Of a stretch of 64,000 nucleotides of DNA, positions 1 through 64,000 are shown piece by piece (position 1 is the stretch's first letter; each line of letters begins with the position of its first letter). The position numbers were made by a program, and so were the translations under genes. Below the pieces are notes generated by a model, which saw only the letters and a list, made by a program, of their open reading frames with translations, had not been told where the DNA came from and did not search any database. Source of the stretch: Nitzschia sp. DOCU1. Its lineage: Eukaryota > Bacillariophyta > Bacillariophyceae > Bacillariales > Bacillariaceae. Where the stretch lies: NCBI GenBank assembly GCA_951394045.1, contig OX595995.1:2227237-2291236 (forward strand). The letters are read 5' to 3'.

Positions 1-1
1 A

Positions 2-475
2 CCATCATTGTTCTTGTCCCAGCATCGATGCACCAGATCGTTTGTTTCCCCCCCTAGTGGTACCAGGCACCTTCTCACGCCATCTCCACCAAGAGCTTCC
101 ATTCTCATGTCGCCAGCAAGAACTTCCAGTCCTTTCTTCTCGCCAACAATGGTCACCGACAGCATTTCCCATCACGTCCAGGCCGAGCTTGCCTGGGATC
201 CCCTTTCTGTTGTGGGGCATGTCACCGTTTTCAAGGCACAAGCCATCAACGATCATGGTGAAGTCCTCCAGCACCTTCGTGTGGAGCTAAACTACGTCAG
301 CCCCCACGATCGTGAGTTGATTAAGGCGCGTCTCTCTGATGATCATCGGGGAATCATCATTGAGGAGCCTTGCTTGCCTGCGCATAGGCGCAACAGGGAC
401 GAAGTTGAACTCCTCAACTCGGCAGCACAACTTGTCAAAAAGGAGACCAAGTTTGACGACAACATGTTTCACGCC
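2..475 (+). pseudogene. 5' part of a hypothetical gene, split by an LTR element
   Basis: This frame is open from the window edge, so the gene may begin upstream. The first ATG in frame is at 149 and begins MVTDSISHHVQAEL. I do not recognise the family. The protein is soluble-looking and mixed in charge, with no membrane segment. The frame reaches the left target site of the LTR element ending at 475 (FHA). If the element and one 5-bp target copy are removed, the frame continues at 5505 as [11 protein letters not shown], giving one longer reading frame. So this is one gene interrupted by a transposon rather than two genes. What the protein does cannot be told. Confidence 0.55.
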
Positions 476-2045
<1,570 letters not shown>

Positions 2046-2735
2046 TCGCTTCCATTGGCATAGGAGATCTCGTAGTCGTCGTCATCTCTTGGGTGATGCG
2101 ACATACAATACGACATTTGTTTCCCAATGGGAACCTCCTCTGTCGACTCGTCATCTGGGTCACTATTCGGGTGTCGTGACAGTGTGTCCGCGACTAAATT
2201 GTCTTCGCCTTTGACATGCACGAACGTAGCACCGTACTCTTCCAACAGAAGACGCCAGCGAACCACTCGGGAACTCAGCATCTTGTTGTACGGAATATTT
2301 AGGTGGTCTGTGTGTACTACCAGCTTTTGACCAAGGAGAATATTCCTAAATTCCTTAAGCGTCTCGACTATACTTAGCAGCTCTTGTTCGCCTGTCGTGT
2401 AATTCTTTTGGGCGGAGTTCAACTTCCGACTATAGAACGCCAATGCCCAATTGATAATTGCTAGCATCCGTATATATGTGGAATTCTTTGTTGAAGTCGG
2501 GGAAGTTCAACAGTGTCTCTCGCGCTACTGCTCGCTTGATCGATTTGAATGATTCATTGCATTCGGGAGTCCATTTCCACGGGACTGACTTGGAACATAA
2601 CGCCGTTAGCGGCGCCAGTATGTGCGATCGCTTCCGCCACATATCACCGTAGTAATTTACCATGCCTAAGAAACGTCTCAGTTGTCGCTTTGTTTGCGGC
2701 GGCTGCATCTTTAGTATCGCTTCCACTTTCTTAGG

Positions 2736-3503
2736 TTAGGGATGGATACCGTTACGGGAAATCTCGTAGCCTAGGTACTCAACGCGGTCGGCAGCAAATT
2801 TGCATTTGCGTACGTTAGCGCGGAAACCAGCTTGTTCGAGTCGTGCAAGAACCTCTTTGAGCTTTGCAACATGGTCGCTAAATGTGCCTTTGCTTGTTAT
2901 CAAAATATCATCCATGTATACTTGTACGTACTCCAGGTCACCAAGGAGACGCATCATGATACTTTGGAAAATATCAGGGGCATTGGATATACCCATCGGC
3001 AGCACCTGGTACTGATATAAGCCGCACGGCATTACAGTACCAAGGAGGCCTTGGCTGTACTTATCCATTGGAATGTGATAATAGCCCATGCTGAGGTCAA
3101 TAGCCATTGCCCATTTAAAGCCCTTGAGTTTTTGCAATAACTCGTTGATCTTTGGCAGTGGGTGCGGCTTGCGCACAAGATATTCGTTGAGTTTCCGAAA
3201 ATCTGTAAGTACGTGCACATCGCCCGTTTTCTTCGGTTGAATGAACGTGCCGGCTGTCCATGTGGATTGGTTGACACGCTTCCAGATTCCAAGTTTTTGG
3301 AATCGTTCGATCTCTTTTCGCGTCGTTTGCTCGTACGCATGAGGAATGCCGAATGGCTTAGCATGATACGGCTTTGCTCCTTCTTTTAACTCTAGACGAA
3401 TAGGATCTATTTTAAGTTTACCTAATCCGCCTCCGAATAGTGTAGGGTGCTGCTTCAGTTCAGCTAGTAGCTCGTCTCGCTGCTCCTTAGTCAAGTAGTA
3501 CAA
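2736..3503 (-). pseudogene. Reverse transcriptase domain of the Ty3/gypsy element
   Basis: An open stretch of 255 codons with the classic reverse transcriptase blocks: FGIPHAYEQTTRKEIERF, VLTDFRKLNE, AMAIDLSMGYYHIPMD, the VLPMGISNAPDIFQ fingers/palm block, and the catalytic YMDD in VQVYMDDILITSKG. It then continues into KCKFAADRVEYLGYEI. The domain itself looks intact, but it ends at an in-frame TAA and its upstream neighbour (protease) is in another frame. Confidence 0.9.
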
Positions 3504-3900
3504 ACTTCATTGTAGTCAAAGTAGTAACTCGTTTTCCAGTGGGAACGAGCTGGCTAAGCGTCACAAAGTTCTTAAGAACGATGGAACGACTAGTACCCGT
3601 ATCTAGTAGAGTTCTAAGGACATAGGATTCACCTCTAGGATTTACCGCTTCGACGACTATTTCGGTAGTTAGCCGTCCGGCCATTTTCCTATTCGGCTCT
3701 ATTCCAGGGCGTGACGCTCGAATAGCAAAACTATGTTCATTTTCGCTATTGTAGTCGATGTAGTCGCTTTCGGATTCGCTACTTTCGTTACTGCTACTGT
3801 CTGACTGATTATTCAGCTGGAAACTGACCTGCCTTTTGGCTTTGGTCTTCCCTTTTTCTTTCTTACTCTGTTTCTTAGCGAGGGCTTTAACGACAAGTCT
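3487..3900 (-). pseudogene. Aspartic protease region of the Ty3/gypsy element
   Basis: The frame contains VLRTLLDTGTSRSIVL, with the DTG active site of a retroviral-type aspartic protease. It is preceded by a Ser/Asp/Glu-rich linker. The open stretch extends upstream to 4221, but there it overlaps the gag frame in another phase, so coding probably shifts near 3890-3930. Whether that shift was once a programmed frameshift or is decay cannot be decided, because other frame lesions are present. The frame ends at 3487, overlapping the start of the reverse transcriptase stretch. Confidence 0.75.
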
Positions 3901-4840
3901 CCATTTGGAGTGCCGAGAACATGTTCTCACGGGCTCCGCGCGGACGCTTGTTTGGGCGATCCTTGGCATTGCCAAGAAGGCTCCAACACTTGTCATCGGG
4001 GGCCAGATGGAACTTGCCGCAGTGCTCGCAGGGTTTCTTTCTGTCCCCCTTTTCAGCTTTCTTGCGGTCTTTGCCTCTCTTTCTTTTCTTACCGCCGTCC
4101 TTGCTTTCGCTTTCGGATCGTTCGGCGTTTTTCTTTTCTTTGTTCTTTTTGTCTGCTCTGACCGCATCGTCGAAGACGTGCTTGGCCTCGAGCTTTTCCA
4201 AGTATTTGTAGTACTCGTCAAGCGTCATCGAGAAGGGATCGATGTTCGAGGTGAGCAGATCTCGCTGCCACTCGATTCTTTTCGCTCGGTCAAGGATCTC
4301 CACGAGCTCGTCGTCGTCGAACATCTCGCAGCTCGTTTTGTCTTCGGGGATCGGGAAGTAAGGTAGCATGTTGTTTTGACGGAGTAGCTCGGCCTTGAAG
4401 TCGGCCAAAGACATCTCCATCATGAACACGTGATAGCGTAGATAGTTTCGCTGGCGGCGGTAGGCGTGTTCAGTGTCGTTGCATCGCCTCGTTAAAGGTG
4501 TCGTCCGGGGTCTCTTCTTCTTCTTCGTCCGACTCGTCAATGTTGTGACGTAGGTTCGCAACGATGTCTGCGAACCTTTGCCTTGCCTCTCCAGCCAACA
4601 ACGCCTTCGCATACTTGATCTTCTTTTCCCCATCGTCCAAGGGGACGTCCCGAATCAACTCATCCATCTGCATCCGCCACTTGACCCATCGTTCGGCGTC
4701 GCCTTGTTCGAAGATGAAGCAACGCGTTTCGAACTCGTCCGAATCCTCATCGGTTGGGTCTAACTTGATCTTGACCTTCTTGGACTTCTCGTCATCTTGG
4801 AGAACATCTTCGTCCTTAGGTTTCTGGAGGGTTAACGTGA
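3887..4840 (-). pseudogene. Gag region of the Ty3/gypsy element
   Basis: Two overlapping open stretches in different frames make up this gag. The upstream one (about 4840-4470) reads through ETRCFIFEQGDAERWVKW and ends in a very acidic run. The downstream one (about 4480-3887) has FMMEMSLADFKAELLRQ, a Lys/Arg-rich tract and a zinc-knuckle-like CEHCGKFHLAPDDKC. Gag would form the particle shell and bind RNA. A frameshift near 4480 joins them, and a further lesion lies near 4855 where the N-terminus should begin. The start codon is not identifiable. Confidence 0.7.
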
Positions 4841-4930
4841 GCGGCTTGAGTCAGAAGCAACCCAACTTTCTTCGCATACTCGTGGTTAGAGTAGGAGGTC
4901 TTCATCCTTCAAACGGGAGTTTTAAAACTG

Positions 4931-5886
<956 letters not shown>

Positions 5887-5930
5887 ACTCAAACTCATAA
5901 TGTGTATTGTAATTTCATTTATATTCTTAC

Positions 5931-6428
5931 ATGGCGTCTCTTGTCCCTATTAGCTGTTCCACACCCTGCTGCTGTGGTGGCGGCAGCATTCTTGTCACCC
6001 CCAAAGAAACGCCAAGAAAAAAAGCCCCCCCCCCCCCTGTAAGCAGCCTAGCCCGTGCTATGATGAGCTCAGCACTACCTGTAGCACCGTCGGGTCCTCC
6101 GATACCCAAGGCACCCAGCACTGCCCTGTTCGTGCAGCAGCCGCAGGAGTCTGAGGGAGGAGGACGTAAGCGAATGAAGGCATTTTGTGCGGAAGCAACT
6201 GGGGTGAACTATAGCCCCCGAAAGGAAAGTAGCCGAGGTGTCAAGCGTAGCATCAAGACGACAACAGCAACCAAGAAGGCAGCAGTTCCATACTTGCTGG
6301 ATAGCCCTTTGTCGGATATGTCGGCCAAAAATTCTGGTATTAATGGTATTCCATCCACGCCCGAAGCACAGAAGTGGGCTGTACTAGCTGAGGTGGAATT
6401 CCAGGGGCACATCAACAAAACAGAGTAG
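5931..6428 (+). CDS. Hypothetical Pro/Ser/Lys-rich protein
   Basis: A 165-codon frame from ATG 5931, 44 bp after the stop of the preceding broken gene. The N-terminal 60 residues are Pro-rich, and their codons include a run of ten C's. The middle is basic (SRGVKRSIKTTTATKKAA) and the C-terminus is mixed. There is no recognised domain, signal or membrane segment. It could be a separate small gene or the remaining exon of the split gene. Codon composition is similar to that of the upstream part. Function unknown. Confidence 0.35.
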   Translation: MASLVPISCSTPCCCGGGSILVTPKETPRKKAPPPPVSSLARAMMSSALPVAPSGPPIPKAPSTALFVQQPQESEGGGRKRMKAFCAEATGVNYSPRKESSRGVKRSIKTTTATKKAAVPYLLDSPLSDMSAKNSGINGIPSTPEAQKWAVLAEVEFQGHINKTE

Positions 6429-6516
6429 TTTGCTCCTACATCGTTTTCGATTATAATCTGGGGTATATATTAGTAAAAATGTTTTGGTAGAAGTAATAAT
6501 AGTACAGCTAAAGTAG

Positions 6517-7438
6517 TTATACTTCAAACAACCCATGCCCATTCTCAAGATCATATTGCATTGCCACGCATACTGCCTCAAATGCACGTTTGTGTTCGTG
6601 CAGGTCAGGGCTGTTGTGCCAGAACTCCAAACTTTTTGAGCCGACTGTTTAATGTTTTGTGCCGAGATTTGACTCGGGCTTTGAAGCGCTTGACTTCGGC
6701 TGAATCTTCAGGTCTAGTGATCGCAATCTTCTCGGGTTCACCTTGGTACCCACTGTCACCTACACCACGTTTTCCTGCTGGGATTTGGAATTGAAGAGCA
6801 TTTGGGTCCTTCTCCTCATTCTTTTTCCCTCCACGGAAAGTCGTAATGTCATGTTGGCTTGCTTAGAAAGTGCCATGAATCCACACAAGACGATTACTTC
6901 GGATGGCGATTCCTAGCTCGTAGCTTACCCCTGAAGAGTTGAATTTGTGGCTATACCACTTTGAGCTTGGGTCTTTTCTTGGCTCGTAGATTTGACAATG
7001 AACACCGTCGATTGAGATCCAAAAGGTCTCATTGCCATCGAAGTCCTCGAAGCGGATTTTCAGGACTTTCATCGCCTGAATCCAGGCCAAATTGGCCTTG
7101 ACCTTGATCGTAATTGTTTTTTCGTCGTATCTCCATCGGCCGGCAAGCTGCTCTTCGGTGCTGTAGGTCTTGCACCAGTTAAATGTCATCATAACATCGT
7201 AGATATTTATCTTCTCAGGACGTTGTTGGAGTCCTTGACCGCCAGTTTCTGCAAGGAGTAGATTGATGTTGCCCTTGAGATCGTTGAAGAGGGCTGCCAA
7301 GCCTTCGGGAGAAATACCGTAGTTCGAAACAAATCGTCGGTAGTTTGTTCGTTCAATGATGTTTTGCCGATGATTGGGGAAGCCAATTAGCTCCAGGCCC
7401 CTGCCTAGAATTTTGCCCCCTACCCTCCCGTTGGCCAC
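6517..7438 (-). pseudogene. Harbinger/PIF-type (DDE_Tnp_4) transposase, broken
   Basis: Read on the minus strand. The N-terminus has IERTNYRRFVSNYGISPEGL, and the catalytic core begins FWISIDGVHCQIYEPRKD, the first Asp block typical of Harbinger-type DDE transposases. At 6863-6865 a TAA interrupts the frame after WIHGTF. The same frame then continues with ASQHDITTFRGG, the second Asp block GKRGVGDSGYQGEPEKIAI, and ARVKSRHKTLNSRLKKFGVL. A frame change near 6607 is followed by the usual end, HKRAFEAVCVAMQYDLENG, with a stop at 6517-6519. So the whole transposase is present but has one nonsense and one frameshift mutation. Terminal inverted repeats were not identified. Confidence 0.8.
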
Positions 7439-7523
7439 CCCCTACCCTCCCGTTTTGCCCCCTACCCTCCCGTTGGCCACCCCCTACCCTCCCGTTTTGC
7501 CCCCTACCCTCCCGTTGGCCACC
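7411..7523. repeat. 42-bp coding minisatellite, 2.7 copies
   Basis: The unit TTTTGCCCCCTACCCTCCCG plus a second half with TTGGCCACC starts at 7411, 7453 and 7495. The 42-bp period equals 14 codons, so copy-number change keeps frame. On the minus strand it encodes a Gly/Arg/Gln-rich stretch at the junction between the gag-like frame and the transposase frame. Confidence 0.9.
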
Positions 7524-10500
7524 TGCAGGGGCTCTGCCACCACCGCCTCGACCACCCATTGCTCTGCCACGGCCATGATGAGGAGCCGCTGGACGACGAC
7601 CAGCCTGTGCTCTACCATCATCCCTACGACGGCCAGCAACTCTGCGTGCAGGAAGAGGCACACGACCATTCATATTCCCATTTTTGCTGAGTAACTGCAA
7701 GTTTGGCAAGTTTGGCAAGTTTGGCAAGTTTGGCGCGTGTTGGCACGTTTGGCAAGTTTGGCAAGTTTGGCACTTTTTTGCCAAAGTTGAACTCGGGTGC
7801 GACACGCAAAAGAAGGGGAACCGTCGCGCCAGCCTCGCCTTCCATTGAAATTTGCGCACCGGTCGGCCCAGCGGTGGCCATGCGGGCGAAATCCCCGCAC
7901 GCTCCAGGTTGCTGACTAAGTAATGCAATTGGAACTGATCAAGGTTTTGGTCATTGTGCAAGGCTGTGATAAGCGTTGCTAAAAATTCCATGGCCTTGGT
8001 CTCATATCTTGTGTGTTCCATTGCTCGTTGCAGGAGGTTGGCCGCTTGTTGGAAACGTGTCCACTGGGTGCCTCTTCTTCCTTCTTGGTGTAGATACCAT
8101 TTGAATTTGCCAAGGTATGTCCATCCATCATCCTTGTGGTCCCACTTCGGGCCTCTGGTGTTTGGTAGGATACGGAGGTCTTCACAATTCTGGCCCATAA
8201 TGGCATACAGAGTACGGTATCCATCCCGTTCCTGTGAGAAACAATCAATGATGCTGCGTAGCAATTTGGCTTCAACCGGTATGACCTGTTGAAGCTTGGT
8301 GTACAATGTTTCCGCCATTGCTTTTTGAAGGTCTGTCGGTAGGTTTAGAAGGGATTTTGGAGCCGTCGTTTTTTCTTTGCCCAGATCATCTCATGGCACA
8401 AATTCAATTTGGTAGTGGGATCCTACAGTCTCCAACGAGTTGTAAAAATTTGTAAGGTCCAATTTGCTGTAGTTGTCGTCAACCAAATGATCCGCTGGAA
8501 TGTCCGCTGTTTGAAATCATCGGAGGTTCTGGCGGATGTTATCTGCCCGTGTGTTGTCAAAGATAGGGTACAGTGATCGTGCATGGGCGTGCTGGTAGGT
8601 ATTTGATTCTTGTTCCTTGGATGCCGGGTAATCTTCCGCATTAATGCCATGTCCTTGCCAGTTGACACTTTGTGCCTTTTGTGTGTTGTCTTCTGCGGAT
8701 GATTCGACCCCCGTCTGTCCATTACCTGTTGTTGTCCTTTGCCAGGTCTCTACTTCTTCATGCCAGTCCGCCATGAAGCTTTGCCATTCGATCATATTTT
8801 TGTCCATTTGGGTTTGCCATTTTGCTGCTGCTTGGTCTTGTTCGTGGAGTGTTTTGATTGCTACATCCATGGTAGCCTTGTCCTGCTCCTATTGGGACTG
8901 TTTTGCCTTGAGTTCATCATGGATGCGCAAAGTATCTTGTAGCTGTGCCATGGTCTCAGCTTGCCATGTTTCTATACCCTGTTTCCATGCACTGCATCCG
9001 CAGTCTGAGGCTGTCCCATGGCAGCTTTGATTGGTGTCGGTCCTGTGCTTTCTCTGCTGTGCCAGCGCTTGAATAGTTGTTTGGCTTGTTCGTTCCATTT
9101 TCTGCATTCGCACGTCATCGAGCAGTTGCAGATCTGGTCATCTTCTTTACCCTGATTGCAAGTTGCAGGGGAGAGTGGGCCTTCAGGTTCCTTGTGCTGT
9201 TTTGGTGGCTGTGGGGTATGTTGCTCTGCGAGCTTCGTTGGGGTCTGAATTGGTGGAGTCATTGCTGGGCTCAATGATCGGCCCAGGTCAAAATACTCTT
9301 GCAAATTTGCTAGCCGAGCTGTCTCTTCCTCAAGGTATTGAATTCTGGTGCCGTAGTGTAACTGTTCTGCTTCCTCCTTGGCTGCTGCAATTTCATGACC
9401 AACGTGTGCGCAATGTCGTTCTGGATTTTGGTATTGTATTCTTTCTCCTTATCCTGCAGTGTCTTGAGGAATGTAAATTCCTTTTCCTGCACTGCATCCA
9501 GAAAGCGTCGATATTCAACGTCACGAATTTCCTTGAAGTTCTTGTAGATGTTTTGTTTAATCTTGTCAGTTCCTAGTTCCTCAGTGGCGAGCTGGCACTC
9601 TGCCAGAAGTTTGATTTGCTTCGTGATGCTTGGCAGTTCTTCATTATGAATTTCTTCCGCAGTTCGAATACGGGTTCGTTCGACCGTGGCTTCTAGGTCT
9701 TGCAGGAGTCTGTGTGTCTCATGGAGGTCTTGCATCTTCTGCTGCCATGAGTTGGATATCTCCCGAACAGTTGCAACTTCGTTTTTCAGTTCCTGTTTCA
9801 ACATGTTGGCTACCGCCACTTGCTGGCTTAGATCAGATAACGTTTTGATCATCTGTTGGTGTTCGGTTTCGGATCTTTGTAGCATGACGCGTAGACTATC
9901 CTCTTTCTCATCCATCTTGCATAGGTTGGCATCTAGCATGCGTTCCTTGCCTTCCAGTCGATTCATCATTTCCACAGCGTCTTGCATGATCTTTTGTACC
10001 AATGGTGATGAGCTGGGACTCCAAGATTCCATTGAGGCTTGCGAGGGCATTGCCTGACTAACTGTGTCAATTCATTGTACGGGAGGCTCTCTGTCCGAAT
10101 CCTCATTGGTCTGAGTGTCCTCCGGTGGGGCCTCTTTGCTCTCTTCTATGCCATGGCCCGGACCATCAGCATTTGCTGCCACTAGCATCAGAGAGTCTGG
10201 TTGTGCATCAGTTCTTCCGTATCTCTCTCCTTCCGACTGGGGTTCAACTGGTTCAGCTGTACCTCCTTTTTGTGGAATTTCCGTGCTAGATCCACTGCTT
10301 GATGATGATGTTCTGAGTTCCAACAGTTTTTGGTATAGATTGGGTCGTTGATACTTTTCTATGTCCAATGGAAAACCGCCCGGCGATGGTGCATGGGCTG
10401 GCTTGATAGGGTTTGACTTCATTTTTGCCGTTTTGAAACATTTGCTGCGATGTACTTGTTCCTTGAGCAGTGCCACCAAGTACTGGTCTTGACCATTCTT

Positions 10501-10853
10501 GCCACTGTCTTGCCTGATTCAGAGTGGTCTGATAATTGATCGACTTGTGAGTATAAGTGTGTCCATTTCTAGTGTTCGAATCTTCTCGTACGATTGATTC
10601 AATACTCTCCTCTGTAGGTTTTTCTCTTGGGTCTGATCTGGTCAGCTGAGATGGCTGCTGGCGCCAATTAAAGCTTGTTCCATGCAGTTGGCAAGAAAAA
10701 TCTGTAGTCCTCATCCGTTCCCTTGAAATCTTCGAATTTTGGGGCCAAAGAATTCCTGGTTCGGGATGCGACACTTCCATCTTCTTTCCCTTGCTTTTTG
10801 GCTTTTGCTGGGGTAATCACGTTAGACATATTTGAGATGACCTTTTGGGTTTT
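7524..10853 (-). pseudogene. Degenerate gag-like gene (CoDi/copia type)
   Basis: A long minus-strand coding region now broken into at least six frames. From the 5' end it has: ATG near 10829 (MSNVITPAKAKKQGKEDG), then QKLLELRTSSSSSG and acidic tails (10479-10072), and a 246-codon coiled-coil-rich stretch (10050-9310). After that come a Trp/Gln-rich coil (9113-8889, 8870-8517) and a gag-like module reading FYNSLETVGSHYQIEF, a TGA, then VPVEAKLLRSIIDCF and GYRTLYAIM (8519-7900). It ends in an Arg/Gly-rich tail. The last module resembles the Gag region of diatom copia-type elements as I know them. No matching pol lies downstream. At its 3' end it abuts the Harbinger transposase. I am fairly sure it is retroelement-derived and less sure of the family. 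Confidence 0.5.
7697..7773. repeat. 9-bp tandem repeat (GCAAGTTTG)
   Basis: About eight imperfect copies of a 9-bp unit, which is three codons and therefore frame-neutral. On the minus strand it reads as repeated CQT or LPN triplets within the gag-like open stretch. Confidence 0.9.
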
Positions 10854-10871
10854 ACATCTCAGACGTTGCAA

Positions 10872-11194
10872 CTTCCGATAGTTTTATTTCATTGTTGCGA
10901 TTATTTTTGTTAGTGTAGCCGCTGGTACTGCTCCTACTGGGTCCGCCTGCTCGCGAATCCGATTTTCACTGTTGTGAGAGGGTCCGATCCCCGTAGTAAC
11001 TTTTCTCCTGCTACACTTCGTCAATCGGACTCCTTCTTGTTTGTTTGATGCCGTTGTACTTATCCTGGAGGGGCTAAGTTAACGATAATGGCTCTAGTAG
11101 ATACGGTAACTGGTATCACACTAAAGTGACCTTAGTGGTCCTACGAGTCTACTCCCTCACAGACTGGTCTCTCGCCACCAGGCTTGGATCCTGA
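10872..11194. other. Spacer, no recognisable feature
   Basis: 323 bp between the start of the gag-like gene and the LINE-type fragment. On the minus strand it would be the leader of the gag-like gene. A short inverted repeat (CACTAAAGTG...) lies near 11118. No LTR, promoter motif or open frame could be supported. Confidence 0.4.
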
Positions 11195-11818
11195 AATGGT
11201 TTTGCTCTTGTTTGGCAATTGCTTGCACAAGACGATTTATGCCCACGTTGCCCGCTCCCAGAATTGTCATGATACCATTTTATCCGGTGCCAGCACCCGG
11301 GGGCGGTTACCATCTTCCGTACAGCGCTCCACCAGCTAGAATTGTGGATGACTTCCCGTGAAACCCATCCGGATCTTTGTCATGCTGTCATCAGCATGCT
11401 GGAGGCCTGGTACGATAATAGGACCTGGTCCCGTCCATTTGTTTCTCAGGGTGTGGTACGCTCGGCTCTGGTAGCACAAACTTGGCTTGGCCCGAATGCT
11501 CTTATTGATGGCTTGATCCACTCATCGTGGACAACTATACAATCTCAGTATTATCTGTTCCGTGTTCGAAGACGAACTGGCTTCCGATGGCATTCCCAGT
11601 TGATCAGACGTATCTGGGAAATCGCCTGGACACTCTGGGATCACCGCAAATCCATTTGCTGGTCCCCAGAGTCCTTGTCTCTTGCTCGTCAACATGCCAG
11701 CACCAATATTTTGAACCAATTTTATCATATGATGATTGATTGGCTAATTTTTAGCTTCAAGATATCAAAGAAGGAGGATGAAGTGACTTTCAAAGATCCC
11801 ACAGATTTTAGATTTTAG
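11195..11818 (+). pseudogene. C-terminal fragment of a LINE-type reverse transcriptase ORF2
   Basis: The plus frame from 11195 shows LLAQDDLCPRCPLPELS, then an in-frame TGA at 11258, then YHFIRCQHPGAV. This is the Cys/His zinc-binding end module found after the RNase H domain in LINE ORF2 proteins. It continues with LVAQTWLGPNALIDGLI and IRRIWEIAWTLWDHRKSI, which parallels the end of the intact LINE downstream (LLQKWFDLWDIRNKECHG). The order of domains and the WD-x-R motif match, but the sequence differs, so this is a different element family. It stops at 11818, 88 bp before the RING-finger gene. The rest of the element is missing. Confidence 0.6.
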
Positions 11819-11906
11819 TGTGACACCGGAATCAACTATCCGAACACAGTTCATCCGCAATTTCTGTGATCTGACCTTCTGTCATTCTCATCAACAGTCT
11901 ACAACC

Positions 11907-12112
11907 ATGACTCATCACATAGTGTACGACCTCACCAGTAATGTTCTTGTGTTGGACATGACCGTACCAGAAACCATTAATCTGGTCAACGAGACTTCGC
12001 CAATGGTCATTGATTTAACCATTGACATTAAACAAGAATATATTGAGCTGCAAGAAGAAGAGGAAGAAGAGGAAGTTCTCCAGCTGCAAATGTTTGAGTG
12101 TCCAATCTGCAT
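11907..12112 (+). pseudogene. RING-finger protein, 5' half (split by a LINE)
   Basis: From ATG 11907 the frame encodes MTHHIVYDLTSNV, a region rich in acidic and hydrophobic residues, a run of seven Glu, then MFECPIC, the first Cys pair of a RING finger. It is interrupted at 12112 by the LINE. The second half lies at 19863-20022. Before the insertion this was a single 121-aa protein, probably a small E3 ubiquitin ligase-type RING protein. The Glu-rich tract and the very short length are typical of lineage-specific RING proteins. The interrupted gene can no longer make a complete RING domain. Confidence 0.8.
12093..12112. repeat. LINE target-site duplication, left copy
   Basis: TTTGAGTGTCCAATCTGCAT, exactly repeated at 19843-19862. 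It lies within the RING coding sequence (Phe-Glu-Cys-Pro-Ile-Cys). Confidence 0.95.
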
Positions 12113-12244
12113 ACAATTTTCAGTAGAGCGAATCGCGCAGCGCGGTTTATTACTAAAACATTGTCCAAAATTCCTAGTAGGATTTTTACACAGCTTCTAC
12201 GTAGCTTTGCTGCTCGCTCCCTCCCTCTGCGGCCGTTTCTGACC

Positions 12245-13963
12245 ATGGTGATTGACCCTTCCAGAGTGACTGGCGTCCCTCCTGCCCGATCTAGCTCTAA
12301 TGCTATGGCTGATGACGAAGCCACCACCATTGCCTCTGGCGGTAGCGAGAAGAACGAGCGAAAAACGATGGAAATCTGCGTGAATTGGTGTTTTGAACGC
12401 GTAACGGATCGTACCAAGGCGAAAAAGCTACATGCGGACATGCTGATGACGATTATGCAGCACTTCCAGGAAGACATTTTCATCCTTGATCAGACGAACA
12501 GGGAACTCGTGGCGGCGGAGACTACGGTTGAAACTATTCTTGCATCCAAATTCCAATTTCATGCAGCACCCTCGGCGCGTGAACGCGAATTAGAAAGGTG
12601 GTACTGCGTCCACAAATTGGTCTCACGGGTCTCCTTATCCACGATCAAGCAGCACTATGCAGTATTCCAAGCCATTAAATCCGCCGGCGCGTACGTCACC
12701 GCTCATCACTTCGCACCTGAAATCTGGGACATTGCCCATATTGGCTTCCTTCAAGGCTACAATGTGAAGCATATGCACCGCCACACGGCCAAACTTCAGC
12801 TTCAAGCCGATCTAGCATCTTTCACCAACGACATTCCTATTTTTTAAGTAGTGACTGCGAGAATCAAATCGGGTCAAAAATCCCACGCCTTCCACTAGAC
12901 ATCGGCATACGAAATCCAATGCGCTCGCAGTGACGCAAAACGGCTCGCGAAATTGTTGAAGAGCGGACCGTTCCGCAAAACCATGCCCTTCGTCCCATAT
13001 GCATACAAACGCCGCCAGCCGGACGCCTTTCTCAAAGCCATCCAGCGCCAGAATCGCACTCTTGCCACCACCTGGGTGATTAAGATAGAGGGCCTCACCG
13101 AGGAAGCTATTCAAGAACTTTGGCCAGAAATCAAGGATCGCCCCGGAGTGTTGAACGTCATCCCCTCGTTCCACCGACAGGACCGTGGCGAATGGAAACT
13201 GCTCGTGGAAGAACGTCACTTCTACAAGACCCGCACTTGGCTTGGAGCACATTGGAATTATTTGATGACCTCGCTTGGACCCCAGGCTCTAGCTTCTATC
13301 CCCGATACCCACCCAACCGCGGCCATTATCTCGGCAGCCACAGGCGACGATACCGAGGACGGCGACGAAGACTCCTACGCAACGGCATTCACCAACGCGA
13401 TGTCAGTAGTTACCGTTGACTCTGATCACGATCTGGGCGAAGGCGAAATGTTTGGTCCAAGCATCACTGAAGCTTACCCGACAAGTCACCCTCCCTCGGT
13501 CCATCGCACCACCAACAGCCCATCCCCAGCGTCAACTGTCACAATGGAAACCCCTCGTTCGTACCGGTCGGTGGCCGGCCGCAGCTCCAGCGGAAGCGGT
13601 GGTAGATATGGCAGACGCCACGGCGGCCATAGCTCATCCTCGTCTGTCGAACACAATGCTCTTCTTCAATCTCTTGCCGCTTCCAATGCAGCACGAGATC
13701 AAGACCGCCAAGAATTCCAGGCCCAGTTAACAGCAATTACTGCTGCGAATCAGGCCCAAGTGGCGGCACTCACTGCCACGATCCAAGCGCAAACAGCCCA
13801 AACGGAACGGATGCATCTCATGGTCCAACAAATGTTGCAAATCCAACAAACCAACTTGGAACTTAATCCATCTACCCCGAAGCGATCTAAAACCACAGAG
13901 CCTGACGAAGCCGAATTAAACTCGTCCGTCGCTGGTCACGTCGACCAGCCAATGCAAGAATGA
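12245..13963 (+). pseudogene. LINE ORF1 protein with two in-frame stops
   Basis: The frame is open from 12098. Plausible starts are ATG 12245 or 12305 (MADDEATTIASGG). It reads to a TAA at 12845-12847, and a TAG follows at 12896-12898, both in the same frame. The frame then continues uninterrupted as SAYEIQCARSDAKRL, VPYAYKRRQPDAFLKAI and TLATTWVIKIEGLTEEAI to a TGA at 13961-13963. The part between the stops still makes protein sense, so I read this as one ORF1 broken by two point mutations. The C-terminal third is Ser/Gly-rich (SSGSGGRYGRRHGG), followed by an Ala/Gln-rich coiled-coil (TAITAANQAQVAALTATIQA). ORF1 proteins bind element RNA. Its stop overlaps the ORF2 start as ATGA. Confidence 0.7.
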
Positions 13964-16900
13964 TAGCGACATGGATGGAACCCGATGACCAGTTGGCCCC
14001 GTGGTCCGAAGACGAAGAAGAGAACGGATACGATGACGATGATATGGATGCGCTTGACTATGAAAATAACGAATTCATCGGCGATATACTACAGGAAGAT
14101 AAACCGGCCTCTATGACAAGGGTTTATTCTCAAAATCTGAACGGCATTAAATGGGATAAGGATGGCGGCAACTGGCCAGCGACTTGTGATGCCATATCGT
14201 CAATCCACGCAGATGTGTCATGTTTTACGGAATTAAACCAGGACGTCAACAAGTTTCATGTGCGAGAAAAGATGAAAGAAATTAATGGGCGTTTTTGTGA
14301 CCACCACAGATTTACGGCCAGCACAAGCGCTAGGGACACCAATCGAATCTACAAGCCTGGCGGTGTAGGAATGCTTGTCGTCCAGGACACAACAAGCCTG
14401 GTCAAGGCAACATCTAAGGACCGTATGGGTCGATGGGTTTCGACATGCCTTCAAGGGAGCAACGAGTCTACGGTGAATATTATTGCGGCCTATCAAGTGT
14501 GCCAGAATAACGCAACGGGCAACAACACTGCAGCCAGTCAGCAAGTGAGCCAGCTGCTAGAAGAATCCGCTAACAACAATACCCCCACGCGTATTAACCC
14601 ACGCAATGCATTTATTCGGGACCTACAGCAGTTCATCCGTCAACAGCAACAAAATGGCGACCGTATCATGCTCGTGGGCGACTTCAACGAAGAGATCGAC
14701 AGCGCCAACTCCGGAATGGCTCAAATTGCAACAGAATGTGGGCTAGTGGATTTATTTAGTGCCCGGCTGGGTACTCTCATGGTACCCCACACTCACCAAA
14801 GTGGTCGAAAGCGCATTGACTATGCGTTGATTTCTCCCGAATTAGTTCCCATGGTGCAAGCCGCTGGGTACGATCCCTTCGGATACCGAATGACGAGCGA
14901 CCATCGAGGCTTTTTCATTGATTTCGATACCAACCAGCTCTTCGGCAACAAACCATCGCCAATATCCCCCTTCTCAAAACGTGATTTTAATTCTCGAACA
15001 CCCGGAGCTGTCACTGCCTATGTTCTGGCCAAAGTTCATGAACTGCAGGCGCACAATTTTGAGGAACGATTGCAACAACTGATGGAGCTCGAGACCCCGG
15101 ACCATCGTTTGGCTGAAAGTCTCGATCGCGACATGGAACGCGCCGCTCAATACGCCGCCAAGAAAGCAAAGAAAGGATATCGCACCCCCTGGAGTCCACT
15201 TTTTGCCCAGGCGTGGGCCACAATCCGGTTTTACAAATTGCTGATCTCCAAACACCGCAATCCAATGATAAATTACGATCCCATGATTGCCACTTGGCAG
15301 CAACAGCATTCCTACCTTCCGGCTGATCTCCCAACAAACTTAGCCGTCTCTCGAGCGGGTTACCACGACGCCCTTCGTCAACTCCGCGACGCCCGTCAGC
15401 AGGCATCACGCCTTCGTGAAGAATACCTGGAAGACAAAGCACGAATGTATACCGCCCTGGAAGATCATGGCAAAGCCACGATTGTCCAACGGCTAAAACA
15501 AGCAGAAGCAATTCACCGGACCTACGTGAAACTTCAGGCTATGCGTCGCAAAGGCGGTGCATCGGGAGGAATCACAAGCCTGCGAGTCCCTCTCGACCCC
15601 ACCATGGACCCCAAACAATGCCCGGCCTCCGCGACTCACTGGCGCACAGAAAGAGCCCCCGAAGAAATTGAACGCCTCCTACTTGACCGCAACCGCAAGC
15701 ACTTTGGCCAGGCCACTGGCACTCCTTTGACCACTCCAGGTATCGCTACCCAGCTGCATTACAACGGGGATGGCCCCGCCGCCGACCTGATTTTGAACGG
15801 AGACTTTGACGGGTCAACTCTCGATGAAACTACTCAATTGTTTGTACGCCATCTTCGTAGACAGACGGCGACACTGCTACCCGCCACCATCACAACCGAG
15901 GAATTCATCGCCAAGATAAAATGCTGGCCAGAGTCGACCTCCACCTCGCCTAGCGGCATCCACTTGGGGCACTATCACGCCTTGGTTTGTCATCATGGTC
16001 TCCGTCCTGAACACCCGCAAGCCCAAGCAGTTGAATCCGGTCAAGCATTGTTGATTAAGGCCCAGGTTGCTCTCCTGCAATATGCTCTGAAATTCGGCTA
16101 CCATTACCGCCGTTGGACTGCAGTAGTTAATGTCATGTTATTAAAGGACATTGGTGACCCAAAAATTCACCGCCTACGTGTCATCCACCTCTACGAGGCG
16201 GATTATAATCTTCTCCTTGCCGTCAAATGGCGGCAATCCATGCACCATGCTGAAGATCATCACCTGCTCAACAACGGCCTCTACGGGAGCCGCGCTGGTC
16301 GGTCGGCGCACGAACCGGTTTTCCTCGAAGTTCTACAAAATGACATATACATGACCTCAATGAAATCTGGTATTAATTTTGACCTGGACGCTACCTCCTG
16401 TTACGATAGAATTTTGGCGGCAATTGCATCCATTTCAAGCCGGAGGATGGGTATGGCACAACATGTGGTGCTAGTCAATGCCAATACGCTTGAAGAAGCC
16501 AAATTCAAGTTGAAGACAAGCTTGGGTATTTCTGCCAGATGGTACCAGCATTGCGAAGCATTTCCTATCCATGGAACGGGACAGGGCTCGGGCAAATCTC
16601 CCCAGATTTGGTGTTTCATCTGCTTGGTACTTTTTGATGCTTTCGCCTCCATCACCACAGGCGCTACGTTCGTGTCCCACAACGGCCGACACCACTTGAC
16701 TATTCATATGATTGGGTTCGTGGACGACTGCACCCAACGCGTGAATGACTTTACAGCCGAAGTCCAGCCGACGGCGGAGGAATTATGTGCTCGCATGCAA
16801 CAAGATGCCAAAGTATGGAGCGATTTACTGTGGGCGTCCGGTGGTGCACTGGAATTCTCGAAATGCTCATTCCACTTGATTCAGAGCGATTGGAGAAAAG

Positions 16901-19722
16901 ATGGTACACCATTCCTAGTGGCTGGGCGCACAGCACCCCCTATTATCTTGTTCCGCGGACTCGTACCGTCTCAAGTTCTTCAGAAATCCAACTACGAATC
17001 GCACAAGACCCTGGGGTGTTATGTCAATCCAGCGAATCGAATGGGAACACAAAAACAACAGCTAAAACTGAAAAGCGACCGTGAAGCTGACATTATTTCC
17101 AGCAACATTCTCACGCCCTCCGAAGCTCGCACATACTATGTGAGCATGTACCTTCCATCCTTGACGTATCCCTTTCCGATAACCTGCCTTCGATCATCGG
17201 ATTGTGACGAAATCCAGAACAGATTCATGCAAGTCATCGTTCGGAACAGCGGCTTCAATAGCCACATGCACCTGTCCATCCGATATGGCCCACTGCACTT
17301 CGGCGGGGCAGGTTTTCGAAGGCTGTATATTGAGCAAGGCCTACTGCAAATCCTGATGGCACTAAAACATCTGCGTTCGCCAGGCGGCCAACCGGGTAAG
17401 CTCCTCCGCATAGCCCTAAGCTGGGCACAAGCGTATGTTGGCACGTCCGAATTTCTATGGGCCAATCCGTCTAAAGTCACACCACACCACCCCGCCGAAT
17501 GGATCAATGCCGTTACCGAGTTTCTACGATCAATTGATGCAAGCATTATCCTCCCCGCCGGGAGCGACATTGTCCCCCCAAGACTCCGGGAACATGATCA
17601 GTATTTAATGGAAATGGCTATAGACCAAGGCTACTCCCCCCGCACCCTTGACCGGATCAACAGCTGCCGAAGGTTCCTCCAAGTTGTGACCATCGCGGAC
17701 ATTTCCAACGCCATGGGATCTCACATCCTGCCGGGGATTGAAGACGGAACGTTAGTGGCCAACCGCCACACTCTTGCTACCGAAATGTTCAACGAAGCAC
17801 GCCCATTTTCACCAGCATGGCTCACCTGGCGTAAGTTCTTGCGCACCTTTTCGAACCCCCAAGGAAGATTACACCAGTTTCTACGTGAATGGATTGTGCC
17901 CCACGACCAATGCCGCCGGCGTCCCGACTATGTGCACGACCCTCAGACTGATACCTTGTATGTCCAGATAGACCGTGACCAATACCACCGACTGCTGCCC
18001 ACCCAACCAGGCCGCTATCAAAATCCCGATCCGACCTCACCCCCCACTAATGCTGTTGGATTCCCCTGCTACGCCCTCCCTACTGGCGTCGATCACAGAC
18101 CGTTGCTGAATTATCGCGTACCTGCCTCAGACACTATCAACATGGCAGGTACATTTGCCGAAATGACGAGAAGCCTACCCGAGTGGGAAGCACAGTTGCT
18201 GACCCATTTTGAACTGCTCTCAACCCCTGCCGAAATCATGCTTCTGCTAAACCTCGGTCCATTCAGCGTTGCGTCCGACGGATCGGTTATCGCCCTTTCG
18301 GCCACATTTGGGTATGTTTGCGCGAGTTCGGATGGTACCCGTCTATTTCGGGGTCGCGGACCGGCTCCAGGATCTCGGCCCCAATCCTTTCGGGCCAAGG
18401 GCTACGGTGCCTTGGCTCTATATCGGTTTTTCTATCGATTGTCGCAATTCACAGGTATTGCATTTATATCCGACTTCCGGCATTATATCGATAACACCAG
18501 CGTCATCAAGCGGGTGACAAAACAAACGCTATGGAAATATCACGTTCCGAACGCAACCCTTGCCCCAGACTGGGATTTAATCGATATGATTGTACAGTCG
18601 CGGCAACTGCTGCCCACGGTCGGTGTCATGACGTGGGTTAAAGGCCACCAGGATGAGTCTCGCCCTCGGGACACACTGTCTCTCTCTGCCAACATGAATT
18701 GCGAGGCAGACGATCAGGCGAGTGACTTTCAACTGACGCATGGTCAAGTAATCCCCCGCGCTCCCATGCTACCATCTACCCAGGCCCAATTCTGCATCGG
18801 CGCTGACTCCATCTCTAGCTACTACAAAACTCGGATCCGCGACGCCGCAACCATACCCAAACTTATGAGATATTATGAAAAGCTCTTCACTTGGGCCGAC
18901 GATACCCACGATCACATCGATTGGCCGACCTACAAACAAATTCTCCGAAGCCACCGCAAACAACAAACGACTCTGGTGAAACATCTCCATCTCATCGCAC
19001 CCACTGGTCACATTGCCCATCGCAACAACGCGCATTATTCTCCAGGATGCCCAAGCTGCGATTGCCCCCTGGAAACGAATGACCACATCATGCTGTGCCA
19101 GTGCGACACTCGCCGTGTCTGGCGCCAAAGCATTTCAACCTGCATTACCAACTTTACCAGGTACACATCCTCAGATCCAATCCTCAGCGATATTCTTCGA
19201 GATGGCACTCAACGCTGGCTTCAGGAATTAGGCGACATCAATCCTATGGATTACCCTGAGCCCTACCGGGAACTTATCGTCTCCCAGAACCGGATAGGAT
19301 GGTCACACCTTTTTCGCGCACGATGGAGCCTAGACTGGAGCCGTCTTCACCGGGGGTACGCAGCACGCTTGCACTTGGATCAGAAAGCCTCAGATGGATC
19401 AGCATGGGTCCGCCAGATCGGTAGCCGGTTGCTTCAAAAATGGTTTGACCTGTGGGACATTCGCAACAAAGAATGCCACGGTAAAGATGATGTTGAACAA
19501 CGCGAATCGCGACTTGTTGTCCTACGCTCCAGACTGACCGAACTCTATGAATGGCGAGATCAAACCATGCCCATGGACCGTCACATGTACTATCCAACGC
19601 TTGCCCAACATTTGGCGACTAACCCCACCCCTGATCACTTGGAAGATTGGATTGGCATCTGGACCCCGGCGATCAAGGCAAGCATGGCCCAGGCATCACG
19701 CACTGCAAACCACTTGGGATGA
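13960..19722 (+). CDS. LINE ORF2: endonuclease, reverse transcriptase, RNase H
   Basis: A continuous frame of 1920 codons. Residues about 50-320 are an endonuclease/exonuclease/phosphatase domain with SQNLNG, CFTELNQD, MLVGDFNEE (about 236) and TSDHRGFF (about 312), and its key residues are kept. Reverse transcriptase: INFDLDATSCYDRI (about 806), GTGQGSGKSP (about 872) and catalytic FVDD (about 920). RNase H: VASDGS (about 1437), YIDNTSVI (about 1508), WVKGHQDE (about 1558) and EADDQA (about 1581). The Glu expected in the second block is Lys (FRAKGYGALAL). The C-terminal zinc module is CPSCDCPLETNDHIMLCQC (about 1696). It would nick target DNA and copy the element RNA in place. Translation probably depends on reinitiation after ORF1, because ATG 13960 overlaps the ORF1 stop. 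Confidence 0.93.
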   Translation: MIATWMEPDDQLAPWSEDEEENGYDDDDMDALDYENNEFIGDILQEDKPASMTRVYSQNLNGIKWDKDGGNWPATCDAISSIHADVSCFTELNQDVNKFHVREKMKEINGRFCDHHRFTASTSARDTNRIYKPGGVGMLVVQDTTSLVKATSKDRMGRWVSTCLQGSNESTVNIIAAYQVCQNNATGNNTAASQQVSQLLEESANNNTPTRINPRNAFIRDLQQFIRQQQQNGDRIMLVGDFNEEIDSANSGMAQIATECGLVDLFSARLGTLMVPHTHQSGRKRIDYALISPELVPMVQAAGYDPFGYRMTSDHRGFFIDFDTNQLFGNKPSPISPFSKRDFNSRTPGAVTAYVLAKVHELQAHNFEERLQQLMELETPDHRLAESLDRDMERAAQYAAKKAKKGYRTPWSPLFAQAWATIRFYKLLISKHRNPMINYDPMIATWQQQHSYLPADLPTNLAVSRAGYHDALRQLRDARQQASRLREEYLEDKARMYTALEDHGKATIVQRLKQAEAIHRTYVKLQAMRRKGGASGGITSLRVPLDPTMDPKQCPASATHWRTERAPEEIERLLLDRNRKHFGQATGTPLTTPGIATQLHYNGDGPAADLILNGDFDGSTLDETTQLFVRHLRRQTATLLPATITTEEFIAKIKCWPESTSTSPSGIHLGHYHALVCHHGLRPEHPQAQAVESGQALLIKAQVALLQYALKFGYHYRRWTAVVNVMLLKDIGDPKIHRLRVIHLYEADYNLLLAVKWRQSMHHAEDHHLLNNGLYGSRAGRSAHEPVFLEVLQNDIYMTSMKSGINFDLDATSCYDRILAAIASISSRRMGMAQHVVLVNANTLEEAKFKLKTSLGISARWYQHCEAFPIHGTGQGSGKSPQIWCFICLVLFDAFASITTGATFVSHNGRHHLTIHMIGFVDDCTQRVNDFTAEVQPTAEELCARMQQDAKVWSDLLWASGGALEFSKCSFHLIQSDWRKDGTPFLVAGRTAPPIILFRGLVPSQVLQKSNYESHKTLGCYVNPANRMGTQKQQLKLKSDREADIISSNILTPSEARTYYVSMYLPSLTYPFPITCLRSSDCDEIQNRFMQVIVRNSGFNSHMHLSIRYGPLHFGGAGFRRLYIEQGLLQILMALKHLRSPGGQPGKLLRIALSWAQAYVGTSEFLWANPSKVTPHHPAEWINAVTEFLRSIDASIILPAGSDIVPPRLREHDQYLMEMAIDQGYSPRTLDRINSCRRFLQVVTIADISNAMGSHILPGIEDGTLVANRHTLATEMFNEARPFSPAWLTWRKFLRTFSNPQGRLHQFLREWIVPHDQCRRRPDYVHDPQTDTLYVQIDRDQYHRLLPTQPGRYQNPDPTSPPTNAVGFPCYALPTGVDHRPLLNYRVPASDTINMAGTFAEMTRSLPEWEAQLLTHFELLSTPAEIMLLLNLGPFSVASDGSVIALSATFGYVCASSDGTRLFRGRGPAPGSRPQSFRAKGYGALALYRFFYRLSQFTGIAFISDFRHYIDNTSVIKRVTKQTLWKYHVPNATLAPDWDLIDMIVQSRQLLPTVGVMTWVKGHQDESRPRDTLSLSANMNCEADDQASDFQLTHGQVIPRAPMLPSTQAQFCIGADSISSYYKTRIRDAATIPKLMRYYEKLFTWADDTHDHIDWPTYKQILRSHRKQQTTLVKHLHLIAPTGHIAHRNNAHYSPGCPSCDCPLETNDHIMLCQCDTRRVWRQSISTCITNFTRYTSSDPILSDILRDGTQRWLQELGDINPMDYPEPYRELIVSQNRIGWSHLFRARWSLDWSRLHRGYAARLHLDQKASDGSAWVRQIGSRLLQKWFDLWDIRNKECHGKDDVEQRESRLVVLRSRLTELYEWRDQTMPMDRHMYYPTLAQHLATNPTPDHLEDWIGIWTPAIKASMAQASRTANHLG

Positions 19723-19842
19723 ACACCTTTCCACCACCCACACGGGTATGAAGCATCCTCGCATCGCTACGGGCGGTAGGTGCTAGGGCCGGGTTGGGTA
19801 GACGATATCCTGCCGGTTAACAAATAGACTTCTAGTTTTTTT

Positions 19843-20022
19843 TTTGAGTGTCCAATCTGCATGGACTTGGGATTTAGTAACTATCCTGGACTTACTCCCT
19901 GTGGACATCAGTTTCAAGATGCATGTCTCAACGGGTGGTTGAACTCTTCCACCGTTTCCAAGAGCTGTCCTACGTGTTGTCACCCCATTCATTACAACGT
20001 TCCTTTTATGCCTCCTCCTTGA
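19843..20022 (+). pseudogene. RING-finger protein, 3' half
   Basis: This begins with the right copy of the LINE target site (19843-19862) and reads FECPICMDLGFSNYPGLTPC, GHQFQDACLNGWL, then SKSCPTCCHP, ending at TGA 20020-20022. Joined in frame to 11907-12112 it gives a complete small RING protein. The spacing fits a RING-H2 domain (CPIC, CGHxF, xxC, CPTC), but the position normally held by His in the fifth ligand is Gln (CGHQFQDAC). The domain may therefore have been weak even before it was disrupted. Confidence 0.8.
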
Positions 20023-20301
20023 ATGCTTCTTTTGATGATGATTCGTTTGAAGCTGATGTCTAAAAATTAACCATAGGTTTGTGTATTATATATCAAACAG
20101 TGCACTCATTTCATGTTTTAAAACATATTCTAGGAACCCCTTCCAATCAACTGTGGCCAGGCAGGCATTCAATTGTTCCAGTTCTACTGAATGTAGATAG
20201 TAAATCTTAACAGAGGGTTGTTTTATGATGACTTGTTTCAATGATTGCTTCAACTAACATTATTTCTGCAGCTTTAATTATAGCAAGATGGAGGAAGAAA
20301 T

Positions 20302-20457
20302 ATGTGGATCTCTGCAGTGAAGAGAAAACTTAGTCAAGCCAAAGCTAAGCCAAAAACTCGTTCAGCAAGCGCTGAAATCGAGGAAGATGAGAAACTATTG
20401 GAAGGGCTTCAAAAGTATTACAAGAGAGAGCGTGAAGAAGGAGAAGAAGGAGAGTAG
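20302..20457 (+). CDS. Small hypothetical Lys/Glu-rich ORF
   Basis: A 51-codon frame beginning MWISAVKRKLSQAKAKPKTR and ending in a Glu-rich tail (REREEGEEGE). It lies 280 bp after the RING remnant. The preceding TTTCTGCAG near 20270 and ATTATAG near 20283 look like splice acceptors, so this could be the last exon of a larger gene. No domain is recognised and there is no support beyond the open frame and its charge pattern. Confidence 0.25.
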   Translation: MWISAVKRKLSQAKAKPKTRSASAEIEEDEKLLEGLQKYYKREREEGEEGE

Positions 20458-21741
20458 AGCCGGTTCATTTGTTGTCGTGTATATTAACTTTATTAGTCTT
20501 ATTGTACATATTATCTTTGTTAGTATTGCCATCAGCATACAACTTAAGCTTTACTATAGTTATAGTCAAGAAAGATCTCCGTGTACAACTTTTTTGAAGC
20601 CACCGCTGTTGGAATCATCCGAAAGATGGTCAATGGTCCATGGTCCATGCAACAACCAGCCAGTAACACCTGTTTGCTTCTGTTTGCTTCTACCCATATA
20701 AGTGCCACAGGTGTCGATGTCCAGGTGGCCTCCACCCTTCAGACCCCCCATGTCAACATCACCAAATGGGTAAAGTTGGTTTGGTTGAATAAACAAGGAA
20801 ACTTAAGGTAGGTGCCGGTAGGTGCTCTGGGGAGGGTACCCAGATCTGCTCCTGCTAATGATCCAGGCCTATAGCCATACAAGCGATTGCAAATTTGCAA
20901 TCCCTCCTGTCCCCCAGTGGAATATACCCTGGTCTGGGAGCATGTGTTCCATTGGCAACACCTGTGTCGAATTCCGGGGCGGCTTTTTTGAATTCCTCAA
21001 AAGCCGTGAGGAACTTAAAAAGGGGTGGTTCCTCATCATACAATGGGGTACCCCTTCCATGACCATTGGGACCAGGTTCTCCTAAGCAACCACAATTGGG
21101 GCCATCAGGCAAGCTTAGCTGCTGGTGGGGGGCATGGGGCAGAGGCTCAGGCTCGTCACCCCTTTCCTGATGGTTGTGCCACCTTTCAGGACCGGGTTCT
21201 GGATAGGGACCTTGGTCAACTGGCTAACTCTCCCGCCAGTGCCTTTTTTGACCGGGACAGTGCCACATTTCCTGCCAATGGGAAACAGGTTCTCTATGGC
21301 CACCACCATGACCCTGGTCATTAGGTGACCTTGCCTGCTTATGGGGGGCGTAACTTTGTTGACTGGGGTGCAGATGCTCCTCTCTGTAAGGACTTTCATT
21401 CCACTCACCTCACCCCATTTCCTGACCAGGACTGTAGGGATGACCAGAACAGTGCCACATTTCCTGCCAATGGGGAACAGGTTCTCTATGCCCTTTGAAG
21501 AGGAAAAATCCGCATTGTCGGGGTCACCTTCAATGTCAATAATGCCAGAAATGACTTGGCACTTCCTAGGCTCAGCTGGACTTCTTCAGAGAGCTGAGAG
21601 AAGGCTTTCAGAGCTTGCTCCGGAGCATGACATTTCAAGTTTTACTGCTGCCTTTTGCGTTCGTGAAACTCAGCACTCATCTTGGCTCCATTAATTGAAC
21701 AACAAGAGGTAGACGTCCATTGTGCGTTTGTGTTCAATAAA
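20458..21741. other. Intergenic DNA with a 49-bp direct repeat
   Basis: No supported gene. A 49-bp segment with CAGTGCCACATTTCCTGCCA occurs at 21250-21298 and again at 21442-21490 with about three changes. A minus-strand open stretch (21160-20855) with PPLFKFLTAFEEFKKAAPEF reads a little like protein, but it has no recognised domain and a stop upstream. Confidence 0.4.
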
Positions 21742-22246
21742 TTGAACAAGAACAGGCAGACTTGTACTGGTTCTGAGGTGGATGTAAACCTGTTCTGGGT
21801 GCGATATATCGAACCAACAGGTGGCAGGTTTTGTTTTGTTGTTTGTGGTGAGGACTTGAGTTGTGGCCTCTATTTTGTATGGTTTTCTCCTGCTGCCACT
21901 GGTTCAGTTGTGCAGACAGCCAGCCAGTCCAGTCATCAGAATGTGTGGCTGTGGTGCGTGGGAAAACCCTGCGCATTCCGACCAGTAGAAAAGCTCGTGG
22001 GGAAGAAATTATCCCCATGTGGCTGCAGTGTGTCCAAAACTGCGCCAACTCAGACCACTGGAAAAGCTCCCAGGGAAGAAATCATAACTACATTCCCAGT
22101 GGGGACCAGTTAAAAGGCCACGACTCAAGTCCACCACCACAAACAACAAAACAAAACAAAACCTGCCTCCTGTTAGTTTGATGAATTGCACCCAGAACAG
22201 GTTTACATCCAACTCAGAACCAATACAAGTCTGCTTGGTTTTGCTC
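21742..22246. mobile_element. Fold-back element with about 130-bp inverted arms
   Basis: The left arm (21742-21870) and right arm (22114-22246) are imperfect reverse complements. Both contain GTGGATGTAAACCTGTTCTGGG-like and GGCAGGTTTTGTTTTGTTG-like blocks. The 243-bp middle holds a short direct repeat (AGAAAAGCTCGTGGGGAAGA compared with GGAAAAGCTCCCAGGGAAGA). There is no coding sequence. This is the layout of a fold-back or MITE-like non-autonomous element. The termini and a target duplication could not be fixed. Confidence 0.6.
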
Positions 22247-22490
22247 AAAGAAATTGTTTATGGCAATCATAGAAACACTGCATTGCAACAACATCCACTA
22301 AACATACCCCAGCATAGCATGCTCCACAAACAAGCTTGATAGTGGTGGGATTAACAGAATAAGGCATTCCATTGATGGGATCTCTTTGCACCCAAGGCTC
22401 CTTCCTCTCAGGATCAGAGTCAACAGGTGGGTCAAAGAGAAGGAAGGTTTTGCAGATGTTGCCAGTGGTGCTTCTTTGGTGCCAGGCCAA
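22245..22490 (-). other. Possible coding fragment
   Basis: A minus-strand open stretch of 81 codons with LLFDPPVDSDPERKEPWVQR and LVCGACYAGVCLVDVV. Its composition resembles protein (a Cys pair, balanced charges), but it has no plausible ATG and no recognised domain. It may be an exon or relic. Confidence 0.25.
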
Positions 22491-23199
22491 GAAGTTTCAG
22501 CAATAACAGAGGATTAGAGAACCAATTTTTTGGCTTGGTAGATTTTTGTGTCACTTGGGATAGGAACATCATGATCAACTTTTATGTTAAGAAAAAAGCC
22601 TGAAGAATTCTTGGCTTTCTCAAAGCAAAATGATTCAAGTTTTTTCTGTCCAGTGTGATGGATGAGCCTAACAGTTGGACTCTAGGTCTTCATTGCTATT
22701 TTCCCATAGTTTCCTCAATGGGGGAACCCTAACCCTAGAGCAGGTGCGGAAGCACAGCGCAGTCATGGATTCATTTACGATGTCCAGCGATCATTCTATA
22801 GGTACATAGAGATTTCCCTTCAAGCCAAACCAGCATGATAGAGTTTGTGGTGACAACTAAAGTTAAAGATTGTTTTTGCTTTCCTGTCAGTGAAGCAACC
22901 CTGAGCTGGCAGCAGAGGTGATGAGTCCAAGGATGGAGAAATTCTGTGGACAAGTGACATCATTTTGTGGTCTGAACAAACACTCCTATGATCATGTGGA
23001 ACCCAGCCAGTAGCTCTTCTAGATTTTTAAAGAGAAGGGAGCCTATGTGTCTAAATGGAAGAAATGGAACAAAAATGCAGATGCTTATCAACCTGTAGTA
23101 GTTAATACATAAACAAATCATATTAATAGGCATTTAAACTTTACTACTTTTGACCAAACATATTGTGGGAATGTTTTGGGAGCTATAAGAGTCTTTTTA
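22491..23199. other. Intergenic DNA with a telomere-like motif
   Basis: CCCTAACCCTA at 22727-22737 is the only notable element. The rest is AT-rich and has no supported gene. Confidence 0.4.
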
Positions 23200-23640
23200 T
23201 CAAAAATTCACATCACTGTAGAGTGAGATCCACTCTTCCTTGGTGTTGTAATCTTGGAATTTCTGCAGGTGTTCCTCTGGACTGCTGAAGAACAGATGAC
23301 AGTCACATGGGCATACTGTATAGGGTAGTGAGCGGTGTTGTGAGAACCAGAAGTCTGGAAGATGCACAGGTATCTGCATGAACTCCATGCCTTCAGCCAC
23401 TGACTGATGATGCTTGTTCTCAGAAAGCTGGAGTTTGGGTGGATGGGATATGGAGTAAGAGTCTTGAATTGCACTGTTAGGGTTAGGGTTAGTAGAATTT
23501 TGGAGATGCTGCCAAAGGCATTCCAGTTTCATCTGGACCCCGCTCCAGGGCCAATTGTGAGCCGAGGCCACACAACAATCAGCCGAAGTCTCCTGATGAC
23601 GTATTGAGTCTTGTTTCAACTGTGTGACTCCCAATTGCAC
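23200..23640 (-). CDS. Hypothetical protein with a Cys/His cluster
   Basis: A minus-strand frame of 146 codons, beginning at a non-ATG codon and ending SLYSDVNF. Near the C-terminus it has TVCPCDCHLFFSSPEEHLQK, a Cys/His cluster that could bind metal but does not fit a standard finger. The frame also runs through the telomere-like motif at 23477-23492. No family was recognised. It could be a fragment of a gene whose start lies upstream on this strand. Confidence 0.3.
   Translation of the reverse strand: MQLGVTQLKQDSIRHQETSADCCVASAHNWPWSGVQMKLECLWQHLQNSTNPNPNSAIQDSYSISHPPKLQLSENKHHQSVAEGMEFMQIPVHLPDFWFSQHRSLPYTVCPCDCHLFFSSPEEHLQKFQDYNTKEEWISLYSDVNF
23477..23492 (+). repeat. Interstitial telomere-like repeat (TTAGGG, 2.7 units)
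   Basis: TTAGGGTTAGGGTTAG. It faces away from the CCCTAACCCTA motif at 22727-22737. Confidence 0.9.
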
Positions 23641-24094
23641 CCACTGACTCGGAGTAACCTGGAATCGTTGCTAAAACGAACCAATGACTTCCACAGTGGT
23701 GGATTTTTGCCCACGCCAACAGCGAGGCTTATTTTGTGGAATTATATTTATTACAATAATCATTAATTATGGGATGAATCAAACAAGTTGAAGTAGCCCA
23801 AGAGAAATTCCCGGATTAAATTCCCAGTATCCAGTGAAACTACTTATGCTTAGCCCAATCTCATAAGCCCCTAATTGAACATATTTTGTACACACCAATC
23901 AGTCTGCCTAAAAATTAATCCGAACAATCCTTGTGGAACATAGGGTACGGTGGAAGGAAAGGTGCCTTGCAGCTGCTAGGCAGTGTGGGCACAGTGCGGC
24001 TCAAAATTCGACAGATCACTGACTCTGCCCATAATTTTCACCCAGACAGTTCCAAGGAACCCATGCACGTGGATTTGTGGACATTCTTTGCACG

Positions 24095-24167
24095 TAGAAT
24101 CCTACAGCCAAGTTGTGGCCTCAAAATTCCCAAAATTTTGAGGCCACAACTTGCCTGTAGAATTCTA
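24095..24167. other. Strong inverted repeat (hairpin) upstream of the HxD gene
   Basis: The arms CAAGTTGTGGCCTCAAAATT (24109-24128) and its exact reverse complement (24134-24153) are separated by 5 bp. The pairing extends with few mismatches to 24095 and 24167, giving arms of about 34 bp. It ends 95 bp before ATG 24263. It could be the tip of a transposon, a cruciform, or a structure in the 5' leader. Confidence 0.85.
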
Positions 24168-24262
24168 CAGGCCCTGTCTCTCGCTGTTTTGCTCGCTGTT
24201 GGCTGCATCGATTCAATTGCAAATCACCAAGCCATTCATCCACAAACAACCAAACAACAACC

Positions 24263-26953
24263 ATGAGCAGTACTCCTCTTCGCATCCGCATTTCATCAGC
24301 AAAACTACAATCCTGCTTGGTGGAATGTGAAGACTCCGAATCTGATGATGACGAATATGAGGACGAAAACGAGGACAACAACAAGGACAAGGATGAGCAG
24401 CAGCAGTCGTCGGTTGTGGGGGATTCCAAATTCATTCTGGATTTGGAGTCCTCCCACCACGAATTGGATGACGAGATAAAAGAGCAGGGCAACGACCTGC
24501 AAAGCTTTGTCAATGGCCTTGGATTAGAGTTGGTCCAAGCCTCTTTCCGCTCTGTGGTGGAGAGCAAGCTCAAGAAGCTCTCCTACCGGTGCCAGGGCCC
24601 AATCACCATCCTACCTGAATTTACATCGCTGCCATATATATGGCACAAGCCGCGCCGCAGACGGATTGCCTACTTCGCCGACTGCTGGAGGGTCACTAAA
24701 GCTCTGGCCCTCCAGCTAGAATACAAGACAATCCACAGTTACTTGCAGACAAGAGGATGGCTTCTAAAACGGGACAAGATTACCAACCGTTACCATCTCT
24801 CCTACAGAAAGCTTGAGGAGGCTCTCAAGTTCTCGGATGATTGTGCTATGGATGGTTGCTCCCGCTATGCCCATCTCCAAGCCTTTGTAGATGAACTCTA
24901 CAAAATCATTCACAACTCTTCCGTGGTGGATGAAGTAAGTGGCAAACCGGATTTGGAGTTCATGGACATCAAGTCCTTTAAGTCCAAATTGAACTCCTCC
25001 GTCCAAACAGTTCATATCGCCTTTACCGTATTTGAGTCCAAGATCCGGCCCTGTCTGACTGCATCGGAGGACCCCAACAACTACAACAAATGGGTCCTCG
25101 AAATCTTTGGGCACATTCGAATGCGCAAAGATTTTTATGAATTCAACCACAACCTGCTCTCTCTTTGTCCGGACAACAGGTTGACGACCGAGCAAAAAAC
25201 TACAATCCACGACCTCTTGTTCAAGACTAAAGCTGGGGTGGCCAACATACATCAGCGTTTGAGGTCCATGGTTTCCTCCGCTGAGCACCGTCAGAAATAT
25301 GAAGAGTTCCTTGCCTCGAATCTCGCTTCCACCTTCAACAAGAGGGGCTGCAGAAACACTGCAAGAACACTCTCAAAGAACCTAGTTGTCATTCGATCAC
25401 GGGTGAGAGACATTACCTACAGCTACCTTGACCGTCAGGAAAAAGCTGCCTTTTCGTCGCTAACCCGTGAAAAGAAAAGCCGAAAGCGGGGACAGCCACC
25501 TTTGGCTTTACCTAGCAGCAACAAGAAAGCAGTGGCAGTTGAACCTACAGTCGCAAGTCCAATTTCAGAAGAACCAGATGGATTGTCGGCTCCCTCCTCG
25601 GACTACACCACCCTGGCGGCGCAATTGGAAGTCATGCCAGCCCCAGACCCAGCTTCCCTGTTTGCAGTGGCGGCTTCTTCCTCCAGCAGAAATTTGGGAC
25701 AAGGCCAACAAACGACAACAACATTTGTGGGTCCCAAACCCCACCCGTCCCATTATTCCAAATGGATCGAAGAGCGGTTCAACCCTGGGGGTTGTCGCCC
25801 CATGTCGCAAGATTCGATTATGGTCTACTCTCCTCGCCTGACAGTGCACCGTGCTACCATGACGGTAGAAGTCTACGAGTCCACAAGCTATTTCTACATA
25901 GCTAAGGGCTTCAAGAGCGACAAGCACTCGTGGACCCATTCTATACAGGCTATGCCTGTGCAAGCTACATGCCGTCCAATGTACACCATCCCGCCGATGG
26001 CTACTATTGTGTCTGATCCATCATTGGCGGTGGTTCGTTCCGGCTCTGAATTGTATAAGCACTTTTTTGGGAAGCTTCAAATTTCCCCACCAAAGATCGC
26101 CGAGTTCATTGTGCGTCATGGCCATTCCAGCGCCAAGCGAGACATTGGACCTGCCAACACCGTCGTGTCATTTCGCCTGGAGATGGGTGCAGCCAGTGCT
26201 GGCCAACTTCGTCCCTTTGGTTTTCAATGCTTTGATGTTGAGGGTGGGGCACCAGTTCGGGAGATGGTGGCGGCGATAGCGGACGCAGCCCAAGATGCCC
26301 TGGATCATATTGCTTCTGTTGAATGGCGCCTTCCACTGCCATTCAACTTTAGTCCAAGGACTTCCAAGTTTGGGAAGAACGTGAGCAAATTACTGGGCGC
26401 CGAGTCCAGCAGATTCGAGCTTTGTTCGTTGATTGTCAAGTCGTACCCCCGGGGCGATCAAACGACAGAGCACACGGACAAGTTCGACTGCGACTGGACC
26501 GGCTACCAAGACTGTTGCGCTTTCGCCTACAATTTCAATGATAGCTTTGGGGATGGTTGGTCGCTTCGAATATTGTTCAACAGTCGCTCATTCTGCGGCG
26601 ACTACTGTACCACCCAATGGAAACTTGGTCAGATGGCTGAGAACATTTCCATTCAACTCAAGACGCTTGACGAATTTTTGCAGGACCTTCACTCTTACGA
26701 ACAGGACCGGGGTGGGGCAAAAATGCTGGGTCTATTCCCCCCCAACCACAAGACAATGCATCGTCTCAACTTACAAGATGCCCTTCCTTGGAGTCCCTAT
26801 GACATTGGCAATTCTGTCACTGTCGACCAAATGGAATTCCCGGCTGGTTGTCACCGCTACCTCATGCTCTCCCTTCCAGCCACGATCCTGCGTCGTGCCC
26901 GGATGGCATTTCTTTGTTGGCGCACTCTTCCTTGCTGGGCCGCAAGACGCTGA
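24263..26953 (+). CDS. Large protein with a 2OG-oxygenase-like HxD motif
   Basis: 896 codons from ATG 24263 (AACAACCATGA context). The N-terminal 60 residues include an Asp/Glu run. Residues about 90-400 are helical and charged (CWRVTKALALQLEYKTIHSY). A basic patch (REKKSRKRGQPP, about 405) and a Ser/Ala-rich linker follow, then a beta-rich C-terminal part. There, VKSYPRGDQTTEHTDKFDCD holds H737-T-D739, followed by a Gly-Tyr and WSLRILFNSRS, a pattern like the HxD half of 2-oxoglutarate/Fe(II) dioxygenases. The distal His and Arg were not identified. The frame ends at TGA 26951 and resumes in the same frame (next entry). The gene ends close to a convergent transposase-like gene. The protein is not named; the oxygenase reading is inference. 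Confidence 0.6.
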   Translation: MSSTPLRIRISSAKLQSCLVECEDSESDDDEYEDENEDNNKDKDEQQQSSVVGDSKFILDLESSHHELDDEIKEQGNDLQSFVNGLGLELVQASFRSVVESKLKKLSYRCQGPITILPEFTSLPYIWHKPRRRRIAYFADCWRVTKALALQLEYKTIHSYLQTRGWLLKRDKITNRYHLSYRKLEEALKFSDDCAMDGCSRYAHLQAFVDELYKIIHNSSVVDEVSGKPDLEFMDIKSFKSKLNSSVQTVHIAFTVFESKIRPCLTASEDPNNYNKWVLEIFGHIRMRKDFYEFNHNLLSLCPDNRLTTEQKTTIHDLLFKTKAGVANIHQRLRSMVSSAEHRQKYEEFLASNLASTFNKRGCRNTARTLSKNLVVIRSRVRDITYSYLDRQEKAAFSSLTREKKSRKRGQPPLALPSSNKKAVAVEPTVASPISEEPDGLSAPSSDYTTLAAQLEVMPAPDPASLFAVAASSSSRNLGQGQQTTTTFVGPKPHPSHYSKWIEERFNPGGCRPMSQDSIMVYSPRLTVHRATMTVEVYESTSYFYIAKGFKSDKHSWTHSIQAMPVQATCRPMYTIPPMATIVSDPSLAVVRSGSELYKHFFGKLQISPPKIAEFIVRHGHSSAKRDIGPANTVVSFRLEMGAASAGQLRPFGFQCFDVEGGAPVREMVAAIADAAQDALDHIASVEWRLPLPFNFSPRTSKFGKNVSKLLGAESSRFELCSLIVKSYPRGDQTTEHTDKFDCDWTGYQDCCAFAYNFNDSFGDGWSLRILFNSRSFCGDYCTTQWKLGQMAENISIQLKTLDEFLQDLHSYEQDRGGAKMLGLFPPNHKTMHRLNLQDALPWSPYDIGNSVTVDQMEFPAGCHRYLMLSLPATILRRARMAFLCWRTLPCWAARR

Positions 26954-26959
26954 GATTTG

Positions 26960-27748
26960 ATGGCGGCGGCAGTCATCGCAAGCTACTCTGGTAGCTTTCA
27001 ACGGTTCTACCATTGTGGCTGTCGGGTCCTTAGGAACAACGGCGCCACGACCCGCTTGGCGCTGCCGTTGGCAAAAGAACTTTTGCGATTGTTTGGCAGT
27101 GTCACTGGTACTCTTGGGGCTTTTAAACGGTCAAGCCCTTCCAACATCAAGTTTGGGGAGCGCTTCCTGAATCCCTCTACAGGGGAATTCAATCAAGACT
27201 GGTACAAAGTAATCAAGGCAATTGAAGGGCTTCTTCTTTGGGTCGAAGGACCAGATTTCAGAGCATGTCTCCTGGAAACCCGGCTCAAGGAACTCAAGCC
27301 AACGCTCGCCGCCTTGAAATCAGATCTTGGCGAGTTCAGGTTGACTACTATCGTGCAATTGTGCTCGATGTCTGGAATCATCCAGCCCATGAACGGGTTG
27401 GATTTGAAAAATATTCAGTACCCGATCAAGGGTCTTGGGGCTGAACGACAACTGAATGTTCCCAACGAAGATCGCCCCCTGGTCCTGGAATACATCATGA
27501 ATGAGTTCGGTATTCAGGAATTTGGGCTAGATGGCCCAGAGTGCTGCCTCTGTGAATCTGAAGAGAAGAGGCTCAAGAAGGCAGTCGACGTGGTGGTCAA
27601 GGGACAAGATTTTTTCTACCTATTCCAAAGTGGTCGATGGGGCGTCAAGCTGTATGGTCCGACTAGCAGTTGGATCGATGTCATAACGGGTGGTGACCTT
27701 ACAGCTGACGGCTACATTACAACTGGGGGAGGACGCTACCATGTATAA
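26960..27748 (+). CDS. Same-frame continuation of the HxD protein
   Basis: After the TGA at 26951-26953 the same frame stays open for 262 codons from ATG 26960 to TAA 27746-27748. It reads SGSFQRFYHCGCRVLRNNGA, GEFNQDWYKVIKAIEGLL and GPECCLCESEEKRLKKAV. The position and frame suggest the C-terminal part of the upstream protein separated by one nonsense codon, but an undetected short intron or a separate gene is possible. Around 26870-26960 the other two frames are also open, so a frameshift pair cannot be excluded. Its stop is 9 bp from the stop of the opposite-strand gene. Confidence 0.5.
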   Translation: MAAAVIASYSGSFQRFYHCGCRVLRNNGATTRLALPLAKELLRLFGSVTGTLGAFKRSSPSNIKFGERFLNPSTGEFNQDWYKVIKAIEGLLLWVEGPDFRACLLETRLKELKPTLAALKSDLGEFRLTTIVQLCSMSGIIQPMNGLDLKNIQYPIKGLGAERQLNVPNEDRPLVLEYIMNEFGIQEFGLDGPECCLCESEEKRLKKAVDVVVKGQDFFYLFQSGRWGVKLYGPTSSWIDVITGGDLTADGYITTGGGRYHV

Positions 27749-27757
27749 ACTAACATT

Positions 27758-30700
27758 TCATTCTTCTAATTGGTCTAGGAAGTCAGATGCCCATTCAGTC
27801 CTTGTGCAAAGCACATCGATTTGGTGCCTGCGGCGAATTTGCCGGTCGGCCACTAAGCGAGGCAGGGGACCATTGTCGGGGGGTCTCATATGTTCTATTA
27901 CATAGAGGCACTCCCGGACTTGGTCGAGGTAAATCTTTCTAAGAGTGGGCCATCCGGTGGACTGGAATTCCATTGAATAACGCCAACTCATCCGGGTGCC
28001 TTTCTTTCTTTCTTCGTCTTTCATCCAAGCAGCGGGGTGGACTATGGCAGCATATTTGCCGTCGACATCTTTGTATAACAATAACAGTTTTGCAGGAGCG
28101 CAGCTAGTTTCGTTGTCAGGATCATACTGTACCGAGACCCAGTCATGGAACCCATCGAAGCGGTCAAAGTTACGGGCAGCACGGAGACGCTGTTGAAGAC
28201 CATCTATTGAAAGCACCACTTCCTTCCATGCCTGGATGGTGCCACCTCCACGCTCGAAACATTCTAAGGCTCTGACCACCTGGGCACAAAAAGGGGTTTC
28301 CGCCATGTCAACGACCCCAAGAACCTTGGGCTTTCCTTCACGATCATAGGAGGTGAGAACTCCATCCGGGATGGAGTACTCATGATGTGGAACTTTTCTT
28401 GAAGGTACCACCGGTGCATCGACGTCGGAGATCTCCATATTGCTTGTGTTGCTGCCCGTGATTCTTCTTTTGTCAATCTCTATCGCCTTGGACAGCATAA
28501 GGTGGTCGGCGACCCGTGCGGCTGTCTGTTCGGTGAAAGTACAAACGCCCAACTTGATGGCGGTGCGACTGACAAGTTTGGCCCAGACTTTGAGTCCACG
28601 TTCACCCAAACCCGCATTCCAGTTCATCGGGTGCCCAAACATTTGGATGTCGCGGGCTAGATGAAGGTGAGAATGGATTTTGCACGTAGCCGTGTCGACT
28701 GTGTCATCACCTCGGTATACCTTGTTGACAAAGTTGCGAGTCACCCGTCTGACTGACTTGTCGATTGCCTCGATATTTGTTTGTTCTTCGACTGAAAGTT
28801 GGTGGAAGTAGTGTATGAATGAATGAAATGATAACATGTCCTGCAATAAGTCTCTCGTACCATCGAGGTCAGTGAGTACGGCACTTGTCGACCCTCTGCC
28901 TTTCACGGGTGGTCTGACGTAATTGTGTTTTGGGATAGAGGGCTGAATAAATTTATTCTGATCTGGTGGAGAGGAGTCTTGTTCATCAGCGGGGTCATCG
29001 TGATCAAGTGCATCATCCTCCTTTAGAGCCGACAAAGGTGGATCCGCCTCGTGAAGCAATTGATGGTCCCCTACGTTATATTTCAAACCATCGTCGCCAT
29101 CTTCTTGCTTCCTCATTTCCATGTAACATGAATTGACAAGCTTGTCCTCGGATGGGAGCGGCTCCATGTCATCAAGACTGAAGTAACCTGGCATGTCCGT
29201 TTGTGGGTGAAACGACTCTGGATTTGCCTTTGTTGGGCCCATCACGTGTTTCCAGGAGGCCAGTAGCAGATATTCCACCTGCAACTCGTCGAGATGGGAA
29301 ACCAGCTGTTCAAGGAGAAAGCCCATTCCATGTGTGCGGAGGCGATCGAGAATGGCTGATACTGTCTCCTTGGTTCTGGGCATGATACTCTTGAAGCTAG
29401 CTGGTTCGTCCTTTCTAGCCTTTGAAGAATGGACATTTTCAATGGGATTCCCTGGGTTCTTTTTCCTATTCTTGTTGTTGCTGCTGTTTTTGCTTGCTCG
29501 GATATCTGAGAAGAAGTGCATGTCTCCACGTTTGGGCAGAGCACTGCTAATGTCTTCCAAGTACTTTTGCTGTTGCCGGTATATTGCCTTTTCCATCACC
29601 TTGCTGCTTTTATCTGAACCAAGCGAGGTGAAAAGACAGAAGAGCAAACCCACTTTCTCTGAGGCTGTGAGGAGAGTTGTACGGCTGAACCCAGGTGTCA
29701 GCTTTGCCCGGGGAATGTCATCTTTCACGCTTGATCGCTTTCCAACAAAATCAGTGCGGATGTTGTCTTCGAGTGACTTTCTTTCTCCCTCTGTGAGAGA
29801 AAGGAACAAGACTTGGGCGAGGTAGAGCATACTGCCACTTTCACAGTAATGCATCGGGTCGTCAAGAGTTGCCCGATGAATACCATTGACAGTACTACCA
29901 AAGGAGACGTCGTTCCATGCATTTCGGATGGGGTAAGACGAGAAGGTACGCTCGAGCACTTTGCGTGCTGTTTTTGCACGCCGTTTGACATAGCTGACAA
30001 TCTTTGCTTTCTGTGCTTTTGTTCCTGTCCCAGGGGGGTATGCCACTGCAACTGCTGTGTTTACTTGGTCGACAGTGGTAGCGGACAGTGCGATTTCAAC
30101 TAGGCGATTAATTTGATCTTTGTTCACCTCCACGCACTGCTGGTTACAAGCATCGGCAGAAAGCGATGAACACATACATTGCCTATGAATCCGGCCTGCA
30201 CCACCAGAATTGATGGGGCGGCGACAACAGTGTCGATCCTGTGACAACTGATCACCCATCACGTATGCCACCGGCAACAGTAACTGCTTTTCCACCAACT
30301 GCCCTGCTATCTTAATTCTTACAGTAGGTGGATTTTGCTGGTAATACACCAATTCCTCCAGGAGAATGTTCAGGCATTGGTGGAAAACGCCCAGAGACTC
30401 CTCGGCAGTTGCATCTTCGTCTGGGGCGGGGGGAACAAAGCCAAGGTGGCGCCAGGCAGAGGCCTTCTCCCTAACTTGGCGCTTGAGGATAGCCGTTGTA
30501 AACATGAGTGGTTCCAAAGGGTAGCGTTGCATGGCATCTGTACCGGTTTTGTCGTTGTAGATAATCAGGGGTACCAGCCATTGATTCTCGGGGTCTTGGA
30601 CGAGCTTGAGGTAGGTGTCCTTGTACCATTGGCCAGACAGGACCTCAGAGAGGCCATCTGCGACAACAGGAATGTACTGTTGGAAACGGTGCCCGTCATT

Positions 30701-31405
30701 CGGGTTCACGCATATATTTTCAACGTTTTGAAAGTGCTCCGACTGGAGCAGGTCCATCAAGGTGGGGAGGAATGGAAATCTTGGAACTTGTGGGCAATTT
30801 GGATTGGAAATTACGGTAGGAATTGGTGTCTGGAGCTTGGACCGAAGTTTGTCCATTATAGTCTCCCGTTTGTTGGTCTTGCTGATGTCAAAGCCTTGCT
30901 TTGTATGCATCCTTAAGCATTGGAGAAGGCGATCGATAAAGCTCAGAGAGGTGCCTTCGTCATGACAGAGTTTCAAGATGTGGATCATGGCACGTTCCTG
31001 TGGATCAAATGATATTTTGCTATCTGGTGCTTCATGAATGGTGACTGCTTGTTGGTCATTCACTGGGAGAGCTGTTGCTGCGAGCACAGAGAGGATTACA
31101 TTGTCCTCCTGACTTTGACCTTCATTGGGATCATCTGGATTAGGTTCTTCCTTGTCGCTGTCGTCCTCGTCATCAAGAAGGGCAAACATGTCTACATCAT
31201 CATCGTCAACATGGAAGTGGTCATTGTTGTTTGGAGAGGTGAGTCGTGCTTCAGTCAGGATGCCATTGTCAGCTAACAATGGTTGTCCGCCGACGCTGGT
31301 AGAACCATCTGATGAAGCGACCTGTCGAGCAAAAAGATTCTGCTGAATGCGTCGCTTCTTTGCCTCTTGTTTGTCAATGAAGTTGGTGGCTTTGAGGTAA
31401 CCCAT
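27758..31405 (-). CDS. Plavaka/KDZ-like transposase-related protein
   Basis: A single open frame of 1215 codons from ATG 31405, which sits in a GCCACCATGG context. The hydrophobic residues encoded upstream of that ATG are not part of the protein. The N-terminus is acidic (HVDDDDVDMFALLDDEDD). The middle has LVPLIIYNDKTGTDAMQRYP, a Cys/His cluster (HCCRRPINSGGAGRIHRQCM, then CSSLSADAC) and GIHRATLDDPMHYCESGSM. Later come HLHLARDIQMFGHPMNWNAG and LGERGLKVWAKLVS. This order (a YxD-type strand, a Cys-rich insert, a GIHxATxxDxxH block and a His-rich late block) is what I know from Plavaka/KDZ-type DNA transposases and their algal relatives. Whether it still transposes is unknown, and terminal inverted repeats were not found. 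Confidence 0.55.
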   Translation of the reverse strand: MGYLKATNFIDKQEAKKRRIQQNLFARQVASSDGSTSVGGQPLLADNGILTEARLTSPNNNDHFHVDDDDVDMFALLDDEDDSDKEEPNPDDPNEGQSQEDNVILSVLAATALPVNDQQAVTIHEAPDSKISFDPQERAMIHILKLCHDEGTSLSFIDRLLQCLRMHTKQGFDISKTNKRETIMDKLRSKLQTPIPTVISNPNCPQVPRFPFLPTLMDLLQSEHFQNVENICVNPNDGHRFQQYIPVVADGLSEVLSGQWYKDTYLKLVQDPENQWLVPLIIYNDKTGTDAMQRYPLEPLMFTTAILKRQVREKASAWRHLGFVPPAPDEDATAEESLGVFHQCLNILLEELVYYQQNPPTVRIKIAGQLVEKQLLLPVAYVMGDQLSQDRHCCRRPINSGGAGRIHRQCMCSSLSADACNQQCVEVNKDQINRLVEIALSATTVDQVNTAVAVAYPPGTGTKAQKAKIVSYVKRRAKTARKVLERTFSSYPIRNAWNDVSFGSTVNGIHRATLDDPMHYCESGSMLYLAQVLFLSLTEGERKSLEDNIRTDFVGKRSSVKDDIPRAKLTPGFSRTTLLTASEKVGLLFCLFTSLGSDKSSKVMEKAIYRQQQKYLEDISSALPKRGDMHFFSDIRASKNSSNNKNRKKNPGNPIENVHSSKARKDEPASFKSIMPRTKETVSAILDRLRTHGMGFLLEQLVSHLDELQVEYLLLASWKHVMGPTKANPESFHPQTDMPGYFSLDDMEPLPSEDKLVNSCYMEMRKQEDGDDGLKYNVGDHQLLHEADPPLSALKEDDALDHDDPADEQDSSPPDQNKFIQPSIPKHNYVRPPVKGRGSTSAVLTDLDGTRDLLQDMLSFHSFIHYFHQLSVEEQTNIEAIDKSVRRVTRNFVNKVYRGDDTVDTATCKIHSHLHLARDIQMFGHPMNWNAGLGERGLKVWAKLVSRTAIKLGVCTFTEQTAARVADHLMLSKAIEIDKRRITGSNTSNMEISDVDAPVVPSRKVPHHEYSIPDGVLTSYDREGKPKVLGVVDMAETPFCAQVVRALECFERGGGTIQAWKEVVLSIDGLQQRLRAARNFDRFDGFHDWVSVQYDPDNETSCAPAKLLLLYKDVDGKYAAIVHPAAWMKDEERKKGTRMSWRYSMEFQSTGWPTLRKIYLDQVRECLYVIEHMRPPDNGPLPRLVADRQIRRRHQIDVLCTRTEWASDFLDQLEE

Positions 31406-31732
31406 GGTGGCTACCGGGGAACACAGTGTGAAAACGGCAATGAGAAGAAGGGGGAAGATAGAAGTCAACAGGCAGCTTACGAGTCAATGGGTTGGGAATT
31501 TGAATTGATATGGATTCCTTTAGACTCAGCAGGAATGATTTGAAGTCAACGAACTGTTTGTTGTCACATGGTAAAAGGTGAGGCTGGCGAGGATGGTCCT
31601 ATATAAAATTTTCAAAATAGTCACCGTGTCGCATGCCAGCCTACTTACTGCTCTTGGTTTGGCAGATGGGGCTGACCTGGGGCCACCCAGTGGCTCATAA
31701 ATTTGGGTGGTTTCAATCTAACAAATACTGCC
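31406..31732. promoter_or_regulatory. Divergent intergenic region
   Basis: 327 bp between two divergent start codons (31405 minus, 31733 plus). TATATAAAATTTT at about 31600 could serve as a TATA-type element for either direction. This is position-based inference only. Confidence 0.3.
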
Positions 31733-33058
31733 ATGGAAAACAACAACAATGGTAATGACGGCAGTCAGGATGAGGATTTGGAGCTCCTATTTTGATGGGT
31801 GAAGGAGGATGTGTTTAAAGTTTGTAAGTTCTTGTATGAAGGGAAGGCCGACTTGACGCATGACAAGCCAATTTTTCAGTTTTACAAGAGCCAGTTGGGG
31901 CAGCGCTTAGCAGGAGTGAAGCATTTGACTAACGAGGAGTCTAAAAAGTTGTATCTTGCCAATATATGGGCATTGGCAAACAAGAAGAATCTGGTCAGTA
32001 AAGGGCTGGCGGTTCGAAGAAGTGGAGTGTACACGGTAATGCAAAATAGATTTATCAGTAAGTCCTACAATTACCATGGCCCGTACAATGTGAATGCTGG
32101 GACGTGCTGACCCCCTTTGTCCCAAGGTTTGTGCGAAACCAGTGCCCAGAAGAATTGTGTTTTCCCATGCAGGGATGTCTTTGACCAGCGAGTTAAGGAA
32201 CCGATGTGGAATTACGTGTTCTATGAGCACTTCCTGCGAGCCTCGATGGGGGAGGAAACATTCAAGAAGATGGCACGTAAAGAGGAGCCCCCCACCAATG
32301 TAGCCCCTGCAGTCCCTGTGCCCATGTCCACTACCCTTGACATGGGATTTGCACACATGCTTCTGAAGAATAATTACTTTGCCTGGTTGTTGATGGCAAA
32401 GAGCAAATTGAAGGACAGGCTGCTGACCGATTATGATGCAAGTCAACGATTAGAAGGGAAAATCACTCTTGCTGAGCACCTGCTTGGGAATGTGATGTTT
32501 GATCTGGAACAAGATGAGCATACTGCAAACCAGCAACAGTACCTCGTGACCCCAATGGCACCAGCAGGTGATGGTGACGGTGAGGGTGCTGCTGGAGAAG
32601 ATGAACGGTATGATGAAGTAAAGAGTGCGTTTGTCACAAGAACTGATGCTCGGCGCATAGAATGCAAGAGTTCACAAGAGGCTGAAAAGCTGCAAGAAAC
32701 ACTCCTGAACTTGGAACAGGAGGGGGGTGACGGCGAGCTCATGATTGAAGTGGCTGATAAACGTGCTCATGCCCAGAAGCGTCGCAAGGTCCTGAAGGAC
32801 CTGAAGTTCTACACTGTTGCTCAAAACAATGAGCGCAAGTTTCGAGGTTGGTCATCTAGAGCTCTCAGCGACTTAGCGGATACTATGGCTGCCATTGACG
32901 GAGAAGTCAATGATACAATCAAATTTGAGAAGGCGTTCAGAAAGTTGTTCAAGGCAGCCAATGAATCTGGAGTTGCAGACGCTTCTGAAGATGCGACTAC
33001 AAAGCTGAATGATACTCATAAGGCAACATTGTGGGCGAGTGTGTGGGCTCAAGTTTAG
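31733..33058 (+). pseudogene. Hypothetical protein, one intron, one in-frame TGA
   Basis: ATG 31733 begins MENNNNGNDGSQDEDLELLF, followed by a TGA at 31793-31795. The same frame then continues WVKEDVFKVCKFLYEGKADL. A second apparent stop at 32108 is removed by a clean 69-nt intron at 32058-32126: donor GTAAGT, branch-like CTGAC, acceptor CCCAAG. After splicing, Ser (A|GT) joins to LCETSAQKNCVFPCRDVF. The C-terminal half is acidic, then basic (RAHAQKRRKVLKDLKFYT), and ends at 33056-33058. No domain is recognised. The divergent transposase-like neighbour suggests a transposon-associated family. The early TGA argues for a pseudogene unless it is read through. Confidence 0.5.
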
Positions 33059-33669
33059 CAATGCTAGAGTGTGAATAGTGATGACTTAGAATTGGTTACA
33101 TTGGATTGTAAGTCTTTCAGATTAGAGTTAGAAACAGGGTGAAGTCGTGTTGAGATGGACAGTAAGTGTTTTTGAGTAGGGGGGGACTAGCATTGGCCGG
33201 GTGTCCGGATGGCTGTTAGGATGAATATGAGCGGTGGTACCATTGTGGGTGGGCTTGCTTGGCATGCCACATGCATTGGCACGCACAGTCCAATGCTGGA
33301 GGGAGGGCATGCGTTTTGTAACGGACTCACCCCCAGCCCTCCTTGGAATCAGTGGGTGAACTTAAGAGTCAATCTGTGTTTTCTAAGAATCAGCCAGGCT
33401 CGTGCAGTCCCTTTGTCAAACTCGTGTAACACCTGCTTGCATGCAGTTATTACCAACAAAGAGCCATGTGGGACAAGGCCTTGGCAGCTGACATGGCCCA
33501 GTTGTTGCAACTACTGCCAGTAATTGAGTGCAATTGGTAAGACTCAATGAGTCTGTTATAAAATGGAATAGTCGGACAACCACAATCTTGCTTTGTATGA
33601 CATTGGTTAACAACACCACCCGGGGTCTAGATGTTCAGCTAATCATTACCAGTGGCTAACATTGAATTC
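33059..33669. other. Intergenic DNA, nothing supported
   Basis: Short open stretches occur on both strands, but none has a domain or a convincing start. Confidence 0.4.
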
Positions 33670-33845
33670 AAACTAATTTTAATTTCTATCAATACCATTC
33701 ATCAGATTGTTGCTTTCTTCTTGGGTCCCATGATAAACTCTGCTTTGAGAAAACACTGTCTGGCACTGGGTGTTTTCCTTTTTGGTCCAGTGCCTGGCCA
33801 GACTGAGTGGCCCATAGCAAACAGTGGAACAGTGAACACAGGCAA
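33670..33845 (-). repeat. Dispersed repeat, copy 1
   Basis: The reverse complement of this stretch (GGCCAGGCACTGGACCAAAA ... CAGACAGTGTTTTCTCA ... GATGAATGGTATTGATAG) matches 48285-48400 on the plus strand with scattered changes. It is a non-coding interspersed family. Confidence 0.7.
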
Positions 33846-33995
33846 GTGCATCATCTCTATAGATGAAAATGCACATTTGGACCTGGCTCTTTGTTCCATT
33901 GATGCGTTTTCCAGCTGCATGCATGGCATGGGAGACCTGGCCATGATGTTTGGAGGCTGCTTGTTCAGGAGTTGGGAGGACTGTCCTCCAATCTC

Positions 33996-34499
33996 TCAAA
34001 TCACTGTTCGCAGGTCTTGGGGGCAGACACCATCAGGAGTGTCCTTAAAATGATTCTCAAGAGCCCTGGCCCCAAAACAAACTTTGCCACAAGTGGGGCA
34101 AGCAAAGACATCCATGGGGTACACGAACAAGCAGCTGGTTGTTGAGTATTTGTTACTCCTATGAGGCCATCTGATGGGCACTCTTGCATGAGCAAGAATG
34201 CCTGTATCCGATAGCCTTTCCCTCCGGTTGTGGCCAATATTAGAGAGGTGCTGTTGAGTAGCTAATGCACTCTCAGAAAGTTCAACAGGCTCAGGCTGAA
34301 GGACAAGCAAGACTTGTTGTTGTGGAGGCTCCAGTGGGCCAGCAGGCGGGCGGGCGTCGTCATGCCCGCCCCCATCTCGTGAGCAGGCACTGCCACAACT
34401 GGCTGCACAGCAGGGGGAGGCTGATTGACGGGCAGGCAGGCGGGCGGGGATGCCGGCCAGCCCATCTTGGCCCACATTTGTAGCAACAGCAGCCTCCAC
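33996..34499 (-). CDS. Hypothetical protein with a C2HC-type finger at its end
   Basis: A minus-strand frame of up to 167 codons without a clear ATG. The N-terminal part is Ala/Pro/Gln-rich and low in complexity. The C-terminus reads YPMDVFACPTCGKVCFGARA, then LENHFKDTPDGVC, a Cys-x2-Cys...His...Cys pattern like one zinc finger. It could be the last exon of a zinc-finger gene. The lack of a start and its position among repeats keep confidence low. Confidence 0.35.
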   Translation of the reverse strand: MEAAVATNVGQDGLAGIPARLPARQSASPCCAASCGSACSRDGGGHDDARPPAGPLEPPQQQVLLVLQPEPVELSESALATQQHLSNIGHNRRERLSDTGILAHARVPIRWPHRSNKYSTTSCLFVYPMDVFACPTCGKVCFGARALENHFKDTPDGVCPQDLRTVI

Positions 34500-34976
34500 C
34501 TGTGCAACAGCCTACCGTCTGTGCAGAAAGGATGCCACTGGTAGGCTTACAGCAAAGCAGCTGGAGCATGTGGGGGTATTGGATGGCAGAAGGAGACTAC
34601 TATATAGTGAAGAACACAAGACATGGTTCCTCTTTCGACAGGAAGGTGGCTGCATGCCATCCAAGATGGCACAAAGGTATCAATAATAGGTGGAGGCTTC
34701 AGTAGAAAATTCCCCAAACCATCCAAGCATATACATAGGTAGGTGTGCCTTCCTTCCATCCCCACCACCCGGGCTCCGTTGGGCCTCTGCAACACAAATT
34801 GCTTGAAGCCCAATCAGGCTTCAGTACAATGAATCTTCCTGGACATTCACTAGGATGTCAAAAATGTCAAGAGGAGTTTGTGTCTCCTGCCTGGAAATCA
34901 CTAGACCCACTGTTCAACACCCCCCTCACACTCCCATTCACTTTGAAATGATACTTATCCACAGGATTCCATCTCA

Positions 34977-35477
34977 TCAGTGCCAAATCCTCTTCAATTC
35001 TATCCTTTTGGTAGTGTGGCCACACAACCACAAGTGTTGGACTATGCTTTTATACCCACTCTTCCTTCGGAGCTGGGAACAGGCAATCTCATTAGAAACA
35101 TATGAAATGATCCTTTTGTCATTGTCACTTCTGTAGTTCTTTGACAATTCGGCATTGATCTTTCCAAAGAAATTGTGGCAAAAACAACACATCAGATATT
35201 TTTCCCCATCTTTCCTCCCAACATCTAGTGTCTGTAGGGTCCTGCCTCCCAACATGTGTCTGTAGGGTCCTGCCTCGGTAAGGCTTGCCTGGCTGATTGT
35301 CCCCTGGCTCGGCCACATCATTTTCCATTTCCCGGTTTCCACCATCCTCGGATCTAAGGTTACCCCGTCTTCAGACTCGGTCCACTCCGCCACCTCCTGT
35401 GACCCAACCGGCTCGGAAATAGTTTCCTTGCCAACACTTTCCTCCAAACCAGGTTGCACTTCCACCGTCTTGGTCAC
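34977..35477 (-). pseudogene. Fragment with a Cys/His zinc-binding segment, dispersed family
   Basis: A minus-strand frame of 166 codons: an acidic N-terminal part, then LTEAGPYRHMLGGRTLQTLD, KYLMCCFCHNFFGKIN and IVQHLWLCGHTTKR, a CxxC...H...C-x-H arrangement. The same DNA recurs, more decayed, at about 48640-48950 (minus ORF with RRLQTLDFGQKRGG). It is therefore a repeated family rather than a single gene. It may be a BED-like finger of a DNA transposon, which is inference only. Confidence 0.4.
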
Positions 35478-36133
35478 CTCCTCCTCAGTCTTAGGGGTTT
35501 CTATGTTGAAGGAAGGTTTTCAAAGGTGCTTCAGTTCTGATTCAGAAAATATGTCTACCCAGACATTCTTGGAAACTCTAGAGTTTAATCATTTGGTGGA
35601 TGAGGAAATGGTGGGTTGGCTGCTTTACTCTCTTGCTGGCCTTCCCCATTTGAAAACACTTTGTGTCAAGTTCCCAGGGATCATGAGCTTTTGGGAAATA
35701 GTGGGTGTGTTGGAAGACCCAAAGTGTGAATGCTGAATGGTCGTGATCAATGGAAAAAGTGCGCCATCATGAAGAGTATTGATGCTAACAGAGTGTTTAT
35801 TCTAATACGCTCCACAAAGATATCGACATATTGGAACCTGGAGGCTGATTCTTCCAGACCTAGTTTTTCCCAATTGAGTACCCTAGCTATGAGCTTTGTT
35901 TGAAGCTTATCATTCATGACCGGTTCCTGGTATGAAGCATCAAGAAGTTGTTGGGAGTAGGATAGAATTGTTGCAAGCTAACCTTAGATTGTCTGGAATT
36001 GCTTTTCAACCTTTCAGGAATTTCATAAGCCGGTAGGGAAGGCATTTATTTAGGAACTTTGTTGTTTCAGGGTAATTGTTGTTTTGGACCTGACCAAAGC
36101 CAAAGGTTGCTCTTTTGGCAATCACCTCAGATT
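35478..36133. other. Intergenic DNA with a short leucine-rich open stretch
   Basis: A plus frame to 35736 reads WLLYSLAGLPHLKTLCVKF, which could be a leucine-rich-repeat remnant. The remainder to 36133 has no supported gene. Confidence 0.3.
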
Positions 36134-36344
36134 TTAATCAACTGTGGCCAAAGTCGATTGCACCCACTGCGTTGTGGCGGGGATCCGTGGCCCAGGGCCG
36201 GCAAAAATTTGACTAACTGAACGAAGAGCATCCTCAACTAGTGATGGTCCCATTGCGGTATTGGAGGGTCTTTGACTTGCTCCAAGGAAGGATTGAGTGC
36301 AAGGTTGAGGCAGAAGTTTTCCGATAGGGCCCAATGGGCGTATG
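36134..36344 (-). pseudogene. Open frame truncated by the large Ty3 element (left flank)
   Basis: A minus frame ending at TAA (36134-36136) reads FLGASQRPSNTAMGPSLVED and IFAGPGPRIPATTQWVQ. It looks coding up to the insertion site. The right flank (46735-47137) is also open on the minus strand. When the transposon is removed the two frames are out of step by one, so a further indel is needed to join them. Probably a relic gag or host gene. Confidence 0.35.
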
Positions 36345-36661
36345 CGTAATGGGCGGCCGGAGACGGTAGCCGAGTCCAAGTAGTCATTCAGGATAGCCCC
36401 CGGAGGGAGCGACGTCACACCACCGGAGGAGGTGCGGAGACTGCCAAGTGGCACGTCCCTGAACCCCAGAAGGAACGAGTGGCTAGAGCTCCTGACGGAA
36501 ACAGCATCCGAAACAATCTACCCAGTTATCAACCAGCAGTTGTTACGATAGCCCTTTCTAGTCCTGACGCCTAGCAACGAGTACTATACAGACCATGAAG
36601 ATTAACACAGGTAACTATTTCGATAGCCTAGCCGAGGATAGCGATCAGGGAGACACTTTAC
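36345..36661 (+). repeat. 5' LTR, containing the gag start codon
   Basis: 317 bp. The gag ATG lies at 36595-36597, so the last 67 bp of the LTR encode the first 22 residues of Gag. The boundaries are set by the polypurine tract at the 3' copy and by the target duplication. Confidence 0.9.
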
Positions 36662-39453
36662 GTGGTATCCCGCCGGCGGAATCGGATGCAGATACACCCC
36701 CGAAGCGTTACAAGTCGAACGGGGAGGTTGGAATCGCCTACGGAGGGCACCAGGACGCGTCGTTTGGCTTCGGGATTGGAGGAGTCGACGGGATGCGCTC
36801 GGCCTTCGCCATCGATCCAGTCATGGGAGGCGAGTTCGGCGGCCTAATCCACACCACGGGCACGGGAGGCAGTCGTAACGGAAATAACGCATTCACCATG
36901 GCCTATGGACGGTCCGGCAGAGCCTACGGAAAATCGGAAGAACCCGCTCGGGTGCAATACTACAAGGACGGAATGCCCGTCACTCGAGAGCTGAAGTGGG
37001 GGAAACTTCAAGCCAACGTACCGGTCATCGCGCCATACTCGGAAAGGCCCATCATCAAGAACCAGATCTTCGAGAAAGCGGTGACCGCCATCGAACGAGC
37101 CAACGCCTCATCGCACGACAAGGTAGACGCCCTCAACTCCATCTTCGAATCCCAATGCCCAGGAGCCCATGTCATGGCAGCCACCGCCATCGCGGATTTG
37201 CTACGCTTCGACAGCAACGCGTTTAGGTTCGCGAGGATCGAGGCCAGAGCCCAAAACGGCGCCGTGTTGGACCCCGAAGACCCGCAAAACGCCAACGACT
37301 TCCCGCCCAACTTCCGCGCAGCAGTCCAGTGGTTTCACATTACGCTCATCGTCCAACCCCGCCAGATTGGAGCCGTACCAGACCTCGGCATCGACCCGAC
37401 CCAGTTCCCCATCGAGGAACAAGCCTCCGTCTTCATCGTAGCACCCAAAATCAACGGGACGCTCCCTGGATTTTTCACCCCCGACATCATCATCGACCCA
37501 GCCCACCATCGCACGCTCGTGGCCGCCTACGCCCTCTCGAACCAACCGTTCACCCCCGCCAAACTCAGGAACAACTCCCCCAACGGCGTCCCGGAAGCGA
37601 GTGTCTTCGAGGATTGGCTCAACGGGATAAAGGCCCGCACGATGTACCAGGCGCTTGCTCAAGCCATCAAGGCGCAATACGTAGGCAAACTGGAAGGTCT
37701 ACTGTCGGTCGGCCAACGCCTACAACGCATTGGCCCACAGATCTACAACGCAGAGACAAAACAAAACGAATTCCAGAAGGTAAACGACATCTTCAAGCAA
37801 TACCAACAAATCATGCAGGAAATCGACCCGGCCAACCCGAGCCCAGACATCCCCGATCTGGCAAACCAGTTCATGCATTCGCTACCATACGACCTCCAGA
37901 AACGAGTCTACGAATTGGTCCCAGCGGGCGCCCCAGCCGGATTCGCCGACAATTTGCGCAGACTCCATGTTTTCAAACTCGCGTGCGAGAAAGAAGAGGG
38001 GAATCTATCGCAGCTAGTGCGAATCGTCAAGAACGTGGCACCAGCCAAACGGTACGCACATTCGAACTCGAACCTACAAGACGACAATGGAACACCAGGC
38101 AGGACATTCGCCACGATGAGACAACCGGACTTCACTAGCAGCCCATCGACCGCCATGCAAGGCCTCAAGCTAGCCCCCGCAGCACCATTCGCAGGCCACA
38201 ACGGACCTACGGACAACTACTTGATGGCACCGTACTGCCTCCAAATCGGGAATGAAGAAATGGCGATGACCCTCCCGGCAGACTTAGCCACAGAAGCCGA
38301 AAAAGGGAACAAATGGGCCGAGCACACAATCTTGCTCATGGCCACGATGAGCGCCGCAGAAACAGCATTAGCCGACGCGAGCGGCTCCAAATTTCCAAGA
38401 ACCTGCTGGGGATGCGACACGGCGGGACACACTTTCCGCGACTGCCCCCACAAAGCGGACAGGAAAGTCGCCGACAACTTCTTCAAGAACGTACGAGAGT
38501 GGAAACTAAAACGCCAGGCCAACTACAACGGAAGCCAACAATGGAGGTCAGGCAATGGAGCCCATCAAGCAGGATACATGACCACCCAAATCCACGACTA
38601 CATACAGAAGATCGCGGACCCAGCAACGACCCCGGAGCACCGAACCCAATACCTCCAGGCCCTGGCCAACAAGGTCATCCAAGAAAGCCCCAAGCCCCCG
38701 AAGCCAAGCAAAAGCGGCGCGCTACAGTTCACCTACTTCCTACCGAACAGCGAAATCGAAAGCGGCGAACAGGCATACCCGAAGAAAGCCACCAAGGGGA
38801 CGTCGTTCGCCATGATGGAGCATCAAGGCCCCAAGCTAACATTCGCCGTCAACGCGACCCTAGCATTCATTGCAGTCCCGGTCGGCCCAAGCCTAACAAA
38901 CGGCATCGAAATCAAAGGACTCTACGATACAGGCGGATGCTGCACGATGGGCTGGTACGACTACCACCACGCCATCTCCCAACGCCACCCCGAAATAGTC
39001 AAGGATTTCCACGAATTGGAGAAATACCGCTTCGAGCCCATCGCCATCGGCGGCATCGAGGACGGACAGGTGAAAATCACACACCTCGTGGAGTACTACC
39101 TGCCCTACGACGACGGAAACGGGAACCCCCACACGATGCTCATCGGCCTCGTCGACAAGCTACCGTTGAACACCATCTTCGGCCTACCTTTCATCATCAA
39201 AGCCGAAATGAAGGCAGACTTCAATGAAATGCTAGTCTACTCAAGGGTCTTGGACGACGAATTCAAGATCACAATGGAACGACCCACCCTAATCCCGGTA
39301 GAAGAGCTCGACCACATGGGACACTTGAAGAACAAGACGTACACGAACATCAAGACCGACTACTCCTCTCACGACCTCTCATCGAAGGCGTACGCGATCG
39401 TCGGAGACATCGACGGACACGACCCCCAAGAAATCGGAAACTTCGCCGTATGA
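36595..39453 (+). CDS. Gag and aspartic protease of the Ty3 element
   Basis: 952 codons from ATG 36595 (ACAGACCATGA). The N-terminal 110 residues are Gly-rich (GFGIGGVDGMRS). The central part has helical capsid-like sequence (VYELVPAGAPAGFADNLRRL, residues about 440-460). A zinc knuckle, CWGCDTAGHTFRDCP, lies at about 603. The C-terminal part is the protease with active site GLYDTGGCC (about 777) and the flap/closing strand LNTIFGLPFIIKAEM (about 860). Gag builds the particle and the protease cleaves the polyprotein. The start codon lies in the LTR and the frame runs across the primer-binding region. The frame ends with TGA 39451-39453 and pol follows in the same frame. Confidence 0.9.
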   Translation: MKINTGNYFDSLAEDSDQGDTLRGIPPAESDADTPPKRYKSNGEVGIAYGGHQDASFGFGIGGVDGMRSAFAIDPVMGGEFGGLIHTTGTGGSRNGNNAFTMAYGRSGRAYGKSEEPARVQYYKDGMPVTRELKWGKLQANVPVIAPYSERPIIKNQIFEKAVTAIERANASSHDKVDALNSIFESQCPGAHVMAATAIADLLRFDSNAFRFARIEARAQNGAVLDPEDPQNANDFPPNFRAAVQWFHITLIVQPRQIGAVPDLGIDPTQFPIEEQASVFIVAPKINGTLPGFFTPDIIIDPAHHRTLVAAYALSNQPFTPAKLRNNSPNGVPEASVFEDWLNGIKARTMYQALAQAIKAQYVGKLEGLLSVGQRLQRIGPQIYNAETKQNEFQKVNDIFKQYQQIMQEIDPANPSPDIPDLANQFMHSLPYDLQKRVYELVPAGAPAGFADNLRRLHVFKLACEKEEGNLSQLVRIVKNVAPAKRYAHSNSNLQDDNGTPGRTFATMRQPDFTSSPSTAMQGLKLAPAAPFAGHNGPTDNYLMAPYCLQIGNEEMAMTLPADLATEAEKGNKWAEHTILLMATMSAAETALADASGSKFPRTCWGCDTAGHTFRDCPHKADRKVADNFFKNVREWKLKRQANYNGSQQWRSGNGAHQAGYMTTQIHDYIQKIADPATTPEHRTQYLQALANKVIQESPKPPKPSKSGALQFTYFLPNSEIESGEQAYPKKATKGTSFAMMEHQGPKLTFAVNATLAFIAVPVGPSLTNGIEIKGLYDTGGCCTMGWYDYHHAISQRHPEIVKDFHELEKYRFEPIAIGGIEDGQVKITHLVEYYLPYDDGNGNPHTMLIGLVDKLPLNTIFGLPFIIKAEMKADFNEMLVYSRVLDDEFKITMERPTLIPVEELDHMGHLKNKTYTNIKTDYSSHDLSSKAYAIVGDIDGHDPQEIGNFAV
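36662..36680 (+). other. Probable primer-binding site within gag
   Basis: TGGTATCCCGCC begins at 36663, one base after the LTR. TGG at this position is usual for pairing with a tRNA CCA end, but which tRNA is unknown. It encodes part of RGIPPAES. Confidence 0.55.
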
Positions 39454-39462
39454 GAAATACGG
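39446..39462 (+). promoter_or_regulatory. Gag-pol junction: in-frame TGA inside a small hairpin
   Basis: CCGTAT and ATACGG flank GAGAA, and the TGA stop (39451-39453) straddles the stem-loop border. After the stop the same frame is open through 39454-39555 into pol. This fits stop-codon readthrough. Reinitiation at ATG 39556 is the alternative. Confidence 0.5.
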
Positions 39463-39555
39463 GGGACGACCCAAAAAGTACCTCTTGCAGCTTTAACTAC
39501 TTTAAGCCCGCAATTAGAGCGAATAGGATCGACCCCCCGAATTAGACAACTGGTC

Positions 39556-42500
39556 ATGACATCCGAGGACTACAAGATCTTCGCAGCGTCCGCAGCCACA
39601 GAAGAAGAGGAAAGACGGGCCAAACTAGGCATCATGGAAGACGGAACCAAGGCAGTCAAAGTCCCGAAAAGGGTGTGGCGCCCACAGGTCAAGAACACAT
39701 ATGAAGAACCCGCGTTTGAAGACCTCGCAGCCTCGATGGACTGGCTATTCGAAGACAACGGAAAAGTGGTAGCAAAGCACAAAGCCGGCCCACCACCACG
39801 CGAAGACGTCATAATCTTCGACCCCACAGAACACCAAGAACAACTCGACAAAAGCATCCAATGGAGGGATTGCCCCAGCGACATGCACGGCCCCATCGAG
39901 GCTATCATAAAAGAATTTTGGGATGTATTCGATACCAACGGAATGCAGCGGCACATCCTAGGCTACGAGTTCAACGTCGACACCGCCACAACGCAACCGG
40001 TATGCTGCAGGCAACCAAGATACGGGCCACATGAATCGTTCCAAATCACCAAGCTGGCAAAAGCATTAGAAGACAAGGGCTTAATTGAAGACGACGAAGG
40101 ACCATGGGGAGCCATGGTGGTCTTAGCCTCGAAACCAAACCAAGGCCACGTACACTGGTCAGAATACATCTTCCGACTCTGCGTATCATACCGCAACCTG
40201 AACCAAATCACAAGACCGTTCAACTGCTTCATCTTAAGATGCGACGACGCCGTGGAAAGCATTGGCGATTCCAATTGCTTCCTCACGCTCGACTTGGACG
40301 CAGGCTATTGGCAAGTCAAGGTACACGACGAGGCAAAAGAGAAACTGGCGTTCTTCGTCCCAGAAGGAAAGAAACACTGGCGGGTCATGCCAATGGGAAT
40401 TCTGAATGCGCACGCATTCTTCGTCGCGATGTCAACAGATTTCAAACGAGAATGGACCGAACGATTTCGATCCGACCCAGCGAGAGCCATAGAGGCACTA
40501 CTGACGACGATGGATAAGTACAAATCGCTCGTCAAAGCCCAAGGCATGGAAGAGAAGATGGCAGAAATCAAGGCAACCATAGGAAAGGCAGCCCACGAAG
40601 GCAACCCGGACAGCAAGGTCATCGTTGACGACGTGATGGTGCACGACAACAACCCCATCACGCTGTTAGCATACTTCGTGAGCATGCTTGAAATCTACAA
40701 GAAGTACCGAGTCACCATCAACCTGAGGAAGACGCGGTTTTTCCCGAGCCGAGCCGAATTCGTCGGAATAGACGTACTACCAGGAGGGAACTCCCCTGCC
40801 AAGTCCAAGTACGATACGATCCACCGAATGCCGCTCCCCAAGACCTTCTCAGACATCCGCATGGTCATCGGATGCATCGGTTTTTATTCAAGTTGGATTC
40901 CACACTACGAGATGGAAGTGGCACCGTTCAGAGAACTCATCAAACAAGAACCAATCACGAACGCGGACCCCGAGGCATCCGAGAAGGTATTACAAGGATT
41001 ATGGACGGCAGAGCACACGGCTAAGTTCGAGGACCTAAAGCAGGCAATCATCAAAGGGCCGGTACTACAACGAGCAGATTCCAAACGAAGATTCTTCGCC
41101 AAGACGGATTGGTCCAAGATAGGGATGGGCGCAGTCTTGTGCCAAGCCGAAATCAGCGAAGAGGCCGAAGAAGCACTGCTGAAGGAAATCGAGGGAGAAA
41201 AGTGCGAATTCGACAAGACACTAGGAGGGCTACGACTACGCCCGATAGACTTCATCTCAAGGACCTGCAAAGGGACTGAGTGCAATTACCATTCCTACGT
41301 CGGCGAGGCAGCATGCGGACGATGGGCGTTCCAGAAGTTTCGCAAGTGGCTGCAAGGCGCGGAATTCACTTGGATCACGGACTGCAGTGGACTCACAAAA
41401 TTCTTCGAGGCCGACGCAGACATAACGAGCACCACGCAGCGATGGCGACTCGAGCTGCTTCGGTACAACTTCACCATCGTACATCGGCCAGGACGAATGC
41501 TCATAGAATGCGACCTACTATCAAGATACGAGTCGGTGGTAGCAGACTGGAGAGAAACGACGGAACAAACGACGGAACAGCCGATGCTGGCAGCGTTTTG
41601 GCGAGCCACGAAGACATCGTCCCCTCCGCCATTCGTCAACAACAACCCTACAGTCGTAGGCCCACACACGACACTGCGAACGGCATTAGCGACGGCGGAG
41701 GACAAGGCAAGGGCAACATGGATCATCGGAGCAGGATTGCAAATGGCTACGGCAGCTATGGAAAGACTGGGCCACGAGGCCATGGTCACATTGAAGACGG
41801 ACGAAGATAAGTATTGGAATGACAAGACAGACTGCCCAAACGTCAAGGAAGCAGCCAGGCGGACAGCCAACAACAAAACATCACCACCAGTCGAATGGCT
41901 GTTTGTCGCGCGAGCGGACGACATCAAGTCCGACGGACAACATCAGGCTTTAGAAAGAATCATCGACGCGGCAGCGGCCAACGGACTAAGGGCAGCCACG
42001 ATGGTTTGGTCCAAGACAAGCGCCAACAAAGGAAACCGCAGCCGATGGAAAAAGACACTAGAAGGAAAGGGACTCACCGTCACCACATTCGAACTTAGAG
42101 GGGAGGCTTGTGGAGCCCCCATGGAATCACAGCACTACGGCATCCTAGCAACTACGGAGTCGACAGCCGGACTCTTGGAAGCCACCATAAAACAACAACC
42201 GGCCGAGGAGGAAAGGAGACTGGAGGACGTTCTGGATCTCCCCAACGACAGCTACAGCGACTACGTCAACGTCGCACCCATCCAATCGAAGGCACCGGGA
42301 GCCAGGACGGTAGACGTTTCGTCCGACGGGTCCCCAACCACAAGGACCTTGTTCACAAGGGAGGACAGAGCACCGAACCTATCAAAAGAAACGGAGATCA
42401 TCGGAAGAGGCGAATTCCTGGTGGAAACCCAAGACGCGTGGGTACCAACAAGAGTCCGAGCAATCCGACCCTGGGAAACTCTACAACTTGCAGGCATGAG

Positions 42501-44967
42501 CAGAGAAGAGGCAAGAGACCACCTACAAATCGAAGGCACCAAATGGGAAAAGGAAAGGGTCAGAGTCCGAACGACAACACCAATCGAGGTATGGGAAACC
42601 GCGCTGACCCATGTCATAGCGGCGGAAGAAGCGTCCAACCACACTACGAAACAAGAGCAGGAACTCCTGCAAGCCTACATGTCCCCACAGCTACGATCAA
42701 TGGCATTCGGCAGAACCAACAGGCATACCACGTGGCCACTGCCAACGAGAGAGGTATGGGTCAGGGAGTTGCGAAATGACGGGGACACCGCACTGCTGAT
42801 GGAGATGATCCTCGCCAAACAACGGCTGTCGAGGAACCGACTACAAGACACCAAATACTGGAAAGCATACGAAAAGGGGAGACTCTCGGTCAAAGACGGC
42901 ATCCTCTACGAATACGAAGAACCCAAGGCGATGAACATACGGCAACTACGAAGAGCAGTCGTACCACTAAGGCTGCGGGACGTCATCATAGCGGGATACC
43001 ATTCCACGCCTCTGGCAGGACACATGTCCAGCACCAAGACCATCTACAGAATCTCGGCGAGGTATTGGTGGCCGCAAATGGCAACGGAAATCGACAAAGC
43101 CGTGTCAGGATGCGGTATCTGCAGAGTGGCGAACTCAACAAGCCACAAGGAGCAGAAAATACTACAAGCACTCGAAATGGACGAGCCGTTCGACGTTTGC
43201 GGAATGGACGTATGGGTACCGGGTACCACGAAGCCAACAGACACCAACGCTTCAAGAGTCAAAAGAGCCAGAGTCGAACAGAAGGCAGCACTAACATACT
43301 TGTGCGTCTCAACAGGAATGGCCACAACAGCATTCATGAACAAGGTCGACTCGGACACGGCGGCGAGACAAGCCTTTGGACAATTCTTCGTACCTCGAGG
43401 CATGCCGAAGCTAATCATGCTGGACGAGGGCAGCGAATTCAAAAGCGTGCTGGTAACGATGTGCGACCGATTAGGGATAAACCACTACGTGGTCAGCCCG
43501 GAAAACCACGACGGAATCATCAACGAAAGATTCCACAGGTACCTAAACAAGGTACAAAAGATAGGAGCGACAGATCTGCAAACGTACGAAGAGTGGGCCA
43601 TGAACACTCTATTCGCCACGTACGCCTGGAATGCATCACCGATAGCCGGGACAGATATCCAGAGAGCCTTCGCCGCGGTCGCAAGGCATTTCAACTTCCC
43701 TCTGGACACGGCACCGGAAGAACTAGCGATCACTCGGATCCACACTGAAGGCACCAACGTCGCACAAAGGACGGACGCCATGTTCCCGCTCTGGTGGAGA
43801 CAGAAGGAACTCATGAAGATCCTCAACGAAAGCAGAAGGAAATACCACCGAGACCTGAAGAACGGGAAAAGAAACAAGAGGACATTCGAAATTGGCGACA
43901 TCGTGGCAGTCCGCAAACAAGTAAAGTCCAAAGCATCCATAGGCGCACCGGCGAAGCTCACGATAAAATCCAAAGGCCCCTACCGAGTCATCGGCAAGGA
44001 ATCGGACGAGTCTTACAGACTGCAGAAGATCCCGGCAACGAGCAGGATTACCAGAGCGACGGGCCGAATGATCAAAGAGGCATCATTCCGAATGGAGAAG
44101 TTGCCATCGCATTTGGTGGTCCACCGCCGAGTCGACACTCCCGACACCAGACTAGCGAAGATGAGACAAACGCTAGCTCACAATCCACTCGAAGCCAGCC
44201 TAGGAATCCCGGACTTCGGAAGGTACGCGAAAGCAACGCCGGACAAAGCTTACGCATTCGAAAAACTGGTCGACTTATGGCCCGAGACGGAAGCCCAAGA
44301 AGATTCGTCGGAAGAAGAGGAGGAAGAACAAATCAACCAAGCGGAAACGATCGTGGACCAACAAGAAGCAGAAGAGGAAGCAGCTCGAGGACAAGGACGA
44401 AGGGTGACCTTCCAGGTACAAGAGCAAATGACGACCAAGACCGAACTGGGACTCCTCAAACGGAGGATCGACAAGTCCCAAGACAAGCTGTTCTTGATCG
44501 CTTACAAGGAAGAAGGAGACCCGAAAGGACAGTGGTTCCTAGTCCAGGTCGACGAAGAGGCAACGAGCAACAGCTGGGCGCGGCGAAAAGGGCAATACCA
44601 CTGCAAATGGTATTTCACCCACCCGGGTGACGCGAAGAAGAAGTGGGTGAGGGACTGCAGGTTCTGGCCACTCATCAGAGAACTCAACGAGGACGAGTCA
44701 ATGGCGATGATCGTCCCGACCAACCCAAACAAGGTCGAGGCCCTGCTACTCAAAAAGGGACACAGGTACGCCTGGTACCAAAAAGAGGCGAACCTCGCAG
44801 AGGACGCCATGGTCGGGCCGTTCGACTTCGGCCCGAGGCACACACTGCCGACTACCGTCGGGGCAAAGCTCCGAGCGGCAGCAGCGGCCATGGTAAGCCA
44901 CGACGTCGATGTTTCACAAATCGACAAGGTGGTCCCACACAAAGAGGGACGAAGAAAGAGGGGATGA
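39556..44967 (+). CDS. Pol: RT, RNase H, methyltransferase-like insert, integrase
   Basis: 1803 codons from ATG 39556; the frame is open back to 39454. Reverse transcriptase: LCVSYRNLNQ, LTLDLDAGYWQVKV (about 244) and active site VIVDDVMVHD (about 355). RNase H: AKTDWSKIGMGAVLCQ (about 514), VGEAACGRWAF, TWITDCSGL and LIECDLLSRY (to about 657). Residues about 700-1030 are a C5-methyltransferase-like insert (separate entry). Integrase: an HHCC finger (HSTPLAGHM ... GCGICR) and the triad MDVWVPG, LDEGSEF and INERFHRY (about 1216-1325). The C-terminal 450 residues include an acidic run and KWYFTHPGDAKKKWVRDCRF, possibly a small chromatin-binding-type domain. The gap between RNase H and integrase is several hundred residues longer than usual for Ty3/gypsy. 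Confidence 0.92.
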   Translation: MTSEDYKIFAASAATEEEERRAKLGIMEDGTKAVKVPKRVWRPQVKNTYEEPAFEDLAASMDWLFEDNGKVVAKHKAGPPPREDVIIFDPTEHQEQLDKSIQWRDCPSDMHGPIEAIIKEFWDVFDTNGMQRHILGYEFNVDTATTQPVCCRQPRYGPHESFQITKLAKALEDKGLIEDDEGPWGAMVVLASKPNQGHVHWSEYIFRLCVSYRNLNQITRPFNCFILRCDDAVESIGDSNCFLTLDLDAGYWQVKVHDEAKEKLAFFVPEGKKHWRVMPMGILNAHAFFVAMSTDFKREWTERFRSDPARAIEALLTTMDKYKSLVKAQGMEEKMAEIKATIGKAAHEGNPDSKVIVDDVMVHDNNPITLLAYFVSMLEIYKKYRVTINLRKTRFFPSRAEFVGIDVLPGGNSPAKSKYDTIHRMPLPKTFSDIRMVIGCIGFYSSWIPHYEMEVAPFRELIKQEPITNADPEASEKVLQGLWTAEHTAKFEDLKQAIIKGPVLQRADSKRRFFAKTDWSKIGMGAVLCQAEISEEAEEALLKEIEGEKCEFDKTLGGLRLRPIDFISRTCKGTECNYHSYVGEAACGRWAFQKFRKWLQGAEFTWITDCSGLTKFFEADADITSTTQRWRLELLRYNFTIVHRPGRMLIECDLLSRYESVVADWRETTEQTTEQPMLAAFWRATKTSSPPPFVNNNPTVVGPHTTLRTALATAEDKARATWIIGAGLQMATAAMERLGHEAMVTLKTDEDKYWNDKTDCPNVKEAARRTANNKTSPPVEWLFVARADDIKSDGQHQALERIIDAAAANGLRAATMVWSKTSANKGNRSRWKKTLEGKGLTVTTFELRGEACGAPMESQHYGILATTESTAGLLEATIKQQPAEEERRLEDVLDLPNDSYSDYVNVAPIQSKAPGARTVDVSSDGSPTTRTLFTREDRAPNLSKETEIIGRGEFLVETQDAWVPTRVRAIRPWETLQLAGMSREEARDHLQIEGTKWEKERVRVRTTTPIEVWETALTHVIAAEEASNHTTKQEQELLQAYMSPQLRSMAFGRTNRHTTWPLPTREVWVRELRNDGDTALLMEMILAKQRLSRNRLQDTKYWKAYEKGRLSVKDGILYEYEEPKAMNIRQLRRAVVPLRLRDVIIAGYHSTPLAGHMSSTKTIYRISARYWWPQMATEIDKAVSGCGICRVANSTSHKEQKILQALEMDEPFDVCGMDVWVPGTTKPTDTNASRVKRARVEQKAALTYLCVSTGMATTAFMNKVDSDTAARQAFGQFFVPRGMPKLIMLDEGSEFKSVLVTMCDRLGINHYVVSPENHDGIINERFHRYLNKVQKIGATDLQTYEEWAMNTLFATYAWNASPIAGTDIQRAFAAVARHFNFPLDTAPEELAITRIHTEGTNVAQRTDAMFPLWWRQKELMKILNESRRKYHRDLKNGKRNKRTFEIGDIVAVRKQVKSKASIGAPAKLTIKSKGPYRVIGKESDESYRLQKIPATSRITRATGRMIKEASFRMEKLPSHLVVHRRVDTPDTRLAKMRQTLAHNPLEASLGIPDFGRYAKATPDKAYAFEKLVDLWPETEAQEDSSEEEEEEQINQAETIVDQQEAEEEAARGQGRRVTFQVQEQMTTKTELGLLKRRIDKSQDKLFLIAYKEEGDPKGQWFLVQVDEEATSNSWARRKGQYHCKWYFTHPGDAKKKWVRDCRFWPLIRELNEDESMAMIVPTNPNKVEALLLKKGHRYAWYQKEANLAEDAMVGPFDFGPRHTLPTTVGAKLRAAAAAMVSHDVDVSQIDKVVPHKEGRRKRG
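41655..42640 (+). other. Degenerate C5-DNA-methyltransferase-like domain in pol
   Basis: Residues about 700-1030 of pol, between RNase H and integrase. Segments in canonical order: motif I-like WIIGAGLQMATAAMERLGHE (41719; compare the FxGxGG...LE..G pattern), then an acidic TDEDKYW. At the motif IV place, LFVARADDIKSDG stands where the catalytic Pro-Cys loop should be. Next come a motif VI-like TMVWSKT without the Glu, motif VIII-like GAPMESQHYGILA (42112), LEDVLDLPNDS, motif IX-like VRAIRPWETLQLAGM (42454; compare RxLTxxExxxLQGF), and motif X-like TTTPIEVWETALTHVI (42571). The order and spacing fit a C5 methyltransferase, but the catalytic Cys and Glu are missing, so it would be inactive. 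Assignment is by eye only. Confidence 0.55.
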
Positions 44968-45226
44968 AGGAGGCGAGGAAGACGCAATAGTCCAAAGACC
45001 AAAGAACAAGGAAGCGAAAAAAAAAAAAACGAACGAGGACGAAGAAGACGAAACAAGCCTGACCCCGAAACGGCTCCGGAGGGGGCACGCTCGAAGGGCA
45101 TAAGTGAGAGACTATAGCCCCGTGTGCGCGGCGAGCACAGGAAGGAAAAACGGCCGAATGCACAACGGTCGGCCATGGCAAAACGAAAGCCGCCACCATC
45201 GACGACAAATCGCAACAATAGTTACC

Positions 45227-45766
45227 ATGGACGACGAATCGGACGACAGCGAGAGCAGCAGAGACAGCAGAGACCCCGAGGACCAACGCCTCTGGGTACA
45301 ACTCGATCGTGAGCGCGCGGCCCGCCACAACGGAGACATGGCGCGGCTGCTGTCACAAGTGTTCATGCACTTCATAACACAACGACAGGAATTCGACGAG
45401 CTGGCCAATGCCCTGGAGTGGCACAGCCACGCCGAGGAATACGCGACGAAAGTGGCACGCATCAGGGAAGCGATGGCAGGACAACAGGCCGTCCTACAGG
45501 AACTTTCCCCGCACCTCGAAAGAATGAACTACTCAAACGTCCCGACGGATAGGACGACAACAGTGGGGCAACGCATATTACTGTGCGGAGAGTGCCCACG
45601 TCCAGCCATGAGAACGAGGAGCCAAGGAACGTGGAACGAGGCGTTGGAACGCCGAGCCATCGTGACCGGAATATATTCGAACGGGGTGGATTACACTACG
45701 GATTCCGGCCGCCAAGGCTTCGCTACATACGATGACGTACGACCGCTATACGACGGGGTCCCTTGA
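45227..45766 (+). CDS. Extra ORF downstream of pol (ORF3)
   Basis: 179 codons from ATG 45227; the frame is open back to 45104, with another ATG at 45158. The N-terminus is acidic (MDDESDDSESSRDSRDPEDQ). The middle is a predicted coiled-coil (MHFITQRQEFDELANALEWH). The C-terminal part has RILLCGECPRPAM and GIYSNGVDYTTDSGRQGF. There is no signal peptide or membrane segment, so it is not an envelope-type protein. It lies inside the retrotransposon, 260 bp after pol, and has the same GC-rich composition. It may be an accessory protein made from a spliced or separate RNA. Function unknown. Confidence 0.55.
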   Translation: MDDESDDSESSRDSRDPEDQRLWVQLDRERAARHNGDMARLLSQVFMHFITQRQEFDELANALEWHSHAEEYATKVARIREAMAGQQAVLQELSPHLERMNYSNVPTDRTTTVGQRILLCGECPRPAMRTRSQGTWNEALERRAIVTGIYSNGVDYTTDSGRQGFATYDDVRPLYDGVP

Positions 45767-46400
45767 GAGCGAAGAAACCGGCCGTGCATGACAGGACAGC
45801 ACACAGGCGCCGGGAAGACGAAAACAAGAAAACGGGGACGACGCAGTCCAAGGACTATAAAATAGGGAAACACTTCACACCAATCCATCATACGACGGGG
45901 ACGAGAGCAGCCATCACGGGTACGACGTAGCAAGACAAACGACAACAGGGTACAGAGGCAAGGAGAACGCGAAAGACCCACCAACACGGAGAACCACCTA
46001 GGAAAACACGCAACAATTTCGGCGTTCTCGGCGCACTAAGAGTCGGACTGATCATCCGAAATTCTGAGCGTCGGGGGTTGATAGCTACCGGCCAACGGCC
46101 GAACTCCAAGCCGAACGCAAGACGGAGACACAAGTCGAGAATCAGGCCGAAACGGAGGCAACGAGCGAGCAAGCGTAGACTCGAGTGAGATCGAGGTACC
46201 TGCGTTCGATCTGCGTTTGCGAGAGCGAAGCTAAAGTCAAGCCAAGAGGATCGCAGTCGAAGAAGTCGAGTCGGAAGCGAAGAGCAGTCTCATTTTTCGA
46301 GACCCGGACGGAACGTACCAGAGCGTCTCGAGCCAAGGCTCGAACCTGGACCTCGGAGGACCGAGGACCAGCACTCTTCTTCACGGGGACGCAGGCTTTC
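45767..46400 (+). other. 3' non-coding region of the Ty3 element
   Basis: 634 bp of purine-rich, GC-rich sequence between ORF3 and the polypurine tract. A plus frame (46185-46418) is open but basic and low in complexity, so I do not call it a gene. TATAAAATAGGG at 45855 resembles a TATA element and could serve a downstream antisense or LTR transcript. Confidence 0.4.
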
Positions 46401-46413
46401 GAAGAAGAGGGGA
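46401..46413 (+). other. Polypurine tract of the Ty3 element
   Basis: GAAGAAGAGGGGA directly abuts the 3' LTR at 46414, as needed to prime plus-strand DNA. It fixes the LTR boundary. Confidence 0.85.
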
Positions 46414-46730
46414 CGTAATGGGCGGCCGGAGACGGTAGCCGAGTCCAAGTAGTCATTCAGGATAGCCCCCGGAGGGAGCGACGTCACACCACCGGAGGAG
46501 GCGCGGAGACTGCCAAGTGGCACGTCCCTGAACCCCAGAAGGAACGAGTGGCTAGAGCTCCCGACGGAAACAGCATCCGAAACAATCTACCCAGTTATCA
46601 ACCAGTAGTTGTTACGATAGCCCTTTCTAGTCCTGACGCCTAGCAACGAGTACTATACAGACCATGAAGATTAACACAGGTAACTATTTCGATAGCCTAG
46701 CCGAGGATAGCGATCAGGGAGACACTTTAC
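46414..46730 (+). repeat. 3' LTR of the Ty3 element
   Basis: 317 bp, three C/T differences from the 5' copy. It carries a duplicate of the gag start (ATG at 46664) that runs out of the element after 22 codons. Confidence 0.95.
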
Positions 46731-47420
46731 GTATGGTCTTCCCTTGATCTACGGGATGTATTCAGGCTAAGTGTGCTGTCCTTCTCCTGTAGGTTGGTTT
46801 CCATTGCACTCACGAGTTCCTCGGCCCTGTTCAGTTTAAGCACCTCCACCTTGTTTGCACCATCTTGTCCCATTGCTTGGACGAGCAATGCTAGTATTGC
46901 AGATTGATCGCTTACAACCGTAATCTTCCCGTTCACTCTGATGCAAGTGAAGGGTGGGGAGCTATGATGGGTTGTAATTGCCTGTACTTCCGTCTTCTCC
47001 TCCGCCGTCCTCAAAGTCTGTTTGGATTCCATAGGTTCTTCCGTTGGCAATGATGTCCCGTTTTTGCATGCCACAAAGGTGTCTTCTTTTTCTTTGTTAG
47101 ACATGGAATGCTTACCTGCTTTTTGACTCAAGGGCACAATAATACTCCCGGGGGGAATTACTTATCCCCAAATTCTGAAGGCAAATCCTGGCTTAGGTCA
47201 TTGCGCACTACCTGATGGATTGGCAAAGCACCAACAATTTGTCTTTCATTGCTTGAAAAGGCTTGTGGGAACCTACCTTTGGCCGGTTCCAGCTGTTTTT
47301 AAACTGCTGCTCATCAGAACTATGCTTGGAGGTGCAAAACAATTTCACCTTTTGTCCTAAAGATTGGACAATGCCGCCATAAGAAGAATACTGTTGATTT
47401 CTCCTTGTATTGCTTGCCAA
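46731..47420 (-). pseudogene. Broken gag-like or host gene, right flank of the Ty3 element
   Basis: Two minus-strand open stretches. 47137-46735 encodes KNGTSLPTEEPMESKQTLRT, FTCIRVNGKITVVSDQSAI and LVQAMGQDGANKVEVLKLN, and then runs into the transposon. 47420-47208 encodes SYGGIVQSLGQKVKLFCTSK in another frame. The first has the look of the N-terminal part of diatom gag-like proteins, though that is a weak impression. It is cut by the Ty3 insertion at 46735. Confidence 0.35.
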
Positions 47421-47455
47421 TAAGCGTATGACTAGTTGTCTTAATCAACACAACT

Positions 47456-47572
47456 ACTTTCCTTTTTCCTTCTGCCTTCTCCCTTCTCCCTTTTTCCTTT
47501 TTCCTTTTTCCTTTTAATTACCCATTACCCATTACCCATTACCCATTACCAACTACCAATTACCAATTACCA
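47456..47572. repeat. Pyrimidine tract plus CCCATTA repeats
   Basis: A CTTTTTCC-rich tract (47456-47516) is followed by four CCCATTA units and ACCAATT variants. The reverse complement resembles the module at 56138-56200. Confidence 0.85.
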
Positions 47573-48174
47573 AAAATCTACATGAAGCTCTTGATGGGAA
47601 GGCTCTGCAGTTTGAACCAAACCAAACCTGATACTCCTCTTGATGTTGCTTTTAATTTTGCCAAGATAAATGGCCAAAGAATTGCAAAGAGTTTTCTCCA
47701 AATCATTCAGAGCATACAGCAATCTGTTGTTCACCATTGGACGTTTCCTCCTTGTTTTTTTTGCAGTTTGGAGTATTGCGTAGGAACCCCCCTTTGTGTA
47801 GAAGACTTTGCAACCACTCCTTTCAGCTTCCTCAGTCTTCTCTTCTTCTTCCTGGCTCTTAATGATGCTTCCAAAATGCAACGTCTTAACAAAGCTCTCC
47901 TTCTTCAAGTCCAACACCAAACGACCGATGCTAGCAATGGGCAGTTGACCAACAATCACAGGTGGTGGGTCATCATCTGATTCTATCAATGGCAGTTCAG
48001 CAAAATGACTTTGAGGTTTCCTCTAGTTGCCGTTGCACTGTGAAACTCCAGAATAGAAGCCATTCTACCAGTTGAATTCATCTTAAGCCAACTGCACTTC
48101 TCGGATACAATGGACATTTGGTGGGGGGGAAGGGTTATTTCTCCGTTGGGAGCATGTGCCTTTGTGGCAAACAT
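47573..48174 (-). pseudogene. Broken hypothetical gene
   Basis: A minus-strand frame 48174-48010 (ATG near 48174, PNGEITLPPHQMSIV, GRMASILEFHSATATRGNLK) and a second frame 48010-47567 (FAELPLIESDDDPPPVIVGQ, LPIASIGRLVLDLKKESF, KVFYTKGGSYAILQTAKKTR) fit together if one indel near 48010 is assumed. The second part has no ATG of its own. A Glu-rich run (SQEEEEKTEEAE) and a basic patch (KKTRRKRP) are visible, and no domain is recognised. It ends in HVDFW at 47570. Confidence 0.4.
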
Positions 48175-49007
48175 AGCGGCTGTTTTGGGTCCTTTGGAGA
48201 GAGAACAGAGTCTGAGCTGGCAGGAGAAGCTCTGCCAGACATTGTTTCCTCACTGCAGAGAGTATGCTGGGACACAAGAAGAAATGCACTCAGTCTGCCA
48301 GGTACTGGCCTAAAAAGAAAAACACTGTGTGCCAGACAGTGTTTCCTCACAGCAGAGAGTATGCTGGGCTTGATGAATGGTATTGATAGAAAAAATTCTT
48401 AGTTTAAGTTCAATGTTTGAGTCAATGTTAAAGTCATCTTTTGGCTTGGTGCCACATAAAGAGTTGGATAAAGTAGGTTGCCAAACACTCTGGTATTGAC
48501 AACATTTTCTTATTTGTCAATGAAGAGTTCAAAAGAAACAGTCTCCGAGCGTATCTTGCTCGAACAAATAAACAGCTTTTCATCAAGGTGAACTTCAGTA
48601 ACGTTGTGATAATTCCGCGTTGACATTCGGATTTTTTTGGCAAAAGCAACACATCAAGTCCCCCCCTTTTCTGCCCAAAATCTAGAGTTTGTAGCCTCCT
48701 GCCTTGGTAAGGCTTGCTCGGCTCATCCTCCCCTGATTGCATGGTTGCCACTGTGCTTGGACTCCATCTGCTCTTCAACCTCTCACTGATCCTTTCCTGA
48801 ATCAGCCCCGTTATCCTTCATATAATGGTTGCCACCATCCCACGACTCCATCTGCTTGTGGACCTCTTGTTTTGACCCAACCTGGCAGGAAATAAATTCC
48901 TCACCAGCAGTTTTCTCTAAACCAAGTTTCACTTCCACTGACCAAAAGTAAGTGGGGGATGATTAGCTGAAGATGGAGGTCAACAACCCCTATTTTCCTT
49001 ATTTCTT
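48175..49007. repeat. Copies of dispersed repeats
   Basis: 48180-48240 and 48285-48400 are related to each other and to 33670-33845 (reverse complement), sharing GCCAGACAGTGTTTCCTCA and GATGAATGGTATTGATAG. 48640-48950 is a decayed relative of 35190-35475, both with CTGCCTTGGTAAGGCTTGC-like sequence. No gene is supported. Confidence 0.65.
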
Positions 49008-49933
49008 CTAAGGAAATGGGATTTCTGCAAGGTTTGGACCTTTTAGTTTCAACTCTTGCTCAGAGTGGAGGTTCATATACATTACCATATTGTAGTGTTG
49101 ATGCCCGAGTCTTGTAGTGGTTAGTTCTTTTGAGAGTAAGTCAGTGTGAAAGTCAGGCTTTTCCCGTCCCGCTGAAAGGGCTGCATTTGTCTTTAGACCT
49201 TTGATGTAGATGACATAACAGTATTTTTTCTCTAACCACCCCATCACTTCCTTCAACCCATCAATGAAGCCTGACGTCATGGGACATTCCTCTAATTCGA
49301 CCCCTTGTTGGTTACTTTTCTCACGTTGAATAAGATACTTTCTTTTCAACTCACCACGAAACATGGTCTTCCAGCAAAAATCTTTCGGATTCGCTTTCTG
49401 CCTTTGTCGCCTTTGTTGTCCTTGTTGTGTTTGTCATTTACTTGTAGGCTCCTTGCCATCAACTCGCTCCTAATTTTGTCAAGTCCCTCCTTGTCAAAAC
49501 CGTTGTAGACTAAAACAAATCTGCGGTCAGCGAATTCCTCTTCCCAACTATTGTATTGCACTCGAACTCGTTGTCTTCCATCTCCTTCCTCTACTGCCAC
49601 CTTCGAGTCTCTTTTCATGCGCCTTTCAAGAAGTTTAAGAAGTTTCGTACCAAGCATCGAACCGAAGAGGAATCCAATTTCATGTTGGATATCTCTGCCT
49701 TCGTCAACCTTTGCCGAGAGATCGTTTAAAAATTCTCGCTTACTTTTAAGTAATAAACGGAATTTGTTTGATCAACTTTTTGGGTGGCTGGCCTTGAACG
49801 TATGAAAGTTAAAGTATTGGTTGGGATAATCAACTACATAGTTCTGTGTCCCTGTAGCGACCACCACCACAACTTCTACAGGCATTGGTGTAATTGCCGC
49901 AACTGACGGCGGAACTACCAGTTCATCATCCAT
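49008..49933 (-). pseudogene. Fragments of a hypothetical gene
   Basis: Three minus-strand open stretches in different frames: 49933-49772 from ATG (MDDELVVPPSVAAITPMPVE); 49657-49346 (RVRVQYNSWEEEFADRRFVL and SLQVNDKHNKDNKGDKGRKR); and 49364-49008 (VMGWLEKKYCYVIYIKGLKT). They follow one another in order and may be one gene broken by indels or containing introns I could not place. No domain is recognised. Confidence 0.3.
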
Positions 49934-49984
49934 GGTCTTCAATTTATAAGAAGAACAATCATACAATCCACACAATCGTTTCAT

Positions 49985-51174
49985 TCATGTCATCACCGTT
50001 TTGTTTGTTTTTTGGGAGTGCAATAAAAGTTTCACATCAACTTGCAAGCTGATTTTGAAGGGTGGTGGGCATAGATTTGGAACTTTCAAGGAATTTATTA
50101 CCCAACAGATGAAGGTAATGGCCATTGTAAATTTGAGTTCCAGGAGAGTTCCCAACTTGGAACTGTCCAAATCCAAATGTGGCTCTCTTTGCAGTGCCAT
50201 TGTAGGCGACCCTCCTAGCGATTCCACGTGTCAAGTCCAAGTGATTTTTTTGGCGTAGCATAAGCTGAAGATGAAGGTTAAAAACCTTCATTTCTCAATT
50301 TTGTTTTGAGGAATTGGGATCTCTGCAAAGTTTGGATCTTTTGGTGTATCATCTATATTACCTTAGGTATTCTTGTAGCTCTCTGATGCACCCAATTGTT
50401 GGTTCAGAAGTATTTGGGGTTGACTGCATGGAAAGACCTAACAATGGTAATGTCATGTTGTTTCTCCACTTCATAAGATAACTTCTGTAGGCTTACAAGT
50501 TTTGTCTTCAACTTGGACTTTCTTGACATCTGTCTCCATATCCATTTCATAATGATAGCAATCCTGTTATGAGTTTATTTTTGTGCCAATCAACCACTGG
50601 TTGGGATCCAATTCCTTCTTTACATCTTCTATGGTGTGGTTGTAACAACTAGATCCAATTTTTCTCCTTTTCTGGTGCATTAAAAAGGAATTAATGTATG
50701 CACCAATGATTGCCAATGAATTCACAATCTAACAAACTTGAAGAGGTTTGGCCAATCGGGCACAGCTTTTCAATTGATTCAAGCTGCTGACTTGCGTTAA
50801 TCATTATCTTTTTTCAATTTTACCTCAATACTACAGAGAAGAACAGCTTTTAAGTAGCATACATTAAGATCTATGGATAGCAAATTAAAAGTTTGTGTCT
50901 GTGACATCAATAGAATCCATTATCCAAAGCCTGTCATTTCTCACCCATTGTCATCCTGCTCCTCATGCTTCTCATAGCCACTGCCTTCCTCAATTTCTTC
51001 ATCCTGTGTTTCCCCATGGTCAACTTGGTGGCCCGCTTTGGCCTCTTTTTTCTCCAGTAGTAGTAGAAGCATCGTCTTCACTTTCATCTGCTGACAAATC
51101 AAGCAGTGATACCACTGCCACTGACTGTTGTGTCAGATCATAGACAATATGATGATCATGACACAGGTCAATGA
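49985..51174. other. Intergenic AT-rich DNA
   Basis: No supported gene. Part of 50000-50330 resembles 36010-36110 (CCAAATCCAAATGTGGCTCT-like compared with CCAAAGCCAAAGGTTGCTCT), suggesting another dispersed family. Confidence 0.35.
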
Positions 51175-51330
51175 TCAATTTGTCGTTGATACAAATTTGC
51201 TGGTGAGCAGTTTGTGCAGAGTACTTAAGTCTATTTTCCAGAGTAAATGCACATGTGGTGAGCAAATTGCTCCAGTAAATGCACATGTGGTCAGTGAATT
51301 GCTCCAGTACTGTGTGGTCTGATATTGGAT
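51175..51330 (+). repeat. Repeat B, copy 1
   Basis: 156 bp, nearly identical to 52496-52651. It contains an internal doublet of CCAGTAAATGCACATGTGGT. Confidence 0.9.
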
Positions 51331-51790
51331 AGCAAGGTGATGACTACTTCAGGATTAAGAAATTGCACAGTGAAATTAGGTATGCTAGAGTCAACCTAGC
51401 TACTACTAGGCAGTTTGATATTGGATAGCAAGGTGCCAGAGTGTATTAGCTAGTAGCAGAAAGTTTGATATTGGATAACGAGGTGGCAGAAACTTCACAA
51501 TCAGAAATTGCATAGTGAAACAAGGTGGTGACAACTGCTGCCAGAGTATACAAACAAACAAACCAATTATGGTTATTATGGCTATCTCTTTAGCCCCATT
51601 AACCAAAACTGCTGCCAGAGTATAGCTAGCAAGTAGTAGGAAGTTTGATATTGGATAGCAAGATGGCTGAAACTTCATGATCAGAAATTGGATAATGAAC
51701 CCAAGTGATGCCAACTCCTGCCAGAGTATAGCTAGCAGATAGTAGGAAGTTTGATAGAGGATAGTAAGGTGGTAGCAACTTCTGTTAAAT
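51310..51790 (+). repeat. Degenerate tandem repeat around GTTTGATATTGGATAGCAAG
   Basis: The phrase recurs at about 51319, 51414, 51460, 51645 and 51748 with CTGCCAGAGTATAGCTAGCA between copies. Non-coding. Confidence 0.75.
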
Positions 51791-52021
51791 TTCTACAAAT
51801 TATTCTGCTCCAATTTGCTTTTGTTGATTGTTGTTATCATAAGAAGGGATGAAGCACTTCAGAGAAAGAGGTTGCAGTGCAGGATGGTATGCCAAGCATC
51901 AGTGCCAGTCAGCACCATCTGGCATCTTTGGGCTGGGACCATCCCTTGGACTCCTATCCCACGAAGAGCTTGGGCTGCAGACAAGGCTGCTCCGGGCTCA
52001 GGTTGCTTCAGCTGAAGCTTT

Positions 52022-52473
52022 CACAGCAGTCTTGTACCCGCCCACCATTATCACCATCCAAGAACACTCCACTGTCAACCTGCAACCCACCAATATCACA
52101 ATCCAAGAACACTCCACTGTCAACCTGCAACCCACCAATATCACAATCCAAGAACACTCCACTGTCAACCTGCAACCCACCAATATCACAATCCAAGAAC
52201 ACTCCCATGAAGCAACATTTGTTTGGCCCACTCTTGAGTATTCCTCAACAATTCCCAAGTCCACTGCCCCCTTGTTGTCCCGCCATGCATTTGACTGCTC
52301 CCACCACTCCCTACCAGCCGCCATGCACCACCAGTGAGACTGCTACACAGCAGTCAGTTTTTCAAATCCAGTAAACATATTGTGTGTCTACGAGCATCAC
52401 TTGAAGAAGCCAAGAAACCTTGATCAGAGAAAGTGTACATTGTCATTCAAGATGAGGAACAATTGGAGTGGTT
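52022..52473 (+). repeat. Repeat A, copy 1, with a 45-bp tandem repeat
   Basis: 452 bp. It includes about four units of a 45-bp repeat (AATATCACAATCCAAGAACA...), an open but uncharacterised coding-like stretch. It recurs at 55721-56127 with one fewer unit. Confidence 0.9.
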
Positions 52474-52495
52474 GACAGACTGGACATCAACACAT

Positions 52496-52651
52496 TCAAT
52501 TTGTCATTGATACAAATTTGCTGGTGAGCAGTTTGTGCAGAGTACTTAAGTCTATTTTCCAGAGTAAATGCACATGTGGTGAGCAAATTGCTCCAGTAAA
52601 TGCACATGTGGTCAGTGAATTGCTCCAGTACTATGTGGTCTGATATCGGAT
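52496..52651 (+). repeat. Repeat B, copy 2 (interrupted by the gag-only element)
   Basis: Matches 51175-51330 and stops exactly where the LTR starts at 52652. In copy 1 the next bases are AGCAAGGTG, so the LTR element inserted into this repeat. Confidence 0.9.
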
Positions 52652-53700
52652 TGTAGACGAATCTACTGAACACACATAAAGCATGTAGTATCCTAGTGAC
52701 TACGCCTACCTATACATGTAATCGCCATATCGCAAGGAGTCAAAGCAGTCACACAAACCAAGACAAGACTCAATCCGTGATTTGACTCGCTGGACTAAAA
52801 CGAAACAAGACTGAAAACTATTATTCTAAGAGTCTCCATGAAAGCAAGACTCAACTTCAGAGTGTCTAAGAGTCTCTCAGAGTCTCTATAAAAACAAGAT
52901 TCAAAACCAAAACAACAATAATCACAAACATTTGATCATTTTGTAGTTCTCATTTAAAATAAAAATCCAAATTATAAAAAACCCATTGCAAGATTAAGAG
53001 TCGTGTTCTCTCAAGCCCTCTGACCTCTCTCAAGGCAAGGTACCCTCTATCCACAACAAGACAAGTGTTCTCATACCCCAACAGAGACCTACCCAGGCTC
53101 TGTGCTGATAACTACTAGCAGCCCCAAGGCTAGCTACTGCTCTCTAAGTTCCCAAGAGGAACGACCTATACTACGCTACGCGCTGGTAATACTTTATACT
53201 CAAAGCTACGTGCTCTCAAGACCTGTACCAAGCTACGCGCTGGTAACTTTATCAAGGCCCTAAACTATCTGAAGCTATGCGCTCATTGGTGTTCCTACGA
53301 GGAACAACTCTCTATCAAGCCACGTGCCCTTAAAGTTCCCAGAGAGGAACGATCGTACCGAAGCTACGCGCTCGTACGCCCCTTATCCCACAAGCTACGC
53401 GCTTTCAGTTCCCAAATAGTGGAACAACTGTACTGAAGCTACGCGCTCGTACAATAAATCTTATTCCCCAAATTACACATATTCAAGCGACACAGGTACT
53501 AAGCCACGCGCTGGTAACCGCACCGTACTGAAGCTACGCGCTCGTACATAACCCTTATTTTCCAAACTACGCGATTTCAAATCGACACTGGTACTAAGCT
53601 ACGCGCTGGTAACCGCACCGTACTGAAGCTACGCGCTTGTACAATTTCCTTATTTTCGAAACTACGTGTGTTCGAATCTTATACCACTACACTACGTGCA
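52652..53700 (+). repeat. 5' LTR (right edge approximate)
   Basis: The left edge is exact. The right edge lies near 53690-53700, inferred from CTACA at 53687-53691 as the partner of TGTAG. It cannot be checked because the other LTR is truncated. Confidence 0.6.
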
Positions 53701-53705
53701 TACAC
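53170..53705 (+). repeat. Array of about 15 AAGCTACGCGCT motifs
   Basis: Copies at about 53175, 53206, 53231, 53271, 53319, 53360, 53391, 53437, 53501, 53531, 53563, 53596, 53623, 53658 and 53688. Spacing is irregular, often followed by GGTAAC or CGTACA. It lies in the LTR/leader just upstream of gag. Confidence 0.85.
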
Positions 53706-53730
53706 TATACCCTGGTAACGTGACGATACC

Positions 53731-55077
53731 ATGACCGGCCAACAACAGTCTCGTGCCACAAGGCTTGACACTGTCAAGTCAATCTACAAGACACTTGAGT
53801 TCTCAGATGAGGAGATTGAGTTCCTGATCAAGAAAGGATACAAATCACCCCTCTCTATTCTCCATGCTTACGGAGCAGGAGACAAAATCTACAAGCTCGT
53901 ATGCGACGAGTTCCCGGAAGGCCTATGTGATACACTTCACCACCTTGGTGCCTACTTTGTTTGGCATCAGAAGGCAAAAGGTGAATTATCTGATTTCACA
54001 AGCTTCACTCTTGAAGAGTTTGAGGCATTTATCCCAGAAGATCCAAAGTCCAATCAGAAAGGGGGAGCTACTGTTTCTGGCACTCCTACCCATAATACTG
54101 GACGACCCATTAGCGTCAAGATTTCTGATTACCCAACATTCAGTGGGAAGAGCCAGGATTTCAACCAGTTCTATGAAAAATTTACTGCTACGGCAGAACT
54201 TCAAGGTATTGGATACCTACTCAAGCCTGATACCGACCATGATAACAAATTTCTGAACGACCCTAAGTACAAGGCAGACTGTGCAATGCTGTACTCGATC
54301 CTGAAACACACCTGTGCATCTGGCCATGCACTCCCAAAAGTCAAAGCACTCAAGGACACCCAAGATGGTTATGCTGTATTTCAAACCCTCTACAACTCGT
54401 ACTATGCGTACGGGAACACAGAGCAATATGCTAGTTCATGTCTAGAGAAATTGCTTGCGCTAAAGCTCCATGCAACTTCTGGAATGGATGCTTATCTGTC
54501 AAAACATGAGAACTTGGTGCTCGAACTGCAAGGCATTAACCCTCTGACTGAGAACCAGAAGAAGACAATTCTACTCAATGGCATTGAAGATCCTCTGTAC
54601 GAAACAGTCAAGGACATAGCCAAAGTGAACCAACTTGATTACGAAGCTACGATGATTGAACTACGCCGTGTTGCAAATGAGAAGAAAATGGCAGGCATAA
54701 GCCTAGGTCGACGTACTAACAAACTCAACACAAGTACTGGAAGTGGAACCAAAGGCTACAAGCTCCCAGGCCATGTTTGGAAAGCAATGACCAATACTGA
54801 GCGTAAAGACTACATTCAATCACACAGAGGTCACTACCAAAACTCAAACGAGGTTGATGGCAAAGATCCCAAGAACGAGAAAAACACACGTGATTGCCCA
54901 CCTCGCCAAGCAAATCTACTTGTATCAACCCAAGAGTATGAAGACTCCAATAAGTCTGATGACCCCAAGGACGATGATAAAACCAAGAAGAACTCCATGG
55001 CCGTAACTAATCCCGAACCCGGTGATATCTGGTGCACTTTGAAACCCAAGAAGCGGTCTACTAGCAAGGACAACTAG
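53731..55077 (+). CDS. Gag of the gag-only copia-like element
   Basis: 448 codons from ATG 53731 (GATACCATGACC). N-terminus MTGQQQSRATRLDTVKSIYK. The central gag domain has SGKSQDFNQFYEKFTATAEL, YSILKHTCASGHALPKVKAL, GYAVFQTLYNSYYAYGNTEQ and LHATSGMDAYLSKHENLVLE, the helical pattern of Ty1/copia-type Gag. The tail has NTRDCPPRQANLL and a Lys/Asp-rich end (DPKDDDKTKKNS), but no CCHC zinc knuckle. The frame closes normally 28 bp before the polypurine tract, with no trace of pol. The intact frame and near-identical LTRs imply that selection or recent copying has kept gag. Confidence 0.9.
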   Translation: MTGQQQSRATRLDTVKSIYKTLEFSDEEIEFLIKKGYKSPLSILHAYGAGDKIYKLVCDEFPEGLCDTLHHLGAYFVWHQKAKGELSDFTSFTLEEFEAFIPEDPKSNQKGGATVSGTPTHNTGRPISVKISDYPTFSGKSQDFNQFYEKFTATAELQGIGYLLKPDTDHDNKFLNDPKYKADCAMLYSILKHTCASGHALPKVKALKDTQDGYAVFQTLYNSYYAYGNTEQYASSCLEKLLALKLHATSGMDAYLSKHENLVLELQGINPLTENQKKTILLNGIEDPLYETVKDIAKVNQLDYEATMIELRRVANEKKMAGISLGRRTNKLNTSTGSGTKGYKLPGHVWKAMTNTERKDYIQSHRGHYQNSNEVDGKDPKNEKNTRDCPPRQANLLVSTQEYEDSNKSDDPKDDDKTKKNSMAVTNPEPGDIWCTLKPKKRSTSKDN

Positions 55078-55105
55078 CACAGCTACCCTCACGATAGTGG
55101 CAATT

Positions 55106-55113
55106 AGGGGGAG
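55106..55113 (+). other. Polypurine tract of the gag-only element
   Basis: AGGGGGAG, one base before the right LTR (TGTAGACG at 55115). Confidence 0.75.
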
Positions 55114-55114
55114 T

Positions 55115-55720
55115 TGTAGACGAATCTACTGAACACACATAAGGCATGTAGTATCCTAGTGACTACGCCTACCTATACATGTAATCGCCATATCGCAAGG
55201 AGTCAAAGCAGTCACACAAACCAAGACAAGACTCAATCCGTGATTTGACTCGCTGGACTAAAACGAAACAAGACTGAAAACTATTATTCTAAGAGTCTCC
55301 ATGAAAGCAAGACTCAACTTCAGAGTGTCTAAGAGTCTCTCAGAGTCTCTATAAAAACAAGATTCAAAACCAAAACAACAATAATCACAAACATTTGATC
55401 ATTTTGTAGTTCTCATTTAAAATAAAAATCCAAATTATAAAAAACCCATTGCAAGATTAAGAGTCGTGTTCTCTCAAGCCCTCTGACCTCTCTCAAGGCA
55501 AGGTACCCTCTATCCACAACAAGACAAGTGTTCTCATACCCCAACAGAGACCTACCCAGGCTCTGTGCTGATAACTACTAGCAGCCCCAAGGCTAGCTAC
55601 TGCTCTCTAAGTTCCCAAGAGGAACGACCTATACTACGCTACGCGCTGGTAATACTTTATACTCAAAGCTACGTGCTCTCAAGACCTGTACCAAGCTACG
55701 CGCTGGTAACTTTATCAAGG
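55115..55720 (+). repeat. 3' LTR, truncated
   Basis: 606 bp corresponding to the first part of 52652-53700. It stops within TTTATCAAGG and passes directly into repeat A copy 2. Confidence 0.9.
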
Positions 55721-56127
55721 CACAGCAGTCTTGTACCCGCCCACCATTATCACCATCCAAGAACACTCCACTGTCAACCTGCAACACACCAATATCACAA
55801 TCCAAGAACACTCCACTGTCAACCTGCAACCCACCAATATCACAATCCAAGAACACTCCCATGAAGCAACATTTGTTTGGCCCACTCTTGAGTATTCCTC
55901 AACAATTCCCAAGTCCACTGCCCCCTTGTTGTCCCGCCATGCATTTGACTGCTCCCACCACTCCCTACCAGCCGCCATGCACCACCAGTGAGACTGCTAC
56001 ACAGCAGTCAGTTTTTCAAATCCAGTAAACATATTGTGTGTCTACGAGCATCACTTGAAGAAGCCAAGAAACCTTGATCAGAGAAAGTGTACATTGTCAT
56101 TCAAGATGAGGAACAATTGGAGTGGTT
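55721..56127 (+). repeat. Repeat A, copy 2
   Basis: 407 bp, matching 52022-52473 with one fewer 45-bp unit. It diverges from copy 1 exactly where TTAGGGTTAGGG begins. Confidence 0.9.
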
Positions 56128-56230
56128 AGGGTTAGGGTAATTGGTAATGGGTAAAAGGGAAAAGGAAGAAGGGAAAAGGAAAAAGGAAAGTAGGAATAGG
56201 AATAGGGATAGTGGGGAAAATAGGAATAGG
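56126..56230 (+). repeat. Telomere-like motif and purine-rich tract
   Basis: TTAGGGTTAGGG (56126-56137) is followed by TAATTGGTAATGGGTAAAAG, GGGAAAAGGAA runs and AATAGG repeats. Confidence 0.85.
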
Positions 56231-56483
56231 AATAGGACTAGGAAACAGCAGAGTTGGAAACATAGAATTTTAAGTAAAATGAGAAGAATGGGAGAAGATG
56301 AGGTTTCACTACATTATCATACTTTGTCATCAGTCTTCTTTATGCATTAATCTCCCATTGATATCATGTTCGTTCATACAACCTTCCTCAGCTCATCATA
56401 TTTGTTCATACTTACATATGCGCAACCTCTTCATGAATCTACCTCTGATCATACTTGTTGCTCATATAAGCCACCCCAGCTTG

Positions 56484-56858
56484 TCATGCTCACTCATACA
56501 GCCTCTTTGTCTTGTTACTTCATCGATAGATATGTGGATAAGTAGTTAGGTAGACAGGTAGTTATGCTGGTAGTTCGCCTGCTTCTTAGAAACGAGCCCC
56601 ATAAAGTTACAGCTTTTCTTGAGATACTGAATTCATGCATCTCATAGCTTGCTTGTAGTAAGGACTCAAGTATGTCATGCTGACTTATGCAGCCTTTTTG
56701 TATTGTCACCTCATAGATGGATATGTGGATAGTTAGCTAGGTAGCTAGTTAGTTGTGCTGTTAGTTCGCCTGCTTCTTAGAAATGAGCCCAACAGAGTTG
56801 TCAGCTTCCCTTGAGATACTGAATTCAGGATTCTCATAGCCTGCAAGTAGTAAGGACC
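56484..56858 (+). repeat. 191-bp tandem repeat, 2 copies
   Basis: Copies begin TCATGCTCACTCATACAGCC (56484) and TCATGCTGACTTATGCAGCC (56675). Both include TAGTTCGCCTGCTTCTTAGA. Non-coding. Confidence 0.8.
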
Positions 56859-57076
56859 CCACCATTGCTGACTGTTCTACATCATCTGAATGCTATAAAA
56901 TACATAAAAAGGTAGTTAAATTGTTTATGGTGAAGAAATTGAAACGCGCACCAACAAGATACTGCATGATGTTCCCTTGCTTCCATTACTGATTGGACCA
57001 TTTGACCACCACTATCTCCAAACAAAGCATTGTGCACGTGATCCACACCACTCACCCTGTGTGGCTTGTTATACTG

Positions 57077-57480
57077 GTTGTGGGAGTGAAACAACTACTG
57101 AAAATGGACCAGTATTGGTGGAGATATGAACAATTTCCATTGTAGCTGGTGGGTGTCCAGTAGTAAGGTAGTTAGAAAGCTTTGTGGATTTATTTCACAA
57201 CAAAGGCCGTCTTTGTGTTGTCATACAGGTTGTGGGAGTGAAACAACTACTGAAAATGGACCAGTATTGGTGGAGATATGAACAATTTCCATTGTAGCTG
57301 GTGGGTGTCCAGTAGTAAGGTAGTTAGAAAGCTTTGTGGATTTATTTCACAACAAAGGCCGTCTTTGTGTAGTCATACAGGTTGTGGGAGTGAAACAACT
57401 ACTGAAAATGGACCAGTATTGGTGGAGATATGAACAATTTCATTTGTAGCTTGTGGCTCTCCAGTAGTAAGGTACACTGG
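57077..57480 (+). repeat. 152-bp tandem repeat, 2.7 copies
   Basis: GTTGTGGGAGTGAAACAACT starts at 57077, 57229 and 57381. The first two copies are almost identical and the third decays after about 90 bp. Non-coding. Confidence 0.95.
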
Positions 57481-57835
57481 TCGTGTGCAGTGCAGAGAAA
57501 AAACTAGTTCAGTACAATCATACATATTCCCAGTCATGCATAAAGGGGCTGATTAAGTTTTTTAAAAATAAAAACTAATGTAGTCCATGTTCGCATTACT
57601 TATATATTTGATAAGCCCATCTTCCAACACTGTCCTGAGTGGCTGAGTGGCACAAGATGAGGTCTCGGGATGGATACCCGAAAAAAGCAAATCCTTCTTG
57701 TGCATACTTATCCTCATAGGTACAGTACCACCCTGCTGATAGTTAGGTAGGTAGTCACCATCTCGTTGGTAGTCAGGATAGGTAGGTTAATACTAACCTA
57801 CTTAACCTACTACTAATAGCTAGTTCCTGTTGGAG

Positions 57836-58600
57836 ATGGCGATCGGATCATCATCATCCGGTCTCGATACGTCTGGCGGCACATCCGGTTCGACAATTGG
57901 CGCCGTTCATCAAGGGCTTGGCATCAACTCTTTTCTCCCACAGTCAACATCGGCTTCTCTCTTACAGACTGCGTTGGCAGGAGGGTTGGGTGGTGGACTG
58001 GCAGGGAGTCTAAACAGCGACCATTCTCTCCTCGGGTCGGCCCTCAATTCCAGTGATGTCGCATCCCTGCTGGCCCGGCGCTATCAACAGCAACATCAGG
58101 ACCAAGAAAGACTAGCAGCAATGGCTGCAGTTGGGCTCGGAGGTGATTCCACCACTGGTTCATCGCGTTTTCTCGGGCCTACTGCTGCTTCCTTGCTAGG
58201 TTCGTCTGGTCAGCAGCATTCCCTCCTTGCACAACTACTCGGTGGTGTTGGTGGTGCTGGCCTTTCTCCTAGTAGCCCTCTTCCCACCGCGCCCTCAACA
58301 AGGGCGTCATCCGAGCTGCAACGGTACTTGGCCGAGTCTCGAGGCCAAGGTCGCCGCAGCAGCGCTACTGCCACAAGTAGTAATTCTGTCACCTCTCCCC
58401 GGGCGGGCCTCCTCCCCACATTGACTACTACCGATCCATCTGGGGCTACAGGTGTCGCCGCCACTCATCCCTTACTTCGCCGCCGCATCTCGGGCTCTGC
58501 TTCCGCGTTGGCATCGGCTCTTCTACACGGGCGCCGTGGTGGAAGTACGAGTGACGAGAAGGAACAAGAATCCCCAACACGTAACGAATCCAGCAGGTGA
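57836..58600 (+). CDS. Low-complexity Ser/Gly/Leu-rich protein
   Basis: 254 codons from ATG 57836; the frame is closed by a TAG at 57821, so this is the likely start. The first 70 residues are Gly/Ser-rich (GGTSGSTIGAVHQGLGINSF, LAGGLGGGLAGSLNSDHSLL). A Gln-rich stretch follows (YQQQHQDQERLAAMAAVGLG), then Ser/Leu-rich and Arg-rich parts (THPLLRRRISGSASALASAL), ending in an acidic SDEKEQESPTRNE. There is no folded domain, signal or membrane segment. The composition resembles regulatory tails of transcription or RNA-binding proteins in algae, but function is unknown. It is the first host-like gene after the repeat region. Confidence 0.5.
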   Translation: MAIGSSSSGLDTSGGTSGSTIGAVHQGLGINSFLPQSTSASLLQTALAGGLGGGLAGSLNSDHSLLGSALNSSDVASLLARRYQQQHQDQERLAAMAAVGLGGDSTTGSSRFLGPTAASLLGSSGQQHSLLAQLLGGVGGAGLSPSSPLPTAPSTRASSELQRYLAESRGQGRRSSATATSSNSVTSPRAGLLPTLTTTDPSGATGVAATHPLLRRRISGSASALASALLHGRRGGSTSDEKEQESPTRNESSR

Positions 58601-59871
58601 AACAAGATGGCGATTTGTTCAAAGAAGCAGACAGACAGCAGCCGTCGTTACGCCCGCATCATCATCGTCGTCATGCACAAAGAAGTTCATGCACAAAAGC
58701 CCCAATTACAAACAGAACTGGACTATACCCAGTTTCTTTGACACACCTTGTCTAAACTGATTCGCAGTCGTCTTGTTGTTACTACAACAAAGGCCTGCGC
58801 TACTATTTTGATGATGGACCATACTACTACTACTACTAGCATTCTGTTGTATATTTGTTGTACATTTTTCTTTAGCCGAAACTACTAGTAGTTCTCAAGA
58901 CGAAATAGCTAGTTCTACTAGCTACCAACATGATTCTTTACTAACCGCCGTTAACATTCCTACTACAAACTTCTACTCCACTCCACTACTAGAACATGCT
59001 GCTACATTCTACGACTATACAAACTTCGCTCTACCGGTATCTTGCTCGAGACGTGGCTCTTGGCAGTGCCAACCATTTTATCTGGCCTAACATGTACTAC
59101 ATGTCTGGAGCGAGAATTGCGAGAAAGATCTCCATGTTCTTGTGACGGCCGAAGCGGCGGTCGATGGCAATCGCTTGGTTCTCGTTGTTGGCGAGCGTGC
59201 TGTCAGTTTCTGTCCTAGATACAGCCCACTGGTTTGGTAATAACTAAGAGGGTACGTAGGTAGCATCCTCGAGCATCGATCCATCAAACACAACAACTGG
59301 ATGGATGTTGTCTCGTTCGACCATGGTCGTTGTGTCCTTGTGTGATTTGTTTGTGTTCATTGTATACCCACTGTAAAAAAGGCTTGCAATAAAGGATGAT
59401 CCGGTTCGCTGAGTAATCTCCATCGCCGGCCATGATAATGTTGCATCAAACACCACAGAAACAAATCGTCCTCAATAATTTCATTGGCGTCATCCAGGAT
59501 TCCAGCCGCAAAAAAGAGAGACACCATCACCAACAAATGTCCTGCTAATATTACCACCACCATGTTATTGTCGTTGTTGCCATTGTGTGTTGTTGTTGTT
59601 GTTGCTGCTGTGTTTTGTGTTTGCCCGTCGTCATGGCGTTGTGTGGAGAGGGCAAGAAGGCGACAAGAAGCACACATCAAGAATGGATGAGAAGCCCATC
59701 TTGGAAAAAGGGAACGCTCCGTGGTCGAAGGAGTCGCAATTTTTGGCGCGCACCTTTTGAGGGTCGTCGGAGTCTCCCCCGCGCTCCGACAACGACGCGG
59801 AAAGATCTTCTGCCCCACTTTCCTTCGCAGATCTATCTCGACGACAATGATCATTGCCTTTTGAAACAAAG
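58601..59871. other. Intergenic region
   Basis: About 1.27 kb with CTA/TAC microsatellites near 58825-58840 and 58880-58920. Open stretches on both strands are short or highly repetitive (Val or Thr runs from GTT repeats). No gene is supported. Confidence 0.45.
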
Positions 59872-62076
59872 ATGCTTTCTCCCATGACGACGACACCACC
59901 ACCACCACCACATCCCTCGTCGTCGTTTGTTTCAACGACGACGACTAGTTTTCCCTTTTACTCTTCGTCCTTGACATTGCGTCTACTCAGACCATGGGAA
60001 TACTTGGTGACGGTCAATCATTCGAGTCTATGGCAAAAGCATGTCGCTTGGGCCAAACCAGATGGGGCTCATCTCAAACAATACATCACAGGGCACTATT
60101 CCAGCAACATGGTGTTGCTGAGTTTATTATTGACGGCTTGCCTCAACATTTTTTTCAATTCCTCCCAGGAACTTTCTCATTTACGCCGAGCCCTGGGCGG
60201 ACATGGATGGAAAACGACAACAACAGAGGAAGCAGTATTTCCTCCTCATGTGTCTTCCTTTCCTCCACTGACATTTTGGATTGGATTGTTGCTATTGTGT
60301 GATATTTTTGTTACACTCATGGGATTGGTGGCAACCTTTACCTTGTGGGGTATGATTTCGGCCATTTCCGATGCCAATGCCCATTGTTTGTTGAGGTCAA
60401 GTCTCGGACAATATGCAATGAGTTTACCACCTCGACTCGTAGTGGCCAGTTTGTACATTTTCTTATTGTGGAGTAGTTTGTTTGTGTTGGAGTTGGTATT
60501 AGTGCAAGTGGCATGGATGTTGGTGGCGAGTTTGGTGGTTTTGTTTTTGGGGGCCATTGTCATTCCCCTCTCGGCCTTGGGTCGTCTCATTGTCGATGCG
60601 GGAGGCATGGCGCAAACACCAATCTTGCCTCTGGAACTGGAACAACAATTATTGCCCAGTGGATTACAGGCCTCATTACTATTAAGAGCTCTGCATCGAC
60701 AACAAAAACAAAAACAACAATCTGCGGCGGCAGCGGCAGCCGGAGAGCAGGGACAGCCTTTGCACCCAGACAACCATCCAGAAGAACCTGACGATATTGT
60801 TTCGAGTCAATATCGAAGAAAACGAAAACATCAACGGCAGACACGGGTTTCACGAAATGATGAGGATAGAGATCGTGTTGGATTTGGATCCACTCCTGCT
60901 ACTACTGGAGCAGGGGACAGCAACATCAACTACTACCGGCCTCCCAGAGCAAGTCCTTCCAAGCCGGCGGCATTCTCCGCTACTACTAGACAAGTGGACG
61001 ACGACGCGCTGGTAGGACTTTTTCCTCTTGGTGACGACCCAAATGCTACGTCTACTAGCGCGCCCTCATCTCCCATGAAACGCACCCAGCATCATCGACG
61101 GAGTGAAAGTGGGGATACCATGGCCTCGGACTATTTGTGGCTCCCACGAGCATCCGTACTCAATTCGGCCGTGTCCAAGAAACAACTCTACGATTTGGTA
61201 GAATCGTCACTGTCGACTACAACGAGGGCGGCCACTAGTAGTCAAAGGAACGATAGGCGGCCTTCGAACGTCAATGAAGGGGGATCGGGTGCTACTGCCG
61301 CGGAAATTCTAAAAGAAGACAAGGCTCAAGATGCAGCAGATGTGGAAGCACCACTGCCACCGACATCGGCTACTACCCATAGTTCCAACATGGACGATGA
61401 TGATTTGTTACAGCCTCTATTACTTCCATCGACGCCGACGATTCAACGTCCTTCGGCGTTGAGTCAACACCATCGTCGGGCTAGTTCTACTGCGACTGCC
61501 TTGTTGGCACACGAGTGGACTCAGGATGCGCATGTTCGAGAAATGTACGGTGCGGCCATGCCTGCAGAAATACCCATGGAAGAAATTGAATTTGAAAATG
61601 CTGGTCGACGACGATCCTACTCGGCTTGGTCCTTGTCTCCGTGGTGGAGTGCAAGTACGTCGCATCTGGAAGTTGAACCACCACAAGATATAGGCGTGAC
61701 TACGCCATCTACCTCTTGGGATCATGAGAATCCTCCAAATCGAACAAGTGTTGCTCCGAATAGTACTGACATTTCTCGACGGTGGGTTGCAGCAGCAGCG
61801 GATGAACTGCGGCAGCCTCTTTTGTCGAATCCTACAACGCCAACCAGTGGTCCTACAGCTACTAGCCATGACGGCAGCAGAGAAACTCCCAGTGGCAATG
61901 CCACGACACCGCCACGCCGTCCTTGGATGGCTACTACTGCCGCAAGACACACTAGAGCGGGCTTATCCCCTAATAGCAGGAGTCTTACCTCGAACGACGA
62001 CGACGACGACACCAGGTCTCTGCTGCAAGGAGAACAAATCATCGAGCAGCCTGCTCTAGACGAGGAGGAAGAGTAG
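59872..62076 (+). CDS. Four-pass membrane protein with a long disordered tail
   Basis: 734 codons from ATG 59872. Residues 1-35 are Thr/Pro/Ser-rich. Four hydrophobic segments follow: about 79-96 (MVLLSLLLTACLNIFF), 133-165 (LTFWIGLLLLCDIFVTLMGL), 188-212 (RLVVASLYIFLLWSSLFVL) and 213-238 (AWMLVASLVVLFLGAIVIPL). From about 245 on the chain is polar and low in complexity: Gln/Ala runs, a basic stretch (YRRKRKHQRQTRVSRNDEDR), many Ser/Thr-Pro sites, repeated leucine-acidic pieces (DDDDLLQPLLLPS, ELRQPLLSNP) and an acidic end (ALDEEEE). The QPLL-type motifs resemble sorting signals of endomembrane proteins, which is inference. No family was recognised; the 4-TM layout alone does not identify a channel. 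Confidence 0.7.
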   Translation: MLSPMTTTPPPPPHPSSSFVSTTTTSFPFYSSSLTLRLLRPWEYLVTVNHSSLWQKHVAWAKPDGAHLKQYITGHYSSNMVLLSLLLTACLNIFFNSSQELSHLRRALGGHGWKTTTTEEAVFPPHVSSFPPLTFWIGLLLLCDIFVTLMGLVATFTLWGMISAISDANAHCLLRSSLGQYAMSLPPRLVVASLYIFLLWSSLFVLELVLVQVAWMLVASLVVLFLGAIVIPLSALGRLIVDAGGMAQTPILPLELEQQLLPSGLQASLLLRALHRQQKQKQQSAAAAAAGEQGQPLHPDNHPEEPDDIVSSQYRRKRKHQRQTRVSRNDEDRDRVGFGSTPATTGAGDSNINYYRPPRASPSKPAAFSATTRQVDDDALVGLFPLGDDPNATSTSAPSSPMKRTQHHRRSESGDTMASDYLWLPRASVLNSAVSKKQLYDLVESSLSTTTRAATSSQRNDRRPSNVNEGGSGATAAEILKEDKAQDAADVEAPLPPTSATTHSSNMDDDDLLQPLLLPSTPTIQRPSALSQHHRRASSTATALLAHEWTQDAHVREMYGAAMPAEIPMEEIEFENAGRRRSYSAWSLSPWWSASTSHLEVEPPQDIGVTTPSTSWDHENPPNRTSVAPNSTDISRRWVAAAADELRQPLLSNPTTPTSGPTATSHDGSRETPSGNATTPPRRPWMATTAARHTRAGLSPNSRSLTSNDDDDDTRSLLQGEQIIEQPALDEEEE

Positions 62077-62315
62077 TAGAAATAGTCAACCATTACTGCT
62101 AGTACCTAGCTAGCCATCGTTGTCGAATAGCATCGCAACTACACTGTCTAGTAGTAGAGGGTGGCGTTTCCCATGGTTACGACGTAGAATAGTACCTACT
62201 GCAACAAACTGCCACTTCGAGGATGCGCGAAGGTGTAGCCCCAGTTAGACGCGCTTCGATCGTAGTTAGCCTCACTATTGCATGGCTCCTCAGACTATCA
62301 CGTCTAGATTAGTTT

Positions 62316-64000
62316 TTACTTTAACTGCCCTTTTAGACTCTCCGGGACTTCCAGTTGCGGCAAGCTCTCAATTTCGAATTGACACGTAGCCAATGCTTCC
62401 TTGGCATCAAAGACTATTTCAGGGTTGTTGCATTTGACGTTCAACATCTCCACAATACGTTCGATCCGTCTCTTGTACATTTGTCCAATCCGATGCTCTG
62501 CCAAGCAATGCCTTTCTCGATCCTTGAGCATGGCTCGGTACTTTGGAAGATAACGCTGCCGGCATTTTTGGGAATTGATTTCGTACTTTTGAATGCTCTC
62601 TTTTTTCTTGTTGACAAAGGCTTGTAGACTAGCAGTACGAACGGAAATCGACAAAGTCATATGGAGTGAGTCTGTTGTGAAGTCATCAAAGAAGAGCGAC
62701 CGTAAACGCGCACCCGCAGCCATCGTACCTTGCAAAATTTCTCGCAATTTCTTCCCCTTTTTGATTCAAAATATCCGTTTGCTTTTCCAACGTTTGATAC
62801 TCTTTTTTCATGGTTACTTGTTGATCTTTGAGTTTCTTATTTTCATTCTTGAGATAGTCAATCATGGACTTTCCACTCGCGGCAATGTCCGCCAATTTCT
62901 TATCATCTTCCTTGAGGGTTTGTTTCATCTTCTTTTTTAAATCTTTCTTCTTCTCGGCGTGGGCCTTTTTCAGTTCCTGCGAGTTATTAGAAAAAAAGCA
63001 AATAAAAGGCAAGGCGAGTCAGGAGGTGAGGATGCAATGACCACCGTAGTCTACCGGGTCCAATCAAGCAGGGCTGTACAATGATCCCGCACCCCCATCC
63101 CAAGACAAGTCTTCCTTCGCTTCTCGACACGCTCGCTAGTAGTACCGCTTGACGACACGTCCAATACTCGATCGACCATCTACAAACACACATTCACATT
63201 CACGTACCTTGATTTCGGCTTTGGTTTGTTTTGGCATATTCTTGATGACTTTTTTGATACGTTTGATTTCCGCTTCATTCTTCAATCGTCGTCGCCGACA
63301 TTCCCTCACATACAGATATCGTTTCCGAGGCATGTACATGCGCCAAATCGATTGAATTTTGATGCAAGCTTGTAATTTGCGTTTTTGAAATCGCTCTCGT
63401 TGTCGATGTTCGGCCAATTTGTCCGCATTGGCCTCTAAAATCGCCGGATATCGTGCTCGGGCCAGAAACCGACGAATCAACGCTTGTATTTGTGTCGCTG
63501 ACCATTCTTGTTTCATACTTTCCTTGGCAACACGATTAGCCTCGCCTAGTAGCAATAGTATTTGCAAATGTATATAATCACATCCAAGACAAGCCAAGCC
63601 AAAAATGAAAGAGAAAGAGATGAGACGACGACGATATTGATGCCGACGACGACGACGACGACGACGACGATAAGAGTTCTTACGTTGTTGAAATTTTTGT
63701 TTCCATTCGGGGACATTTTCTTGCGCTTCTTGTAGTTTGATGGACATTCGTGACATGCGTCGTTCTCGAATAATCTTGTCAATGTCGGGAATTTTGACTT
63801 GAATGGCAATATCGGCGACGTTATCGTACTCGGAATTCGGAATGGGAGGTCCGAGTGGTGCTACTGCTGCTGCAGTATGCGACTTTCGAGTCTTGGAAGC
63901 ATCCTTGTCCAAAAACGAACCACCAAAATGTGGGGAAAATGCAGGTGTTTGAGTGACTGAAACTCGTTTCTTTTGGGTGAACAATCCGGGCGATGCCGCT
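62316..64000 (-). CDS. IQ-motif coiled-coil protein, 4 exons, 5' end outside
   Basis: Exons on the minus strand: 64000-63684, 63545-63208, 62976-62729 and 62628-62316. The introns are 138, 231 and 100 nt, with GTAAG/GTACG donors and CTAG/GCAG acceptors; each junction keeps the frame, giving 404 visible residues. The N-terminal exon ends in EWKQKFQQ. Exon 2 has two IQ motifs, SATQIQALIRRFLARARYP and CIKIQSIWRMYMPRKRY, which bind calmodulin-type proteins in known families. Exons 3 and 4 are Lys/Glu-rich coiled coil (KKMKQTLKEDDKKLADIAAS, RIERIVEMLNVKC), ending GQLK. The frame is open to the window edge, so the start lies beyond. Likely a cytoskeletal or ciliary-type scaffold, which is inference. 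An Arg-run ORF in intron 1 is a GAC-repeat artefact. Confidence 0.8.

Follow-up and report, generated by a model that had tools for sequence, protein, structure and literature searches.

What fills the overlong interval between RNase H and integrase in a Ty3-type retrotransposon of the diatom Nitzschia sp. DOCU1, and what might keep it there? The window analysed here is a stretch of 64,000 nucleotides from this genome (assembly GCA_951394045.1, contig OX595995.1, positions 2,227,237 to 2,291,236); all coordinates below are window positions on the + strand. The genome also contains 18 matches to silicon transporters, proteins that mark diatoms, which supports a diatom host. The element spans 36345-46730 and is recognized as a whole Ty3-type LTR element by its LTRs, its target-site duplication and the order reverse transcriptase (RT), RNase H, integrase in pol. 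Its 5' LTR (36345..36661) and 3' LTR (46414..46730) are 317 bp long, with the last two bases set by eye, and show 3 mismatches among 315 compared columns. They are flanked by the target-site duplication GTATG, which was read off the sequence at 36340..36344 and 46731..46735. A gag-protease open frame of 961 aa, measured stop to stop (36568..39453), carries a DTGG motif that we take to mark the protease, and the pol open frame of 1837 aa follows at 39454..44967. The nearly identical LTRs, the target duplication and the open gag and pol frames agree with the description of this element as young in the initial annotation. Within pol, Pfam recognizes the reverse transcriptase RVT_1 (residues 244-440, 40183..40773), RNase H (residues 542-671, 41077..41466) and the H2C2 zinc finger of the integrase (residues 1170-1228, 42961..43137). 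The finger is the only part of the integrase recognized, and the integrase core has no Pfam match.

The gag frame appears to begin within the 5' LTR and continues across the LTR edge (36595-36661). Gag and pol lie in the same frame and are parted by a single TGA (39451-39453), an arrangement seen in all five copies examined (window 39436-39475 and L137-L140), each of which has ACGGGGGAC 5-6 bases after this stop codon. The single in-frame TGA together with the downstream ACGGGGGAC suggests that pol is expressed by stop-codon readthrough. At the other end of pol, the stretch after the integrase (residues 1561-1837, about 44134-44964) is conserved, containing WFLVQVDEE and GQYHCKWYF, and is common to the related proteins P0001-P0003 and P0005 described below. 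It has no convincing Pfam match and may represent an unrecognised reader-like domain.

According to the Pfam boundaries, 498 residues separate the end of RNase H (residue 671) from the start of the integrase finger (residue 1170) in the window pol. The corresponding spacing is 509-571 residues in the relatives P0002-P0005, and P0006, a Ty3 pol of the ordinary kind with a chromodomain, has 123, so the spacer is indeed overlong, as had been noted. Inside it we place a candidate C5-methyltransferase-like domain without catalytic residues, a putative pseudo-methyltransferase, at 41683..42633 (approximately pol residues 744-1060). Its edges were set by the part of the structural model that aligns with M.HhaI and fall within about 30 bases of the interval first proposed (41655..42640). 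Sequence searches do not reveal this relationship. The insert alone gave nothing relevant against Pfam, NCBIfam or PDB sequences, and a PDB profile search with it returned no C5 enzyme. The proposed comparison with PF00145 came out negative: none of the eight members matched at E up to 10, with the caveat that the program discards the majority of matches once E exceeds roughly 0.1; PF00145 was likewise unmatched when the window pol was compared with Pfam.

The insert is a regular part of this family. A search of the host genome (52 Mb, 63 contigs), using the insert, then the integrase, then RT-RNase H as queries, found at least six family copies, each with the insert, and one further short RT fragment that is too short to judge for an insert; among the matches listed, the next RTs have at most 31% identity. 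A second copy, L137 on contig C9, has an open gag frame of 957 codons and an open pol frame of 1843, respectively 66% and 74% identical to those of the window. Protein searches yielded P0001-P0006, with P0006 being the ordinary Ty3 pol mentioned above. Over the insert region, identity to the window pol is 64% for P0001, 37% for P0002, 36% for P0003 and 31% for P0004. P0005 shows 40% identity over the stretch from the insert to the end and 26% over the insert alone; it is an MMETSP transcript, suggesting that a relative of the element is expressed. The P0001 insert is identical to that of the host locus L003 at 345 of 345 positions, so the two may be one element represented in different assemblies, which leaves four distinct relatives. 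The number of relatives is a lower bound, as two of the protein searches scored the best 7995 and 7984 candidates by common words, and one of them failed to recover P0002-P0004 although these were in its own query. Since the relatives elsewhere were found with insert-containing queries, they give no measure of how often the insert is absent. A scan of IMG/VR with the insert profile produced 21 pattern matches, none of them a relative.

The four methyltransferase-like peptides quoted in the initial annotation were all located, at pol residues 759-775, 887-899, 1001-1015 and 1040-1055, in the order I, VIII, IX, X that had been claimed. The motif I-like peptide GAGLQMATAAMERLGHE (41728..41778) corresponds to the loop after the first strand plus a helix, and the motif VIII-like peptide is GAPMESQHYGILA (42112..42150). 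The conserved RLEDVLDLPNDSYSDYV block (42217..42267) lies between motifs VIII and IX, followed by the motif IX-like peptide VRAIRPWETLQLAGM (42454..42498), in which Arg, Pro, Glu, Leu and Gly are kept. The motif X-like peptide TTTPIEVWETALTHVI (42571..42618) is in register only in the C5-HMM match of P0004 and in the global alignment. The places of the catalytic motifs IV and VI are occupied by EWLFVARADDIKS (motif IV, 41893..41931) and AATMVWSKT (motif VI, 41992..42018).

Conservation of these places was followed in an insert alignment of nine rows. P0001 was left out because of its identity to L003, and L006 and L007 because they are broken pieces; L003 and L004 are near duplicates, so that the nine rows represent fewer than nine independent lineages. 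All nine aligned inserts lack, at the corresponding places, the Pro-Cys of motif IV, the Glu-Asn-Val of motif VI (an invariant Trp stands there instead) and the QxRxR of motif VIII. Pro-Cys occurs only once in the alignment, in the P0002 insert, where motif X would lie. The reported lack of the catalytic Pro-Cys and Glu thus extends to every row, and the idea that some relatives might retain PCQ and ENV found no example among those gathered, which form an incomplete list. In P0002, the strand-loop EWIIAPRMQDFTS occupies, by eye, the place of the strand and PCQxFS of the enzymes. The P0002 model and the alignments, paired by eye, would put Met at the Cys position of PCQxFS in P0002 and Ala there in the diatom copies. 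The GxG of motif I is partly retained, P0004 and P0005 having lost it, while Pro, Glu, Leu and Gly of motif IX are present in all nine rows and Arg in eight (Gln in L004). Because the motif IV, VI and VIII residues are missing from all nine inserts, down to 26% identity, their loss is probably ancestral, and a domain lacking them should not methylate by the C5 mechanism.

The fold provides a strong link to C5 enzymes. A template-free structure prediction of the P0002 insert (pLDDT 67, pTM 0.69), which is 37-38% identical to the window insert, matches C5-cytosine DNA methyltransferases over the whole length, covering both the large and the small domain and including the C-terminal region (M.HhaI, E 2.8e-10). 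The nearest solved folds over the full domain are M.HhaI and M.MpeI, with about 10% identity in the structural alignments. The model of the window's own insert has low confidence and indicates the C5 fold weakly; Foldseek with this model listed no C5 methyltransferase among the best 50 matches, so the strong fold evidence comes from the P0002 insert. The predicted-fold check that had been suggested is therefore borne out, end to end, by a homologous insert.

Profile comparison agrees moderately with C5 ancestry. In hhalign, the nine-row insert alignment scored 33.2 against a 10-sequence C5 profile (E 0.0015 for one comparison, probability 17%), a score that no column shuffle out of 100 attained (their mean was 14.3, with sd 2.2), nor any of 100 shuffles of 15-column blocks; in local mode, one of 60 shuffles of 20-column blocks reached the real score. 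Against an 89-sequence C5 profile the score was 37.5 (E 3.3e-4, probability 38%), which none of 60 column shuffles attained and one of 60 shuffles of 20-column blocks did, the block result being obtained in both modes. In building the C5 profile, 1 of 80 bacterial loci was dropped. The locally aligned region begins at motif VIII, takes in the VLD block and ends with motif IX, and the first half of the insert matches C5 enzymes in global mode and in the fold only. Single sequences discriminate poorly, as most single C5 enzymes scored against the insert profile (12-26 for nine of ten, 35.3 for the tenth) lie near the 12 class I methyltransferase loci of the host (10-21, two pairs having identical scores). 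Single-sequence hhalign against the divergent host methyltransferases L010, L014 and L015 gave no signal.

A C5 HMM run over eight pol and gag proteins and 160 shuffles placed the window pol, P0004, P0005 and P0001 on top. All four matches fall inside the insert, each weak alone (E 0.05-0.5), and two of them, in P0001 and the window pol, come from closely related proteins. P0002 and P0003 ranked among the shuffles. In the reverse direction, the insert HMM gave weak matches to 89 C5 enzymes mixed with 89 shuffles (best E 0.41), real enzymes taking 22 of the 25 top rows. At the profile level the C5 motifs are collinear, and, judged by these comparisons, their order is beyond chance. The P0002 fold, the profiles against shuffles, the C5 HMM matches in four pols and the residues absent from nine of nine rows together sustain the earlier view of a C5-derived, catalytically dead domain.

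Judged by dN/dS between copies, the insert is under purifying selection. Between the window and L002, dN/dS is 0.152 (0.081-0.261) in the insert and 0.074 in both RT-RNase H and the start of the integrase part. A value of 0.864 for the linker plus integrase of this pair was rejected as an artefact of a frameshift in L002. In the partly decayed comparison of L005 with L006 and L007, two insert parts gave 0.307 and 0.197, and RT-RNase H gave 0.087. The check across copies proposed at the outset thus shows an insert that is constrained, less so than the adjoining enzymes (0.15 against 0.07). Consistently, the insert changes faster than RT or integrase, with 65% identity between the window and L003 compared with 80% for RT-RNase H and 81% for integrase. 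Conservation within the insert alignment is among the highest in the regions of motifs I and II, in the VLDxPN block and in motif IX (mean pairwise identity 0.57-0.63; 0.63 for the motif I region and 0.57 for the motif II region), and is low at the motif VI place (0.27) and in the putative recognition region (0.32). The invariant residues include W34, T60, E62 and W66.

The inserts of the diatom copies have an acidic pI of 4.9-5.8; P0002 and P0003 also have acidic inserts, and those of P0004 and P0005 are slightly basic; the median pI of 89 C5 enzymes is 8.6, and four of the host's own range from 6.2 to 8.5. Plain DNA binding is weakened as a role for the diatom copies by their acidity and the poorly conserved putative recognition region, and the acidity favours protein docking instead. 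Strong matches to C5 methyltransferases occur at five loci of the host genome, and two other loci are more divergent. L014 and L015 (contigs C10 and C7) encode host proteins whose divergent C5 cores carry TSCKDFS or TSCKNFS together with FENV. CG/TG changes account for two of the three LTR differences (36433 and 36493), and 44 of the 146 substitutions between the window and L002 are CG to TG/CA in either direction (117 are transitions; 27% of C/G sites lie in CpG), hinting at CpG methylation of the element. The observed/expected CpG ratio is 1.08 in the element and 0.72 in its surroundings; these CpG statistics are only suggestive.

Four results point to retained C5 descent: the fold, the collinear motif remnants, the purifying selection, and an alignment in which every row has lost the residues of motifs IV, VI and VIII. 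The best explanation, to which we give a probability of about 0.7, is that a captured C5 methyltransferase lost catalysis before the observed lineages split and was retained as a folded non-catalytic module. The insert itself is, in all probability, a retained pseudo-methyltransferase, descended from a C5 methyltransferase and no longer a C5 enzyme. A C5-cytosine DNA methyltransferase would have entered an ancestral Ty3-type pol between RNase H and integrase, probably in a single capture, and its catalytic residues would have been lost before the lineages diverged. After cleavage of the polyprotein, the module might be released with RT or integrase, or stay attached to one of them, and could dock the RT/integrase complex on a nuclear partner, either chromatin or the host methyltransferase machinery. 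Such docking might help to target or protect the new copy, so that a captured pseudoenzyme would do the job that the chromodomain does in chromoviruses. Some binding, targeting or decoy role, in keeping with the original suggestion, may be inferred, and our tentative preference is for a non-catalytic module that works alongside RT and integrase in docking or targeting.

Other accounts of the module's work are less probable. The dead domain could act like DNMT3L, pairing with a host C5 methyltransferase and either titrating it off new copies or steering it. This would fit the five strong and two divergent host loci, a C5 fold kept while catalysis is lost, an acidic surface better suited to binding protein than DNA, and the CG/TG changes in two of three LTR differences, but two related inserts are slightly basic and the observed/expected CpG ratio is higher in the element than around it; we regard it as possible yet unlikely. 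That this lineage employs a long-dead captured methyltransferase in the manner of DNMT3L, to antagonise or guide the host methylation machinery at its own new copies, is a shade more doubtful still. An equally unlikely account as the DNMT3L-like one makes the insert a structural part of Pol, its fold serving only folding, dimerisation or the spacing of RT and integrase. Selection that is present yet weaker than on RT-RNase H is compatible with that role, as are the loss of every catalytic motif and the use of the same site by dUTPase in some retroviruses, although invariant clusters in the regions of motif I, motif II, VLDxPN and motif IX would be unnecessary if the insert were only a spacer.

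Two further readings question the ancestral chemistry or the ancestry. The pocket may have been rebuilt for a ligand or reaction other than cytosine, as the contrast between well-conserved motif I and II regions and a variable motif VI place, together with the insert's own invariants (W34, T60, E62, W66), might indicate; we consider this improbable, since P0004 and P0005 do not keep the motif I GxG and no candidate catalytic set is evident. Least probable is a coincidental Rossmann-like fold in a protein that is not a methyltransferase. The missing Pfam and relevant PDB sequence matches, the low-confidence window model and the modest hhalign probabilities lean that way, but the end-to-end match is specific to C5 enzymes, C-terminal region included, and the profile match is collinear. 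Purifying selection in the absence of catalytic residues points to a non-enzymatic job, and this lineage would show that retaining a methyltransferase domain can pay even when it methylates nothing. The reason for methyltransferase capture becomes testable, as a non-enzymatic domain could be removed or swapped. As the domain escapes Pfam and PDB sequence searches, more such domains may be hidden.

Several known systems share parts of this arrangement. DNMT3L and other inactive DNMT proteins have a C5 fold without catalytic residues and are retained by selection; DNMT3L, however, serves vertebrate cells as a regulator whose active partner is known, whereas the diatom insert is part of a retrotransposon Pol. 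M.HhaI and M.MpeI, the closest solved folds, are enzymes carrying the Pro-Cys, Glu-Asn-Val and QxRxR that the insert lacks. Accessory domains of different fold have likewise been captured into Pol, including the dUTPase that some retroviruses carry between RNase H and integrase and that acts catalytically, and the chromodomain of chromoviruses at the integrase C-terminus. Our literature search found no paper on an inactive retrotransposon methyltransferase, most subscription journals being outside its reach. The closest published counterpart is KnitGypsy-Dnmt3 of Klebsormidium nitens, a Gypsy-type LTR element with a C5 methyltransferase in its Pol frame and Ka/Ks < 0.2, according to de Mendoza et al. 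2018 (PMC5890265). Like the diatom insert, it is a C5-type domain inside a retrotransposon Pol frame under purifying selection, but its host lineage differs, and it is Dnmt3-related with key residues kept, whereas the diatom insert has lost the motif IV, VI and VIII residues and lies beyond Pfam recognition. The same paper describes C5 methyltransferase-type domains on two dinoflagellate retrotransposons: SymbioDIRS-Dnmt3, whose enzymes can methylate CGs and are placed within Pol in the Discussion, and SymbioLINE-Dnmt, whose tested enzyme did not methylate DNA in yeast (PMC5890265). These are DIRS and LINE elements that keep the key residues, in contrast to the Ty3 insert of the diatom. Retrotransposon methyltransferases keeping key residues are thus known from two lineages (PMC5890265); set against them, what is new in the diatom element is a fold that appears to be retained while catalysis has been dropped.
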